Shown here: positions 1 to 46,898 of the stretch, piece after piece
How positions within the stretch are numbered: the stretch's first letter is position 1
Layout of the letters: each line of letters begins with the position of its first letter
Notes under the pieces: generated by a model
Database searches by the model: none
Told to the model about the DNA's origin: nothing
The model's input: the letters and a program-made list of their open reading frames with translations, nothing else
Translations under genes and position numbers: made by a program
Assembly (NCBI RefSeq): GCF_001565895.1
Contig: NZ_LSNE01000009.1
Location: 383,380-430,277 of the forward strand
Direction: 5' to 3'
Origin: Paraglaciecola hydrolytica
Lineage (GTDB): Bacteria; Pseudomonadota; Gammaproteobacteria; Enterobacterales; Alteromonadaceae
DNA: 46,898 nucleotides

Positions 1-922
1 CGCCGATAATACGTTCCACCATGGTGGAGCCAGTACGAGGCAAACCTAAAATAAAAATGGGCTGCTGGCTGTTATGACCCGCTGGTTTATCAGTGAATAG
101 CTGAGGGGTAAATACCTCTATAATTTTATCTATGGTGGCAATGTCGTTTTGTACGTTGTATTGCATGTTGCGGCGGCGCAGTGATGCACCTTGGTTTAAC
201 GCGCTAAAACAAGCCGAGTATTGCTGTAAATCTTCATATTCTTTGCCCAAAGCATAATGCAACTGTACTGAACTGAGTACATCACCTGCTGTCTGCTGAC
301 TACCCTGCTGAATCTGCTGTTGGATAGCGTTAACATGATTATCATCAGCTGTTTGTTTACGCAAATTGGAGCGCAGCAACCAGGCTTCACTGTCGCTTGG
401 CTTAAGTTCAATAGCTTTATCGAGGTTTGCTTCTGCCTCGGTTAATTGGCCCATATAACGTTGCAAAGAGGCCAGATTAAACAAGATACCCGCATCCATA
501 GGAGCCAAGTTATGGGCTTGCTGATAATAATCCAAAGCGTGTTTATGCAACTTTAAACTGTTGAGTAATAAAGCCAGGTCGGCACAAATCTCTGTTTGAG
601 CATAAGTGCCTTGGGCTAAAGTTAAAGCCAATTGTTTGGCTGCTTGTTGTGAACCTAAGCTAATCAATAGGCGAATTTTAAACAGCAAAAATTGAATATT
701 ATCGTCGTCTAACTCAAGGGCTTTAGTTAAGTGGTGTAAGGCTTGTGTATTATTACGTTGACGAGATGCTAGCACTGCTGCGCCATACCACGCTGGGGCA
801 AAATCAGGATGCTGTTGCAATAATTGCTGGAGCTGTTGCTGAGCGGCAGCAAATTGTTGTTGATTTAATAACTGCCAGAATACGGCGAGTGACTGCACTG
901 GCAGGGTTGGACTAAGGGTCAT
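1..922 (-). CDS. TPR-containing sulfotransferase, 3' end cut by window edge
   Basis: The reading frame is open from an ATG at 922 to the window edge, giving 307 residues without a stop. The first roughly 230 residues are Gln/Leu/Ala-rich helical repeats of TPR type (for example APAWYGAAVLASRQ and APMDAGILFNLASLQRYMG). Residues 295-303 read PRTGSTMVE, the 5'-phosphosulfate-binding loop of PAPS-dependent sulfotransferases (Sulfotransfer_3 type). The layout, TPR repeats followed by a sulfotransferase domain, is common in marine gammaproteobacteria. The remainder of the catalytic domain lies outside the window. The acceptor is unknown. It lies 124 bp downstream of the TonB-dependent receptor on the same strand and could be co-transcribed with it. 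Confidence 0.85.
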   Translation of the reverse strand, partial: MTLSPTLPVQSLAVFWQLLNQQQFAAAQQQLQQLLQQHPDFAPAWYGAAVLASRQRNNTQALHHLTKALELDDDNIQFLLFKIRLLISLGSQQAAKQLALTLAQGTYAQTEICADLALLLNSLKLHKHALDYYQQAHNLAPMDAGILFNLASLQRYMGQLTEAEANLDKAIELKPSDSEAWLLRSNLRKQTADDNHVNAIQQQIQQGSQQTAGDVLSSVQLHYALGKEYEDLQQYSACFSALNQGASLRRRNMQYNVQNDIATIDKIIEVFTPQLFTDKPAGHNSQQPIFILGLPRTGSTMVERIIG

Positions 923-1046
923 TACATCTGCTCCGATCAAAGCAAGGTCTTTAACGAGCAGCATATCAAGCTAAGCTTTTGAAAAACATAAATTTGGCAG
1001 CTAAGACTACGTCTTGGCTGCCACTATTTAGGCTAAGTAATAGCAT

Positions 1047-3473
1047 CTAAAAACGGTAGGTCAGCGATACACCATAGGTTCTAGGTAAACTGATGAAATC
1101 TTTGGATGAGTTACCCAAAAAGTTTTCACTAGGGTCCGTACCCATATAGGCTTCAGGCAATAATCCGGTGACACCATCTTCGTTAAAGATGTTTTTCATG
1201 TAAAACACCACATCCCAATCATCGGTACTGATGCGCGAGGTCAGGTTCCATAAGGAGAAGCCACCAATATCCGCTTGCAAAGCCGCGCTATCGCCAAGGT
1301 AATTGAGTGAATCAGACTGGTAATAAACGTTTAACTGGCTGACCCAATACATGTCGTTATCCATTGAGTAGGTATAATCCAGCGCTAGACTTAGGGTATG
1401 TTCAGGCGATGCTGGTAAACGTGCACCATCAGCCGCTTGCAAACGCGTGGCAGATTCAGCGCCAACACCAGAAGGCACATAAAAATCATCAGTTAATTGG
1501 CCATCAACAAAGGCGTAACCAAAGACATAGTGAATTTCGTCAGACAAATAACCTTGTAGCTCTAATTCAATACCTTGAGTCTGGGCTGACTCACCGTTTG
1601 CCACGGTAAAAAATCCCCAGTATGACGCCGTATTCAACTGGGGATTATCCCAATCTAAACGAAAGGCCGACAAGCTATAACTGTGTTTATGACCGGCTAA
1701 ATAACCTTTAACACCCAGCTCATAGTTTATCGCGGTGTCTGAATCAAATTGTTGCCATTCAGCTCGTTCAGCCAAACTGCCTGTGAGTGGTACGGCATTG
1801 GCGCCTCCACGACGATAACCTTCGGCGACGGTGGCATATAGCATGGTGTTGTTGTTCAGATCATAGGCAATGTTGGCCTTAAACAGAGTGTCGCTTTCAG
1901 AGGTTTCAAAACTCGGGTCAGCACCTAAAAATGGCCATATCGGTAGCACCAGTTCGGTATTATTAACAAAGGTATTATCAAAACGTCGAATACCCACAGT
2001 AGTGCGTAATACATCTGAAAAATGGTAAGTCAGCTCACCAAATAAAGCTTTGTCTTTAAAGTTTTGGTCTCGCACATAGTGAAAATCGTTGTCGGTAAAT
2101 ACCATGCCGTAGTCAGCCATAGTCGGCCACCATGAAAACGCCGCGCCAGCCCATTCTTGATAACCTGGCATGTAACTGTCTTGAGTGGCTTGACTGTCTT
2201 GGTTCATATAATAAACACCCACAACCCAATCCATATTATTTTGGGTTTCGTTAGACACTAAACGTAATTCTTGTACAAAGGCTTTTTCATCATAACCACG
2301 ATCAGCCTTAGCTAAAGGACGGGGCGAGCCATAATAGAGGTCGGCAAACCAATTTTGTTGAGCATAAAAACCAGTATTATCACTGACCGAGTCGCCATCG
2401 GTTTGATATTGAGAGCTACTAGACGTCAATGTGGCAAAACCTAAGTCCCACTCTGCTTCTAAGGCAGTGAGGTGGACCTGACGTTCGGAAGGTTCTAGTA
2501 TCACCGCGCCATTTTCATAATCATCATATTTTTGCTCAGTACCGTCTACCCAGTTAGTACCGCGAGTCACTTGGCGGCGGCCACCAATTTCATCGCTTTG
2601 TTTTTGGTAGGATAAATTGAACTGCAAGTTGTCGCTGGCCTGCCATAAAAGCGATGCACGACCGTAATTAATATCTACGGTATCGGCATCTTCGACGCTA
2701 CGAAACGACGGGGCACCTGCGGCTAAATCACCACCATGGGCAGCAGGCGCATAATTGTTGTTATCGAGTTGATAAACGTTGGTGTAATCAATGATGCCAT
2801 CGTTGTCTATGCGACCGAAGTTGGCGCGAAACGCCACTGAATCCCCCAAGGGCACATTGAACATTAAATCCATGTTGAGGTTATGACCCTCTGAACCCTC
2901 GGTTTGGCCTAAGGTCAGCCCAGCGCTGCCGTAGGTTTCACCTAACTCTGGTTTATTCATGCGGTATTTTACTGTACCTGCCAGTGAACCTGAGCCATAA
3001 AGTGTGCCTTGTGGACCACGGAGTACTTCCACCATTTGTACATCTTTCAAAATAAAATTGGCTAACAATGGGGTGTCATTGACATAGGATGCCACGGTTG
3101 GAATGGCCGAAAGTGCCACATCACCATTGGCACCACTGTCAACGTTAATGCCACGGATAACAATGCCACTCATCACACCCGAGTTACGATAACCACGATC
3201 AACCACGGTAGCGCCAGGAATATTACGCAATAGCTCAGTGGTATCGATAACCTTGCCACTTTCTAGCTCGTCACCTGAAATCGCTGAAATGTTGTAAGGA
3301 ATTTCTTGAATGCTTTGAGTACGGCGGTTAGCGGTCACTTCTATGCGTTCAAGTACCTTGTCATTTGCTGTGCTGGTATCTTGTGCGCTGGCATAAAAAA
3401 ACGGGCTGCTGAGCAACAATGCAGTACTAACGGCTTGGGCCAAGGTATGTTTTTTGAAAGTCTCGGAATGCAT
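1047..3473 (-). CDS. TonB-dependent outer-membrane receptor
   Basis: An 808-residue protein with a signal peptide (about residues 1-30, ending near FFYASAQ), a TonB-box/plug region (ERIEVTANRRTQSIQEIP, then the plug motif VEVLRGPQGTLYGSGSLAGTVKY around residues 147-170) and a long beta-barrel ending in a terminal Phe (YGVSLTYRF). Length and layout are those of a full TonB-dependent receptor of the kind that imports vitamins, siderophores, glycans or oligopeptides. The ligand cannot be read from sequence. The gene is in line with an amidohydrolase, a MocR regulator and GABA catabolic genes. A 30-bp direct-repeat site shared with the amidohydrolase gene lies about 75 bp upstream of its start, suggesting common control by the neighbouring MocR protein. 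Confidence 0.93.
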   Translation of the reverse strand: MHSETFKKHTLAQAVSTALLLSSPFFYASAQDTSTANDKVLERIEVTANRRTQSIQEIPYNISAISGDELESGKVIDTTELLRNIPGATVVDRGYRNSGVMSGIVIRGINVDSGANGDVALSAIPTVASYVNDTPLLANFILKDVQMVEVLRGPQGTLYGSGSLAGTVKYRMNKPELGETYGSAGLTLGQTEGSEGHNLNMDLMFNVPLGDSVAFRANFGRIDNDGIIDYTNVYQLDNNNYAPAAHGGDLAAGAPSFRSVEDADTVDINYGRASLLWQASDNLQFNLSYQKQSDEIGGRRQVTRGTNWVDGTEQKYDDYENGAVILEPSERQVHLTALEAEWDLGFATLTSSSSQYQTDGDSVSDNTGFYAQQNWFADLYYGSPRPLAKADRGYDEKAFVQELRLVSNETQNNMDWVVGVYYMNQDSQATQDSYMPGYQEWAGAAFSWWPTMADYGMVFTDNDFHYVRDQNFKDKALFGELTYHFSDVLRTTVGIRRFDNTFVNNTELVLPIWPFLGADPSFETSESDTLFKANIAYDLNNNTMLYATVAEGYRRGGANAVPLTGSLAERAEWQQFDSDTAINYELGVKGYLAGHKHSYSLSAFRLDWDNPQLNTASYWGFFTVANGESAQTQGIELELQGYLSDEIHYVFGYAFVDGQLTDDFYVPSGVGAESATRLQAADGARLPASPEHTLSLALDYTYSMDNDMYWVSQLNVYYQSDSLNYLGDSAALQADIGGFSLWNLTSRISTDDWDVVFYMKNIFNEDGVTGLLPEAYMGTDPSENFLGNSSKDFISLPRTYGVSLTYRF

Positions 3474-3546
3474 GTTTTTTACTCCAGTGGTCTTTTATTA
3501 TTATGTGTTCGTGTTCGAGGTTAATTCACTTAAATTGTTTGTCGTA

Positions 3547-3576
3547 GTACCAGATTTAACTAATGTCTTGGTCCAG
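3547..3576 (-). promoter_or_regulatory. Candidate MocR operator upstream of the TonB-dependent receptor
   Basis: GTACCAGATT at 3547 and TTGGTCCAG at 3568, read on the + strand, are offset by exactly 21 bp. The same two blocks with the same offset occur at 4498-4527. On the minus strand they are direct repeats of CTGGAC/CTGGTAC type. MocR/GabR regulators are known to bind spaced direct repeats. Assignment to the adjacent regulator is inference. Confidence 0.6.
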
Positions 3577-3581
3577 TTATG

Positions 3582-4436
3582 CTAAGTGTTTTTATGTGCA
3601 CTTGGCATCATTAAGGGGCCGAGTTTAGTTAGTTCATCGGCTTCTGCTTGCTGCTTATAGGCAGGAAAATCAAAACTTTTATCGCGAAAACTCTTAAGTG
3701 GTTGACCTAAACTATGTAAACCACGCTCGCGGTTGCGGCGCACTAAAGCAAAATCAATTTCAATAGGGATAATTTCTTCTTCTTGTCCGGCAACATAAAT
3801 ATTGTTGCCTTCTGGACCAACTACTATGGATTGGCCATTGCCTAGGTTGCCCGCAGTATTAACCGCAATGACATAACATTGGTTGGTGGCAGCAGTGGCC
3901 TGAGCCATGACCAGCTCAATCGAGCGGTCAATGGTGCCAGTCATGGTAGGGTAAATAAGTACTTCGGCTCCCTTGCAGACTAAACTGCGTGCTACTTCGG
4001 GAAACCACAAGTCATAACAAATGGCTACACCTATGCGGCCTTGTGGTACATCAAATACCACAAAATCTTGACCACTTGCGATATCGGTTTCATAGGGCAA
4101 AAAGGGAAATAGCTTGCGATAGCGAGTGACTACCTCACCTAAATTATTAATAACCGAGGCGGTGTTATAGATAAGGTCACCTGAGGTTTCGTAATGACTA
4201 CCGGGAATTAGCCATACATTGAGTGACTTGGCTAAGTCGCAATAAAATTGCTCAGTGGCACCAGGAAAATTCTCGGCATATTTTTTTTCTGGGCCATAAC
4301 TGCATAGTTCGCCTAATACAATCATGTCGAGCCAAGGGAAGCGTGCTTTGCATTTTTTAATTTGCTCGCCAATTTTGCTGAGATTATTCTCGCAAGAGGT
4401 AGCCACTTGCAGACCTGCAATGGAAAAATGGGTCAT
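3582..4436 (-). CDS. Nitrilase-superfamily carbon-nitrogen hydrolase
   Basis: A 284-residue protein of the CN-hydrolase fold with the complete catalytic triad: Glu43 (LGELCSYGPE), Lys108 (YRKLFPFLP) and Cys140 (GVAICYDLWFPEVAR). Members hydrolyse amides, N-carbamoyl compounds or nitriles. The branch resembles cytosolic amidases acting on short aliphatic or omega-amino amides, but the substrate is not determined by the sequence. Neighbours are a MocR regulator, a GABA-type transaminase and a semialdehyde dehydrogenase. This suggests that the enzyme releases an omega-amino acid (or ammonia) from an imported amide before transamination. A candidate MocR operator lies directly upstream. Confidence 0.9.
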   Translation of the reverse strand: MTHFSIAGLQVATSCENNLSKIGEQIKKCKARFPWLDMIVLGELCSYGPEKKYAENFPGATEQFYCDLAKSLNVWLIPGSHYETSGDLIYNTASVINNLGEVVTRYRKLFPFLPYETDIASGQDFVVFDVPQGRIGVAICYDLWFPEVARSLVCKGAEVLIYPTMTGTIDRSIELVMAQATAATNQCYVIAVNTAGNLGNGQSIVVGPEGNNIYVAGQEEEIIPIEIDFALVRRNRERGLHSLGQPLKSFRDKSFDFPAYKQQAEADELTKLGPLMMPSAHKNT

Positions 4437-4478
4437 TAATGATGTTGCCTTGTTGCTATGATGATTAGACTTTAATAA

Positions 4479-4527
4479 GTCCAGTTGTGAAGGGTTAGTA
4501 CCAGATTGATCTTTATTGTTGGTCCAG
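4479..4527 (-). promoter_or_regulatory. Candidate MocR operator upstream of the amidohydrolase
   Basis: Contains GTACCAGATT at 4498 and TTGGTCCAG at 4519, the same two blocks and spacing as 3547-3576. A third half-site, AGTCCAGTT at 4479, resembles the GGTCCAGTT of the first site. The CCAG cores lie 20 and 23 bp apart. The right half overlaps the 3' end of the regulator gene (stop at 4513), so the site is partly coding, yet the two copies agree outside coding constraint. Confidence 0.6.
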
Positions 4528-6345
4528 ATTAAGTGAGTTGTTTAATAGCTCGAGTTGCCGCACAAAACTATAGTGTTGATCAAACCACTTCATTTGTTGG
4601 CCATCTAATATCACGTAAAAACCTTTGGTTTCACCATAGCTCCATAACTTCCATTTACGCCAGTACATGCCATTGTCAATCCACCAATGTCCCACATCGG
4701 TTTCGGCACCTATGCCGCCAGTTTGGCCGAGCATTTGGCCATTGGGCAGTAGCTCAATGGTGCAGGGCACACCATAAACCATTTGGCATTCCAGCTTGGC
4801 GCCTGGTAATAAAAGTTGCAGGGCCTCGTTGCTGAGTAACTTACCCTTGGCGGTACTGAGGGTTTCTTCGTGATCGGCACTCAATTGGTGGATTAAATTG
4901 GCTAGCTTATTCACCCCCTCACGAATTTTATCGTTAGGAATACTAGTGATCCCCATGCGGAAACAATTTTCAGGATGCTGAGTATTGGCAAAATAACGTT
5001 TAACGGGTTCGATTAATATGCCGAGATCGGCAGCCTTTTCGCGCAAATTTTCGCCATCGAGTTGTTTGGGGCCGGTGATCCAATAAGCCGTGCCACCCTG
5101 AATAGGACCGGTGTCGATGCAGTTGGGTAAATAGGTATTCAGCGCCTCACGCAGGGTTAACCAACGTTCAAAAAAGATTTTATGCAAGTGCATCATGTAG
5201 GCATCGTAATGACCTAAAGATAAAAAATAAGCTACTGCCCGTTGGTTGTTTAAAGGTGGATTACGCATGGTCATTTTGCGCAGCTTTTTAAGCTCGTTGA
5301 TCACGCTGCTATCTGCCACCACAAATCCGATTTGAATGCCCGAGGCCAGCACTTTGGACAAACACGAAATATAAATCACCCGGTTTTCGCTATCCAAACT
5401 GCGTAGAGCGGGATGAGGCTGCCGTAAAAAATTACTTTCAAACTCAAAGTCATCTTCAATGATCAGCAGATCATGTTGCTGGGCTTTGGCTAATAGCTCG
5501 TGACGACGTGTCATCGACATCGTCACACTGGTGGGAGTTTGGTGGCTTGGGGTGGTATATACGATGTGGCAATTATTCAGTTGCTCGTTGACCACCATGC
5601 CATTGTCATCCACCGGTTGATACAGCAAGTTAGCGCCTAAATGCTGCATCAACTCGCGCATTTCAGGGTAACCTGGCTCTTCTACCGCCACGGTCACACT
5701 ATTATCCACCAATAATTCACTCACTAGATGTAAAGCTTGTTGCGTGCCTACGGTGATCAAAATTTCGTTAGTAGTGGCTTGAATACCGCGTCTTGGCAGT
5801 ACTTTGGTACGCAATTGTTCAAGCAGCATAGGATCGTCACCCAGCCCTTGTAACTTAGACCACTGGTTTATTTCACGAGTGGTATTGGCTTGTTGATTGG
5901 CTTCACGCCATTCTTTGACCGGATAAAGCGAGGCATCAAATTTGCCATCAATAAAGGGATAAGCATAACGCTGCCAATCTGCGGGGCAGGCCGTATGATT
6001 AGTGGTGTGTAGGCTGCCTTTAAATCTATGGTTGAGGCTATGTTGCGAACTTGGGTAAACATGGGGCGTGGCAGCGTGATGCACCCAGCCTTGATGGATT
6101 TTTTCATTCACAAAAATACCGCTGCGCTCGCGACTAACAATGTAACCTTCATCAATCAAAGTTTGGTAAACCAGTACTACGGTATTACGCGCGACGCCAA
6201 TTTGCTCTGCCAACTTGCGTGAGGAGGGCAAACGACTACCTAAGGCAAACGAGCCCACCAATATGCCCTCGACCAACTTATTGCGAATTTGACTTTGCAA
6301 ACTTTCGTCAAGTGTTGGGTCGATATGGATGAGCCGTTGCTGCAT
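4513..6345 (-). CDS. MocR/GabR-type PLP-binding transcriptional regulator with C-terminal extension
   Basis: A 610-residue protein. Residues about 8-80 form a GntR-type winged helix (SRLPSSRKLAEQIGVARNTVVLVYQTLIDEGYI). Residues about 125-490 have the fold-type-I aminotransferase domain, with the PLP-contacting Asp298 (IIEDDFEFE), Schiff-base Lys331 (SCLSKVLASG) and carboxylate-binding Arg463 (CFRMG), all present. This is the MocR/GabR architecture, normally 450-500 residues. About 110 extra residues (roughly 500-610) follow, rich in Trp and Gly, with a beta-type pattern (LGQTGGIG, GHWWIDNGMYWRKW, KWFDQHYS). That domain is not part of standard GabR and might be an extra sensor. It is 22 bp downstream of gabT and probably controls this locus. 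Confidence 0.93.
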   Translation of the reverse strand: MQQRLIHIDPTLDESLQSQIRNKLVEGILVGSFALGSRLPSSRKLAEQIGVARNTVVLVYQTLIDEGYIVSRERSGIFVNEKIHQGWVHHAATPHVYPSSQHSLNHRFKGSLHTTNHTACPADWQRYAYPFIDGKFDASLYPVKEWREANQQANTTREINQWSKLQGLGDDPMLLEQLRTKVLPRRGIQATTNEILITVGTQQALHLVSELLVDNSVTVAVEEPGYPEMRELMQHLGANLLYQPVDDNGMVVNEQLNNCHIVYTTPSHQTPTSVTMSMTRRHELLAKAQQHDLLIIEDDFEFESNFLRQPHPALRSLDSENRVIYISCLSKVLASGIQIGFVVADSSVINELKKLRKMTMRNPPLNNQRAVAYFLSLGHYDAYMMHLHKIFFERWLTLREALNTYLPNCIDTGPIQGGTAYWITGPKQLDGENLREKAADLGILIEPVKRYFANTQHPENCFRMGITSIPNDKIREGVNKLANLIHQLSADHEETLSTAKGKLLSNEALQLLLPGAKLECQMVYGVPCTIELLPNGQMLGQTGGIGAETDVGHWWIDNGMYWRKWKLWSYGETKGFYVILDGQQMKWFDQHYSFVRQLELLNNSLNLDQQ

Positions 6346-6367
6346 AGTCGTTTTTTATCTTTTTTGT

Positions 6368-7690
6368 TTATGATTGAGTGACATCCTGAAACAGTGTTAC
6401 AAATTTTTCAATGCCTTCGTTCATTACATCATCACTGATGGTCAATGGTGGTAAAAAGCGGATCACATTTCCATAAAAACCACAGGCCAATAATATCAAA
6501 CCATGTTGTGCTGCTTTGGCTATGATGGCCTGAGTTAGCAAGGTATTGGGTTTATCTAAGTCGCCGTCACTGCATAGCTCAATGGCGATCATGGCGCCGG
6601 TTTGGCGAATTTCACCAATCAGCAGTGGGAAAGCCTGTTGTAATTCACTGAGTTGCTGCTTAAATACCTTGCCAATATGTGCAGCGCGGCTAACCAGTTG
6701 CTCTTCTTCAATCACATCTAATACCGCTAATGCCGCTGCACAAGCGACCGGTGAGCCACCATAAGTGCCCCCTAAACCGCCGGGGAGAGGCGCATCCATA
6801 ATCTCTTGTTTACCCACTACTGCCGCTAAAGGTAAACCGCCGGCAATGCCTTTAGCCATAGTGATCAAATCAGGCTCAACACCGCTATGTTCACAGCAAA
6901 ACATTTTGCCAGTACGACCAAATCCGGTTTGGATTTCATCGGCAATTAGCACTATGCCATAGTCATCACATAACTTACGCAAGGCCACTAAAAATTCCGT
7001 AGGGGCAGGGTAAAAGCCACCTTCACCTTGGATGGGTTCAACGATAATGGCGGCTACATCTGAGGGGGCGATATCCACTTTAAACAGATTATGCACGGCT
7101 TTTAGCGAGTCTTTAACGGTCACGCCATGAGCATCCATGGGGAAAGGCGCATGGTAAATATCGGCCGGAAAAGGTCCAAACAAGTTTTTGTAGGGAGTGA
7201 CTTTACCAGTAAGTGCCATGGTTAAATTGGTTCGGCCATGAAACCCGCCATGAAAGGCAATAACCCCACGACGACCGGTATGAGCCCGAGCTATTTTTAT
7301 GCAGTTTTCCACGGCTTCAGCGCCGGTACTGACAAACATGGCTTTTTTAGCAGAAGGGCCGGGGGCTAATTCAACCAACTTTTCAGCCAACTCAACAGCC
7401 ACTTCGTAAGGGTTGATCATTACGCAGCTATGGCTGAATTTTTCCATTTGGCTTTTCACTGCCGCTACAATTGTAGGATGGCTATGGCCGGTATTACACA
7501 CGGCGATGCCCGCCCCAAAATCGATATACCGCTGGCCTTCAACGTCCCAGACTTCGGCGTTAAGGGCGCGTTCTACATAAACCGGATAAAGATTACCTTG
7601 TCCACGGGCGATAACTGCCGTTTTACGTTGTTGTAGTTCGGCATTGCTGCTGGTGCTTAATTTATTGCTTGTTGCTAAAGTGACAGTCAT
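6368..7690 (-). CDS. gabT: 4-aminobutyrate (omega-amino acid) aminotransferase
   Basis: A class-III PLP aminotransferase of 440 residues from the ATG at 7690, which is preceded by GGGGA at a normal distance. An in-frame ATG nine codons upstream would overlap gabD and is less likely. Visible motifs are the substrate-region FGAGIAVCNTGHSHP, the PLP-binding STGAEAVENC, Asp251 in IADEIQTGFGRTGK and the Schiff-base Lys280 in ITMAKGIAGGLP. The family transfers the amino group of GABA or similar omega-amino acids (such as 5-aminovalerate) to 2-oxoglutarate, giving a semialdehyde and glutamate. It lies 2 bp after gabD, whose product oxidises that semialdehyde. GABA is the most likely but not the only possible substrate. 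Confidence 0.93.
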   Translation of the reverse strand: MTVTLATSNKLSTSSNAELQQRKTAVIARGQGNLYPVYVERALNAEVWDVEGQRYIDFGAGIAVCNTGHSHPTIVAAVKSQMEKFSHSCVMINPYEVAVELAEKLVELAPGPSAKKAMFVSTGAEAVENCIKIARAHTGRRGVIAFHGGFHGRTNLTMALTGKVTPYKNLFGPFPADIYHAPFPMDAHGVTVKDSLKAVHNLFKVDIAPSDVAAIIVEPIQGEGGFYPAPTEFLVALRKLCDDYGIVLIADEIQTGFGRTGKMFCCEHSGVEPDLITMAKGIAGGLPLAAVVGKQEIMDAPLPGGLGGTYGGSPVACAAALAVLDVIEEEQLVSRAAHIGKVFKQQLSELQQAFPLLIGEIRQTGAMIAIELCSDGDLDKPNTLLTQAIIAKAAQHGLILLACGFYGNVIRFLPPLTISDDVMNEGIEKFVTLFQDVTQS

Positions 7691-7692
7691 CT

Positions 7693-9150
7693 TTATTTCC
7701 CCATTCCACCTAAACATAGATATTTGATTTCTAAATAATCGTCGAGGCCATAACGTGAACCTTCGCGACCATTGCCAGATTGTTTAACCCCACCAAAAGG
7801 CGCCGCGGCATTAGAGATTAATCCTTCATTAATGCCGATCATGCCGTATTCGAGTGCTTCAGCGACGCGAAAAATCCGACCAATATCACGGCTATAAAAA
7901 TAAGCCGCTAAACCCACTTCGGTATCATTAGCTTGGGCTATAACCTCGTCCTCATTGTTAAAACGAATGATCGGTGATACCGGGCCAAAAATTTCATTTT
8001 TAGCAATGGGCATAGAGTTGCTGACGTTGGTCAAAATGGTGGGTTCGTAAAAGTTTTGACCCGCGCTGTGGGCTTTACCACCTAACACTACTTGTGCACC
8101 TTGTTTTACAGAATCGCTAACCAGTTTATGCACATCATTAAGGGCTTCAGGCGTGATCATCGGGCCAATTTGACTGCCGTCAGTGATGCCATCAGCAACC
8201 TTAAGGGCTTTGACCGCAGTGATAAATTTGGCGCAAAACGCCTCGTAAATGCCTTCTTGTACAAAGATACGGTTGGTACAGACACAGGTTTGACCCGCGT
8301 TACGGTATTTAGAGGCAATGGCCCCTGTTACCGCGGCATCGACATCCGCATCGTCAAAAACGATAAAAGGCGCATTGCCACCGAGTTCCATCGAGACTTT
8401 TTTCACCGTAGTCGCACATTGGGCGATTAAGCTTTTGCCTACTGCGGTTGAGCCGGTAAAGGTAAACTTAGCGACATCTGGGTGTTGAGTAAGAACCTTG
8501 CCCATGGCACGTGCATCGTCGCCTACAACCACGTTAAATACCCCTGCCGGAATGCCGGCACGCTCGGCTAATTCGGCCATGGCTAAGGCCGACAATGGTG
8601 TTTGTGTGGCTGGGCGTACTACAAAAGTACAACCTGCTGCCAGCGCCGCCGCAGCTTTACGGGCAATCATCGCATTAGGAAAGTTCCATGGCGTAATCGC
8701 TGCGACTACACCAACGGGTTGTTTTATTACTATTATACGTTTATCACTTGATGGGGCAGGGATGACATCGCCATAAACTCGTTTGCCTTCTTCGGCAAAC
8801 CACTCGATAAACGAAGCGCCGTAAGCAATCTCGCCCTTGGCTTCGGCCAGTGGTTTACCTTGCTCTGTGGTCAGGATAAGGGCTAAGTCATGTTGATTTT
8901 CCATCATCAGCTCAAACCAGCGGCGCATTAGCTTAGCGCGCTCATTAGCCGCTAGACCAGACCAGTCTTTTAACGCTTGTTTGGCCGCCAAGACCGCTTG
9001 TTCGGTTTGTTCAACACCGGCATTAAGTACCTGAGCTATGGTTTGATTAGTTGCCGGATTGACAATCGCAAGATCTGCCACGCCCTGCTGCCAGCTACCA
9101 TTAATGTATGAACTGGTTTTTAATAATGAAACATCACTTAAGTTGAGCAT
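7693..9150 (-). CDS. gabD: Succinate-semialdehyde dehydrogenase (NAD(P)+)
   Basis: An aldehyde dehydrogenase of 485 residues from the ATG at 9150, chosen because GGAG lies 7 bp before it (an in-frame ATG at 9198 lacks this). Motifs are TPWNFP (153-158), the Rossmann GSTAVGKS (233-240), general-base Glu255 in MELGGNAP and nucleophile Cys289 in NAGQTCVCTNR. It matches the GabD subfamily, which oxidises succinate semialdehyde (or glutarate semialdehyde) to the dicarboxylate. One oddity is that the very conserved Lys of the KPA-x-x-TP cofactor motif is Arg179 here (VVRPATQTP). First gene of the leftward chain, divergent from a LysR gene. Confidence 0.94.
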   Translation of the reverse strand: MLNLSDVSLLKTSSYINGSWQQGVADLAIVNPATNQTIAQVLNAGVEQTEQAVLAAKQALKDWSGLAANERAKLMRRWFELMMENQHDLALILTTEQGKPLAEAKGEIAYGASFIEWFAEEGKRVYGDVIPAPSSDKRIIVIKQPVGVVAAITPWNFPNAMIARKAAAALAAGCTFVVRPATQTPLSALAMAELAERAGIPAGVFNVVVGDDARAMGKVLTQHPDVAKFTFTGSTAVGKSLIAQCATTVKKVSMELGGNAPFIVFDDADVDAAVTGAIASKYRNAGQTCVCTNRIFVQEGIYEAFCAKFITAVKALKVADGITDGSQIGPMITPEALNDVHKLVSDSVKQGAQVVLGGKAHSAGQNFYEPTILTNVSNSMPIAKNEIFGPVSPIIRFNNEDEVIAQANDTEVGLAAYFYSRDIGRIFRVAEALEYGMIGINEGLISNAAAPFGGVKQSGNGREGSRYGLDDYLEIKYLCLGGMGK

Positions 9151-9216
9151 AGGTTTCTCCGTACAAATGTTTATGGCTCTATTGAATAGTAAAAACATTA
9201 GGGGTTAAATATAAAA

Positions 9217-9238
9217 CTTTCAACCTAAAGGTTTAAGT
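9217..9238. promoter_or_regulatory. Palindromic site in the gabD/LysR divergent intergenic region
   Basis: AACCTAAAGGTT at 9222-9233 is a perfect 12-bp dyad, flanked by ACTT on the left and AAGT on the right. It lies 18 bp before the GTG start of the LysR gene and about 70 bp before gabD. The position fits a LysR binding site in a divergent promoter. Not otherwise recognised. Confidence 0.4.
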
Positions 9239-9250
9239 AGGTAAAACATT

Positions 9251-10180
9251 GTGTCTAAGTCAGCCATTATCCCTAAACCCATAACAGAATATGATTTACG
9301 TTTATTACGTATTTTTAAAACCGTAGTAGAAAACGGAGGTTTTGCCGCAGCGGAAAATGAGTTAGGGGTGACACGTTCAACCATCAGTGTGCACATGGCT
9401 AATCTTGAAAGCCGTATGAAACTCAAACTATGTATGCGTGGCCGGGGTGGTTTTGCGTTGACTGAAGCGGGGCAGGTGGTGTATCACGCTTGTGTTGATT
9501 TGTTTGACTCTTTGCACGATTTTTCATATTTAGTACGTTCATTGGGCAGTGAAATGAGTGGCGAATTAGTCATTTTGTGTGCCGATCAACTGGATGACAT
9601 AAAACAACAAAAACTGGCAAGGGTGGTGGGATATATTCATCAACAAGCACCTAAACTGCACTTGGTATTAGATGGGGATTCTATCCACAATATTGAAAAA
9701 GCCCTGCTTAAAGATAAAGCGCATATTGGTCTGTTCCCTAATTACAAACAGATTGAAGGTTTGAGTTACCAGCAGGTATTTGACGAGCCTATGTATTTAT
9801 GTTGTGGCCGTTTACATCCTTTATTTAGCCTACAAGACAGTGATATAAATGAAAAACACTTAGCCCAGCAACAAGCCATTCACCCGGGTTTAGACATTGA
9901 TATGGATGGCAGACAACAGCTTAAAAAACTCAATCTAAGTGCTAAGGCCTATCAGTTTGATATGCGTAAAACCTTGATTTTATCTGGGGCGTATATTGGT
10001 TTTTTACCGCTTAATTATGTGCAGAGTGAGATAGATAAGGGCGAAATACGACTGATTTCGCCCGACAATTTTTGTTATCAGTTTGGCTTGTCCTTAGTCA
10101 CTAAAAGCATGCCTAGAGAAAACGCCAAAGTTGAATTGATCAAACAAGCCTTTGCCAGTGCTGCGGAGCCCGTGCTTTGA
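9251..10180 (+). CDS. LysR-family transcriptional regulator
   Basis: A 309-residue protein starting at GTG 9251, with an AGG-rich stretch (AAGTAGG) upstream. Residues about 15-75 form the LysR winged helix (LRLLRIFKTVVENGGFAAAENELGVTRSTISVHMANLE), followed by the type-2 periplasmic-binding-like effector domain (about 100-300). It is divergent from gabD with a 100-bp shared promoter region holding a 12-bp palindrome, so control of gabDT is likely. The effector is unknown. Some LysR proteins next to gabDT respond to GABA or succinate semialdehyde, but this cannot be read here. Confidence 0.92.
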   Translation: MSKSAIIPKPITEYDLRLLRIFKTVVENGGFAAAENELGVTRSTISVHMANLESRMKLKLCMRGRGGFALTEAGQVVYHACVDLFDSLHDFSYLVRSLGSEMSGELVILCADQLDDIKQQKLARVVGYIHQQAPKLHLVLDGDSIHNIEKALLKDKAHIGLFPNYKQIEGLSYQQVFDEPMYLCCGRLHPLFSLQDSDINEKHLAQQQAIHPGLDIDMDGRQQLKKLNLSAKAYQFDMRKTLILSGAYIGFLPLNYVQSEIDKGEIRLISPDNFCYQFGLSLVTKSMPRENAKVELIKQAFASAAEPVL

Positions 10181-10192
10181 GCAAAGGTTTTG

Positions 10193-10900
10193 TTACGCGA
10201 ATAGCGCAGCGAGCAAACCGATCAGGCCACCAAATACACCGCCCCATACCACTAACCAACCTAGATGTTGTTTAATCATCTGCTGGATAATCTCTTTAAC
10301 CAGTTGTGGAGTGAGTTCGCTTAGGCGTTGTTCAACGATATTATTGATTTGCTGTTGCAGTTCGTCACTCACATCAGGCTGTTTGAGTTGTTCTTGGAGC
10401 AAAGCGACAAAAGCCGGATCTTGACTGATGGTTTCTAAAGAATGAGCCATTTTAAGCATAAAAGGCTGTCTTAATGGCTCAAGTGCCTGCACACCACCAA
10501 ACATGCCTAGCATTTGACCAAAAGACGACTCCTTGATCACTTCTACCAATGAATCAAAGGTCGGGGCTAAATCGACTTTTTGTAAAACAGGCGCAAGGTT
10601 AAATTGTATATTGGGTTTAGCATCAGCCATAAAACGCTGAATATTTTCTGGGCTGAAAAACTGCTGCATCAACAAATTACGAATACCATTTTTAAAATCT
10701 TCAAATCGTTCAGGTATCACCCCTGAGCCATATAATCCTGGTACTTTTTCAAACAGCATGTGCACCGCTAACCAGTTAGTAATGGCGCCCGACAACGCAA
10801 ACAAGCCCACGGTTTTGACTATGTCATTATCTAACCCAAAGCCAAGCAAAACTAAAACCAAAGCTAATCCATTGGTGACAATACTTTTATTCAAACTCAA
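10193..10900 (-). CDS. DUF445-family membrane protein
   Basis: A 235-residue protein with a hydrophobic N-terminal pair of segments (NGLALVLVLLGFGL and VGLFALSGAITNWLAVHMLFE) and a C-terminal transmembrane segment (LGWLVVWGGVFGGLIGLLAALFA). Between them is a helical stretch. The motif GAITNWLAVHMLFEKVPGLYGSGVIPERF is characteristic of the DUF445 family (YheB/YjiN-like). The function of the family is unknown. It is convergent with the LysR gene, ending 13 bp from it, and appears to be a single transcription unit. Confidence 0.85.
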   Translation of the reverse strand: MSLNKSIVTNGLALVLVLLGFGLDNDIVKTVGLFALSGAITNWLAVHMLFEKVPGLYGSGVIPERFEDFKNGIRNLLMQQFFSPENIQRFMADAKPNIQFNLAPVLQKVDLAPTFDSLVEVIKESSFGQMLGMFGGVQALEPLRQPFMLKMAHSLETISQDPAFVALLQEQLKQPDVSDELQQQINNIVEQRLSELTPQLVKEIIQQMIKQHLGWLVVWGGVFGGLIGLLAALFA

Positions 10901-11069
10901 TCTCCGTTAATCAATTAAAGGGGCATAAAACTCAGGCCTGCATGCTAGCCTAAATCAGCTAACAATGGCATATCCGCCAAGATATTGTTTAAGTGATAAT
11001 TTTCAAGTATCGGTGTGACATTTTGCTTGTTGGTTAATGTTGAAGGGTAAATTAAATAAACCATAAATT

Positions 11070-11097
11070 GACACGTAGAATGAAATTAGCGACACGT
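11070..11097. repeat. GACACGT direct repeat in a 434-bp gene-free stretch
   Basis: GACACGT occurs at 11070 and 11091, two helical turns (21 bp) apart, in the gap between the DUF445 gene and the next gene (10901-11334). The rest of that gap shows only a possible promoter at 11261-11289. Such spacing could be a regulator site, but no regulator is identified. Confidence 0.3.
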
Positions 11098-11260
11098 GAA
11101 AAACTTACAATGGCTTTGAAAATAGTGCCTGTTCAGCATTTTAAATTTGTCTCAGATTTGCAACACTTTACATCCATCAATTTCTCTAAGGCCTTATAAA
11201 ACAAGGGTTTTGTCAGCCCGTAAATTTTGGTTTAAGCCTTGCACCCCTAAACCATATGAG

Positions 11261-11289
11261 TTGAAAAACTTATATTGGCGTCATATCAA
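11261..11289 (+). promoter_or_regulatory. Possible sigma-70-type promoter
   Basis: TTGAAA at 11261 and TATCAA at 11284 are separated by 17 bp, and lie about 45 bp before the ATG at 11335. This is a moderate match to -35/-10 consensus. A heat-shock-type reading was considered but the spacing does not fit. Confidence 0.4.
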
Positions 11290-11334
11290 ATGACAATATT
11301 TATCAACTATTTTTATCTAGGTAAGGAGTTCACT

Positions 11335-11778
11335 ATGAACAACATTAATCACATCGAAAAAGTTGCTGACATTATCAAAGTATTAAATGGCGGGATCAAA
11401 TTTTATGAAGAAGCCCTAAACAAAGTTGACGCACAAAGTATCAAAGTTGTCTTTGGGCGTATGATCGTACAAAAACGCAGTGCGGTTGCTAAGTTGCAGC
11501 CTTATGCCATTGCTGAAACCGGCGAAGTTGAAAAGGATTCTTCTATGGCTGTCGACGTGCGAAAAACCTATACCAAGTTGCTCAGCGCCGTTTCATCAGA
11601 TTCTGATCACACTTATGTTTCACAGTTAGAAGAAGTGGAAGATAAAACACTGGAAGTGATCAGAGAAGCACTAGAAGAAGAGCAACCCGTTGCTGTCAAA
11701 CAGGTTTTGTTAGGCGTATTGAGTGACGCAAAACTGGCTCATGGTGAAATGAGATCCTTAGAAAAAATGACCTCATAA
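11335..11778 (+). CDS. PA2169-type four-helix-bundle (ferritin-like) protein
   Basis: A 147-residue protein from ATG 11335, with AAGGAG 7 bp upstream. The frame is open 60 bp further upstream, but the ribosome site decides this start. The protein is all-helical (VADIIKVLNGGIKFYEEALNKV, then KTYTKLLSAVSSDSD, then LEVIREALEEEQPVAVKQVLLGVLSDAKLAHGEMRSLEKM), matching the PA2169/DUF2383 stress-associated family. No classical di-iron ExxH pair is clearly visible. The function is not established. It sits before cbpA and is followed by a hairpin that may end its transcript. Confidence 0.75.
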   Translation: MNNINHIEKVADIIKVLNGGIKFYEEALNKVDAQSIKVVFGRMIVQKRSAVAKLQPYAIAETGEVEKDSSMAVDVRKTYTKLLSAVSSDSDHTYVSQLEEVEDKTLEVIREALEEEQPVAVKQVLLGVLSDAKLAHGEMRSLEKMTS

Positions 11779-11798
11779 TTAAAAATTGGGTTATGGCA

Positions 11799-11825
11799 AG
11801 CCGATGGGTCACCGTCGGCTTCTGT
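11799..11825 (+). terminator. Hairpin after the PA2169-type gene
   Basis: AGCCGATGG (11799-11807) pairs with CCGTCGGCT (11812-11820) with one G-U pair and a 4-nt loop, followed by TCTGT. The stem is good, but the U-run is poor, so termination may be weak. Confidence 0.5.
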
Positions 11826-11923
11826 AAATCATCCATTTGCACTTTTTGTGTAAGACTTCTGCAAAATAGTTGTCGATAAAGGAGTATGCTTAAGACTTAT
11901 TAACTTGGGAACTTAGTTTGCAA

Positions 11924-12877
11924 ATGAAATTTAAAGATTATTATGCCGTGCTAGGGATTCCGCCGGATGCTGATGACAAAGCGGTTAAGGTGGCATATAA
12001 AAAGTTGGCCAGAGAGTTTCATCCTGATGTAAGTAAACACCCTCAAGTCGAAGCTGAGAAAAAATTCAAAGAAATAGGCGAAGCCTATGAAGTCATCCAC
12101 AACAAAGAAGAACGCGCTAAATATGACGAGTTACGCCGTCATCAACAAAACCGTGCACGGCATCAGCAAGCCAATTCAGGTTCATCTCAAGGTAATTACC
12201 AACAACATGGCGATCCCCAAACTGACCAAGAATTTTCTGATTTTATTAATTCCATGTTTGGTGGCGCCAGAAGCGGTTTTCAGCAGGGCAGAGCCCGTGA
12301 GCAAAAAGGACAAGATGTGGAAATAGAATTCCCGGTATTTCTTGAAGAGACTTTAGTGGATACCGTTAAACCCATTGAGTTTATGTTGCCTCAACGAGAT
12401 AACAATGGTCGTGTTACTGAGTCTAAAAAATCCCTAAAAGTTAAGATCCCTGCTGGGGTAGTCAATGGTGAACGAATTCGCCTCAAAGGGCAGGGTGCCC
12501 CCGGTTCAGCTAATGGCCCTAATGGCGATGTGTATTTACAGATCCGCTTAGTTCCTCACCCGCTATTTGATGTGGAAGATCATAACCTAAGCATAGTGGT
12601 ACCGCTGGCTCCATGGGAAGCGGCCCTTGGTACCAAGCTCAATTTACCTACTTTGTCCGGTAAAATACAATTAACCATCCCAGCCAACAGTCAGTCAGGC
12701 CAACGCCTGCGTGTTAAAGGCAAAGGCTTAGTGAGTAAAAAGCATAAGGGCGACTTATTTGCGGTAATTAAAATAGTTAACCCGCCATCCAGCGACGAGG
12801 CCAGTAAAAAACTGTGGGCTGATTTAGCCGAAAAAGCTCACTTTGATCCCCGTAGCAAGTGGAGTGAATCAGCATGA
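11924..12877 (+). CDS. cbpA: Curved-DNA-binding DnaJ-type co-chaperone CbpA
   Basis: A 317-residue protein with an N-terminal J domain (KDYYAVLGIPPDADDKAVKVAYKKLAREFHPDV; the HPD triad is present at about 33-35), a Gly/Gln/Arg-rich linker (about 75-130) and the two beta-sandwich substrate-binding domains (PAGVVNGERIRLKGQGAPG; PLAPWEAALGTKLNLPTLSG). There is no zinc-finger, as expected for CbpA rather than DnaJ. The ATG at 11924 gives MKFKDYY, like other CbpA proteins; a TTG at 11918 with better spacing to GGGA is an alternative. It acts with DnaK and associates with the nucleoid. It overlaps cbpM by 4 bp (ATGA). Confidence 0.93.
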   Translation: MKFKDYYAVLGIPPDADDKAVKVAYKKLAREFHPDVSKHPQVEAEKKFKEIGEAYEVIHNKEERAKYDELRRHQQNRARHQQANSGSSQGNYQQHGDPQTDQEFSDFINSMFGGARSGFQQGRAREQKGQDVEIEFPVFLEETLVDTVKPIEFMLPQRDNNGRVTESKKSLKVKIPAGVVNGERIRLKGQGAPGSANGPNGDVYLQIRLVPHPLFDVEDHNLSIVVPLAPWEAALGTKLNLPTLSGKIQLTIPANSQSGQRLRVKGKGLVSKKHKGDLFAVIKIVNPPSSDEASKKLWADLAEKAHFDPRSKWSESA

Positions 12878-13197
12878 TACACATCAGTCTATTACAGCAA
12901 GACAACCAAGTCAGTAGCGATGAACTGTGCCAGTCTAGCGATATTACACAAGCTATATTGCATGAATTAGTTGAGCACAGTATTGCCATTCCTCTTGCGG
13001 GCGAGCAAGTCACCGAATGGCAATTTACCGTGGAAACTGTCACCTTAGTGAAAAAGGCCGCCCGTATTCAACGCGATCTCGCTGTTGAATGGTCGGCTAT
13101 TCCGCTGGTCTTGCAGCTACTGAATGAAAGAGATGAATTAATCGCCCAAAACACCATGTTAAAACAACAATTAAGTCGCTTTAAACATGTCGATTGA
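12874..13197 (+). CDS. cbpM: Chaperone modulator CbpM
   Basis: A 107-residue protein, in the usual place after cbpA, sharing ATGA with its stop. CbpM binds the J domain of CbpA and inhibits both its co-chaperone and DNA-binding activity. The N-terminal half has the MerR-like helical segment (SSDELCQSSDITQAILHELVEHSIAIPL) and the C-terminus is a coiled helix (LQLLNERDELIAQNTMLKQQLSRF). The 4-bp overlap indicates translational coupling, which would keep inhibitor and partner balanced. Confidence 0.9.
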   Translation: MIHISLLQQDNQVSSDELCQSSDITQAILHELVEHSIAIPLAGEQVTEWQFTVETVTLVKKAARIQRDLAVEWSAIPLVLQLLNERDELIAQNTMLKQQLSRFKHVD

Positions 13198-13277
13198 TGT
13201 GGTTTGTTGCCCCTGATATTACATTGAATGCAATGGAAATGGGGCCTCAATTTGCCTCTATTCAACCAAGTGAGGTG

Positions 13278-14216
13278 TTAGTAAGCAATTTGTAGTTGAG
13301 CTAATCCATTGGTTAACCGTTCTACACTAATAGGAGTAAAACACAGTGTTCGTTTGGCCTTGGTTGTTTTAGGGTTTTTATCTGATGTTACCGCTATGTG
13401 TTGTTGTGCATCTTCATGCCACAGGATCTGGCTTGTTACCCTTATATGTAAGGCGTGCCCTGAAAGCCAGTCACAGAATAATAAACTGGCGAGGGGATTT
13501 TTATACAAATTACCTAAGGTATTAAAAAAGCCATTGCCCACATAATCGTCTACCAATAATTGTCCCTGGGGCGTAATGGATACAAAGCCCGCAGAGCCTC
13601 CACGGTGTGAAATATCCACACCACGACTATTAAGTTGTTGGCCATCATCAAAGCTACTTGCGATAAAAAAAGTATCAGCCTTGCTGATAAGCTGCCGATC
13701 CGTGTGGTTGAGTTGTAGGTGAGTATTTATTGAAAAGTCACCATAGTCACGATTAGCTTTGAGTGTTTTGCTTTGAATGTATTTAGGGCAGTTTCCGTAG
13801 CTTTGTAATACTTTTAACTGAATAGTTTTTTGATTTATATCCATAATAATGGCGTTGAGGCGGTTGCGCCTTTTACTTTCAAATTCTATTCCCAGCAAAC
13901 CAATTCGCTCACCCAGATTGAGGCTTTCTCGCATAAAATCGCCCATGGAATATTGGGTGTTTATCACTAACTCGTTTTCAGTAGGCGAGTGAATAAAACC
14001 AGGCTCACCAAACAACACACTGGCACGAGTTTGTTTACAATAGTCGTTATAACCGATAAAGATCATCGACAATGATTGAAAAAAATCACGGTGTTGTTGA
14101 GGCATAAATTCACGAATATATTTAGGCCCAATTTCAGCCATAGCTTGCTTGGTTCCCGCCAACCGCTGAATGGCTAACTCCCCCTGATGCCAAATCTGTG
14201 ATAGTGGATTATTCAT
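13278..14216 (-). CDS. Pyridoxamine 5'-phosphate oxidase-like FMN-binding split-barrel protein
   Basis: A 312-residue protein with features of the long PNPOx-like family: an N-terminal HEGELA-type start (IWHQGELAIQRLAGTKQ), RDFFQSLSMIFIGYND, SVLFGEPGFIHSP, then FIASSFDDGQQLNSRGVDISHRGGSAGFVSITPQGQLLVDDYVGNGFFNTLGNL in a flavin-binding barrel. Family members are flavin or F420-type oxidoreductases of mostly unknown substrate. It starts 4 bp after the VOC gene and so forms a two-gene operon with it. Involvement in handling reactive electrophiles is suggested by the pairing but not shown. Confidence 0.8.
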   Translation of the reverse strand: MNNPLSQIWHQGELAIQRLAGTKQAMAEIGPKYIREFMPQQHRDFFQSLSMIFIGYNDYCKQTRASVLFGEPGFIHSPTENELVINTQYSMGDFMRESLNLGERIGLLGIEFESKRRNRLNAIIMDINQKTIQLKVLQSYGNCPKYIQSKTLKANRDYGDFSINTHLQLNHTDRQLISKADTFFIASSFDDGQQLNSRGVDISHRGGSAGFVSITPQGQLLVDDYVGNGFFNTLGNLYKNPLASLLFCDWLSGHALHIRVTSQILWHEDAQQHIAVTSDKNPKTTKAKRTLCFTPISVERLTNGLAQLQIAY

Positions 14217-14220
14217 GCTG

Positions 14221-14655
14221 TTATGCAGCGATTAGCTCAAGCCTAATACCACCAGGAATTAAGCACATCATGTGGTGAATAGTTGAGTGGTTTAGTGCTT
14301 CAGGAGCAAACTCAATCTCGACGTTATCGAGCAGACTTAGCTGTAAATGTAAGTTTTGTAGTTGCTCTAAGTTGGCGACCTTAAGTGCAAAGTGATGTAA
14401 GCCGATGTTGTGTTTTCGATCAAAGGCAATCATGTTATTTTTATTATTGACCTGCCAAAGTGTCAACATAATGCTGCCATCCGAAATAAAAATCGCCGGG
14501 TAATCAGGTTTTTCGCCTACTTGGCTAAAATTCAACTGCTCCATAAAAAAAGCCGCAGTTTGTTTGATGTCTGGCACACTCAGGCCGAGGTGATGAATAC
14601 CTAAAGTGTTTATCGCTGCTTTATCTGAGTTCGTATGAGTTGTGTTATTGCACAT
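14221..14655 (-). CDS. VOC (glyoxalase/bleomycin-resistance) family protein
   Basis: A 144-residue protein with two beta-alpha-beta-beta-beta modules: HHLGLSVPDIKQTAAFFMEQLNFSQVG at the start and LHHFALKVANLEQLQNLHLQL in the middle, ending in GGIRLELIAA. Candidate metal ligands (His in IHHLG, His in LHHFAL, Glu in LEL) are in the normal places, so an active metalloenzyme is plausible. The substrate is unknown. It leads the operon with the PNPOx-like gene. Two tandem operator-like sites lie 35-76 bp upstream. Confidence 0.85.
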   Translation of the reverse strand: MCNNTTHTNSDKAAINTLGIHHLGLSVPDIKQTAAFFMEQLNFSQVGEKPDYPAIFISDGSIMLTLWQVNNKNNMIAFDRKHNIGLHHFALKVANLEQLQNLHLQLSLLDNVEIEFAPEALNHSTIHHMMCLIPGGIRLELIAA

Positions 14656-14689
14656 AACGAATGACCTTATTTAATTTAGAATTAGGGGT

Positions 14690-14731
14690 GAACAAATCTG
14701 TATACTAGCGTAAGCGAACAGATCTGTTTAC
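14690..14731 (-). promoter_or_regulatory. Two tandem operator-like sites before the VOC/PNPOx operon
   Basis: GAACAAATCTGTATAC (14690-14705) and GAACAGATCTGTTTAC (14716-14731) agree at 14 of 16 bases and are spaced 26 bp. The second contains the perfect 12-bp palindrome AACAGATCTGTT. On the minus strand TTGACG overlaps the right end. Palindromes of this length are typical of TetR-family operators. No such regulator gene is present in the neighbourhood. Confidence 0.55.
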
Positions 14732-14809
14732 GTCAAGTAATAAGTTGTTATAATTTAACGATAGCAACAACGGTAGAACGCAAAAAATATGCAACCCAGA
14801 AAACAACAT

Positions 14810-15079
14810 TTAATCGATACCATTAATGATTTCTGAAATAAGCTCACAGTGGCGCTTGATGGCCATTTCAACTGTCACTGAGGGGAATTCCCCAATAGTT
14901 ACCGTAATAAGCCTGTTGGAGCTGCCATCGCGTTTTATGGTGCGAAAAAACTTAGCACCAGTGGGAAACATTTCTAGCACTAAGCCTTTATTCTCTGTGT
15001 CGTAAAATTTGGTCCTTTTAACGACTGGTTCGAGCTTTTCCAGCCTTCTTAATGTGAATTTCAAGCGATTTTCGGGCAT
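14810..15079 (-). pseudogene. N-terminal remnant of a tyrosine-recombinase integrase
   Basis: An 89-residue frame corresponding only to the arm-type DNA-binding domain of phage/island integrases (Arm-DNA-binding, DUF4102-like): FTLRRLEKLEPVVKRTKFYDTENKGLVLEM, then a TIGEFPSVTVEMAIKRHCEL region. Integrases of this type are about 400 residues, so the core-binding and catalytic domains are missing. Upstream are two tandem TGTGCTACA boxes, like integrase arm sites, and then a tRNA-Arg gene. Together these mark an old integration at this tRNA, now mostly deleted. Confidence 0.75.
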
Positions 15080-15148
15080 CAGGATCTCATTTTTATAGCC
15101 TAAATACCTCTCAATATACCGAGATTAATGGAGTTTAACCCCAAATCC

Positions 15149-15168
15149 TGTGCTACACATGTGCTACA
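15149..15168. repeat. Tandem TGTGCTACA boxes, possible integrase arm sites
   Basis: TGTGCTACA occurs at 15149-15157 and 15160-15168 with an 11-bp period, between the integrase remnant and the tRNA 3' end. Arm-type sites of tyrosine integrases are short tandem repeats in this position. Confidence 0.5.
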
Positions 15169-15300
15169 GCAGGCATATATTTTAAGCTATTTTGGTTAAT
15201 TTTGATTAAATTGTAATTTGCTGAATATAAGGCTGAAAGCCTTTATTTACAAGGGGTTGGATGGTTTTAGATTAACTGAGGTAAACGCTGATTTTGCACA

Positions 15301-15375
15301 TGGTATCCCCACCGGGAATCGAACCCAGATCTAGCCCTTAGGAGGGGCTCGTTTTATCCATTAAACTACAGGGAC
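15301..15375 (-). tRNA. tRNA-Arg(CCT)
   Basis: A 75-nt tRNA on the minus strand. It starts GTCCCTG, has a D-arm region GTTTAATGGATAAAAC, an anticodon stem AGCCC/GGGCT with loop CTCCTAA (anticodon CCT), the T-loop TTCGATT and an encoded 3' CCA. The acceptor stem contains G-U pairs at its ends (G1-U72, U6-G67, G7-U66). It is one of the favoured integration targets of gammaproteobacterial islands, and an integrase remnant lies just beyond its 3' end. Confidence 0.95.
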
Positions 15376-15414
15376 ACACATTTTGCGCGGCCATTATGGC
15401 CTAGCCAATGTGTG
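15375..15414 (-). repeat. Inverted repeat between flgT and tRNA-Arg
   Basis: CACACATT (15375-15382) pairs with AATGTGTG (15407-15414), and an inner GGCC-ATTAT-GGCC hairpin (15389-15401) lies inside. It starts at the first base of the tRNA and lies between the flgT stop and the tRNA. It has no U-run, so it may be a processing structure rather than a terminator. Confidence 0.45.
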
Positions 15415-15424
15415 ATTAAAACCT

Positions 15425-16576
15425 TTACCTACGTGCGACAAAGTCATTTGCTTGAATATTCGCCAGTGGTGCGCCAGAAACCGCAGTGACAATGGCTGTA
15501 TTGGCAAATACTTGGCTAACCGAGACTACTTCCGAATGCAGCTGATATTGCTGGTGAAGCTTACCCGTTGGGTCATAAAATTGATTCATTTGAAATAACG
15601 TGAGTTGATCACCTTTGCGCAAACCTTGTTGCTGCCCAAGATTGATACTTATTTGTTCATTGTTAACGTACAAAACACGGCCGTAAGCGGGCAAACAGCT
15701 CAGTGTGTGATCGATTTCGTTGCTGAGACTTTGCAACAACGAGGTGACTTGTTTACCAAATTCTGATTGCCACATGCGTGAGCTACTAACATCGACACTT
15801 TCGTGGGTGTCAAATTCCCAAGCCGCAGTAAAACCTTGTGTTTTGCTAAATATTTTATCGCCAGTATTACCATTATAAATAGCCACAGAGAGACTAAAGT
15901 CTCGGCTGGCAGTGGTCTTTTCCCAAAAGGCTAAACTGCTACCAGCGTTTTGCATGGTGCCCAAATCAGTTATCTCGGCTAACAATACAAACTGTGTATT
16001 GGCTTTTTGAGCTAACTCTATGGCCACAGGTGCGCCATTTTCCAGTTTAAGATAATAAGGTTCAACTCGTGAAATTTGTGAGTTTTGACTATTTTGATTG
16101 AACTCATGTTGCAGCTTTATCGCTAGGTGTTGACCAAAATCAAACAAATTACCCACTACAGCTTGTTGCCGATGTTTGATGGGATACCAAGTAGTGACGA
16201 TGGACTTAGCATAAGCCGCTGCGCGGCATTGAATTTTTTGTGGAAATATATCGGCGCGAATACTAACGGTAATTACGTCACCCTCATATATTTCATCGAT
16301 CAATTCAACCTTGTCTACTTCGCCTGAGCTGCGCACTTCTAAATGGTCGTCGGCAAGTAATCCGTTGGTAATATGTTGCACACTGCTAATGGAAGCTCCA
16401 GCAAACAATAAGGCTTGTTTGATGGCTTCTTGGGTGGCTTGTTGGCGCGCTTGTTGTTTATTGCCATTATGGATCACTGCCTGACCACTACTTTCATACC
16501 ATATTGCCTGTGCGGCAAAGCTAAAAAGCAGGCTAGCTAAACTGACAGTAAGTTTGAATCGGCGAATGTTATGCAT
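15425..16576 (-). CDS. flgT: Flagellar assembly protein FlgT (H-ring component)
   Basis: A 383-residue exported protein with a signal peptide ending SFAAQA (about residue 24). FlgT-type motifs follow: an N-terminal domain with ARQQATQEAIKQALLFAGASISSVQHI, a TolB-N-like middle domain and a C-terminal SH3-like domain (YGRVLYVNNEQISINLGQQQGLRKGDQLTLF). In Vibrio, FlgT forms the H ring around the LP ring and stabilises the sodium-driven motor. It is divergent from flgP across 260 bp, the typical arrangement in polar flagellar clusters. It is followed by tRNA-Arg. Confidence 0.92.
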   Translation of the reverse strand: MHNIRRFKLTVSLASLLFSFAAQAIWYESSGQAVIHNGNKQQARQQATQEAIKQALLFAGASISSVQHITNGLLADDHLEVRSSGEVDKVELIDEIYEGDVITVSIRADIFPQKIQCRAAAYAKSIVTTWYPIKHRQQAVVGNLFDFGQHLAIKLQHEFNQNSQNSQISRVEPYYLKLENGAPVAIELAQKANTQFVLLAEITDLGTMQNAGSSLAFWEKTTASRDFSLSVAIYNGNTGDKIFSKTQGFTAAWEFDTHESVDVSSSRMWQSEFGKQVTSLLQSLSNEIDHTLSCLPAYGRVLYVNNEQISINLGQQQGLRKGDQLTLFQMNQFYDPTGKLHQQYQLHSEVVSVSQVFANTAIVTAVSGAPLANIQANDFVARR

Positions 16577-16767
16577 TGTGTTCTCGCTAACGGCTTTTGA
16601 TTGTTTTATTAACAGCTAATGACTAAGCACAATCCATACCTTTATTAAGTTGTAACTCGGTAAACCTTACAAATTGGCACTATGCCGAGTTTATATCAGC
16701 TAGTTTTAGGTCTTTGGGTATAGTTATTGCTAAACAAAAGATATTTACACACTAACATTGTCAGTTT

Positions 16768-16786
16768 TTTGGCAGTGCTATGGCGT
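16768..16786 (+). promoter_or_regulatory. Possible sigma-54 promoter of flgP
   Basis: TTTGGCAGTGCTATGGCGT has GG at 16771 and GC at 16783, the required GG-N10-GC spacing. It lies about 50 bp before the flgP start. The -12 element (TGGC rather than TTGC) is imperfect. Confidence 0.45.
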
Positions 16787-16836
16787 TAATAACGCTCTGT
16801 TGTAATACCGTTAACTTTTATCAAAGTGGGAACACT

Positions 16837-17301
16837 ATGAATTATTGCCTGAAACTAAGCGTCATCCTGCTCACTGTGCTGTCATCTTCTTGTTCGAGTC
16901 TTTTTACGAAACATGTGGAGTGGGAAACTATCGAGCCTGATAGTTATCCGGTTATATCGGCAGTTGGTTATGCCCCTATTTCGGCCCAGCGCGGCATCGA
17001 TAGTTCAACCAAAATGTTAATGGCTGTCAAAGCCTCTAAATTAGATGCCTACCGTGAATTGGCTGAACAAGTTTTTGGCCAGAAGATTGATGGCGAACAA
17101 GCATTATCAAGTTTAGTCTTGGAAGATGAGCGTTTGAGTAGCTCGGTACAAGGTGTGATCCGTGGCGCTAAAGTGGTTAAAAGCTACCCGGTGGGTGAGG
17201 ATACCTACGCCACCGAGTTAGAATTAGATTTTAAATTAGTGCATGAAATCTATTTATCTACTGCTCAGCCTAAGCGAGTGAAAAAAGTTAATTATTATTA
17301 G
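16837..17301 (+). CDS. flgP: Flagellar outer-membrane lipoprotein FlgP (LPP20 family)
   Basis: A 154-residue protein from ATG 16837 (GTGGGA upstream). A lipoprotein signal peptide (CLKLSVILLTVLSSSC) ends at a lipobox with Cys19. The mature part has the LPP20-like motif KASKLDAYRELAEQVFGQKIDGEQALSSL. FlgP in Vibrio and Campylobacter is needed for the outer-membrane disc or H-ring structure around the motor. It is divergent from flgT. flgO, its frequent neighbour, is not seen in the window. The gene end faces flgN across an 11-copy heptamer repeat. Confidence 0.88.
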   Translation: MNYCLKLSVILLTVLSSSCSSLFTKHVEWETIEPDSYPVISAVGYAPISAQRGIDSSTKMLMAVKASKLDAYRELAEQVFGQKIDGEQALSSLVLEDERLSSSVQGVIRGAKVVKSYPVGEDTYATELELDFKLVHEIYLSTAQPKRVKKVNYY

Positions 17302-17340
17302 AAACTTCTTTAGTACATCAGCCGCTCTTATCGCATTATT

Positions 17341-17417
17341 TTTCTAGTTTCTAGTTTCTAGTTTCTAGTTTCTAGTTTCTAGTTTCTAGTTTCTAGTTTC
17401 TAGTTTCTAGTTTCTAG
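17341..17417. repeat. Perfect (TTTCTAG)x11 tandem repeat
   Basis: Eleven exact copies of the 7-mer TTTCTAG cover 77 bp between the convergent flgP and flgN genes. The last copy provides the flgN stop codon (TAG on the minus strand, 17416-17414). A perfect array of this size should be prone to slippage, so copy number may differ between strains or within a culture. Confidence 0.97.
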
Positions 17418-17842
17418 GCATTAACACCCTTACCTGAACGTCCACCTTTAGTTCGCCCGCTTTTATCGTAAGTCATTGATTCTTTAGCGCGAGATTCTAA
17501 GATTAGATTGCGTAAGTGCTCCAATCTAAGCTGGCCTTGTTCAACAGCCGTTTGATTTATTGAGGTACGGTATTGGCATTGTTCAACTTGCTTTTTAGCA
17601 TAATCGAATAGCTCGTTAAGTTCGGTATTTTGTTTGTCTGTCTCGCTCAGTGTCTCGTAGCGCTGAGCAATAAGATCATCCTTAGTTTGGATCAGATCAA
17701 GTAAGACTTCTTTGGATTTTAGTAAATTGAGTAGGGTTTCGGGATCGCGGGTACTGATGAGGTGCAACTCTGTTTCCAGAACCTGTTGCAATTGCTCAAG
17801 TTGACTGATTTGTTGTTTTATCGCTTTTATTATAATTATCAT
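17414..17842 (-). CDS. flgN: Flagellar hook-filament junction chaperone FlgN
   Basis: A 142-residue, mainly helical protein with the FlgN layout: long coiled-coil helices (QLEQLQQVLETELHLI, LLDLIQTKDDLIAQRYETL) and the conserved C-terminal tail SMTYDKSGRTKGG. FlgN binds FlgK and FlgL in the cytosol and delivers them to the export apparatus. It is in the usual order flgA-flgM-flgN on the minus strand, 44 bp after flgM. Its TAG stop lies within the last unit of the TTTCTAG array, so its 3' UTR is the repeat. Confidence 0.9.
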   Translation of the reverse strand: MIIIIKAIKQQISQLEQLQQVLETELHLISTRDPETLLNLLKSKEVLLDLIQTKDDLIAQRYETLSETDKQNTELNELFDYAKKQVEQCQYRTSINQTAVEQGQLRLEHLRNLILESRAKESMTYDKSGRTKGGRSGKGVNA

Positions 17843-17886
17843 TGGACATAGCGCAGTGGTTTTATTGAGTTTTTATTATGCTGCCA

Positions 17887-18216
17887 TTACGCTTTGTTAC
17901 CAAATATTTCTGCTTCTAAATTAGAAATCTTTCTCGCCAGTGATTCTGGGTTGATATTATATTGCCCACTTTGAATGGCTTTTTTCAGTTTATCAATTTT
18001 TTCTTGATTAACTGGCGCTTCGCTGCCTTTACGTTGAACTTGCACTAACTGCTGGGCAGATTGTGTCAACGACACAGAATCCTGACGAGCTGTTGACGTC
18101 GTTGCTTTCTGTGTTTCTGCTTGCGTAGCATTATTACTAGCCGTTTGTTGCTGACTAAGTTTTTGATTATCAATGATGGTTTTAGAGCCACCACTATTCA
18201 CATTATTGATAGACAT
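17887..18216 (-). CDS. flgM: Anti-sigma-28 factor FlgM
   Basis: A 109-residue protein starting at ATG 18216, chosen because GGGAGGGAG stands just upstream (an in-frame ATG six codons earlier would hide that site). The N-terminal half is disordered and Ser/Thr/Gln-rich; the C-terminal half has the sigma-28-binding helices (DSVSLTQSAQQLVQ, EKIDKLKKAIQSGQYNINPESLARKISNLEAEIF). FlgM holds FliA inactive until it is exported through the finished hook. A near-perfect sigma-28 promoter lies 43-69 bp upstream, giving the usual feedback loop. Confidence 0.95.
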   Translation of the reverse strand: MSINNVNSGGSKTIIDNQKLSQQQTASNNATQAETQKATTSTARQDSVSLTQSAQQLVQVQRKGSEAPVNQEKIDKLKKAIQSGQYNINPESLARKISNLEAEIFGNKA

Positions 18217-18258
18217 TTTTTTCTCCCTCCCCATCCCATTTAGATTACCTCATCAACT

Positions 18259-18285
18259 ATATCGGCCAACAAGTGAAATTCTTTA
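18259..18285 (-). promoter_or_regulatory. Sigma-28 (FliA) promoter of flgM
   Basis: On the minus strand TAAAGAAT, 11 bp, then GCCGATAT: a near-perfect match to the FliA consensus (TAAAGTTT-N11-GCCGATAA), 43 bp upstream of the flgM start. Confidence 0.85.
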
Positions 18286-18355
18286 GCTAAAATTTGATTA
18301 TAAAACAATTAATCTTTAATTAGCTATAAGCTTGCATGGCTAATCATTTTATTCC

Positions 18356-19066
18356 TCACAAATTTACTTTTACTTCATGTGTGTTGACAATTTGCGCAAG
18401 TAAATTTTTATTGGAACGGCTGTTTTTAACTCGGATAGTTTCACCGACGTTTCCGTCTTCTAACGCTACACCATTGGTCTTAACGTACATAAATTGTGAT
18501 TCTGCGCTGATAACTACATTGTCGCCCTTACATACAAAACAAAGATCATCCGGTTCGACCGGTCTGCCTGAAATTAAACGTCGTTTTACTCTGGCACCTA
18601 ATACACTATCTATATCGGCAAAAGTGGTATTTCTTAAACGCTTTTTATCCATGTCGATAACTTGCAGATTGTCTTTGCTTAGCAGAGTGCCAGGGCTTAC
18701 AGCATTGCTTACTATCACTACAGGTTGAATTTCTGTTACTCGTATCATCAAATACATGTACCAGTTACTTGCTGGACATTGGGCTTTAACGGTGATGTTA
18801 GATTGAAACAAGGCTTCAGATCCAACGGCGTATTCGATGTCTTGGGGGCAGGCTGGAATGACAATTCGTGCATCTATTGGCATACCCTCAACCTCTAATT
18901 GACTTGAATTATTGCCACTGAGTTGAGCAATGATAAATTTTTCGGCATCATGAATTAGCTGTTGATTATCTAAGTTATTTTCTTGTGCGGCCGCTATAAA
19001 GCTGACAAAAGAAATATTAATGATAAATATGTTGGCTAATCCTACGTAATAATATAATTTTTTCAT
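18356..19066 (-). CDS. flgA: Flagellar P-ring assembly chaperone FlgA
   Basis: About 236 residues from ATG 19066 (a GTG two codons earlier is also possible). The N-terminal hydrophobic segment (YYYVGLANIFIINISFVSFIAAAQ) is a Sec signal. The C-terminal SAF/ChapFlgA domain is recognisable: VVIVSNAVSPGTLLSKDNLQVIDMD, VLGARVKRRLISGRPVEPDDL and a final GETIRVKNSRSNKNLLAQIVNTHEVKV. FlgA assists FlgI assembly in the periplasm. First gene of the flgA-flgM-flgN group, divergent from cheV. Confidence 0.93.
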   Translation of the reverse strand: MKKLYYYVGLANIFIINISFVSFIAAAQENNLDNQQLIHDAEKFIIAQLSGNNSSQLEVEGMPIDARIVIPACPQDIEYAVGSEALFQSNITVKAQCPASNWYMYLMIRVTEIQPVVIVSNAVSPGTLLSKDNLQVIDMDKKRLRNTTFADIDSVLGARVKRRLISGRPVEPDDLCFVCKGDNVVISAESQFMYVKTNGVALEDGNVGETIRVKNSRSNKNLLAQIVNTHEVKVNL

Positions 19067-19276
19067 GTTCACTTGTTGGCAAGTTGTCTATGCTAATGGA
19101 AGTTGGCTGGCAACAACCTAAAGTGTCAATTTTAAGTCACTTAGTTAGCAATAATTAAAAATTCAGTCTTTAATGCCTTTAAAGGCTCGTGTTTTACAGC
19201 ATATTGATGTGTTATTGCACATATTGCTTATGACAGTTGCAAAAGTTAAGCCGTTTTAATTTTATTGGAGTCTTAC

Positions 19277-20209
19277 ATGTCTGAAATCATGAACTCGGTC
19301 AATCAACGTACTCAGTTGGTTGGAGAAAATAGATTGGAGCTGTTGTTGTTTAAGCTCAATTCCAGACAGCGCTTTGGCATTAACGTGTTCAAAGTCAGGG
19401 AAGTGCTCCAATGTCCACCGTTAACTTCAATGCCTAAACTTAATCACTTAGTACGCGGGATAGCTCATATTCGTGGTCAAACTATATCTGTCATTGATAT
19501 GAGTTTAGCAACAGGTGGCAAACGTATTGAGGATTTAAAATCAGCCTTTGTGATCATTGCTGAATATAATGGCTCGGTGCAGGGTTTTTTGGTCGGTTCT
19601 GTAGAACGCATCATTAATACCAACTGGGCTTCAATTATGCCTCCACCTAAAGGCAGCGGCAGAGCCAGTTATTTGACTGCGGTGACAGAAATAGAAAATG
19701 AGCTCATTGAAATATTAGATGTTGAAAAAATTCTTAATGACATATCGCCGGTAAATACAGACTTAAGCGCAGGTATGTCTGATAAATTAAAGGTAGGTGA
19801 AGATGATGCACGTATGCAAAAAATCATCTTTATCGCTGACGATTCTTCGGTTGCTCGTAATCAAGTCAAAAAAGCCTTATCGGCTTTAGGGCTAGAAATC
19901 GAAGTGGCTAAAAATGGCTTAGAGGCACTCAATCGTTTAAAAGAGATTGCGGCAGAAACCGGTGATATTACCAATAGAGTAGGGGTGTTGGTATCTGACA
20001 TCGAAATGCCCGAAATGGATGGTTATACCCTAACCGCAGAAATACGTAATACTCCTGAGCTGAAAAACCTCCATGTTATTTTGCATACTTCACTTAGTGG
20101 TGTATTTAATCAGGCAATGGTGCAAAAAGTCGGAGCCGATGACTTTATTGCTAAGTTCAATCCCGATGAATTAGCATCGTCGGTTTTAAAATGGTTTGGT
20201 AACGAATAA
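19277..20209 (+). CDS. cheV: Chemotaxis coupling protein CheV (CheW-receiver)
   Basis: A 310-residue protein from ATG 19277 (GGAG 6 bp upstream). Residues about 12-160 are a CheW-like domain (LELLLFKLNSRQRFGINVFKVREVLQCPPL; VRGIAHIRGQTISVIDM). Residues about 180-310 are a response-regulator receiver domain with acidic residues IADDSS, phospho-acceptor Asp241 in VSDIEMPEMDG and Lys293 in IAKF. CheV couples receptors to CheA and is tuned by phosphorylation. It sits just upstream of cheR, as in Vibrio and Alteromonas polar flagellar clusters. Confidence 0.96.
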   Translation: MSEIMNSVNQRTQLVGENRLELLLFKLNSRQRFGINVFKVREVLQCPPLTSMPKLNHLVRGIAHIRGQTISVIDMSLATGGKRIEDLKSAFVIIAEYNGSVQGFLVGSVERIINTNWASIMPPPKGSGRASYLTAVTEIENELIEILDVEKILNDISPVNTDLSAGMSDKLKVGEDDARMQKIIFIADDSSVARNQVKKALSALGLEIEVAKNGLEALNRLKEIAAETGDITNRVGVLVSDIEMPEMDGYTLTAEIRNTPELKNLHVILHTSLSGVFNQAMVQKVGADDFIAKFNPDELASSVLKWFGNE

Positions 20210-20371
20210 TCTGGCATTTATTAAATTGTGTGTCAGAACGATAGCGTGACTTAAGTGATGTATTAAAATGGACTGGATGGCTGATTTTGTTGTTGTATGA
20301 GTCATCATCAATGAACAGAGCGTTAAGCTGGTTTCCGAATTTTAAACGATGCAGTAAACAAGGGATATCTG

Positions 20372-21208
20372 GTGTCAGAAAGCCAATTTAGTGAACACAA
20401 TTATCGTTTGTTCAGCCAATTTCTGGAAACAGCAAGTGGCATAGTTTTGGGTGATAATAAACAATATCTGGTTAAGAGTCGGCTTACTTCCCATGTCAAA
20501 GTGCAAGGGGTCAGTAATTTAGATCAGCTTATCGAAAAAATCGTTGTTAAACGCGACCGCCAGGCACAGTTAGCCGCGATTGAAGCAATGACCACGAATG
20601 AAACTCTATGGTTTCGTGATAGTTATCCTTTCAGCTTGTTGGAAAGTAGTATTTTACCTAAATATGAACAGCGCAGTACTCCACTTAAAGTATGGAGTGC
20701 CGCTTGTTCATCTGGGCAAGAGGCATACTCAATTGCCATGACTATCCAAAATTATCAAAAGAAACGCAGTGGTAGTTTACGTGCGGGTGCACAAATTGTT
20801 GGTACCGATATATCTGAAGAAATGTTGCAAAAATGTCGTTTGGCTGAGTACGACCAATTAGCGATGTCACGGGGCCTACCTGAAATATTCAAACAAGAAT
20901 ATTTTGAAAGTGGAGATAATGGTAAGTTAAAAATCAAAGCTCAACTAAAAGCGATGGCCAGTTTTAGACAACTCAATCTACTAGACAACTTTTCCGGCAT
21001 GGGACGTTTTGACATTATTTTTTGTCGCAATGTCCTGATTTATTTTTCGCCAGAAATTAAAAAACAGATACTGCAGAAAATTGCCGCTTGCCTGCAAGAT
21101 GACGGCATTTTATTTGTAGGGGCATCCGAATCTATCTCCGATTTAGTTGAGCAGTTTACCATGGTGCGCTGTAACCCTGGTTTGTATTACATTAAAAAAA
21201 CTAAATAA
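20372..21208 (+). CDS. cheR: Chemotaxis protein methyltransferase CheR
   Basis: A 278-residue protein starting at GTG 20372. The N-terminal helical domain (residues about 1-75) precedes a SAM-dependent methyltransferase domain with WSAACSSGQEAYSIAM (motif I), DISEEML and FDIIFCRNVLIYFS. It methylates glutamates of chemoreceptors using S-adenosylmethionine. There is no C-terminal TPR or pentapeptide-binding subdomain extension. It lies 162 bp after cheV and 150 bp before flgB, which has its own promoter. Confidence 0.96.
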   Translation: MSESQFSEHNYRLFSQFLETASGIVLGDNKQYLVKSRLTSHVKVQGVSNLDQLIEKIVVKRDRQAQLAAIEAMTTNETLWFRDSYPFSLLESSILPKYEQRSTPLKVWSAACSSGQEAYSIAMTIQNYQKKRSGSLRAGAQIVGTDISEEMLQKCRLAEYDQLAMSRGLPEIFKQEYFESGDNGKLKIKAQLKAMASFRQLNLLDNFSGMGRFDIIFCRNVLIYFSPEIKKQILQKIAACLQDDGILFVGASESISDLVEQFTMVRCNPGLYYIKKTK

Positions 21209-21293
21209 AAATATACCAATCCGCTGATGTAAAGGCTTAGGCAAAAGCTGTACTCCCCTTCGCGTTTTTCAATTTGTGTTTTCAATATTGTTG

Positions 21294-21309
21294 TGGCATA
21301 GGCTTTGCT
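21294..21309 (+). promoter_or_regulatory. Sigma-54 promoter of flgBCDE
   Basis: TGGCATAGGCTTTGCT has GG at 21295 and GC at 21307 (GG-N10-GC), a strong match to TGGCAC-N5-TTGCA/T, 50 bp before the flgB GTG. Fits FlrC/FleQ-dependent class III middle flagellar genes. Confidence 0.85.
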
Positions 21310-21358
21310 AGTTGTTTCTCAACTGAGGTGAAATATACCTCATCTTGAGGAGACAATA

Positions 21359-21760
21359 GTGGCAATCAGCTTAGACAAATTGATGGGTTTTCATCAAAAG
21401 GCAATGCAAGTGCGCACCGAGCGTATGGAAATTATTGCCGGAAACCTCGCCAATGCCAACACCCCTGGTTATAAGGCCAAAGATTTAGACTTTCAAAAAG
21501 TCATGCAAAGCGCACAGTTTGCCCGAGATCACAATCTTACCCGCACTCACGAAAATCATTTAAAAGGCTCAATGCAAGGGACTGGCGATATTAAATTTCG
21601 CATCCCCAATCAGCCTGATACCGGTGATGGCAATACTGTGGATGTGCAACAAGAGCGTAATGCCTTTTTAGATAATGGCTTGCGTTATGAAGCAGGTTTA
21701 GAATTTTTAAATGGCAAGATTAAAGGCATGAAAAAAGCCATCAGCGGAGGGCAAGCATAA
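21359..21760 (+). CDS. flgB: Flagellar basal-body rod protein FlgB
   Basis: A 133-residue protein from GTG 21359, preceded by GAGGAGA. The N-terminal rod motif is clear (MEIIAGNLANANTPGYKAKDLDF) as is the C-terminal helix (NAFLDNGLRYEAGLEFLNGKIKGMKKAI). Length matches the family (about 135). Proximal rod subunit, exported by the type III system. First gene of the flgBCDE operon, with a sigma-54 site 50 bp upstream; it overlaps flgC at TAATG. Confidence 0.97.
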   Translation: MAISLDKLMGFHQKAMQVRTERMEIIAGNLANANTPGYKAKDLDFQKVMQSAQFARDHNLTRTHENHLKGSMQGTGDIKFRIPNQPDTGDGNTVDVQQERNAFLDNGLRYEAGLEFLNGKIKGMKKAISGGQA

Positions 21761-22182
21761 TGAGTTTATTTAATGTAATGGATATCGCCAGTTCAGGTAT
21801 GAGTGCACAAAGTGTACGTTTGAATACCACGGCCAGTAATGTCGCCAATGCCAACAGTGTCAGTAGTAGTTATGACGCCACTTATAAAGCCAGACATCCG
21901 GTATTTGCCGCAGAAATGCAGCGCGCTACCGACGAACAGACTGTGGGAACGAAAGTGCAAGTTCTTGGTGTTGTAGAAAGTCAAAAGCCCTTACAAATTG
22001 AATACAGCCCTGGTCATCCCATGGCAGATGAAAATGGTTATATTTACAAACCCAACGTCAATATTGTGGAAGAAATGGCAGATATGATGTCGGCTTCTAA
22101 AGCTTATGAAACTAACGTACAGGTGACAGACACCACCAAACGCATTTTTAGAAACGTACTGCGTATTGGTCAGGGTCAATAG
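21760..22182 (+). CDS. flgC: Flagellar basal-body rod protein FlgC
   Basis: A 140-residue proximal rod subunit. The N-terminal motif (FNVMDIASSGMSAQSVRLNTTASNVANANS) and the C-terminal motif (VNIVEEMADMMSASKAYETNVQVTDTTKRIFRNVLRIGQ) are the FlgC signatures that form the coiled D0 domain. The start ATG shares its A with the flgB stop, implying translational coupling. Confidence 0.97.
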   Translation: MSLFNVMDIASSGMSAQSVRLNTTASNVANANSVSSSYDATYKARHPVFAAEMQRATDEQTVGTKVQVLGVVESQKPLQIEYSPGHPMADENGYIYKPNVNIVEEMADMMSASKAYETNVQVTDTTKRIFRNVLRIGQGQ

Positions 22183-22230
22183 GTTTAGTTTATCAGTTAC
22201 GCTTTCGAGTGAATACTCAGAGGAAAGATT

Positions 22231-22917
22231 GTGGATACATTCATTAATAAAGGTCTTAGCACTGACTACTATTGGCAAAAAGAAACCAAACCAGTAGCTG
22301 ATGATTCAAATCAACGGTTATCGCAGGAAGACTTCTTTTCGTTATTGACTGAGCAGTTAGCCAATCAAGATCCAACTAAACCGGTTGATAATGATCAAAT
22401 GGTGGCGCAGATGACCAGCTTTACCATGGCTGATGGCATTGAGCAGCTTAATACCAAGTTTGAAAATTTTGCCTCTTCGATGACCTCAAATCAGGCTCTG
22501 CAAGCCTCTAGTCTGATTGGGCAAACTGTATTGCTGCAAGGTGATATCGGTTATATGGCCAATGATGGAGCAGGGCTCTCAGGTGTGGTTATTAATGAGG
22601 ATACCGTGCAAGAGATGAAAATTACCATTGAAAACGGTGTGGGTGAAATTGTTAAAACTATCAACGTTGGTACTCAGGCGGCAGGAAATATCCAATTTAG
22701 TTGGGATGGCACGAATACAAGCGGAAAAATTATGCCGGCCGGAGATTATGTGATCCGCGCTCAGGGCAAAGTGGCAGGCGAGTCGACAGTGTTGCCGACA
22801 GCCGTCAATCGTCATGTTGCTAGCGTCAGTATGGGTGGCAGCAGCCAAGGTATTATTCTTAATTTGAATGGTGATGTGAGTGTCAAACTCGACGACGTCA
22901 TTCAAATCGGTGGTTAA
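22231..22917 (+). CDS. flgD: Flagellar hook-capping protein FlgD
   Basis: A 228-residue protein from GTG 22231 with AGAGGAAAG upstream. Conserved FlgD features are QEDFFSLLTEQLANQDPTKPVDNDQMVAQMTSFTMADGIEQLN at the start, the tudor-like region and the FLG-type beta domain (IQFSWDGTNTSGKIMPAGDYVI). FlgD forms the scaffold cap needed to polymerise the hook FlgE. It lies 48 bp after flgC and 16 bp before flgE. Confidence 0.97.
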   Translation: MDTFINKGLSTDYYWQKETKPVADDSNQRLSQEDFFSLLTEQLANQDPTKPVDNDQMVAQMTSFTMADGIEQLNTKFENFASSMTSNQALQASSLIGQTVLLQGDIGYMANDGAGLSGVVINEDTVQEMKITIENGVGEIVKTINVGTQAAGNIQFSWDGTNTSGKIMPAGDYVIRAQGKVAGESTVLPTAVNRHVASVSMGGSSQGIILNLNGDVSVKLDDVIQIGG

Positions 22918-22933
22918 CAGGAGAACATAAACA

Positions 22934-24358
22934 ATGTCCTTTAATATAGCTTTAAGTGGCGTTAATGCCGCACAACGAGACTTAGATACAACGGCCAACA
23001 ACATCGCCAACGTTAATACCGTAGGTTTTAAAGAATCCCGCGCGGAATTTGGGGATGTGTATGCCACGTCATTATTGGCAGGTGGTAAAACCAAAGTTGG
23101 TGATGGGGTGTTAACTCAGGAAGTGGCGCAGCAATTTTCCCAAGGTAGTTTGCAGTTTACCAATAACGCTTTGGATTTGGCGATCACTGGCAATGGCTTT
23201 TTTGGTACAGTACCTGCCATCGATTCGCGGGATTTTTCCTTTACCCGTGCCGGTATGTTTAAACTTAATTCTGAAAACTTTGTGGTGAACTCCAACGGTG
23301 ACCACTTATTAGGTTTTCCTGTAAACAAGGACGGCAGCTCAGCCTCGGTAGCCTTAAGTACCACTATTCCGGTACGTATACCTGATTCTTCTGGCGCGCC
23401 ACAACCCACCTCTGAAGTATCACTTAAAATGAACTTACCGGCGGGTGAAGATCCAGTGGATATTCGACTGTTTAATCCAGACGATCCCTTGACCTATAAC
23501 GCTGCGACATCGGTTACGGTGTTTGATTCACTGGGTGACAGCCATGTGATGACCTACTACTTTATGAAAGATTTAAATGCTACCAACGAATGGGTAGGGG
23601 TGACCTATATGGATAACTTACCTTTAAAAACGGAAGGTGATACGCCAGGTGTGCCACCAACGCTATATTCACCTGCTGTGCTGCCTTCTCCTCCAGGCGC
23701 TGCGGCAGTTAACGTAGTGGGCGAAAACTCGTTAGGTCCAGCTAATACTGTATCTGGCTTTAGGATGATTTTTAGTAGTGGCGGTGATTTTCAGTTTATG
23801 CAAAATGCTGACGGCACCAATGCATTGACAGGGGATGTGCCCTCTGTGGCTCTAGGCGCTGCTATTTTAGGTAATGGCTCAGATCCTACTCAATATATCA
23901 CTACTAACTTTGCCTTAGATTCTGTTAACGCGACTCCAGATGAACCCACTCAGTTTGCCTCGGCCTTTGAAGTGACATCCTTAGAGCAGAACGGTTTACC
24001 GGTTGGTCGTCTAACTGGTATCGATATCGGCCCGGATGGTTTAGTACGTGCTACTTATTCAAATGGTACCTCTGAGCCTATCGTGCGAGTGGCATTGATT
24101 CGTTTTGCCAATGACCAAGGTTTGAGCCAGCAAAGTAATACCCAGTGGCAAGAAAGTATTTTGTCGGGTGAGGCCTTAGCAGGTGAAGCCACCACAGGTA
24201 CTTTTGGTGATATCAACTCATCGGCCTTAGAGCAAGCAAACGTGAACTTAACCTCTGAGTTAATAGATTTGATTATTGCCCAGCGAAACTTCCAAGCTAA
24301 CTCCAGAGCGCTGGAAGTTAACAATCAACTTAATCAAAATATCCTTAATATCCGCTAG
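22934..24358 (+). CDS. flgE: Flagellar hook protein FlgE
   Basis: A 474-residue hook subunit, longer than the roughly 400 of enterobacteria because of a larger variable central region. N-terminus MSFNIALSGVNAAQRDLDTTANNIANVNTVGFKESRAEF and C-terminus SELIDLIIAQRNFQANSRALEVNNQLNQNILNIR are the conserved axial helices. The gene has AGGAG upstream. A strong hairpin follows it, and flgF beyond has its own sigma-54 promoter, so flgBCDE is an operon of its own. Confidence 0.96.
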   Translation: MSFNIALSGVNAAQRDLDTTANNIANVNTVGFKESRAEFGDVYATSLLAGGKTKVGDGVLTQEVAQQFSQGSLQFTNNALDLAITGNGFFGTVPAIDSRDFSFTRAGMFKLNSENFVVNSNGDHLLGFPVNKDGSSASVALSTTIPVRIPDSSGAPQPTSEVSLKMNLPAGEDPVDIRLFNPDDPLTYNAATSVTVFDSLGDSHVMTYYFMKDLNATNEWVGVTYMDNLPLKTEGDTPGVPPTLYSPAVLPSPPGAAAVNVVGENSLGPANTVSGFRMIFSSGGDFQFMQNADGTNALTGDVPSVALGAAILGNGSDPTQYITTNFALDSVNATPDEPTQFASAFEVTSLEQNGLPVGRLTGIDIGPDGLVRATYSNGTSEPIVRVALIRFANDQGLSQQSNTQWQESILSGEALAGEATTGTFGDINSSALEQANVNLTSELIDLIIAQRNFQANSRALEVNNQLNQNILNIR

Positions 24359-24378
24359 TTAAGTCGTTTTAGTTAATT

Positions 24379-24400
24379 AAGGCCGTCTAAGGACGGCCTT
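24379..24400 (+). terminator. Hairpin after flgE
   Basis: AAGGCCGTC (24379-24387) and GACGGCCTT (24392-24400) form a perfect 9-bp stem with loop TAAG. The 3' side continues ATTGATC, so the U-run is poor. It probably reduces read-through from flgE into flgF. Confidence 0.65.
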
Positions 24401-24433
24401 ATTGATCCCGTCACTAAATTTCTAAACTGATGA

Positions 24434-24449
24434 TGGCATCCTAATTGCA
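24434..24449 (+). promoter_or_regulatory. Sigma-54 promoter of flgFGHIJ(KL)
   Basis: TGGCATCCTAATTGCA has GG at 24435 and GC at 24447 (GG-N10-GC), a strong -24/-12 match, 38 bp before the flgF ATG. Confidence 0.85.
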
Positions 24450-24486
24450 CATATTTAGTTATCGCACCTTCAGTCAAGAATCTGTC

Positions 24487-25230
24487 ATGGATAAACTGCT
24501 TTATATTGCCGCTAGTGGCGCATCTCAAGATTTTTTAGCCACAGGCTTGCGCGCAAACAATTTAGCTAATGCTCAAACCACGGGTTTTAAGGCGCAGTTG
24601 CAACAAGCGCGTGCCATGCCGGCCTTTGGTGAGGGTTTACCAACTCGAGTCTTTGCCATGACCGAGAGTCCAACCAATAACTATGCTGGTGGCCCCATGG
24701 TGCAAACCGATAGAGAACTGGACGTTGCCATACAGGGCGAGGGGTGGTTTTCGGTAATGGACGCCAATGGCAATGAAGCGTACAGCCGTAACGGCAGTTT
24801 TCAGTTAAGTGCCGATGGTCAGCTTAAAGATTCCTATGGTAATACCATGATTGGTGATGGTGGGCCGCTTACCCTGCCAATCCCCTTGTCTAATATCAAT
24901 ATTGCCAGTGACGGAACCATTTCGGTACGTCCACTAGGTGCGCCTGAAACCGTGCTGGAAGAAGTCGGCCGTTTGAAATTTGTTAACCCTAATATCAAAC
25001 AAATGGAAAGGGGCAATGACGGTCTATTCCGTCTCAAAGATGGCCAGTTGGCTAACGAAGATCCTTTTGTTTCAGTACGCACAGGTATGTTGGAAGGCAG
25101 CAATGTCAATCCAGTAGAGGAGATGGTCAATATGATCAACCTGCAACGCCATTACGAGATGCAAGTAAAACTGATGAAACAGGCCGAAGAACTCGATCAA
25201 CGTGGTAATCAATTATTAAGAATTATCTAG
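24487..25230 (+). CDS. flgF: Flagellar basal-body rod protein FlgF
   Basis: A 247-residue protein from ATG 24487 (MDKLLYIAASG, the usual FlgF start; an in-frame ATG 42 bp upstream falls inside the promoter region). The N-terminal rod motif (LRANNLANAQTTGFKAQL) and C-terminal FlgF/G motif (GSNVNPVEEMVNMINLQRHYEMQVKLMKQAEELDQRGNQLLRII) are complete. Proximal rod subunit. First gene after the second sigma-54 promoter. Confidence 0.96.
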   Translation: MDKLLYIAASGASQDFLATGLRANNLANAQTTGFKAQLQQARAMPAFGEGLPTRVFAMTESPTNNYAGGPMVQTDRELDVAIQGEGWFSVMDANGNEAYSRNGSFQLSADGQLKDSYGNTMIGDGGPLTLPIPLSNINIASDGTISVRPLGAPETVLEEVGRLKFVNPNIKQMERGNDGLFRLKDGQLANEDPFVSVRTGMLEGSNVNPVEEMVNMINLQRHYEMQVKLMKQAEELDQRGNQLLRII

Positions 25231-25304
25231 GCATTTTCTAAACGCTTCTCTACACATTTTTTGTAAACATAGAATTGCGTTGAATTTAAGACAGGAGGTG
25301 ATGT

Positions 25305-26093
25305 ATGCACCCAGCTTTATGGATCAGTAAAACCGGATTAGACGCCGCACAAACCGATGTAGCAGTGATTTCTAACAACCTAGCCAACGCCAGTACGGTG
25401 GGCTTTAAAAAAGATCGTGCGATTTTTGAAGATTTACTTTATCAGAATATTAATCAGCCTGGCGGGCGCTCATCGGCGGACACCGAGTTACCTTCAGGTT
25501 TAATGTTAGGTGCCGGTAGTAAAGTGGTGGCAACCCAAAAAGCTCATACTCAAGGTAATTTGTTGACTACTGATAATGCGTTGGATATGTCGATTCAAGG
25601 CAAGGGTTTTTTTGAAATTCTGCAACCCGATGGCACTTTGGCTTATACCCGTAATGGACAGTTTACCCTTAATGATCAGGGGCAGATCGTCACACCTGGC
25701 GCTGGATTTTTATTACAACCTACTATTACCGTGCCAGAAGATGCTCAACAGATCACGATATCCCAAGATGGTGAAGTGTCTGCCAGCATCAGGGGACAAG
25801 CCGATCCGGTGGTCTTAGGCCAGCTTAATTTATCTGACTTTATCAATCCAACAGGTTTACAGCCCATGGGCCAAAATCTGTATGTAGAAACCGCAGTAAG
25901 CGGTAATCCTATACAAGGGATCCCAGGTTTAGAAGGTCTGGGCGGCATAAGTCAAGGTACTTTAGAAACCTCTAACGTTAACGTCACAGAAGAGTTGGTT
26001 AACTTAATTGAAAGTCAGCGTTTATATGAAATGAATTCCAAGGTTATTTCAGCCGTTGACCAAATGCTTGGTCAGGTTATTCAACAACTCTAA
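25305..26093 (+). CDS. flgG: Flagellar distal rod protein FlgG
   Basis: A 262-residue protein with an ideal ribosome site (AGGAGGTGAT). Motifs: N-terminal WISKTGLDAAQTDVAVISNNLANASTVGFKKDRAIFEDL, LPSGLMLGAGSKVVATQKAHTQGN typical of FlgG, and C-terminal SNVNVTEELVNLIESQRLYEMNSKVISAVDQMLGQVIQQL. Forms the distal rod. 4 bp before flgH. Confidence 0.97.
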   Translation: MHPALWISKTGLDAAQTDVAVISNNLANASTVGFKKDRAIFEDLLYQNINQPGGRSSADTELPSGLMLGAGSKVVATQKAHTQGNLLTTDNALDMSIQGKGFFEILQPDGTLAYTRNGQFTLNDQGQIVTPGAGFLLQPTITVPEDAQQITISQDGEVSASIRGQADPVVLGQLNLSDFINPTGLQPMGQNLYVETAVSGNPIQGIPGLEGLGGISQGTLETSNVNVTEELVNLIESQRLYEMNSKVISAVDQMLGQVIQQL

Positions 26094-26097
26094 TGAG

Positions 26098-26805
26098 ATG
26101 ATGATTATGTTAGTCAGTAAATTGGCAAAATTATGGGGTCTTTTACTCGTAGCATTTACGCTGTTAAGCGCATGTAAAAGTACACCTCACGAAGTGATGC
26201 CTAATGATCCATTTTATGCGCCTATCATCGCTGAGATCCCTGAGCAAAAGATAGCTCAGGACGGCTCTATTTTTCAGGCTGATATGGCCAATAGTCTTTA
26301 CTCTGACGTAAAAGCGCGCAGGGTAGGTGACATTATTACGGTTAATTTGCAGGAGCGAACTCAAGCCACTAAGTCAGCAGGCACCTCTACAAACAAAGAT
26401 ACGTCGGTAGATGTGAATCCGATCATTGGTTTGGGGGGCAATGCGCTGAATATTGGCAATGAATCTATCCAACTGGGTTTAGGTGCAACAAATGCGTTTT
26501 CTGGTGATGCCTCAACCAATCAAAGTAATAATCTAGTGGGTAATATTTCGGTCACTGTGGTGCAGGTATTGCCCAATCAAAACCTCTTAGTCAGAGGTGA
26601 AAAATGGTTAACCTTAAATAATGGCGATGAATATATTCGGTTGACGGGTGTAGTACGTCCTGCCGATGTCAGCCCCAGCAATGAAATTGTGTCGACCAAA
26701 ATTGCCAATGCCCGTATTCAATATAGTGGCACGGGTACTTTTGCTTCAGCCCAGAAAGAAGGTTGGTTATCCAGCTTCTTTTCTTCCGAATATTGGCCTT
26801 TTTAG
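26098..26805 (+). CDS. flgH: Flagellar L-ring lipoprotein FlgH
   Basis: A 235-residue protein. Start ATG 26098 follows the flgG stop; ATGs at 26101 and 26107 are also possible. Lipoprotein signal peptide with LLSAC lipobox. Conserved FlgH sequence: [36 protein letters not shown], then [64 protein letters not shown]. Outer-membrane bushing of the rod. Followed by flgI after 1 bp. Confidence 0.96.
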
Positions 26806-26806
26806 G

Positions 26807-27931
26807 ATGAAAACAGTGATGTCTAAACTATTGAGTTTTAGTCTGATGCTATGTTTGGTGACAGCTCCGGTTTCATCTGCCCAGCGCATTAAAGATTTGG
26901 CTTCGGTGCAGGGAGTGCGCAGTAACCAATTGGTAGGTTATGGTCTAGTGGTCGGTTTACCGGGTACGGGCGAACAAAGTCCCTTTACGGAGCAAAGCTT
27001 TCGTACCATGTTGTCAAATTTTGGTATCAGCCTCGCCAGTAACTTAAAACCCAAAATTAAAAACGTCGCAGCGGTAGCAGTACATGCTGAATTACCTGCT
27101 TTTGTAAAACCCGGACAAACCATCGATGTGACGGTATCCTCCATTGGTGAGGCGGGTAGTCTACAAGGTGGCACCTTGTTACAAACCTTTTTAAAAGGTT
27201 TAGACGGTAATATCTATGCAGTGGCGCAAGGCAGCTTAGTGGTTAGTGGCTTTGGCGCTCAAGGTGCCGATGGCTCTAAAATTGTGGCAAATACCCCTAC
27301 AGTAGGACGTATTGCCAACGGTGCTGTGGTTGAGCGAGCGGTAACCAGTGGTTTTATGCAAAATGATTTTCTGACTTTAAATTTGAATTATCCTGATTTT
27401 TCTACCGCAAAAATTCTCGCAGATACCATTAACATGCGTTTAGGCGCCGATCCTGATAAGGGCTACATCATTGCTACACCTATAGATGCGGCATCGGTGC
27501 GAGTTACGGCTCCCCGTGATGTTGGTCAGCGTGTGGGCTTTTTAGCCATCTTAGAAAATTTTGAATTTACTCCGGCAAAAGCAGCGGCAAGGGTGGTGAT
27601 TAATAGCCGCACCGGCACCATTGTGATTGGTCAGGATGTACGTTTATTGCCTGCCGCCATAACTCATGGTGGCTTAACCGTCACTATTGCCGAGAACCAA
27701 ACGGTATCTCAACCTAATGCTTTGGCAGATGGCGAGACGGTGGTGAGTAATCAATCGATTATTGACGTCAATCTAGACGATACCCGCATGTTTAAATTTA
27801 ATCCTGGCGTGACACTGGATGAATTAGTCAGAGCGGTAAATGAAGTAGGCGCTGCGCCAGGTGATTTGATGGCTATCCTTGAGGCCCTGCGTGAAGCAGG
27901 CGCATTACAAGGCGAGCTGGTCGTCATCTAA
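26807..27931 (+). CDS. flgI: Flagellar P-ring protein FlgI
   Basis: A 374-residue periplasmic protein with a signal peptide ([22 protein letters not shown]). The start at 26807 comes directly after the flgH stop; ATG 26819 is an alternative. Conserved segments include [68 protein letters not shown] and a C-terminal [39 protein letters not shown]. Forms the P ring with FlgA help. Confidence 0.96.
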
Positions 27932-27940
27932 GGTCACCCT

Positions 27941-28879
27941 ATGGAACTTTCATCTAGCAATATGCAAAACCAGCTCGAACTATCGCGTAATACTAACGAT
28001 ATTCAGGGCCTAGATACCCTTAGAAGAGCGGCACAAAGTGGCGACCAAGGCGCCTTGGTTGAAGCTGCTAAGCAGTTTGAGGGGATATTTTTGCAAATGA
28101 TGCTGAAATCCATGCGTAAAGCGCAGGATGTATTGGCCGATGAAGAAAGCCCATTTAATTCTGAACAAGTTAAGTTTTATCGTGATATGCACGATCAGCA
28201 GTTGGCCACCGACCTTGCCACTAATGGCAGTGTTGGTTTAGCGGATATAATCGTTAAACAACTTGGGCAGTTGGCAGACGGTTACACTCCTGCCAGTATT
28301 ATTCGTAATGATGGCAATTTATCCGTGCTAAACCAGCATAGGATTAAATCCATCCAGCAAGCTCAGGATGCGGTATTAGGCCAGCCTAATTACAAAGCCA
28401 GTAGTTTTGAGACTCCCCAGCAGTTTTTAGAAACCCTATACCCACAAGCGAAACAGGCCGCTGAACAATTGGGGCTTGATCCTAAAGCCCTATTGGCGCA
28501 GGCCGCCGTTGAAACGGGCTGGGGAAAATATTTAATCCATAATGCCCAAGGGCAAAACTCACATAATTTATTTGGGGTTAAAGCGGATAAAAGCTGGACA
28601 GGTAATAAAACCCTGATTGATTCGATTGAGTTTGAGCAGGGTATTGCTAAAACCGCTAAGTCACCTTTTCGTGCTTATGACTCTTTTGGTGACGCTCTGC
28701 AAGATTACGTGGATTTTGTAAAACAAAACCCACGTTATCAGGATGCAATTAATAACACAGAACAAGCACCACGTTATTTTGCCGAACTACAGCAGGCCGG
28801 TTATGCCACGGATCCTGAGTATGCTAACAAAGTAGTTTCTGTACTCAATGGCGACATTATGCAGGCATTTAAACCGTGA
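27941..28879 (+). CDS. flgJ: Flagellar rod-cap and peptidoglycan hydrolase FlgJ
   Basis: A 312-residue, two-domain protein. Residues about 30-110 are the rod-scaffold domain (AAKQFEGIFLQMMLKSMRKAQ; FYRDMHDQQLATDLA). Residues about 155-310 are a glucosaminidase-type hydrolase with the catalytic Glu in LLAQAAVETGWGKYLI and NLFGVKADKSW. The dual-domain form is that of gamma- and betaproteobacteria. It opens a hole in peptidoglycan for the rod. 9 bp after flgI. Confidence 0.96.
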   Translation: MELSSSNMQNQLELSRNTNDIQGLDTLRRAAQSGDQGALVEAAKQFEGIFLQMMLKSMRKAQDVLADEESPFNSEQVKFYRDMHDQQLATDLATNGSVGLADIIVKQLGQLADGYTPASIIRNDGNLSVLNQHRIKSIQQAQDAVLGQPNYKASSFETPQQFLETLYPQAKQAAEQLGLDPKALLAQAAVETGWGKYLIHNAQGQNSHNLFGVKADKSWTGNKTLIDSIEFEQGIAKTAKSPFRAYDSFGDALQDYVDFVKQNPRYQDAINNTEQAPRYFAELQQAGYATDPEYANKVVSVLNGDIMQAFKP

Positions 28880-28909
28880 ATTTAACCAGCAATACAAGAG
28901 GAGTGAGGC

Positions 28910-31060
28910 ATGATTAACAATACATCGATGCGTACCGCCGATCTGCTCTCGATCGCGCGTAGCGGAGTGGATGCCAGTAATCAATTGCTTACTACTGCTG
29001 GTCACAATATTGCCAACGTGAATACTGAAGGCTACGTACGTGAGCGCACCTCTTTTGTTGCTCAGTTAACCGGTGGCGTGGGGCAGGGCACCACTGAGCG
29101 GATCATCAACGTTTTTGCGCAGAACCAATTAAGACGCGATACCACACTGGAAAGTCATTATCAGGAATACTGGGATAAAACCGCGGTGGTCGATAACTTG
29201 TTTGCCAGTGAAGCCAATAGTATTTCTAGCAGCATGAGCCGTTTTTTTGCATCAATACAAACGGCCAGTGATGATCCAACCAGTATTGCGGCACGGCAGT
29301 TGCTGTTGGGTGAAGCCAATTCGATGATTGGTCAAATCGGTACTATGGCCGGTTTTTTGCGGCAAAAAGAACAAGAGTTAAATTTAGAGATCCAAAGTAA
29401 TATCGACCGAGTTAATTCGTTGGTTAAGTCTATCGCTGAATTAAACGATGCCGTCAGGGTAAATCAGGCTAACAACCGTCACGTCGAACCAGGCAGCCTG
29501 AAGAATGAACGGGATAAGGCCATATTAGAACTGGCGAGTTTGATGTCCATTGAGACGCGAGTAAGCGCTAACGATGATGGTGCCGTATTAGTTAATCTGA
29601 CTTCAGGAGAATCGCTGGTATTGCAGGATGGTTCCTTTAATTTATTTACCATTAACAACTCAGCCGATCTTAACTACAAATCTTTGCAACTTAACAGTAA
29701 CGGTAAACCCACCACACTTAATCTAAAAGAAACCAACATGGGTGGCACTATTGGTGGCTTGTATCGCTACCGTGATGAAGTGCTGGAAAGTAGTCGCCGC
29801 GAGTTAGGACAACTGGCGTTGGCCGTCTCCGAAACCATGAATACCCAAAATCGTTTAGGGATGGATTTTGACCAGCAGCTGGGTACGGATATTTTTACTC
29901 TGCCCGAATTTACCGGACTGAATTATAAGGGTAACAGTGTTGGCACTGAAATTACTGGCCGCATAGCCCAGGGGCAGGCAAGTCAAATTACCAGCGCTGA
30001 CTACCAAGTTACCTTTGATGCCGTTACCGCCGGTGCGCCACCGACTGTGAATGTTACCGTGGCTATGCTTAATCCAGATGGTTCACCGGTGAAGGATGTG
30101 AACGGCGTTGCTATAAGTCAAAGTTATACGGGATTAACCGCTCAAAATGGTGTGTTTAACCAAGTCATGGGTGGTATAGAAATAGAATTTAATAGCGGGG
30201 CAAGTTATGCGGTGGGTGATCAGTTTCTACTGCAACCCACTAAAAATACAGCGGACAAAATAGTCGTCAGTATGACCCGACCAGAAGACATAGCCTTGGC
30301 TTCGCCCATCAGAGTTGAAGCGAATATAGCCAATTTAGGTGATGTTGAGCTGGTGTCCTCCAAAGTCCCAAACACATTAGTGGATAATACGTTTCTTAAC
30401 AGTGCTGCCTCAGCCTTTAATGGCGCAGGGGGCATTCATGGTCCAGGCGCTGCGCCAGGAGGCGGGGTTGGCGCACCTGCACAGATTTTGTTCACCGATG
30501 TGGATGAATATCAAGTTTTGGATAGTGCTGGCAACCTTATTACTACAGTATCGGGTACCACTGATTTTACAAATATGTTGGCACAAGCTGCGGTGAGTGG
30601 TGCAGCACCGCCTTGGCCCGCCGCTTTTAGCGCTTTAGATAATTATCCAGGTTACGACATAAGTTTGCAGGGGGTGCCCAAAGCGGGTGACAGCTTTAGC
30701 ATTTCGTACAATACCGATGGTCTTAATGACAATCGTAACGGTTTATTGATGGCTGATCTGCAAAACATTGACAGCATGCAGTTAAATAATAGCGGCTCAG
30801 GAAACCGGGTTAGTTTTCACGAAGCCTATGCCAATATTGTCAGTGATATCGGCCAAAAGTCGGCAAGTGCGGATATATCCTTAAAAGCAGCTCAGGCACT
30901 GAAAAGCCAATCAAAAGATTGGTTTGAATCGATATCTGGAGTGAGTTTGGATGAAGAGGCGGCTAATCTGGTGAGGTACCAACAGTCTTATTCAGCTGCA
31001 GCGCGTCTATTAGGTACGGCACAAGATCTGTTTAATACCATTTTGGGCATCGTTAGGTAA
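28910..31060 (+). CDS. flgK: Flagellar hook-associated protein 1 FlgK
   Basis: A 716-residue protein, long for FlgK (about 550 in enterobacteria), with the extra length in the variable middle part (about residues 340-600, containing GAGGIHGPGAAPGGG). Conserved N-terminus ADLLSIARSGVDASNQLLTTAGHNIANVNTEGYVRERTSFVAQ and C-terminus GVSLDEEAANLVRYQQSYSAAARLLGTAQDLFNTILGIVR. Ribosome site AGAGGAGTGAGG. Joins hook and filament, and is a FlgN client. Confidence 0.95.
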   Translation: MINNTSMRTADLLSIARSGVDASNQLLTTAGHNIANVNTEGYVRERTSFVAQLTGGVGQGTTERIINVFAQNQLRRDTTLESHYQEYWDKTAVVDNLFASEANSISSSMSRFFASIQTASDDPTSIAARQLLLGEANSMIGQIGTMAGFLRQKEQELNLEIQSNIDRVNSLVKSIAELNDAVRVNQANNRHVEPGSLKNERDKAILELASLMSIETRVSANDDGAVLVNLTSGESLVLQDGSFNLFTINNSADLNYKSLQLNSNGKPTTLNLKETNMGGTIGGLYRYRDEVLESSRRELGQLALAVSETMNTQNRLGMDFDQQLGTDIFTLPEFTGLNYKGNSVGTEITGRIAQGQASQITSADYQVTFDAVTAGAPPTVNVTVAMLNPDGSPVKDVNGVAISQSYTGLTAQNGVFNQVMGGIEIEFNSGASYAVGDQFLLQPTKNTADKIVVSMTRPEDIALASPIRVEANIANLGDVELVSSKVPNTLVDNTFLNSAASAFNGAGGIHGPGAAPGGGVGAPAQILFTDVDEYQVLDSAGNLITTVSGTTDFTNMLAQAAVSGAAPPWPAAFSALDNYPGYDISLQGVPKAGDSFSISYNTDGLNDNRNGLLMADLQNIDSMQLNNSGSGNRVSFHEAYANIVSDIGQKSASADISLKAAQALKSQSKDWFESISGVSLDEEAANLVRYQQSYSAAARLLGTAQDLFNTILGIVR

Positions 31061-31165
31061 AGGCATGCCCCAAATCATTGGAATTGCAGGCGGCAAATGA
31101 ATGAGCCAACAAGCGTGCAGTTTCAAAGATGAAGGGTATAGATAAGGAATGATGGGAAGTTAACT

Positions 31166-32392
31166 ATGCGTATATCGACCGGCCAACTTTATGACAGAAG
31201 TATTCAGTCTGTACTGGATAATCAGGGGGATTTGTCTGATGTGCAAACTCAACTGGCCTCAGGTAAAAAATTACTGAGACCTTCTGATGATCCTGTCGGT
31301 GCGGCGCAGGTTATCCGTCTAACTGAAGAAGTCGATCTCATTGCCCAATATAAAAAGAACAGCAACATTCTCACCAATAATATGGAACAGGAAGAAACCA
31401 TTCTGAGTAGTATCACCACGGCGGTTAACCGCGCGAGGGTGTTAATGGTGCAAGCAGGGAATGGCATAATCAATACTGATGATAGAAAAGCCATCAGCAT
31501 TGAAATTGAGCAAATTCGTGATCAGGTATTTGATTTAATGAATACCCGTAATGCTGCCGGCGAGTTTATTTTTGCGGGCACTCAATCCGCCTCGCCAGCT
31601 TTTGTACTTAATCAAAGTGCTGCGGGCAATAAATACAGTTTCCAGGGGGATTCTGGGGCCAATATGATCCAGGTTTCCAGCACCATGAAATTGCAGGTCA
31701 ATAACTCCGGTAAAGAAGTATTTGAAGATGTATTAGCCAGATTAAAAACCAATATAACTGGGTCAGTAGGGCTTACAGATATTAGTGTGTCGATTGAGCA
31801 ACAAGGTGCTTTTGATCAATTCCACAAGGCTAATTACAGTGCTGTTGTGCCAGCAGACAACGAGTATCAAGTGAACATTGTTGCTGCCAATCAGGTGGAA
31901 GTCAGACATGTGGCAAGTGGTGCGGTATTAGAAACTATTGATTTTGCCTCTGGCGTGCCCTTTAGTTTTAAAGGTATGCGCATTGATATTTCTGGGGCTC
32001 CGGGGGATAGCGTTAACTTTCAGTTATCGCCGCCACAAAAACAAAATATTGCCGAAACGTTAAATAACTTTGTATTGGCCTTAAATAATGGAAATATTTC
32101 ACAAACCAAATACGATGAAGCCTTAAAAGACGCTTTGATTGGCGTAGACAATTCATTGACCAGTATAGGTAATGCTACGTCGGTAATCGGTGGTCGCCTT
32201 AATGTTAATCAAGCAATTTTAGGGGCCAATCTGGATTTAGAAATTGCTAATAAAAGCGCCCGTGCCAGCATTGAAGAAGTGGACTACGCAGAAGCGGTTT
32301 CAGAATTAAGTCGCCAAGAAGCCGCATTGGAAGCAGCCTTAGCCACCTTTGCCAGAGTGACAGGCACGTCCTTATTTGATTTTATTCGTTAG
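31166..32392 (+). CDS. flgL: Flagellar hook-associated protein 3 FlgL
   Basis: A 408-residue protein of the flagellin-like family with N-terminal QLYDRSIQSVLDNQGDLSDVQTQLASGKKLLRPSDDPVGAAQVIRL and C-terminal ARASIEEVDYAEAVSELSRQEAALEAALATFARVTGTSLFDFIR. Hook-filament junction protein next to the filament. 105 bp after flgK with no obvious separate promoter. Its stop codon (32390-32392) abuts the left end of a MITE-like repeat. Confidence 0.95.
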   Translation: MRISTGQLYDRSIQSVLDNQGDLSDVQTQLASGKKLLRPSDDPVGAAQVIRLTEEVDLIAQYKKNSNILTNNMEQEETILSSITTAVNRARVLMVQAGNGIINTDDRKAISIEIEQIRDQVFDLMNTRNAAGEFIFAGTQSASPAFVLNQSAAGNKYSFQGDSGANMIQVSSTMKLQVNNSGKEVFEDVLARLKTNITGSVGLTDISVSIEQQGAFDQFHKANYSAVVPADNEYQVNIVAANQVEVRHVASGAVLETIDFASGVPFSFKGMRIDISGAPGDSVNFQLSPPQKQNIAETLNNFVLALNNGNISQTKYDEALKDALIGVDNSLTSIGNATSVIGGRLNVNQAILGANLDLEIANKSARASIEEVDYAEAVSELSRQEAALEAALATFARVTGTSLFDFIR

Positions 32393-32393
32393 T

Positions 32394-32659
32394 TATACCC
32401 AAGCAACCTGAAGATGCGGGATTCAGTGGGAATTAAATCCGTTTTAGACAAGGCGAATGCTTGAAGGTCTAGTGGACTAAATCGAAAGCATTTAACGCGG
32501 TATAAAACGGATTTAAACCCACCGGTACGGCGCTTCTGAGGGAGCTTATTTCGGTGTTGAACTGATTTGAAAGGGTAATGCCATTCCTGCATCAGTTCGC
32601 CTAGAACTAAGCTCCCTCAGAAACGCTGAAACTCGTATCTTCAGGTTGTTTGGGTATAT
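32394..32659. repeat. MITE/REP-like structured repeat element 1
   Basis: About 266 bp bounded by imperfect terminal inverted repeats (left begins TATACCCAAGCAACCTGAAG, right is its near complement ending CTTCAGGTTGTTTGGGTATA). Inside are two long hairpins: AAATCCGTTTTA/TAAAACGGATTT (32435-32446 with 32503-32514) and TTCTGAGGGAGCTTA/TAAGCTCCCTCAGAA (32534-32548 with 32608-32622, 15 bp perfect). The terminal repeats plus two hairpins would fold as a three-way junction. The core at 32566-32590 (TTTGAAAGGGTAATGCCATT and on) recurs at 38127-38151. No transposase is present. Confidence 0.75.
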
Positions 32660-32666
32660 ATGTTTT

Positions 32667-33593
32667 TTACAGAGTAATTTGCGCCAGATAAATCGCGCTA
32701 CACCCTCCCTGATGGGATGAATAGTAACTTAGGTACAACTGCTTATCTCTTAATACCATTCCTGGGTAGCTATTGTCGCCAGCTGAAGGTAATAACAATT
32801 TTTCACTTGTCATCCCTGTTAATAGATCAAGTTTGAACACGACGGTTTTGAACTGTTGTTTTTCGAGAATACGTCCTGCTATCAAAGCGGTTTGTTTATT
32901 CATTAAATGCATAACAGGCCCACCTAAATAAAAATCTAGATCCTGCCAAACCCATTGTTTAAAGGGAAACTTACTGCGGCCCAACTGCGCGGTATAAGTA
33001 TCTGCATCTCGGCGTACTAAGGCATAACATTGTTTATCCACAAAAACCAAGTCTGATTCATTAGGATAGCCAAGTTGATGTTTATCCAAGCTTAAGGCCC
33101 CCGTTACTACTTTATACATGCGGCGGCGTGGTGAACCTTGATAAAGATCGATAGAATTTGCTCGACGATTGTAGGCAAAACCATAAGCAGTATCGTTTTT
33201 CCATCTGATGCGCCATAACCACCAATAATCTTCTGCAACCACTTTTGGTGTCGACCAACTCAAACCATCCTGTGATACCCAACAATAATTTTGTGTGATG
33301 AGTTTTTTCGTGTCTGTCGCAGGGCACCTGGCATACGCCAGCAAAATTAATTTTCCATCAGGACCGACAGTAAGTTTCGGATCGCGCAGATCGGTATTGT
33401 CTAATTTAATAAATGAACCTGTTAATACATTGCCCAATAGATCCAGTTTTAGGATACGCAAGATCCCATCACCACTGACATGGTTAGTTGCCACACGAAA
33501 ACAACAATAAAGTGACTGCTGAAACCAACATAGATCAGTAAAAGCGTTGTGTTTTGGGTTTGCTGTGATTTTTTTTAGCCAGTTTATATTCAT
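32667..33593 (-). CDS. Predicted beta-propeller protein of unknown function
   Basis: About 308 residues from ATG 33593; a TTG start at 33632 would give 321. Not recognised with confidence. The sequence has repeated blade-like beta segments (LLAYARC, YCWVSQDGLSWSTPKVVAEDYWW, LIAGRILEK, SYPGMVLRDKQLYLSYYSSHQGG), a pattern of five-bladed sialidase/arabinanase-type propellers. No signal peptide is visible, so it is likely cytoplasmic. It is the only leftward gene between flgL and pseC. Its promoter region backs onto that of flagellin 1. A role in handling surface or flagellin glycans is possible but only guessed from position. Confidence 0.6.
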   Translation of the reverse strand: MNINWLKKITANPKHNAFTDLCWFQQSLYCCFRVATNHVSGDGILRILKLDLLGNVLTGSFIKLDNTDLRDPKLTVGPDGKLILLAYARCPATDTKKLITQNYCWVSQDGLSWSTPKVVAEDYWWLWRIRWKNDTAYGFAYNRRANSIDLYQGSPRRRMYKVVTGALSLDKHQLGYPNESDLVFVDKQCYALVRRDADTYTAQLGRSKFPFKQWVWQDLDFYLGGPVMHLMNKQTALIAGRILEKQQFKTVVFKLDLLTGMTSEKLLLPSAGDNSYPGMVLRDKQLYLSYYSSHQGGCSAIYLAQITL

Positions 33594-33652
33594 ATAAAAA
33601 ATATTTTCATTATTTAAGCCATTGAATGACAAGTAATTAGTGCTGTTTGGGC

Positions 33653-33688
33653 GGCAAGTTTTTGCCGTTTTTGCAAATTACGGCAAAA
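33653..33688. repeat. Inverted repeats in the propeller/flagellin 1 divergent region
   Basis: GGCAA-GTTT-TTGCC (33653-33666) overlaps a 9-bp perfect inverted repeat TTTTGCCGT (33660-33668)/ACGGCAAAA (33680-33688). It lies directly upstream of the sigma-28 -35 element. It could be an operator or alternate RNA hairpins. Confidence 0.45.
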
Positions 33689-33694
33689 TTTTGC

Positions 33695-33721
33695 TAAAGG
33701 GAATTTTTTTTAGGTCGATAC
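33695..33721 (+). promoter_or_regulatory. Sigma-28 promoter of flagellin 1
   Basis: TAAAGGGA, 11 bp, GTCGATAC: good match to FliA consensus with the right spacing, about 125 bp upstream of the ATG, giving a long 5' UTR. Confidence 0.75.
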
Positions 33722-33789
33722 ATTTTCCGAGAGAGCCAGTAGTAATGATTTTTTTCAAGGGTCATTACTCTATTAGTGTTATTTAACCA

Positions 33790-33823
33790 ATCGGATTTAT
33801 ATCCGATCGCCAGCGTCCGCTGG
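33790..33823 (+). promoter_or_regulatory. Two hairpins in the flagellin 1 5' UTR
   Basis: ATCGGAT-TTAT-ATCCGAT (33790-33807) and CCAGCG-TC-CGCTGG (33810-33823) are two adjacent perfect stem-loops between the sigma-28 promoter and the ribosome site (GTAGGAGAAC, 33834-33843). They may stabilise the message or control access to it. Confidence 0.6.
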
Positions 33824-33846
33824 ACTGAGAGTGTAGGAGAACAACC

Positions 33847-34674
33847 ATGGGTTTATATGTAAACACCAACGTTTCGTCGTTAAATGCGCAACGCCAACTT
33901 TTTAATTCAAGTACGTCATTAAACACGTCATTTGAACGTTTGTCGTCAGGTTTCAGGATCAACAGAGCTGCAGATGATGCTGCGGGTCTGCAAATTACCG
34001 ATCGTCTAACTACCCAGATTCAAGGTTTAAACCAAGCTGCCAGAAACGCCAATGATGCTATATCGTTAGCGCAAACTGCGGAAGGTGCCTTATCTGAAGT
34101 AACTGCTTCCTTACAACGTATACGTACCCTAGCGGTACAATCACAAAACGGTATTAATAACTCTGCTGACCGTTTGGCACTGCAAAAAGAAGTGTCAGCC
34201 CTTAAGTTAGAAATTAGCCGTATTTCAACTGATACCCAGTTTGGTACCACTAATATTCTTAAAGGAGACTTCTCAGCTAAGTTTTTAGTGGGAGCTAATG
34301 GTAACCAAAATATTTCTATTAACTTAGAAAAATCAGGTGGTTATGGCACATCAGGCTTGTTTGGTGGTGGTCCATTAACTGTTGCAACAGTAAGTGATGC
34401 GTCAGCCGCTCTGACTTCAGTATCCCAAGCGATCTCTACTATAGGTGCGGTACGTGCTGACTTGGGTGCTTTGCAAAACCGTTTTCAATCAACTATTCGT
34501 AACTTAACGAATATTTCTGAAAACGTATCAGGTGCAAGAAGTCGAATTAAAGATACAGACTTTGCTGCAGAAACGGCTGAATTGACCCGTAATCAGATTA
34601 TTCAGCAAGCCAGCTTAACCGTATTAAGTCAGGCTAATCAACGTCCACAAACTGCTCTATCTTTACTAGGTTAA
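33847..34674 (+). CDS. Flagellin 1 (class A)
   Basis: A 275-residue flagellin. N-terminal D0/D1 (MGLYVNTNVSSLNAQRQLFN, SFERLSSGFRINRAADDAAGLQI) and C-terminal (NRFQSTIRNLTNISENVSGARSRIKDTDFAAETAELTRNQIIQQASLTVLSQANQRPQTALSLLG) coiled helices are complete; the central surface-exposed part is short (about 40 residues), as in many marine polar flagellins. Very similar to flagellin 4. It has its own sigma-28 promoter and a strong terminator with an anti-SD stem-loop. Serines and threonines in the central part are possible sites for pseudaminic-acid glycosylation. Confidence 0.95.
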   Translation: MGLYVNTNVSSLNAQRQLFNSSTSLNTSFERLSSGFRINRAADDAAGLQITDRLTTQIQGLNQAARNANDAISLAQTAEGALSEVTASLQRIRTLAVQSQNGINNSADRLALQKEVSALKLEISRISTDTQFGTTNILKGDFSAKFLVGANGNQNISINLEKSGGYGTSGLFGGGPLTVATVSDASAALTSVSQAISTIGAVRADLGALQNRFQSTIRNLTNISENVSGARSRIKDTDFAAETAELTRNQIIQQASLTVLSQANQRPQTALSLLG

Positions 34675-34774
34675 TTAATCAATTAACCTAGGTTTCAAGA
34701 CCCATCTTCTGTTTGGGACTTAGAAGCCAGGGGGTAGTGAACTGGGTTGATAAGGGTCAAGCAGTCGAGAGTTT

Positions 34775-34801
34775 TGCTCACTCTCTCCTAACGAAAGAGC
34801 A
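34775..34801 (+). promoter_or_regulatory. Stem-loop with anti-Shine-Dalgarno loop after flagellin 1
   Basis: TGCTC/GAGCA closes a loop containing TCTCCTAACG (34784-34793), complementary over 10 nt to CGTTAGGAGA, the ribosome site of flagellin 2, and over 7 nt to that of flagellin 1. It lies 4 nt before the terminator. Two similar copies follow flagellin 3. Confidence 0.5.
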
Positions 34802-34805
34802 CTCT

Positions 34806-34830
34806 AGCCGGAGATTTCTCCGGCTTTTTT
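34806..34830 (+). terminator. Intrinsic terminator of flagellin 1
   Basis: AGCCGGAG-ATTT-CTCCGGCT followed by six T: 8-bp GC-rich perfect stem with U-run. Confidence 0.93.
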
Positions 34831-34884
34831 CAATAATATAACTTGTTGAATTTATTGATGATTTAAAAATAATTATTTTTTAAT

Positions 34885-34912
34885 TAAAGTATTTTTCATC
34901 CTAATACGATAC
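34885..34912 (+). promoter_or_regulatory. Possible sigma-28 promoter of flagellin 2
   Basis: TAAAGTAT and TACGATAC, with a 12-bp spacer rather than the usual 11. About 150 bp upstream of the start codon. Confidence 0.5.
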
Positions 34913-34933
34913 ATGGGCATAGACGTTACGCAT

Positions 34934-35024
34934 CTAATAAAAATAATAGCGAACGACTACACAGCGATCGAATAATAATAAAAGCACGATCCTGTAACCG
35001 TTAAGACACTAATAAAAATAATAG
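34934..35024 (+). repeat. 16-nt direct repeat in the flagellin 2 leader
   Basis: CTAATAAAAATAATAG occurs exactly at 34934-34949 and 35009-35024, 75 bp apart. An AATAATAATAAAA-type variant lies between them, and a similar one stands before flagellin 3. AU-rich single-stranded leader repeats could bind Hfq or a regulator. Confidence 0.6.
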
Positions 35025-35061
35025 TCTGGCGGCGCTTCAATAAAATCGTTAGGAGAAAAGT

Positions 35062-35892
35062 ATGAGTTTATTCGTTAACACGAATGTCTCGTCGTTGAAC
35101 GCTACACGTCAGCTGTTCACGTCGAACAACAATTTAAATACCGCGTTTGAGCGTTTGTCGTCCGGATTTCGTATTAATAGTGCGAAAGACGATGCGGCAG
35201 GTTTACAAATTTCCAATCGTCTTACCACCCAAGTTCTTGGTTTGAACATGGCTGTGCGTAATGCTAATGACGGCATTTCGCTAGCACAAACTGCTGAAGG
35301 CGCTATGAGTGAGATCACCAATGCCTTACAACGCATTCGTGTACTTGCTGTTCAAGCACAAAACGGTATTAATGGCTCGTCCGACCGCTTAGCGCTACAA
35401 AAAGAAGTCGCAGCACTTAAACAAGAAATCAGTCGTATTTCCACAACTACCCAATTTGGGGGCGTTAATATCCTCGATGGTATGTATTCATCTGCGTTTT
35501 TAGTCGGAGCTAATGCCGGTCAAACGATCAGTGTGAATATTTCTAGGGTCGGTGGTTATGGTACTTCCGGTTTGTTTAACGGTGCCAGTTTGAGTGTGGC
35601 GTCTATTCCTAGCGCTTCACGGGCATTAACCCAAGTATCCCAAGCTATTTCCATTATTGATGCTAAACGGGCTGACTTAGGTGCTATTCAAAACCGCTTT
35701 CAATCCACTATTCGAAATCTAAGCAGTATTGCTGAAAACGTCTCGGCGGCAAGAAGTCGTATTCGGGATACAGATTTTGCCGTTGAAACGGCAGAACTAA
35801 CCCGCTGGCAGATCATTCAACAGGCAAGTATTACCGTATTAGGGCAAGCAAATCAGCGCCCTCAAGCGGCATTGCAACTATTGCAAAGTTAA
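35062..35892 (+). CDS. Flagellin 2 (class B)
   Basis: A 276-residue flagellin with ribosome site CGTTAGGAGAAAA. Nearly identical to flagellin 3 over the whole length (differences are mainly in residues 80-150 and the central part), so the two come from a recent duplication. Class B differs from class A in the C-terminal helix, with LTRWQIIQQASITVLGQ instead of LTRNQIIQQASLTVLSQ, and in a conserved NISRVGGYGTSGLF central motif. No strong terminator is visible directly after it; a 572-bp structured gap follows. Confidence 0.95.
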   Translation: MSLFVNTNVSSLNATRQLFTSNNNLNTAFERLSSGFRINSAKDDAAGLQISNRLTTQVLGLNMAVRNANDGISLAQTAEGAMSEITNALQRIRVLAVQAQNGINGSSDRLALQKEVAALKQEISRISTTTQFGGVNILDGMYSSAFLVGANAGQTISVNISRVGGYGTSGLFNGASLSVASIPSASRALTQVSQAISIIDAKRADLGAIQNRFQSTIRNLSSIAENVSAARSRIRDTDFAVETAELTRWQIIQQASITVLGQANQRPQAALQLLQS

Positions 35893-35937
35893 CATTTCTA
35901 AAATTTAAGCAGGTTTAGGTTTATGAATAGCAAGGTT

Positions 35938-36110
35938 GAGCATTTGCGGGGGCAGGCTGCAACACAATATCCGTGGAATAGGGTCGTAGAGATAAATCCG
36001 CTCTAAATGCAAAGTGCGAGGGCGGGCTGCAAAAAGGCGGTTGAGAAGTCAATAAATAGCTTTAGAAAGAATAATTCGGTCGAATTGCAAAATGTGGGGG
36101 CAGGCTGCAA
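35938..36110 (+). repeat. Three copies of a GGGGGCAGGCTGCAA-type motif
   Basis: GCATTTGCGGGGGCAGGCTGCAA-, TGCAAAGTGCGAGGGCGGGCTGCAA- and TGCAAAATGTGGGGGCAGGCTGCAA-type copies end at about 35962, 36031 and 36110, spaced 70 and 78 bp. Their core GCAGGCTGC is a perfect palindrome around one base. The third is flanked by TCGGTCG/CGACCGA, a 7-bp stem. They occupy the 3' side of flagellin 2 and have no coding potential I can support. Confidence 0.75.
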
Positions 36111-36182
36111 CCGACCGAGGAATGACAAATTGCTAAGCAGTATCAACACTCGACTTATACAAAGAGATGGTTGAACAGCAAC

Positions 36183-36305
36183 TTACCAATGGGCTTATGC
36201 CTTATTGGTAAATCGCTGACAGACAAAAAAGATGCCAGGAGGTAGTGAGGTATTGAGGTACAGGCCACCTATCCTGTCTGTCAGCTGGAGCTTACGCTCT
36301 TTTTG
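36183..36305 (+). terminator. Structured region with hairpins before flagellin 3
   Basis: TTACCAAT/ATTGGTAA (36183-36190 with 36204-36211), then an 11-bp perfect pair GCTGACAGACA/TGTCTGTCAGC (36215-36225 with 36275-36285), then GGAGC-TTAC-GCTCT followed by T5 (36288-36305), a weak terminator. The middle contains GCCAGGAGGTAGTGA, which also occurs after flagellin 1 in variant form (GCCAGGGGGTAGTGA at 34724). Probably the 3' UTR of flagellin 2 or a small RNA. Confidence 0.5.
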
Positions 36306-36464
36306 CATTTGCTTTTGTGGTTCTAACACTTAACAAAGCGCTAACCAGGGTACCAGTTAGCAAATAGTAAGGTGCACTAAGTGTGCCAACTTTAACTTTG
36401 TTAATACCGAAAACATCGACATGTCAATAATAATAAAAAGTCGGTGCCAGGTTAGGAGAGAAAA

Positions 36465-37295
36465 ATGAGTTTATTTGTTAATACCAATGTGTCATCGCTT
36501 AATGCGACCAGGCAATTATTTACCTCAAATAACAATTTGAGTACGGCATTTGAACGTTTGTCCTCGGGTTTTAGGATCAACAGTGCCAAAGATGATGCTG
36601 CCGGTTTACAAATTTCCAACCGTTTAACCACACAGGTGCTCGGATTGAATATGGCAGTACGTAATGCTAACGATGGAATTTCGTTAGCGCAAACGGCAGA
36701 AGGTGCCTTAGCTGAAACCACCAATGCATTACAACGGATAAGGGTGTTGGCTGTTCAATCGCAAAACGGTATTAACAGTTCGGCTGACAGAATAGCCTTA
36801 CAAAAAGAAGTGGCAGCACTGAAAGCTGAAATTAGCCGCATAGCTTCAACTACCCAGTTTGGTGGTGTCGATATACTAAATGGGCTGTATTCTTCGGCAT
36901 TTTTAGTGGGAGCCAATGCAGGTCAGACTATCAGTGTCAATATTTCGCGAGTAGGTGGTTATGGTACATCAGGCTTGTTTGGTGGCGCAACGTTAAGTGT
37001 GGCGTCAATCCCAGATGCATCTCGTGCGTTAACTCAGGTGTCTGAGGCAATTTCAATAATTGACGCTAAACGGGCTGATTTGGGTGCTATTCAAAACCGT
37101 TTTCAGTCGACCATACGAAATTTGAGCAATATAGCGGAAAACGTTTCGGCGGCAAGAAGTCGCATACGAGATACGGACTTTGCCGTCGAAACGGCAGAAT
37201 TGACCCGTTGGCAGATTATCCAACAAGCGAGTATTACGGTGTTGGGACAAGCAAATCAGCGTCCACAATCAGCACTGCAATTACTGCAAGGCTAG
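36465..37295 (+). CDS. Flagellin 3 (class B)
   Basis: A 276-residue flagellin, close copy of flagellin 2, with ribosome site GGTTAGGAGAG. Complete N- and C-terminal helices, Trp variant in LTRWQ. I could not find a convincing sigma-28 site in the 300 bp upstream; a dyad GCTAAC-N10-GTTAGC (36340-36361) is present instead. Its control may differ from the other flagellins. It is followed by 1168 bp without a gene, holding two anti-SD/terminator units, a MITE-like repeat and the flagellin 4 promoter. Confidence 0.95.
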   Translation: MSLFVNTNVSSLNATRQLFTSNNNLSTAFERLSSGFRINSAKDDAAGLQISNRLTTQVLGLNMAVRNANDGISLAQTAEGALAETTNALQRIRVLAVQSQNGINSSADRIALQKEVAALKAEISRIASTTQFGGVDILNGLYSSAFLVGANAGQTISVNISRVGGYGTSGLFGGATLSVASIPDASRALTQVSEAISIIDAKRADLGAIQNRFQSTIRNLSNIAENVSAARSRIRDTDFAVETAELTRWQIIQQASITVLGQANQRPQSALQLLQG

Positions 37296-37499
37296 TTAGC
37301 TGAAAATGGATAAGTAGTTGGAACAAAAAAGAGAGTAGGAACTGAGAGGCCACTCTAAGTAGTGCAGGAACACTGCTGTTTATTGCCAAGGAAGGCGACA
37401 TTACCCGAATATAATTATTTTTAAGTGGCTAATTAAGTGGTGAGCAATAGATTTTGTTTCATACTTTGTAAGTAGCGTAATACTTAAAAATATACTAGT

Positions 37500-37556
37500 T
37501 TGCTCGTTCTCCTAACGTGAGCAAGTTGGTCGGGGCATTTGCCCCGGCCTTTTTTA
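37500..37556 (+). terminator. Anti-SD stem-loop plus terminator, copy A (after flagellin 3)
   Basis: First hairpin TTGCTC/GAGCAA (37500-37524) with loop GTTCTCCTAACGT; second hairpin GGTCGGGGC-ATTT-GCCCCGGCC (37528-37549) with T6, a strong intrinsic terminator. The first loop is complementary to the flagellin 2 ribosome site over 11 nt (CGTTAGGAGAA), to flagellin 1 over 9 (TAGGAGAAC) and to flagellin 3 over 9 (GTTAGGAGA). Confidence 0.85.
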
Positions 37557-37616
37557 ACTCATACAGGATGACTTTTTGAATGTAATAGCTATATTGCTAT
37601 TATCAAGAATAAAACG

Positions 37617-37690
37617 CCGACTAACAGGACTGAGAGTGTAGAAGTTTGGTTGAGAGGCCAGTATTCATCTCTAACCCTGCCAGTCGGACA
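37617..37690 (+). other. Possible scar of a lost flagellin gene or duplicated 3' UTR
   Basis: GGACTGAGAGTGTAG at 37627-37641 exactly repeats the flagellin 1 leader (33822-33836), but no flagellin follows. Instead, 60 bp later, copy B of the anti-SD/terminator unit begins. It also has GGTTGAGAG/CTCTAACC and CCGACT/AGTCGG pairs. Could be a leader joined to a trailer by deletion of a flagellin, or a repeated 3' UTR module. Confidence 0.4.
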
Positions 37691-37700
37691 GAAACCTTAT

Positions 37701-37757
37701 TTGCTCGTTCTCCTAACGTGAGCAAGTTGGTCGGGGTATTTGCCCCGGCCTTTTTTC
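37701..37757 (+). terminator. Anti-SD stem-loop plus terminator, copy B
   Basis: Same as copy A 201 bp upstream, with one base change in the terminator loop side (GGGGTATT for GGGGCATT). Stem TTGCTC/GAGCAA (37701-37725), loop GTTCTCCTAACGT unchanged, then GC-rich hairpin with T6. Confidence 0.85.
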
Positions 37758-37965
37758 TTTGGCTGATTTAATTAAGTCAGTCAAATAAAAAGTTAAACCT
37801 CGCCACGTATCGTGCATAAACTTTCGTTCAATAAATACTTAGCAATGCGTGTGCCAAATTTTAATTTGTTCAACGTTTACTTCAATATGTGTTTTGAATA
37901 TTGGCAATGATTTTAGAATCGTTGTTTTTTATCACTCCTCCCAAACCAAACCTAGACCTTTTAAT

Positions 37966-38220
37966 AATACCAATCGATCACAGATAGTGCTCGCTCCCTA
38001 ACCAGTTTAAAGGAGCGGAGTTAGGTTTATGAAGAATAAAATAACTCTGTTGTTTCGAATGAACGTGATTTCTATAAGCAGCTATTGATGGTTTTGAGTT
38101 GCACATGCCAATCGGTAGTTCAGCGTTTTGAAAGGGTAAGGCTATTCCTGCTTAGCGACGCCTTGCTCCTTAACCGCTGGACGCGTACTAAGTGCCTATT
38201 TATCTATTGGAATTGGTATT
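37966..38220. repeat. MITE-like structured repeat element 2
   Basis: About 255 bp bounded by AATACCAAT (37966) and ATTGGTATT (38212), with further imperfect terminal pairing. It contains CGCTCC/GGAGCG and CCTAAC/GTTAGG pairs in crossing order. Its core at 38127-38151 (TTTGAAAGGGTAAGGCTATT and on) matches element 1 at 22 of 25 bases. Different ends but the same core suggest related elements or a shared RNA motif. Confidence 0.6.
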
Positions 38221-38255
38221 AATAAAAACTAATCAAAAAAATCGCTAAATAAAAC

Positions 38256-38282
38256 TAAAGTTTCTTCAGCTCTGGTCGATAA
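38256..38282 (+). promoter_or_regulatory. Sigma-28 promoter of flagellin 4
   Basis: TAAAGTTT, 11 bp, GTCGATAA: one mismatch from the FliA consensus, with correct spacing. About 180 bp before the ATG. Confidence 0.85.
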
Positions 38283-38463
38283 CGTTAGTTGAGGGGTGAT
38301 CCAAGTGATTGCTTGTAGTGTCAGAACAAGGTAGAGGTGCCGAGTTCTGTCTAAGATTGTGAGGCAGTGTTAAGAGGGGAGGCCCGATTAACATTGAATT
38401 TGAGGCGAATTCATCTGCTATATGCTGTTATCGGCAAGCGGTGAGTTTTCAGGAGGTTTTTTT

Positions 38464-39288
38464 ATGACTTTATATGTTAATACCAACGTGTCGTCTTTGA
38501 ACGCTCAGCGCCAGCTATTTAATTCTGGGCAATCATTGAGCACATCTTTTGAAAGGTTGTCTTCAGGTTTTCGTATTAACCGCGCTGCAGATGATGCCGC
38601 AGGTTTACAAATATCTGATCGATTAACTACCCAGGTACAAGGTTTAAATCAAGCTGTTCGTAACGCAAACGACGCAATTTCATTAACCCAAACGGCCGAA
38701 GGTGCATTGGGCGAAGTAACAGCATCGTTACAACGTATTCGTGTATTGGCGGTACAATCGCAAAACGGTATTAACTCTTCTGCCGACCGCACAGCATTGC
38801 AGAAAGAAGTGTCTGCGCTAAAATTAGAAATTTCGCGAATTGCCACAGATACGCAGTTTGCAAATACTGATTTGTTGAAAGGCAAGTTCTCTGCAAAATT
38901 TTTGGTTGGGGCTAACGGTAACCAAAATATTTCTGTCACACTCAAACAAGGTGGTGGTTATGGCTCATCGGGTTTAAGTTTAGCCAAGACTGACGTTTCG
39001 ACAGCGACTGGCGCATCGGGAGCGTTGACCAGTATTGATAAAGCAATATCCGTTATCGGTGCTGCGCGCGCAGATTTAGGTGCCTTGCAAAACCGCTTTC
39101 AATCGACTATTCGTAACTTAAGTAATATTTCTGAAAATATAGCTGGTGCAAGATCACGTATCAAAGATACTGACTTTGCTGTTGAAACGGCTGAATTAAC
39201 CCGAAATCAGATTATTCAACAAGCGTCGTTATCAGTTTTAAGTTTAGCTAACCAACGTCCACAAACTGCGTTGTCATTGCTTAGCTAA
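38464..39288 (+). CDS. Flagellin 4 (class A)
   Basis: A 274-residue flagellin from ATG 38464 with AGGAGG upstream; a longer in-frame start at 38422 is unlikely since the flagellin N-terminus (MTLYVNTNVSSLNAQRQLFN) starts here. Most similar to flagellin 1; class A C-terminus LTRNQIIQQASLSVLSLANQRPQTALSLLS. Its ribosome site (CAGGAGG) shares only 5 nt with the anti-SD loops, unlike flagellins 1-3. A strong sigma-28 promoter precedes it; flaG follows. Confidence 0.95.
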   Translation: MTLYVNTNVSSLNAQRQLFNSGQSLSTSFERLSSGFRINRAADDAAGLQISDRLTTQVQGLNQAVRNANDAISLTQTAEGALGEVTASLQRIRVLAVQSQNGINSSADRTALQKEVSALKLEISRIATDTQFANTDLLKGKFSAKFLVGANGNQNISVTLKQGGGYGSSGLSLAKTDVSTATGASGALTSIDKAISVIGAARADLGALQNRFQSTIRNLSNISENIAGARSRIKDTDFAVETAELTRNQIIQQASLSVLSLANQRPQTALSLLS

Positions 39289-39331
39289 TATAACTAAACT
39301 AACAACGATGGTTAAAGTGCTTAAATGGGTT

Positions 39332-39360
39332 AGCCTTATGTTTATAGGGCTGGCTCATTT
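39332..39360 (+). terminator. Hairpin between flagellin 4 and flaG
   Basis: AGCCTTAT-GTTT-ATAGGGCT (39332-39351), 8 bp with one G-U, then GGCTCATTTT. A partial terminator allowing some read-through to flaG and fliD is likely. Confidence 0.5.
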
Positions 39361-39377
39361 TGATGTGGAGGTTGCAG

Positions 39378-39854
39378 ATGGAAATTAATTTTTCACAAAG
39401 TGGTAGAATTCTTGCTGACAGACATGTAGCTGAAGCAGGTCCTACTCAACCCGGCTCTGTTCAATCTATTGTTGCTAAAACTGGTGAAGCTAGTTCTGGC
39501 CATTCGATAGGAGAAAATCTTAGTAGTACTGCGTTAGCTGAGCGCCAACAAAATACTAAAGATATTTCAAAATCAGCCGAAAAAGAGGTTAGCACTGAAA
39601 GGGTTTTATCTTCTCAAGAGATTAGCGCCGCCGTAGAGGGTTTAAGTGATTTTGCAAAAAACACTAATCGGCAGCTGAATTTTTCAATTGATGAAGGTAC
39701 GGATAAACAAGTTGTAAAGGTAACTGATGCTGAATCTGGCGAAATAATACGACAGATCCCCTCTGAAGAAATCTTACGACTTTCTGAACGTTTACGTGAA
39801 CTTCAGTCTGACTTAGGTGCTACAGTAGGAATATTATTTAACAAACAAGTGTAA
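39378..39854 (+). CDS. flaG: Flagellar protein FlaG
   Basis: A 158-residue protein from ATG 39378 with GGAGG 6 bp upstream. The first two thirds are polar and low in structure; the C-terminal part has the FlaG signature LNFSIDEGTDKQVVKVTDAESGEIIRQIPSEEILRLSERL. FlaG is found between flagellin and fliD genes in polar flagellates and affects filament length. It lies 17 bp before fliD. Confidence 0.93.
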   Translation: MEINFSQSGRILADRHVAEAGPTQPGSVQSIVAKTGEASSGHSIGENLSSTALAERQQNTKDISKSAEKEVSTERVLSSQEISAAVEGLSDFAKNTNRQLNFSIDEGTDKQVVKVTDAESGEIIRQIPSEEILRLSERLRELQSDLGATVGILFNKQV

Positions 39855-39871
39855 GGCCTTAGGGGTTTTTT

Positions 39872-41332
39872 ATGTCAATTCAGTCGTTAGGTGTTGGTTC
39901 TGGTTTAGACCTAGAAGGGCTAGTAACGCAATTACTGGAGGCTGAACGTAAGCCCAAACAAGATAGACTGGACAAAAAAGAAAAGACTTATGACGCTGAG
40001 ATTTCCAGTCTAGGCCAACTTAAGTCCAAGATGAAAGATTTCTTGGACTCAGTAGACGAATTACGCACCAGTACGGCGTTAAAAGGCCGTGAACCTACTA
40101 TTGTTAACCCTTCAGAAAGCATCACACCTTTTACTGCCGAAGCATCTAATAGTGCGGTTGAAGGTAGTTATCGTATTGCCGTTACGCAGATTGCCAGTGG
40201 CAGTCGTATTGAAACTGATAATGCTAGTGCTGGTGGTTTTACAGGTACTACTGATACTGTATTGGGCTCTGGTTCAGGTAGTTTGACCTTTAAAATCCCC
40301 AATACTACTAAGTCATTCAATATTAATGTGACGGCTGGCATGACAGTCCAGCAGCTCAGTAATGCGATTAATAAGTCATCCAGTAATTTTGGGGTGACGT
40401 CGAGCATTATTGATACCGGTACCGTTGCAGGTGGTGCAAAGTTAGTGTTTTCATCTTCGGTAACGGGTCAAGGCAATGACTTGGTGATCGTGAATAATAA
40501 TGACTTAGCCGATCTAAATCGAGTATCGACTACTAACTCATTAGAAGACACGCCTTATCTTGTACCGGTAACGTCAGCAAAAAATTCTAAAGCAACCATA
40601 GATGGTATCGCGGTTGAAAGTAAAACCGATAAATTTGAAAATACCATCGAAAATGTTGCCTTTACCGTTTCGGAAATATCCGCACTGGCCGCCGATGGCA
40701 TTACCTATCAAACCTCTAAATTAAAGATTGGTTTTGATACCGAAGCTCTGGATAAAAAAGTTCGGGATTTTGTTGATAATTACAATGCTTTGAATAAGCA
40801 GATGACTACCCTTACCCGTTATGGTACTTCGGATTTAGAAGAAGATGGTGCGCTAGCGGGTGACTTTATGATCAGAGGTATTCAACAAGGTATGGCCAAC
40901 ATACTTGGTGCCGCTGTGGGGAGTTCAGGCTTAGGGACAATTTTTCAATTAGGCATTGAGTTTAATGATGACGGTGATTTAGAAATTGGTTCCAATGATA
41001 AATATGGTTTTGGTAGCGGTGAAGATCGTTTAAAAAAAGCCTTAGAAGAAAATTTCGATGAAATTTCCAATCTTTTTACCGATTCTAAACAAGGTATTGC
41101 TACTAAGTTATATTCGTTTTTAAAGGAATATACATCTTTCAGTGGCTTACTGGCGACCAGAGAACGCACGGTTAAAGATCAAAAAGACCTTTTAGCCGAT
41201 GAACGTGAACAATTTGAATTGCGCATGGCAACAACAGAACAGATTTTGCGGGATAAATATCTCGGTTTGGATCAAACTGTTGCACGATTAAATTCAACCA
41301 GTTCGGCATTGGTTGCTGCTTTAGGCAGCTAG
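39872..41332 (+). CDS. fliD: Flagellar filament cap FliD
   Basis: A 486-residue protein with N-terminal SIQSLGVGSGLDLEGLVTQLLEAERKPKQDRLDKKEKTYDAEISSLGQLKSKMKDF and C-terminal coiled helix (LATRERTVKDQKDLLADEREQFELRMATTEQILRDKYLGLDQTVARLNSTSSALVAAL), the typical FliD_N and FliD_C domains. Caps the filament tip and folds exported flagellin. A central Ser/Thr/Asn-rich variable region (about 90-260) is a possible glycosylation area. Confidence 0.96.
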   Translation: MSIQSLGVGSGLDLEGLVTQLLEAERKPKQDRLDKKEKTYDAEISSLGQLKSKMKDFLDSVDELRTSTALKGREPTIVNPSESITPFTAEASNSAVEGSYRIAVTQIASGSRIETDNASAGGFTGTTDTVLGSGSGSLTFKIPNTTKSFNINVTAGMTVQQLSNAINKSSSNFGVTSSIIDTGTVAGGAKLVFSSSVTGQGNDLVIVNNNDLADLNRVSTTNSLEDTPYLVPVTSAKNSKATIDGIAVESKTDKFENTIENVAFTVSEISALAADGITYQTSKLKIGFDTEALDKKVRDFVDNYNALNKQMTTLTRYGTSDLEEDGALAGDFMIRGIQQGMANILGAAVGSSGLGTIFQLGIEFNDDGDLEIGSNDKYGFGSGEDRLKKALEENFDEISNLFTDSKQGIATKLYSFLKEYTSFSGLLATRERTVKDQKDLLADEREQFELRMATTEQILRDKYLGLDQTVARLNSTSSALVAALGS

Positions 41333-41368
41333 TGTTAACACTCAATACATGGTGAGTAGATATTTGTT

Positions 41369-41800
41369 ATGGCATTAAAAGGTATCAACGCCTATAAAAA
41401 AGGCAATTTAAAAGAAGATATTGCTCAAGCTGATCCGCATAAACTCACTTTGATGTTGATGCAGGGGTCTTTGGATCGCATGGCCTATGCCAAAGGTTGT
41501 ATGGAGCGTAAGGATTATGCCGGTAAAGCTGAGCATGTATCTCGCGCGACTGCGATCGTGATGAATTTACGTGATACTTTAGATATGCAATCAGGTTCGG
41601 ACGTTTCAGAGAAATTGTATTCTTTGTACGATTACATGATCCAACGCCTGATTGACGCTAACGTACAGAATAACTTGAAGATAATGGATGAAGTGATTAA
41701 CCTGTTGTTACCAATCAAAACAGCCTGGTCACAAATTCCTGAGTCTGCAAAACAAGAGGCTTACGAACTGCAAAGGCAAAAAAGACAAGCTGCCGTTTGA
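41369..41800 (+). CDS. fliS: Flagellin export chaperone FliS
   Basis: A 143-residue helical protein with FliS hallmarks: GINAYKKGNLKEDIAQADPHKLTLMLMQGSLDRMAYAKG at the start and YDYMIQRLIDANVQNNLKIMDEVINLLLPIKTAWSQIP toward the end. Binds the flagellin C-terminus in the cytosol. Its stop TGA lies inside the start TTG region of the next gene. Confidence 0.96.
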   Translation: MALKGINAYKKGNLKEDIAQADPHKLTLMLMQGSLDRMAYAKGCMERKDYAGKAEHVSRATAIVMNLRDTLDMQSGSDVSEKLYSLYDYMIQRLIDANVQNNLKIMDEVINLLLPIKTAWSQIPESAKQEAYELQRQKRQAAV

Positions 41801-42105
41801 AGAACCTAACTTTAGATCATGCATTAACTCCTCCTCAATTAAAACAGCTCAATCAAACTTTGCTTGAGCTTCTTGCTAACGACTCACCCGATGAAAATGA
41901 ATTTCTCAGATTAGTCACCCTGCGTGACGACATTATTCAGTCCTATCTACAAGAATGTGACGAAGAAATGCGAAAATCCTTTGCTCAAGCCGAATTGCAA
42001 GTTAATGGCGCGTTAGTTGCTTATGCAAATACATTATTTAAAGCTTCATTAAAAGAGCTGAGTAGCTTAATACGTGGGCGTAAAGCGGTTAAAAAATACA
42101 TCTAA
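41797..42105 (+). CDS. FliT-like flagellar chaperone
   Basis: A 102-residue helical protein read from TTG 41797, overlapping the fliS stop by 4 bp; no better start is visible. Sequence pattern (LKQLNQTLLELLANDSPDENEFLRLVTLRDDIIQSYLQE) and position after fliS match FliT-type proteins, which chaperone FliD and regulate flagellar genes. Similarity to E. coli FliT is low, so the assignment rests partly on context. It lies 3 bp before the Maf gene. Confidence 0.65.
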   Translation: MKNLTLDHALTPPQLKQLNQTLLELLANDSPDENEFLRLVTLRDDIIQSYLQECDEEMRKSFAQAELQVNGALVAYANTLFKASLKELSSLIRGRKAVKKYI

Positions 42106-42108
42106 GCT

Positions 42109-45100
42109 ATGCTAAAAAATATCAAATTGCATATTGAGCAGGACGAGCTACTGCAAGATTCCCTAGAAGCGAAGCTGGCTCAACATATCACCCACACAAA
42201 ACATCAAAATATTAATGCCTTTCAACGACATATCCCTTCTTTAGTGGCAATTATTGACAGTGCCCAAAGTCAGAATATTTCACTTATTTGTAATAAGTTT
42301 GAAAAATTTAATATCGTCGATTATGGATTGGGGCGAGTGCTTTACGGTTTTGATCCTGAAACTGAAATACGTCAGCAATTTGACTATTTCAGCCACCATG
42401 CTCCCTTTGTCGATTTTACTGGCGCCCCTAAAGTTCACACTACAGAACGTGATAATAATACACTCGAGGCTTTACCTAGTTATCAACATCATATGGCTTA
42501 TCAGGCCTTACCCAAAAGTGTGGACTTGCTGGTGGTGTTGGGCTTGGGATTAGGTCATCACATTAAGTTGTTGATTGAAAGCTGCCAGATTAAACACCTC
42601 ATTATTTACGAGCCTGAATTACAGTATTTTTCATGTTCGGTGCTTGTTACTCCATGGTTTGAAATTTTAGCCTCGGCAAAAGAAAAAGGCACTTCGCTTT
42701 ATTTTCAATTAGAAAAAGATGGCCGAGATCTCGTCGCTGACATATCTGAATTGCGTGAACATAACCAAGATGTTGCTGGCTTTTATCTTTATCAGCACTA
42801 CCATGCGCCGGTGTTTAATTCCTTGGTGAAAGCTTGCAAAAACAATAGTTGGTCAACGATTTATGATAAGGGTTTATCGTTTTCACTACAGGAATCAAAT
42901 GATGAATATTGCCCCTTGTGGACACCTCCTGCTGAATTAACAAGTTATCAAGATGTTTCGCCAGAAGACTCACAGTTTCAGCACAACTTGCACGCTTTTA
43001 AACATTATTTTCCAGATATTTATCAAGAGTTTAAGGATTATAAACCAAAAAATTGGTTGCCAGTAAAAACCGCAGGACAACAAATTAATCTACTTAAAAT
43101 GGATAGTTTGGCAAGCTGGTATGGTTCACATCCTGAAGAAGATTGTTTGTTAAATTTTAGCAATTACACCAAGCAACCTAACAAAGATGGTTTGGTACTG
43201 GGCTATTCTGGGCAAAAGTTACGGCACTATTTGCACTATGAATTTGTCCGTGAAGCAGAAGTTTTACTGGATGAAATAGAAGAAGAGCAAGCTGAACTAC
43301 CCTCCAACATCAAATCGATGATTTTGTTTGGGCTGGGTGTTGGTTATCAACTGGAGCATTTGATCAAACAACATCAGGTTGAAAAACTGTTTTTATGTGA
43401 ACCCAATCGTGATTTTTTCTATGCCTCGTTGTTTGCTATTGATTGGGCCGGCATATTAAGCACTATCGATGAGCAAAAAGGCCGTTTGTACATCAATATC
43501 GGCGATGATGGTACTAACCTGTTCCGTGATTTATTACATCAGTTTTATGCCATTGGCCCTTATATTCTTAGCCACACTTACTTTTATCAAAGCTACTATA
43601 ATTCATCCTTAAACAAGGCGATTGGCCAGTTACGTGAGCAGTTGCAGGTGGTTATTTCCATGGGTGAATACTTTGACCACGCCCGTTATGGTATAGCCCA
43701 TTCGAGCCAGGCGCTGCTACGTGAATACCCACATATGGTTAGAAATCCGCAGACTCAGCTGGATTATGAACATAAAGAAACGCCAATCTTTTTTGTAGGC
43801 AATGGCCCCTCACTTGATGCAGGTGCGCTTGAGCATATTAAAGAGTGGCAGGATAAAGCCATTATTGTGTCTTGTGGGACCTCGTTGCAGGTCTTAAAAA
43901 AGAACGGTATTACCCCCGATTTTCATGCCGAGATTGAACAAAACCGTTCTACTTTTGACTGGGCTGCGCGTATTGGCGATTTTGAATATCTGAAATCGGT
44001 GAGTTTAATTTCTTGTAATGGCATTCATCCCGATACTTGTGATTTGTACAAAGAGGTTTTTGTAGCCTTTAAAGAAGGGGAATCATCCACGGTTTCTACC
44101 TTGCGAGTTATAGGTGAAAAGCATTATGAGTCGCTCAGGTTTGCATTTCCCACAGTCACTAACTTTGCCTTGAATTTTTTTCTTAAACTGGGATTTAAGC
44201 AAATTTATTTGCTGGGGGTAGACTTAGGTTTTATTAACAACAAAAATCATCACTCAACCCAGTCAGGTTATTATAACGAGCAGGGTGAACCTCTGTATGA
44301 CTATGCGGCGCGCAATAATACTTCCTTAGTAGTGCCAGGCAATTTCAGGCCCACCGTATTTACCAAACACGAGTTTAAAATTGCTAAAATTGTGATGGAA
44401 CAATCCCTTAAAGAAGCAAAAGTGGAGTGTTACAACACCAGTAACGGCGCCAGAATTATTGGTTCAAACCCCTTACAATTAGACCAGATTTTATTGCTTA
44501 CCTCGGCTTCGCAAAAAGTCGAGTGTTTAAGTGTGATGAAGTCAAATTGTTTTAGAGTACTTAAACAAGAGAAGTTTGTTGAAAGATACGCTCTTACCTA
44601 CAGTGCAGATGCCTTACATGAAGAGTTTGCAGCATTTAAATCACTGATATCTCAACCGATTGAGAGCCTCAAAGAGGCCGAAGAGCTAGTCGAGAATCAA
44701 AAACAATTGTTGTTTAAAAGTTATCAGCAAGGGCAGTCACTGTTATTTTACTTTTTGTATGGCACACTAAATTTTGCCAATGCCGCTTTAAACAAAGTAG
44801 CTTATTCACTGCGTGATGAGCACTTTGCGCCAGATAGGTTTAATCGTTTGCGAGAAGTATGGTTAGAATACTTTGCAAAGATAACCCAGCAAGTTGAATT
44901 GCATGGGGAGCAATTTGATACCACCTCATCTTTTGTTACTCAGCGCATGCTTAAATGCTTAAAAAACGTTAAAACCGCCAAGCGAATTCTGGTGCTTAGC
45001 GATTCCGCTATTGTTCCCAATATTTATCATTCAGCAAATAAAACCTGGACAACTGATTTTGCATTCGAGTTTGCCACTAGTTCACAGTTTGTTGCTGACA

Positions 45101-45684
45101 GGCCATTTATTGCCGGCCAGTTTGACTATGTGATTGCTTATATTAATACTGACCTGGAACAACAGTTTAAGTTAGTCGCTGAACAAGTCAGAACGCAGTT
45201 GGGTACTATCCCGTTGTTGTGTATCTGTGAACAGATTATTCCTGTTCAGTTGTTAAGCCATAAACCTGATTTTGTGTGTTTTATGAGTGCGCAGAGCCAG
45301 TTTATGCAGCCGGACAGTGCTTATCAAAACAATGATGTCACACGTGCGGTACTGGCTTTGTTATTTATCCATGATTTCAGCAACTTTGACTTAATCGTAC
45401 CTAAATGCATTATGGACGATAACACCCAACTCCCCATATTGGCTGACGGTGGATATTTGCAAGATTTTCAAACCTTTGGCATTGATATAATGCTAGGTTT
45501 ACTTAAAGCTGATAAAACAATCAACAATGAAATTTTAAAAAATGGTTGCAGACCCGTGCCGCTGGGTAAGGGCTTGAATAAAAAATGGCTGTGTTTAAAA
45601 AATGAATCGCCAGCAACAGTAAAACAACTTAAATTAAAATTACTGGATAGATATCCTTATTTAAGCGAGGGACAAGATGTTTGA
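42109..45684 (+). CDS. Maf-type motility-associated glycosyltransferase, double N-terminal domain
   Basis: A 1191-residue protein. Residues about 530-760 form the MAF_flag10 (DUF115) domain, with GNGPSLDAG (564-572) and LISCNGIHPD. Maf proteins are needed to attach nonulosonic acids (pseudaminic or legionaminic) to flagellin in Campylobacter, Aeromonas and others. The N-terminal half is a tandem pair of similar Rossmann-like modules: GLGLGHHIKLLIESCQIKHLIIYEPE (145-) and GLGVGYQLEHLIKQHQVEKLFLCEPN (408-). The C-terminal about 400 residues are not recognised. Longer than ordinary Maf (600-750). It overlaps pseB by 8 bp, so the transferase and the sugar-nucleotide pathway are translationally linked. 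Confidence 0.92.
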   Translation: MLKNIKLHIEQDELLQDSLEAKLAQHITHTKHQNINAFQRHIPSLVAIIDSAQSQNISLICNKFEKFNIVDYGLGRVLYGFDPETEIRQQFDYFSHHAPFVDFTGAPKVHTTERDNNTLEALPSYQHHMAYQALPKSVDLLVVLGLGLGHHIKLLIESCQIKHLIIYEPELQYFSCSVLVTPWFEILASAKEKGTSLYFQLEKDGRDLVADISELREHNQDVAGFYLYQHYHAPVFNSLVKACKNNSWSTIYDKGLSFSLQESNDEYCPLWTPPAELTSYQDVSPEDSQFQHNLHAFKHYFPDIYQEFKDYKPKNWLPVKTAGQQINLLKMDSLASWYGSHPEEDCLLNFSNYTKQPNKDGLVLGYSGQKLRHYLHYEFVREAEVLLDEIEEEQAELPSNIKSMILFGLGVGYQLEHLIKQHQVEKLFLCEPNRDFFYASLFAIDWAGILSTIDEQKGRLYINIGDDGTNLFRDLLHQFYAIGPYILSHTYFYQSYYNSSLNKAIGQLREQLQVVISMGEYFDHARYGIAHSSQALLREYPHMVRNPQTQLDYEHKETPIFFVGNGPSLDAGALEHIKEWQDKAIIVSCGTSLQVLKKNGITPDFHAEIEQNRSTFDWAARIGDFEYLKSVSLISCNGIHPDTCDLYKEVFVAFKEGESSTVSTLRVIGEKHYESLRFAFPTVTNFALNFFLKLGFKQIYLLGVDLGFINNKNHHSTQSGYYNEQGEPLYDYAARNNTSLVVPGNFRPTVFTKHEFKIAKIVMEQSLKEAKVECYNTSNGARIIGSNPLQLDQILLLTSASQKVECLSVMKSNCFRVLKQEKFVERYALTYSADALHEEFAAFKSLISQPIESLKEAEELVENQKQLLFKSYQQGQSLLFYFLYGTLNFANAALNKVAYSLRDEHFAPDRFNRLREVWLEYFAKITQQVELHGEQFDTTSSFVTQRMLKCLKNVKTAKRILVLSDSAIVPNIYHSANKTWTTDFAFEFATSSQFVADRPFIAGQFDYVIAYINTDLEQQFKLVAEQVRTQLGTIPLLCICEQIIPVQLLSHKPDFVCFMSAQSQFMQPDSAYQNNDVTRAVLALLFIHDFSNFDLIVPKCIMDDNTQLPILADGGYLQDFQTFGIDIMLGLLKADKTINNEILKNGCRPVPLGKGLNKKWLCLKNESPATVKQLKLKLLDRYPYLSEGQDV

Positions 45685-46675
45685 TAATAAATCCGTTTTA
45701 ATTACCGGTGGTACAGGCTCATTTGGTAAGCGTTTTATCGAACATGTGCTTAAAAATTACAAGCCTAAAAAACTCATTGTTTATTCCCGCGATGAACTTA
45801 AACAGTTTGAAATGCAACAGGTCTACAAAGATCCTTGCATGCGTTATTTTATCGGTGATGTAAGGGATAAAGATCGCCTTAAAGGCGCGATGCGTGAAGT
45901 GGATTATGTGGTACATGCCGCCGCCTTAAAACAGGTTCCTGCGGCTGAATATAACCCCAACGAGTGTATCAAAACCAATATTTTTGGTGCCCAAAACGTC
46001 ATTGACGCAGCGATCGAAGCCAATGTGAGTCGGGTTATTGCTTTATCAACCGACAAAGCTGCCAACCCAGTTAATTTGTATGGCGCCACTAAATTGGTAT
46101 CGGATAAATTGTTTGTCGCCGCCAATAACATTTCTGGTGCTAAAGGCCCGCGTTTTGCCGTAGTACGTTATGGTAATGTGGTAGGGTCGCGTGGTTCTGT
46201 GGTGCCTTTTTATCGCCAATTGATGGCGCAAGGTGTCAAAGTTCTACCGGTGACTCATGCAGAAATGACCCGCTTTTGGATCACTCTAGATGACGGCGTA
46301 GACTTTGTTATTAAAAATTTCCAACGCATGCAAGGCGGCGAAATATTTATACCAAAAATTCCGTCGATCCGTATTTTAGATATTGTTGAATCCATGTGTG
46401 GTAGCCGTGAACATGAAATTGTCGGCATACGTCCTGGCGAAAAACTCCATGAAGTTATGGTGCCAGAAGAGATGGCTCATCTTTCTTTAGAATTTTCTGA
46501 TCACTTTGTGATAGCTCCGGCGATTATCTTTTTTGAAAAAAATATCAATTATAAAAAGAATAAGATGGGTGAAGTGGGTAAACCTGTGGCGGATAAATTT
46601 GAATATCATTCGGGCACTAATCCGCATTTTTTAACGGTTGCCGAGCTACAACAACTCGATAAAGATACGCTGTAA
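45677..46675 (+). CDS. pseB: UDP-N-acetylglucosamine 4,6-dehydratase (inverting) PseB
   Basis: A 332-residue SDR-family protein with the NAD(P)-binding GGTGSFGKRF (11-20), the active-site region LSTDKAANPVN (D126, K127) and YGATK (135-139). First enzyme of CMP-pseudaminic acid synthesis: it turns UDP-GlcNAc into UDP-2-acetamido-2,6-dideoxy-beta-L-arabino-hexos-4-ulose. Overlaps the Maf gene by 8 bp and is followed by pseC after 12 bp. Confidence 0.95.
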   Translation: MFDNKSVLITGGTGSFGKRFIEHVLKNYKPKKLIVYSRDELKQFEMQQVYKDPCMRYFIGDVRDKDRLKGAMREVDYVVHAAALKQVPAAEYNPNECIKTNIFGAQNVIDAAIEANVSRVIALSTDKAANPVNLYGATKLVSDKLFVAANNISGAKGPRFAVVRYGNVVGSRGSVVPFYRQLMAQGVKVLPVTHAEMTRFWITLDDGVDFVIKNFQRMQGGEIFIPKIPSIRILDIVESMCGSREHEIVGIRPGEKLHEVMVPEEMAHLSLEFSDHFVIAPAIIFFEKNINYKKNKMGEVGKPVADKFEYHSGTNPHFLTVAELQQLDKDTL

Positions 46676-46687
46676 GAGCGCTTGATT

Positions 46688-46898
46688 ATGATCCCTTATG
46701 GCAAACATACCATCGATGACGCTGATGTTGACAGTGTTATCGATGTATTGCGCAATCAATTTTTAACCCAGGGCACAGTCGTACCTCGTTTTGAACAAGC
46801 CTTGTGTGATTACACTGGCGCCAAACATGCGGTAGCGGTTAACAGTGCCACTTCAGGTTTACATATTGCCTGTTTAGCGGCGGGGGGGGGGGGGGGGG
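46688..46898 (+). CDS. pseC: Start of PseC, UDP-4-keto-sugar aminotransferase (cut by window end)
   Basis: Opens with ATG 46688 (MIPYGKHTIDDADVDSVIDVL, then LTQGTVVPRFEQALCDYTGAKHAVAVNSATSGLHIACLAA), the N-terminus of the DegT/DnrJ/EryC1-type PLP aminotransferase PseC. It makes the 4-amino intermediate of pseudaminic acid synthesis. Only about 65 residues are reliable; the last 17 bases are all G. Confidence 0.9.
   Translation, partial: MIPYGKHTIDDADVDSVIDVLRNQFLTQGTVVPRFEQALCDYTGAKHAVAVNSATSGLHIACLAAGGGGG
46882..46898. other. Run of 17 G at the window end, likely artefact
   Basis: The final 17 bases are G in the middle of the pseC frame, where a normal PseC has a mixed sequence. Long poly-G at a contig end is a known dark-cycle artefact of two-colour Illumina sequencing. 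Confidence 0.8.

What the first reader, a model, noticed from the sequence alone, without database searches (positions are those of the whole stretch)
34775..37757. Three 3'-UTR stem-loops display an anti-Shine-Dalgarno loop matching flagellin ribosome sites
Just before the terminator of flagellin 1 (34775-34801) and in two units after flagellin 3 (37500-37524, 37701-37725) a short stem exposes TCTCCTAACG. Its complement is CGTTAGGAGA, which is the ribosome site of flagellin 2 (11 nt with copies A and B), and overlaps those of flagellins 1 (9 nt) and 3 (9 nt). Flagellin 4 (CAGGAGG) shares only 5 nt. Seen directly: the complementarity and the stem-loop/terminator layout. Inference: 3'-UTR-derived RNAs, released or in cis, could sequester flagellin ribosome sites and set the ratio among the four flagellins. 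Anti-SD loops in small RNAs are known in other bacteria, but I know of none described for flagellin trailers like this.
Basis: partly seen in the sequence, partly recalled or inferred. Interest (0 to 1): 0.75.

Follow-up and report, generated by a model that had tools for sequence, protein, structure and literature searches.

The report
Two-strand RNA control of bacterial flagellins
Behind the flagellin genes of some marine bacteria lie conserved RNA hairpins and, on the opposite strand, a predicted small RNA gene, complementary to the ribosome sites of different flagellin genes, so they could set how much of each filament protein is made; none of this has been tested in cells.

Summary
The three stem-loops are real and where stated. 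Their loop, CTCCTAACG, is complementary to the ribosome sites of flagellins 2 and 3 (9-11 nt), less to flagellin 1, and only 5 nt to flagellin 4. In this window alone that is within chance for an unanchored search (3 of 40 shuffles do as well). Relatives decide: the hairpin with its terminator is in 94 of 395 family genomes (18 genera; 5 further hits had no flagellin nearby), behind a flagellin in all 55 flagellin-bearing regions fetched. Loop and leader change together: one flanking base covaries (p<0.0001; genus-collapsed 0.0018), and another family has TCTCCTATC facing GATAGGAGA in 12 of 12 genomes. The minus strand of the copy-B region carries a sigma-54-like site (all 52 loci), a helix whose wobbles fit only minus-strand RNA (141 to 0), and an 18-nt antisense of the flagellin 1 leader that tracks it in 49 loci. 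Best reading: a sigma-54-dependent small RNA against flagellin 1, overlapping trailer hairpins against flagellins 2 and 3. No Rfam match; nothing like it in my literature searches. Expression and repression are untested.

The parts
33822..33839 (+). Flagellin 1 leader target GGACTGAGAGTGTAGGAG (includes the SD); start codon at 33847
33847..34674 (+). Flagellin 1
   Evidence: Pfam Flagellin_N and Flagellin_C
34769..34830 (+). Trailer hairpin of flagellin 1 (loop TCTCTCCTAACG) plus terminator
   Evidence: (R1 34.0 bits)
35047..35056 (+). Flagellin 2 ribosome site CGTTAGGAGA, complement of the loops
35062..35892 (+). Flagellin 2
36451..36461 (+). Flagellin 3 ribosome site GTTAGGAGAGA, complement of the loops
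36465..37295 (+). Flagellin 3
37495..37554 (+). Copy A: anti-SD hairpin plus terminator
   Evidence: (83.6 bits)
37614..37687 (-). Module of the predicted minus-strand RNA: 12-bp helix 37617-37628 with 37676-37687, then a T tract on the minus strand (terminator)
37627..37644 (-). Antisense of the flagellin 1 leader in the minus-strand RNA (18 nt, one G.U)
37696..37755 (+). Copy B: anti-SD hairpin plus terminator
   Evidence: (84.2 bits)
37605..37830 (-). Predicted sigma-54-dependent small RNA, about 220 nt (ends inferred from the promoter box and the T tract)
37842..37856 (-). sigma-54 site TGGCACACGCATTGC, 10 of 10 consensus bases; only exact match in the window
38464..39288 (+). Flagellin 4 (leader CAGGAGG, not matched by the loops)

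Best explanation
A two-strand riboregulator of flagellin translation. Plus strand: the trailers of flagellins 1 and 3 end in hairpins whose loop is antisense to the ribosome sites of flagellins 2 and 3 (less of 1). As 3'-UTR-derived RNAs, or within the mRNAs, they would block translation initiation and act as feedback on those flagellins, sparing flagellin 4. Minus strand: facing flagellin 3, a sigma-54 promoter drives an RNA of about 220 nt whose 3' region pairs over 18 nt with the flagellin 1 leader across its SD and would repress flagellin 1, which has a sigma-28-like promoter, during the earlier sigma-54 stage. Trailer RNA of flagellin 3 that extends through the module is antisense to this RNA and could remove it. 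Shown here: conserved sequence, strand-specific structure, covariation, promoter-like sites. Inferred: that the RNAs exist, that they repress, the timing and the removal step.
For: Plus hairpin: 99 of 395 family genomes hit, 94 after removing 5 without a flagellin nearby. GTTAGGAG flagellin leaders in 82 of these 94 genomes and in 5 of the 121 other genomes with AGGAG flagellin leaders; these 5 have diverged hairpins on inspection (split counted by hand). Loop 3' flank against flagellin 2 leader: 41 of 52 Watson-Crick, permuted mean 28.2, p<0.0001; genus-collapsed 18 of 24, p=0.0018. Compensated loops: TCTCCTATC/GATAGGAGA in 12 of 12 f9 genomes; g50 12-15 nt in 4 genomes, with a second pair GTACTCACTCC/GGAGTGAGTAC in 3 of them; f25 11-15 pairs including one G.U in 4 of 4 loci. 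Both loop types rank flagellins 2 and 3 first and second of 39 ORF starts, flagellin 1 fourth, flagellin 4 19th and 13th. Minus RNA: sigma-54 site scores 8 or more of 10 beside 52 of 55 strong hairpins, i.e. in all 52 loci, against 5 of 55 on plus and 3 of 55 shuffled; helix 439 WC, 141 minus-strand G.U, 0 plus-strand G.U, against 44 plus-strand and 0 minus-strand G.U in the plus terminator; antisense to leader 1: 773 WC, 77 G.U, 23 transversions, 9 A.C in 49 loci; leader 1 is its best partner of 39 (-46.4, next -34.4 kcal/mol). f9: site in 12 of 12, minus-strand stem with T tract, pairing to flaB -39.7 to -47.1 against flaA -17.9 to -29.2.
Against: No RNA data. Unanchored, the loop complementarity of the window (3 of 40 shuffles) and of many single relatives is within chance. 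The loop's 5' flank does not covary (p=0.55). Permutations do not correct fully for relatedness; the leader 1 antisense test with wobble gives only p=0.005. A non-flagellin start is nearly as good for the copy-B loop as flagellin 2 (-16.8 against -16.9), and energies ignore accessibility. Clades with flagellins but no such pair: g10, g17, g42, f12, f15, f2. Strand evidence for the anti-SD hairpin itself is weak: 32 of its 37 plus-G.U cells are at the outermost pair, against 2 A.C. Loop-leader covariation alone cannot tell pairing from a shared sequence on the minus RNA. Single sigma-54 scores of 8 occur by chance. In the window terminator A lies before the module, so removal of the minus RNA by flagellin 3 trailers would need read-through.
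Confidence: 0.68

Rival explanations
1. Only the plus strand matters: trailer hairpins give feedback on flagellins 2 and 3, and the minus-strand features are not an expressed trans-acting RNA (at most antisense or interference at the flagellin 3 end).
For: Hairpins without the minus-strand site exist: the trailer of flagellin 1 in most loci, copy A, and g50.
Against: Minus-strand wobble pattern 141 to 0, sigma-54 site in all 52 loci, wobble-biased match to leader 1.
Confidence: 0.14
2. The plus hairpin is a protein-binding or mRNA-stabilising trailer element; its match to ribosome sites is incidental.
For: The genus hairpin stem and loop never vary in 23 units; the 8-mer match is common genome-wide; the window alone is not significant.
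Against: Loops change with leaders outside the SD core, in f9, g50 and f25 and at the 3' flank within the family.
Confidence: 0.1
3. Leader copies in trailers are leftovers of gene conversion or unequal crossing-over among tandem flagellins.
For: Tandem flagellins and tandem copies A and B; leader copies occur exactly once outside the leader in 6 of 6 genomes tested.
Against: Conserved over many genera at a fixed place, differences biased to wobble (77 G.U against 9 A.C), embedded in a strand-specific helix.
Confidence: 0.06

Closest known systems
FliX, 3'-UTR RNA of E. coli fliC (PMC10578931; abstract, outline and section 9 read)
   Same: RNA from a flagellin 3' end that lowers flagellin
   Different: FliX pairs inside the fliC coding sequence; here a hairpin loop matches ribosome sites of several flagellins, and an opposite-strand RNA adds another target
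CJnc230 and CJnc170 (FlmR) of Campylobacter jejuni (PMC11187230; abstract and passages)
   Same: RpoN- and FliA-dependent small RNAs in flagellar assembly; CJnc230 derives from flgE mRNA and has a potential anti-SD CCUU
   Different: Direct targets named are flgM and Cj1387c, not flagellin leaders; anti-SD in a single-stranded stretch; different locus
A C. jejuni small RNA with a cis-encoded antagonist (PMC8687705; title and start of abstract in a listing)
   Same: A small RNA and an antisense antagonist from one locus
   Different: No link to flagellins seen; no homology tested
Anti-SD hairpin-loop small RNAs such as CyaR, RsaE and alphaproteobacterial CUCCU-loop RNAs (recalled, no call)
   Same: Pyrimidine-rich stretch pairing with SD sequences
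   Different: Here the pairing extends beyond the SD and covaries with one gene family
Ordered FlaA/FlaB filament of Shewanella putrefaciens (PMC6299084; passages)
   Same: Needs staged flagellin synthesis; the authors postulate an unknown transcriptional and posttranscriptional shut-off of flaA
   Different: No RNA proposed there; Shewanella was not identified or tested here

Membership tests
3'-UTR-derived small RNA (FliX-like) | Element between stop codon and intrinsic terminator of an mRNA | tested here: met
3'-UTR-derived small RNA (FliX-like) | Accumulates as a processed RNA, usually Hfq- or ProQ-bound | not testable with these tools
   No RNA data
FliX | Pairs within the flagellin coding sequence | not tested
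   Only leaders and start regions were compared
Anti-SD loop small RNA | SD-complementary sequence in a hairpin loop | tested here: met
sigma-54-dependent small RNA gene | TGGCAC-N5-TTGC before the RNA | tested here: met
sigma-54-dependent small RNA gene | Intrinsic terminator on the same strand | tested here: inconclusive
   Helix with minus-strand wobble and a run of at least 3 T within 8 nt in 52 of 52 modules, clearer in f9; but the generic terminator scan of the window did not list it
sigma-54-dependent small RNA gene | RpoN-dependent transcript | not testable with these tools
   No RNA data
Any family of Rfam 15 | Match at the gathering score | tested here: not met
   (window): only a tRNA elsewhere. 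(E-value mode): nothing near its gathering score over this element; a lysine riboswitch elsewhere in L156

The most novel reading that the evidence does not exclude
One intergenic stretch works as a flagellin-type switch: a sigma-54-driven RNA on one strand holds flagellin 1 (flaB in f9) silent during hook-basal-body assembly; when flagellin 3 (flaA in f9) is transcribed, its trailer removes that RNA by full complementarity and presents an anti-SD loop that restrains its own class. Filament composition would thus be ordered by two overlapping, opposite RNAs, in two families and perhaps a third (f25).
Probability: 0.4. Interest if true: 0.88.

Novelty: new variant of a known kind. Interest (0 to 1): 0.78.

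Why it matters
Many flagellated bacteria carry several flagellins, and how their order and ratio are set is open; work on Shewanella putrefaciens postulates an unknown, partly posttranscriptional shut-off of one flagellin (PMC6299084, passages). This locus offers a concrete RNA mechanism with predicted target nucleotides, strand and promoter class, so single-base tests are possible. It is also a clear case in which the two strands of one short stretch each seem to be under RNA-structure constraint.

Tried and rejected
Specificity by the 8-mer alone: not specific (14 sites, reversed control 13; 6 non-flagellin ORFs of 110-501 aa; five of the six scanned with Pfam, no flagellar family). Unanchored leader-trailer search per genome: mostly not significant on its own. 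Covariation of the loop's 5' flank: none. A separate trans RNA complementary to the leader copies: in 3 f9 and 3 f1 genomes the only exact sites are the leader and the trailer copy, others have 1-2 mismatches; the opposite strand of the copy itself is the simpler answer. A plus-strand reading of the module's helix: rejected by the A.C/G.U asymmetry. The module as sponge of the flagellin 1 trailer hairpin: R1 finds no such hairpin in several loci that keep the module. sigma-54 sites before the flagellin genes: no score of 9 or 10, no excess over shuffles to speak of; fla1 and fla4 types have sigma-28-like sites. R1 hits without a flagellin nearby (G072, G136, G236, G370, G320) are treated as false, although G320 has a CTCCTAAC loop. 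sigma-54-like sites near the weak hairpins: 3 of 33 score 8 or more, L084 (which lies behind its third flagellin), L076 and L089. f25: minus-RNA pairing with leaders 2/3 has no shuffle control, and its sites score 8 in 3 of 4 loci, with plus-strand 8s in two of these. g20 rests on one genome and 9 nt (2 of 40 shuffles reach its best score). Rows left out: of 31 units, 24 went into A1 and 23 into A2 (without the flagellin 1 copy; two truncated units and five others unused); of 53 modules, 50 into A4; of 52 loci, three (L080, L091, L098) whose leader the script mislocated; for L080 and L091 searches show matching variants. Rows misregistered (such as L076, L097, L106) were kept; one search has further misregistered rows and is superseded. 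Of the 94 hairpin genomes, large regions were fetched for 55.
Full report
WHAT IS THERE. The window is probably from Paraglaciecola (Alteromonadaceae): of the 10 listed loci with two copies, 9 are titled Paraglaciecola (inference; my own record is unnamed). Four flagellins are followed by flaG, fliD and fliS (Pfam). TCTCCTAACG lies at 34784, 37508 and 37709, in stems before intrinsic terminators. Searched without anchoring, 3 of 40 shuffles score as high as the window, so the case rests on relatives.

THE PLUS-STRAND HAIRPIN IS A CONSERVED ELEMENT. A blastn of copy A hit 19 of 22 genomes of the genus. In 23 aligned units the hairpin stem and the loop CTCCTAACG never vary, while the terminator stem covaries (5 of 8 pairs with a change on both sides; 0 of 500 shuffles as high). 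A covariance model (R1) hit 99 of 395 family genomes in 22 of 52 genera. I fetched 60 regions: in 55 the best hit lies 3' of a flagellin, and 5 (four further genera) have no flagellin nearby, which leaves 94 genomes and 18 genera. The fullest order is fla1 (leader GGACTGAGAGTGTAGGAG) - weak hairpin - fla2 (CGTTAGGAG) - fla3 (GTTAGGAG) - strong hairpin - fla4 (CAGGAGG or CTAGGAGG); many loci lack one gene or the weak hairpin. In genomes of 84,980 species the strict pattern gave 90 stretches; of the 80 listed nearly all bear Alteromonadaceae names, one is titled Actinomycetes (L187, not followed up).

LOOP AND LEADER CHANGE TOGETHER. GTTAGGAG before a flagellin start occurs in 87 of 395 genomes, 82 of them among the 94 with the hairpin; AGGAG before a flagellin start occurs in 215 of 395, which leaves 121 without an accepted hairpin hit, and only 5 of these have GTTAGGAG (split counted by hand). 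Those 5 proved to have diverged hairpins: four g50 genomes whose loops pair over 12-15 nt with a leader, three of them with a second trailer carrying GTACTCACTCC against its own leader GGAGTGAGTAC, and one g24 genome with 9 nt. In family f9, loop TCTCCTATC faces leader GATAGGAGA in 12 of 12 genomes. In f25, 4 of 4 loci pair over 11-15 positions with one G.U. g20 (one genome) has TCTCCTGAG/CTCAGGAGA. Within the main family the base after CTCCTAAC matches the base before GTTAGGAG of the first such leader in 41 of 52 loci (permuted 28.2; p<0.0001; genus-collapsed 18 of 24, p=0.0018); the base on the loop's other side does not covary (p=0.55). g10, g17, g42, f12, f15 and f2 gave no convincing pair.

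THE MINUS-STRAND RNA. Upstream of copy B, and of the strong hairpin in the other genera, lies a conserved module of about 75 nt holding a copy of the fla1 leader. I first read it as a plus-strand mimic. Three results turn it over. (i) In 50 aligned sequences its 12-bp helix has 439 Watson-Crick cells, 141 A.C cells (G.U on the minus strand), 11 others and no plus-strand G.U, whereas the plus terminator has 44 G.U and no A.C. The module folds better as minus strand in 41 of 50, the hairpin with its terminator better as plus in 40 of 50. (ii) On the minus strand the helix is followed by a short T run in 52 of 52 modules located, although the generic terminator scan did not list it. (iii) Within 220 nt after the strong hairpin a minus-strand sigma-54 site scores at least 8 of 10 for 52 of 55 hairpins, so in all 52 loci; the misses are extra tandem copies (plus strand 5 of 55, shuffled 3 of 55). 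In the window it is exact and unique. The weak hairpins have it in 3 of 33 cases. The RNA is antisense to 18 nt of the fla1 leader: 773 Watson-Crick, 77 G.U, 23 transversions, 9 A.C over 49 loci; some variants co-occur (L077 and L114; L080 and L091), but the permutation test with wobble gives only p=0.005. Of 39 ORF starts in the window, leader 1 is its best partner (-46.4, next -34.4 kcal/mol, no accessibility term). In f9 the layout recurs with another module: site in 12 of 12, a minus-strand stem with a T run, and pairing to flaB rather than flaA. In f25 sites score 8-10 in 4 of 4 loci, which is weak.

MECHANISM. Most likely both RNAs block ribosome binding: trailer loops on fla2/fla3 (feedback and cross-talk), the minus RNA on fla1. 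fla1 and fla4 types have sigma-28-like promoters (49 of 51 and 43 of 44 with 10 or more of 12 matches; shuffles 11 of 194), fla2/3 types in 42 of 82, so a sigma-54 RNA would act at an earlier stage. Trailer RNA running through the module is antisense to the minus RNA and may clear it; in the window that needs read-through of terminator A. Existence of the RNAs, direction of the effect, cis or trans action and timing are inference.

KNOWN AND NEW. No Rfam family covers the element. The literature searches (open-licence PMC papers only) gave FliX and CJnc230 as nearest in kind, and none that I saw describes this. As an RNA locus it is a new variant of known kinds: anti-SD small RNAs, 3'-UTR RNAs and convergent antisense pairs.

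Noticed in passing
window 37331-37356: GAGAGTAGGAACTGAGAGGCCACTCT echoes the near-invariant TTGAGAGGCCAGT of the module; similar stretches precede the module in L074, L076, L081, L089, L080 and L091. Possibly a second contact of the minus RNA.
   Followed up: no
window, 152 nt before the flagellin 1 ATG and 208 nt before that of flagellin 4: sigma-28-like TAAA-N15-GTCGATAC and TAAA-N15-GTCGATAA, implying long leaders.
   Followed up: partly
L161 9085-9151 (G320): A lone terminator-like hairpin with a CTCCTAAC loop; no flagellin found in the 19 kb around it.
   Followed up: partly
L187: A contig titled Actinomycetes MAG holds the hairpin pattern; mis-binning or chance possible.
   Followed up: no
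G653 and G680 (family f3): 28 and 48 AGGAG-led flagellin-like starts in one genome.
   Followed up: no
L156 7402-7576: Lysine riboswitch near the flagellin cluster.
   Followed up: no
window 42109-45684: Large Maf-like flagellin glycosyltransferase after fliS.
   Followed up: no
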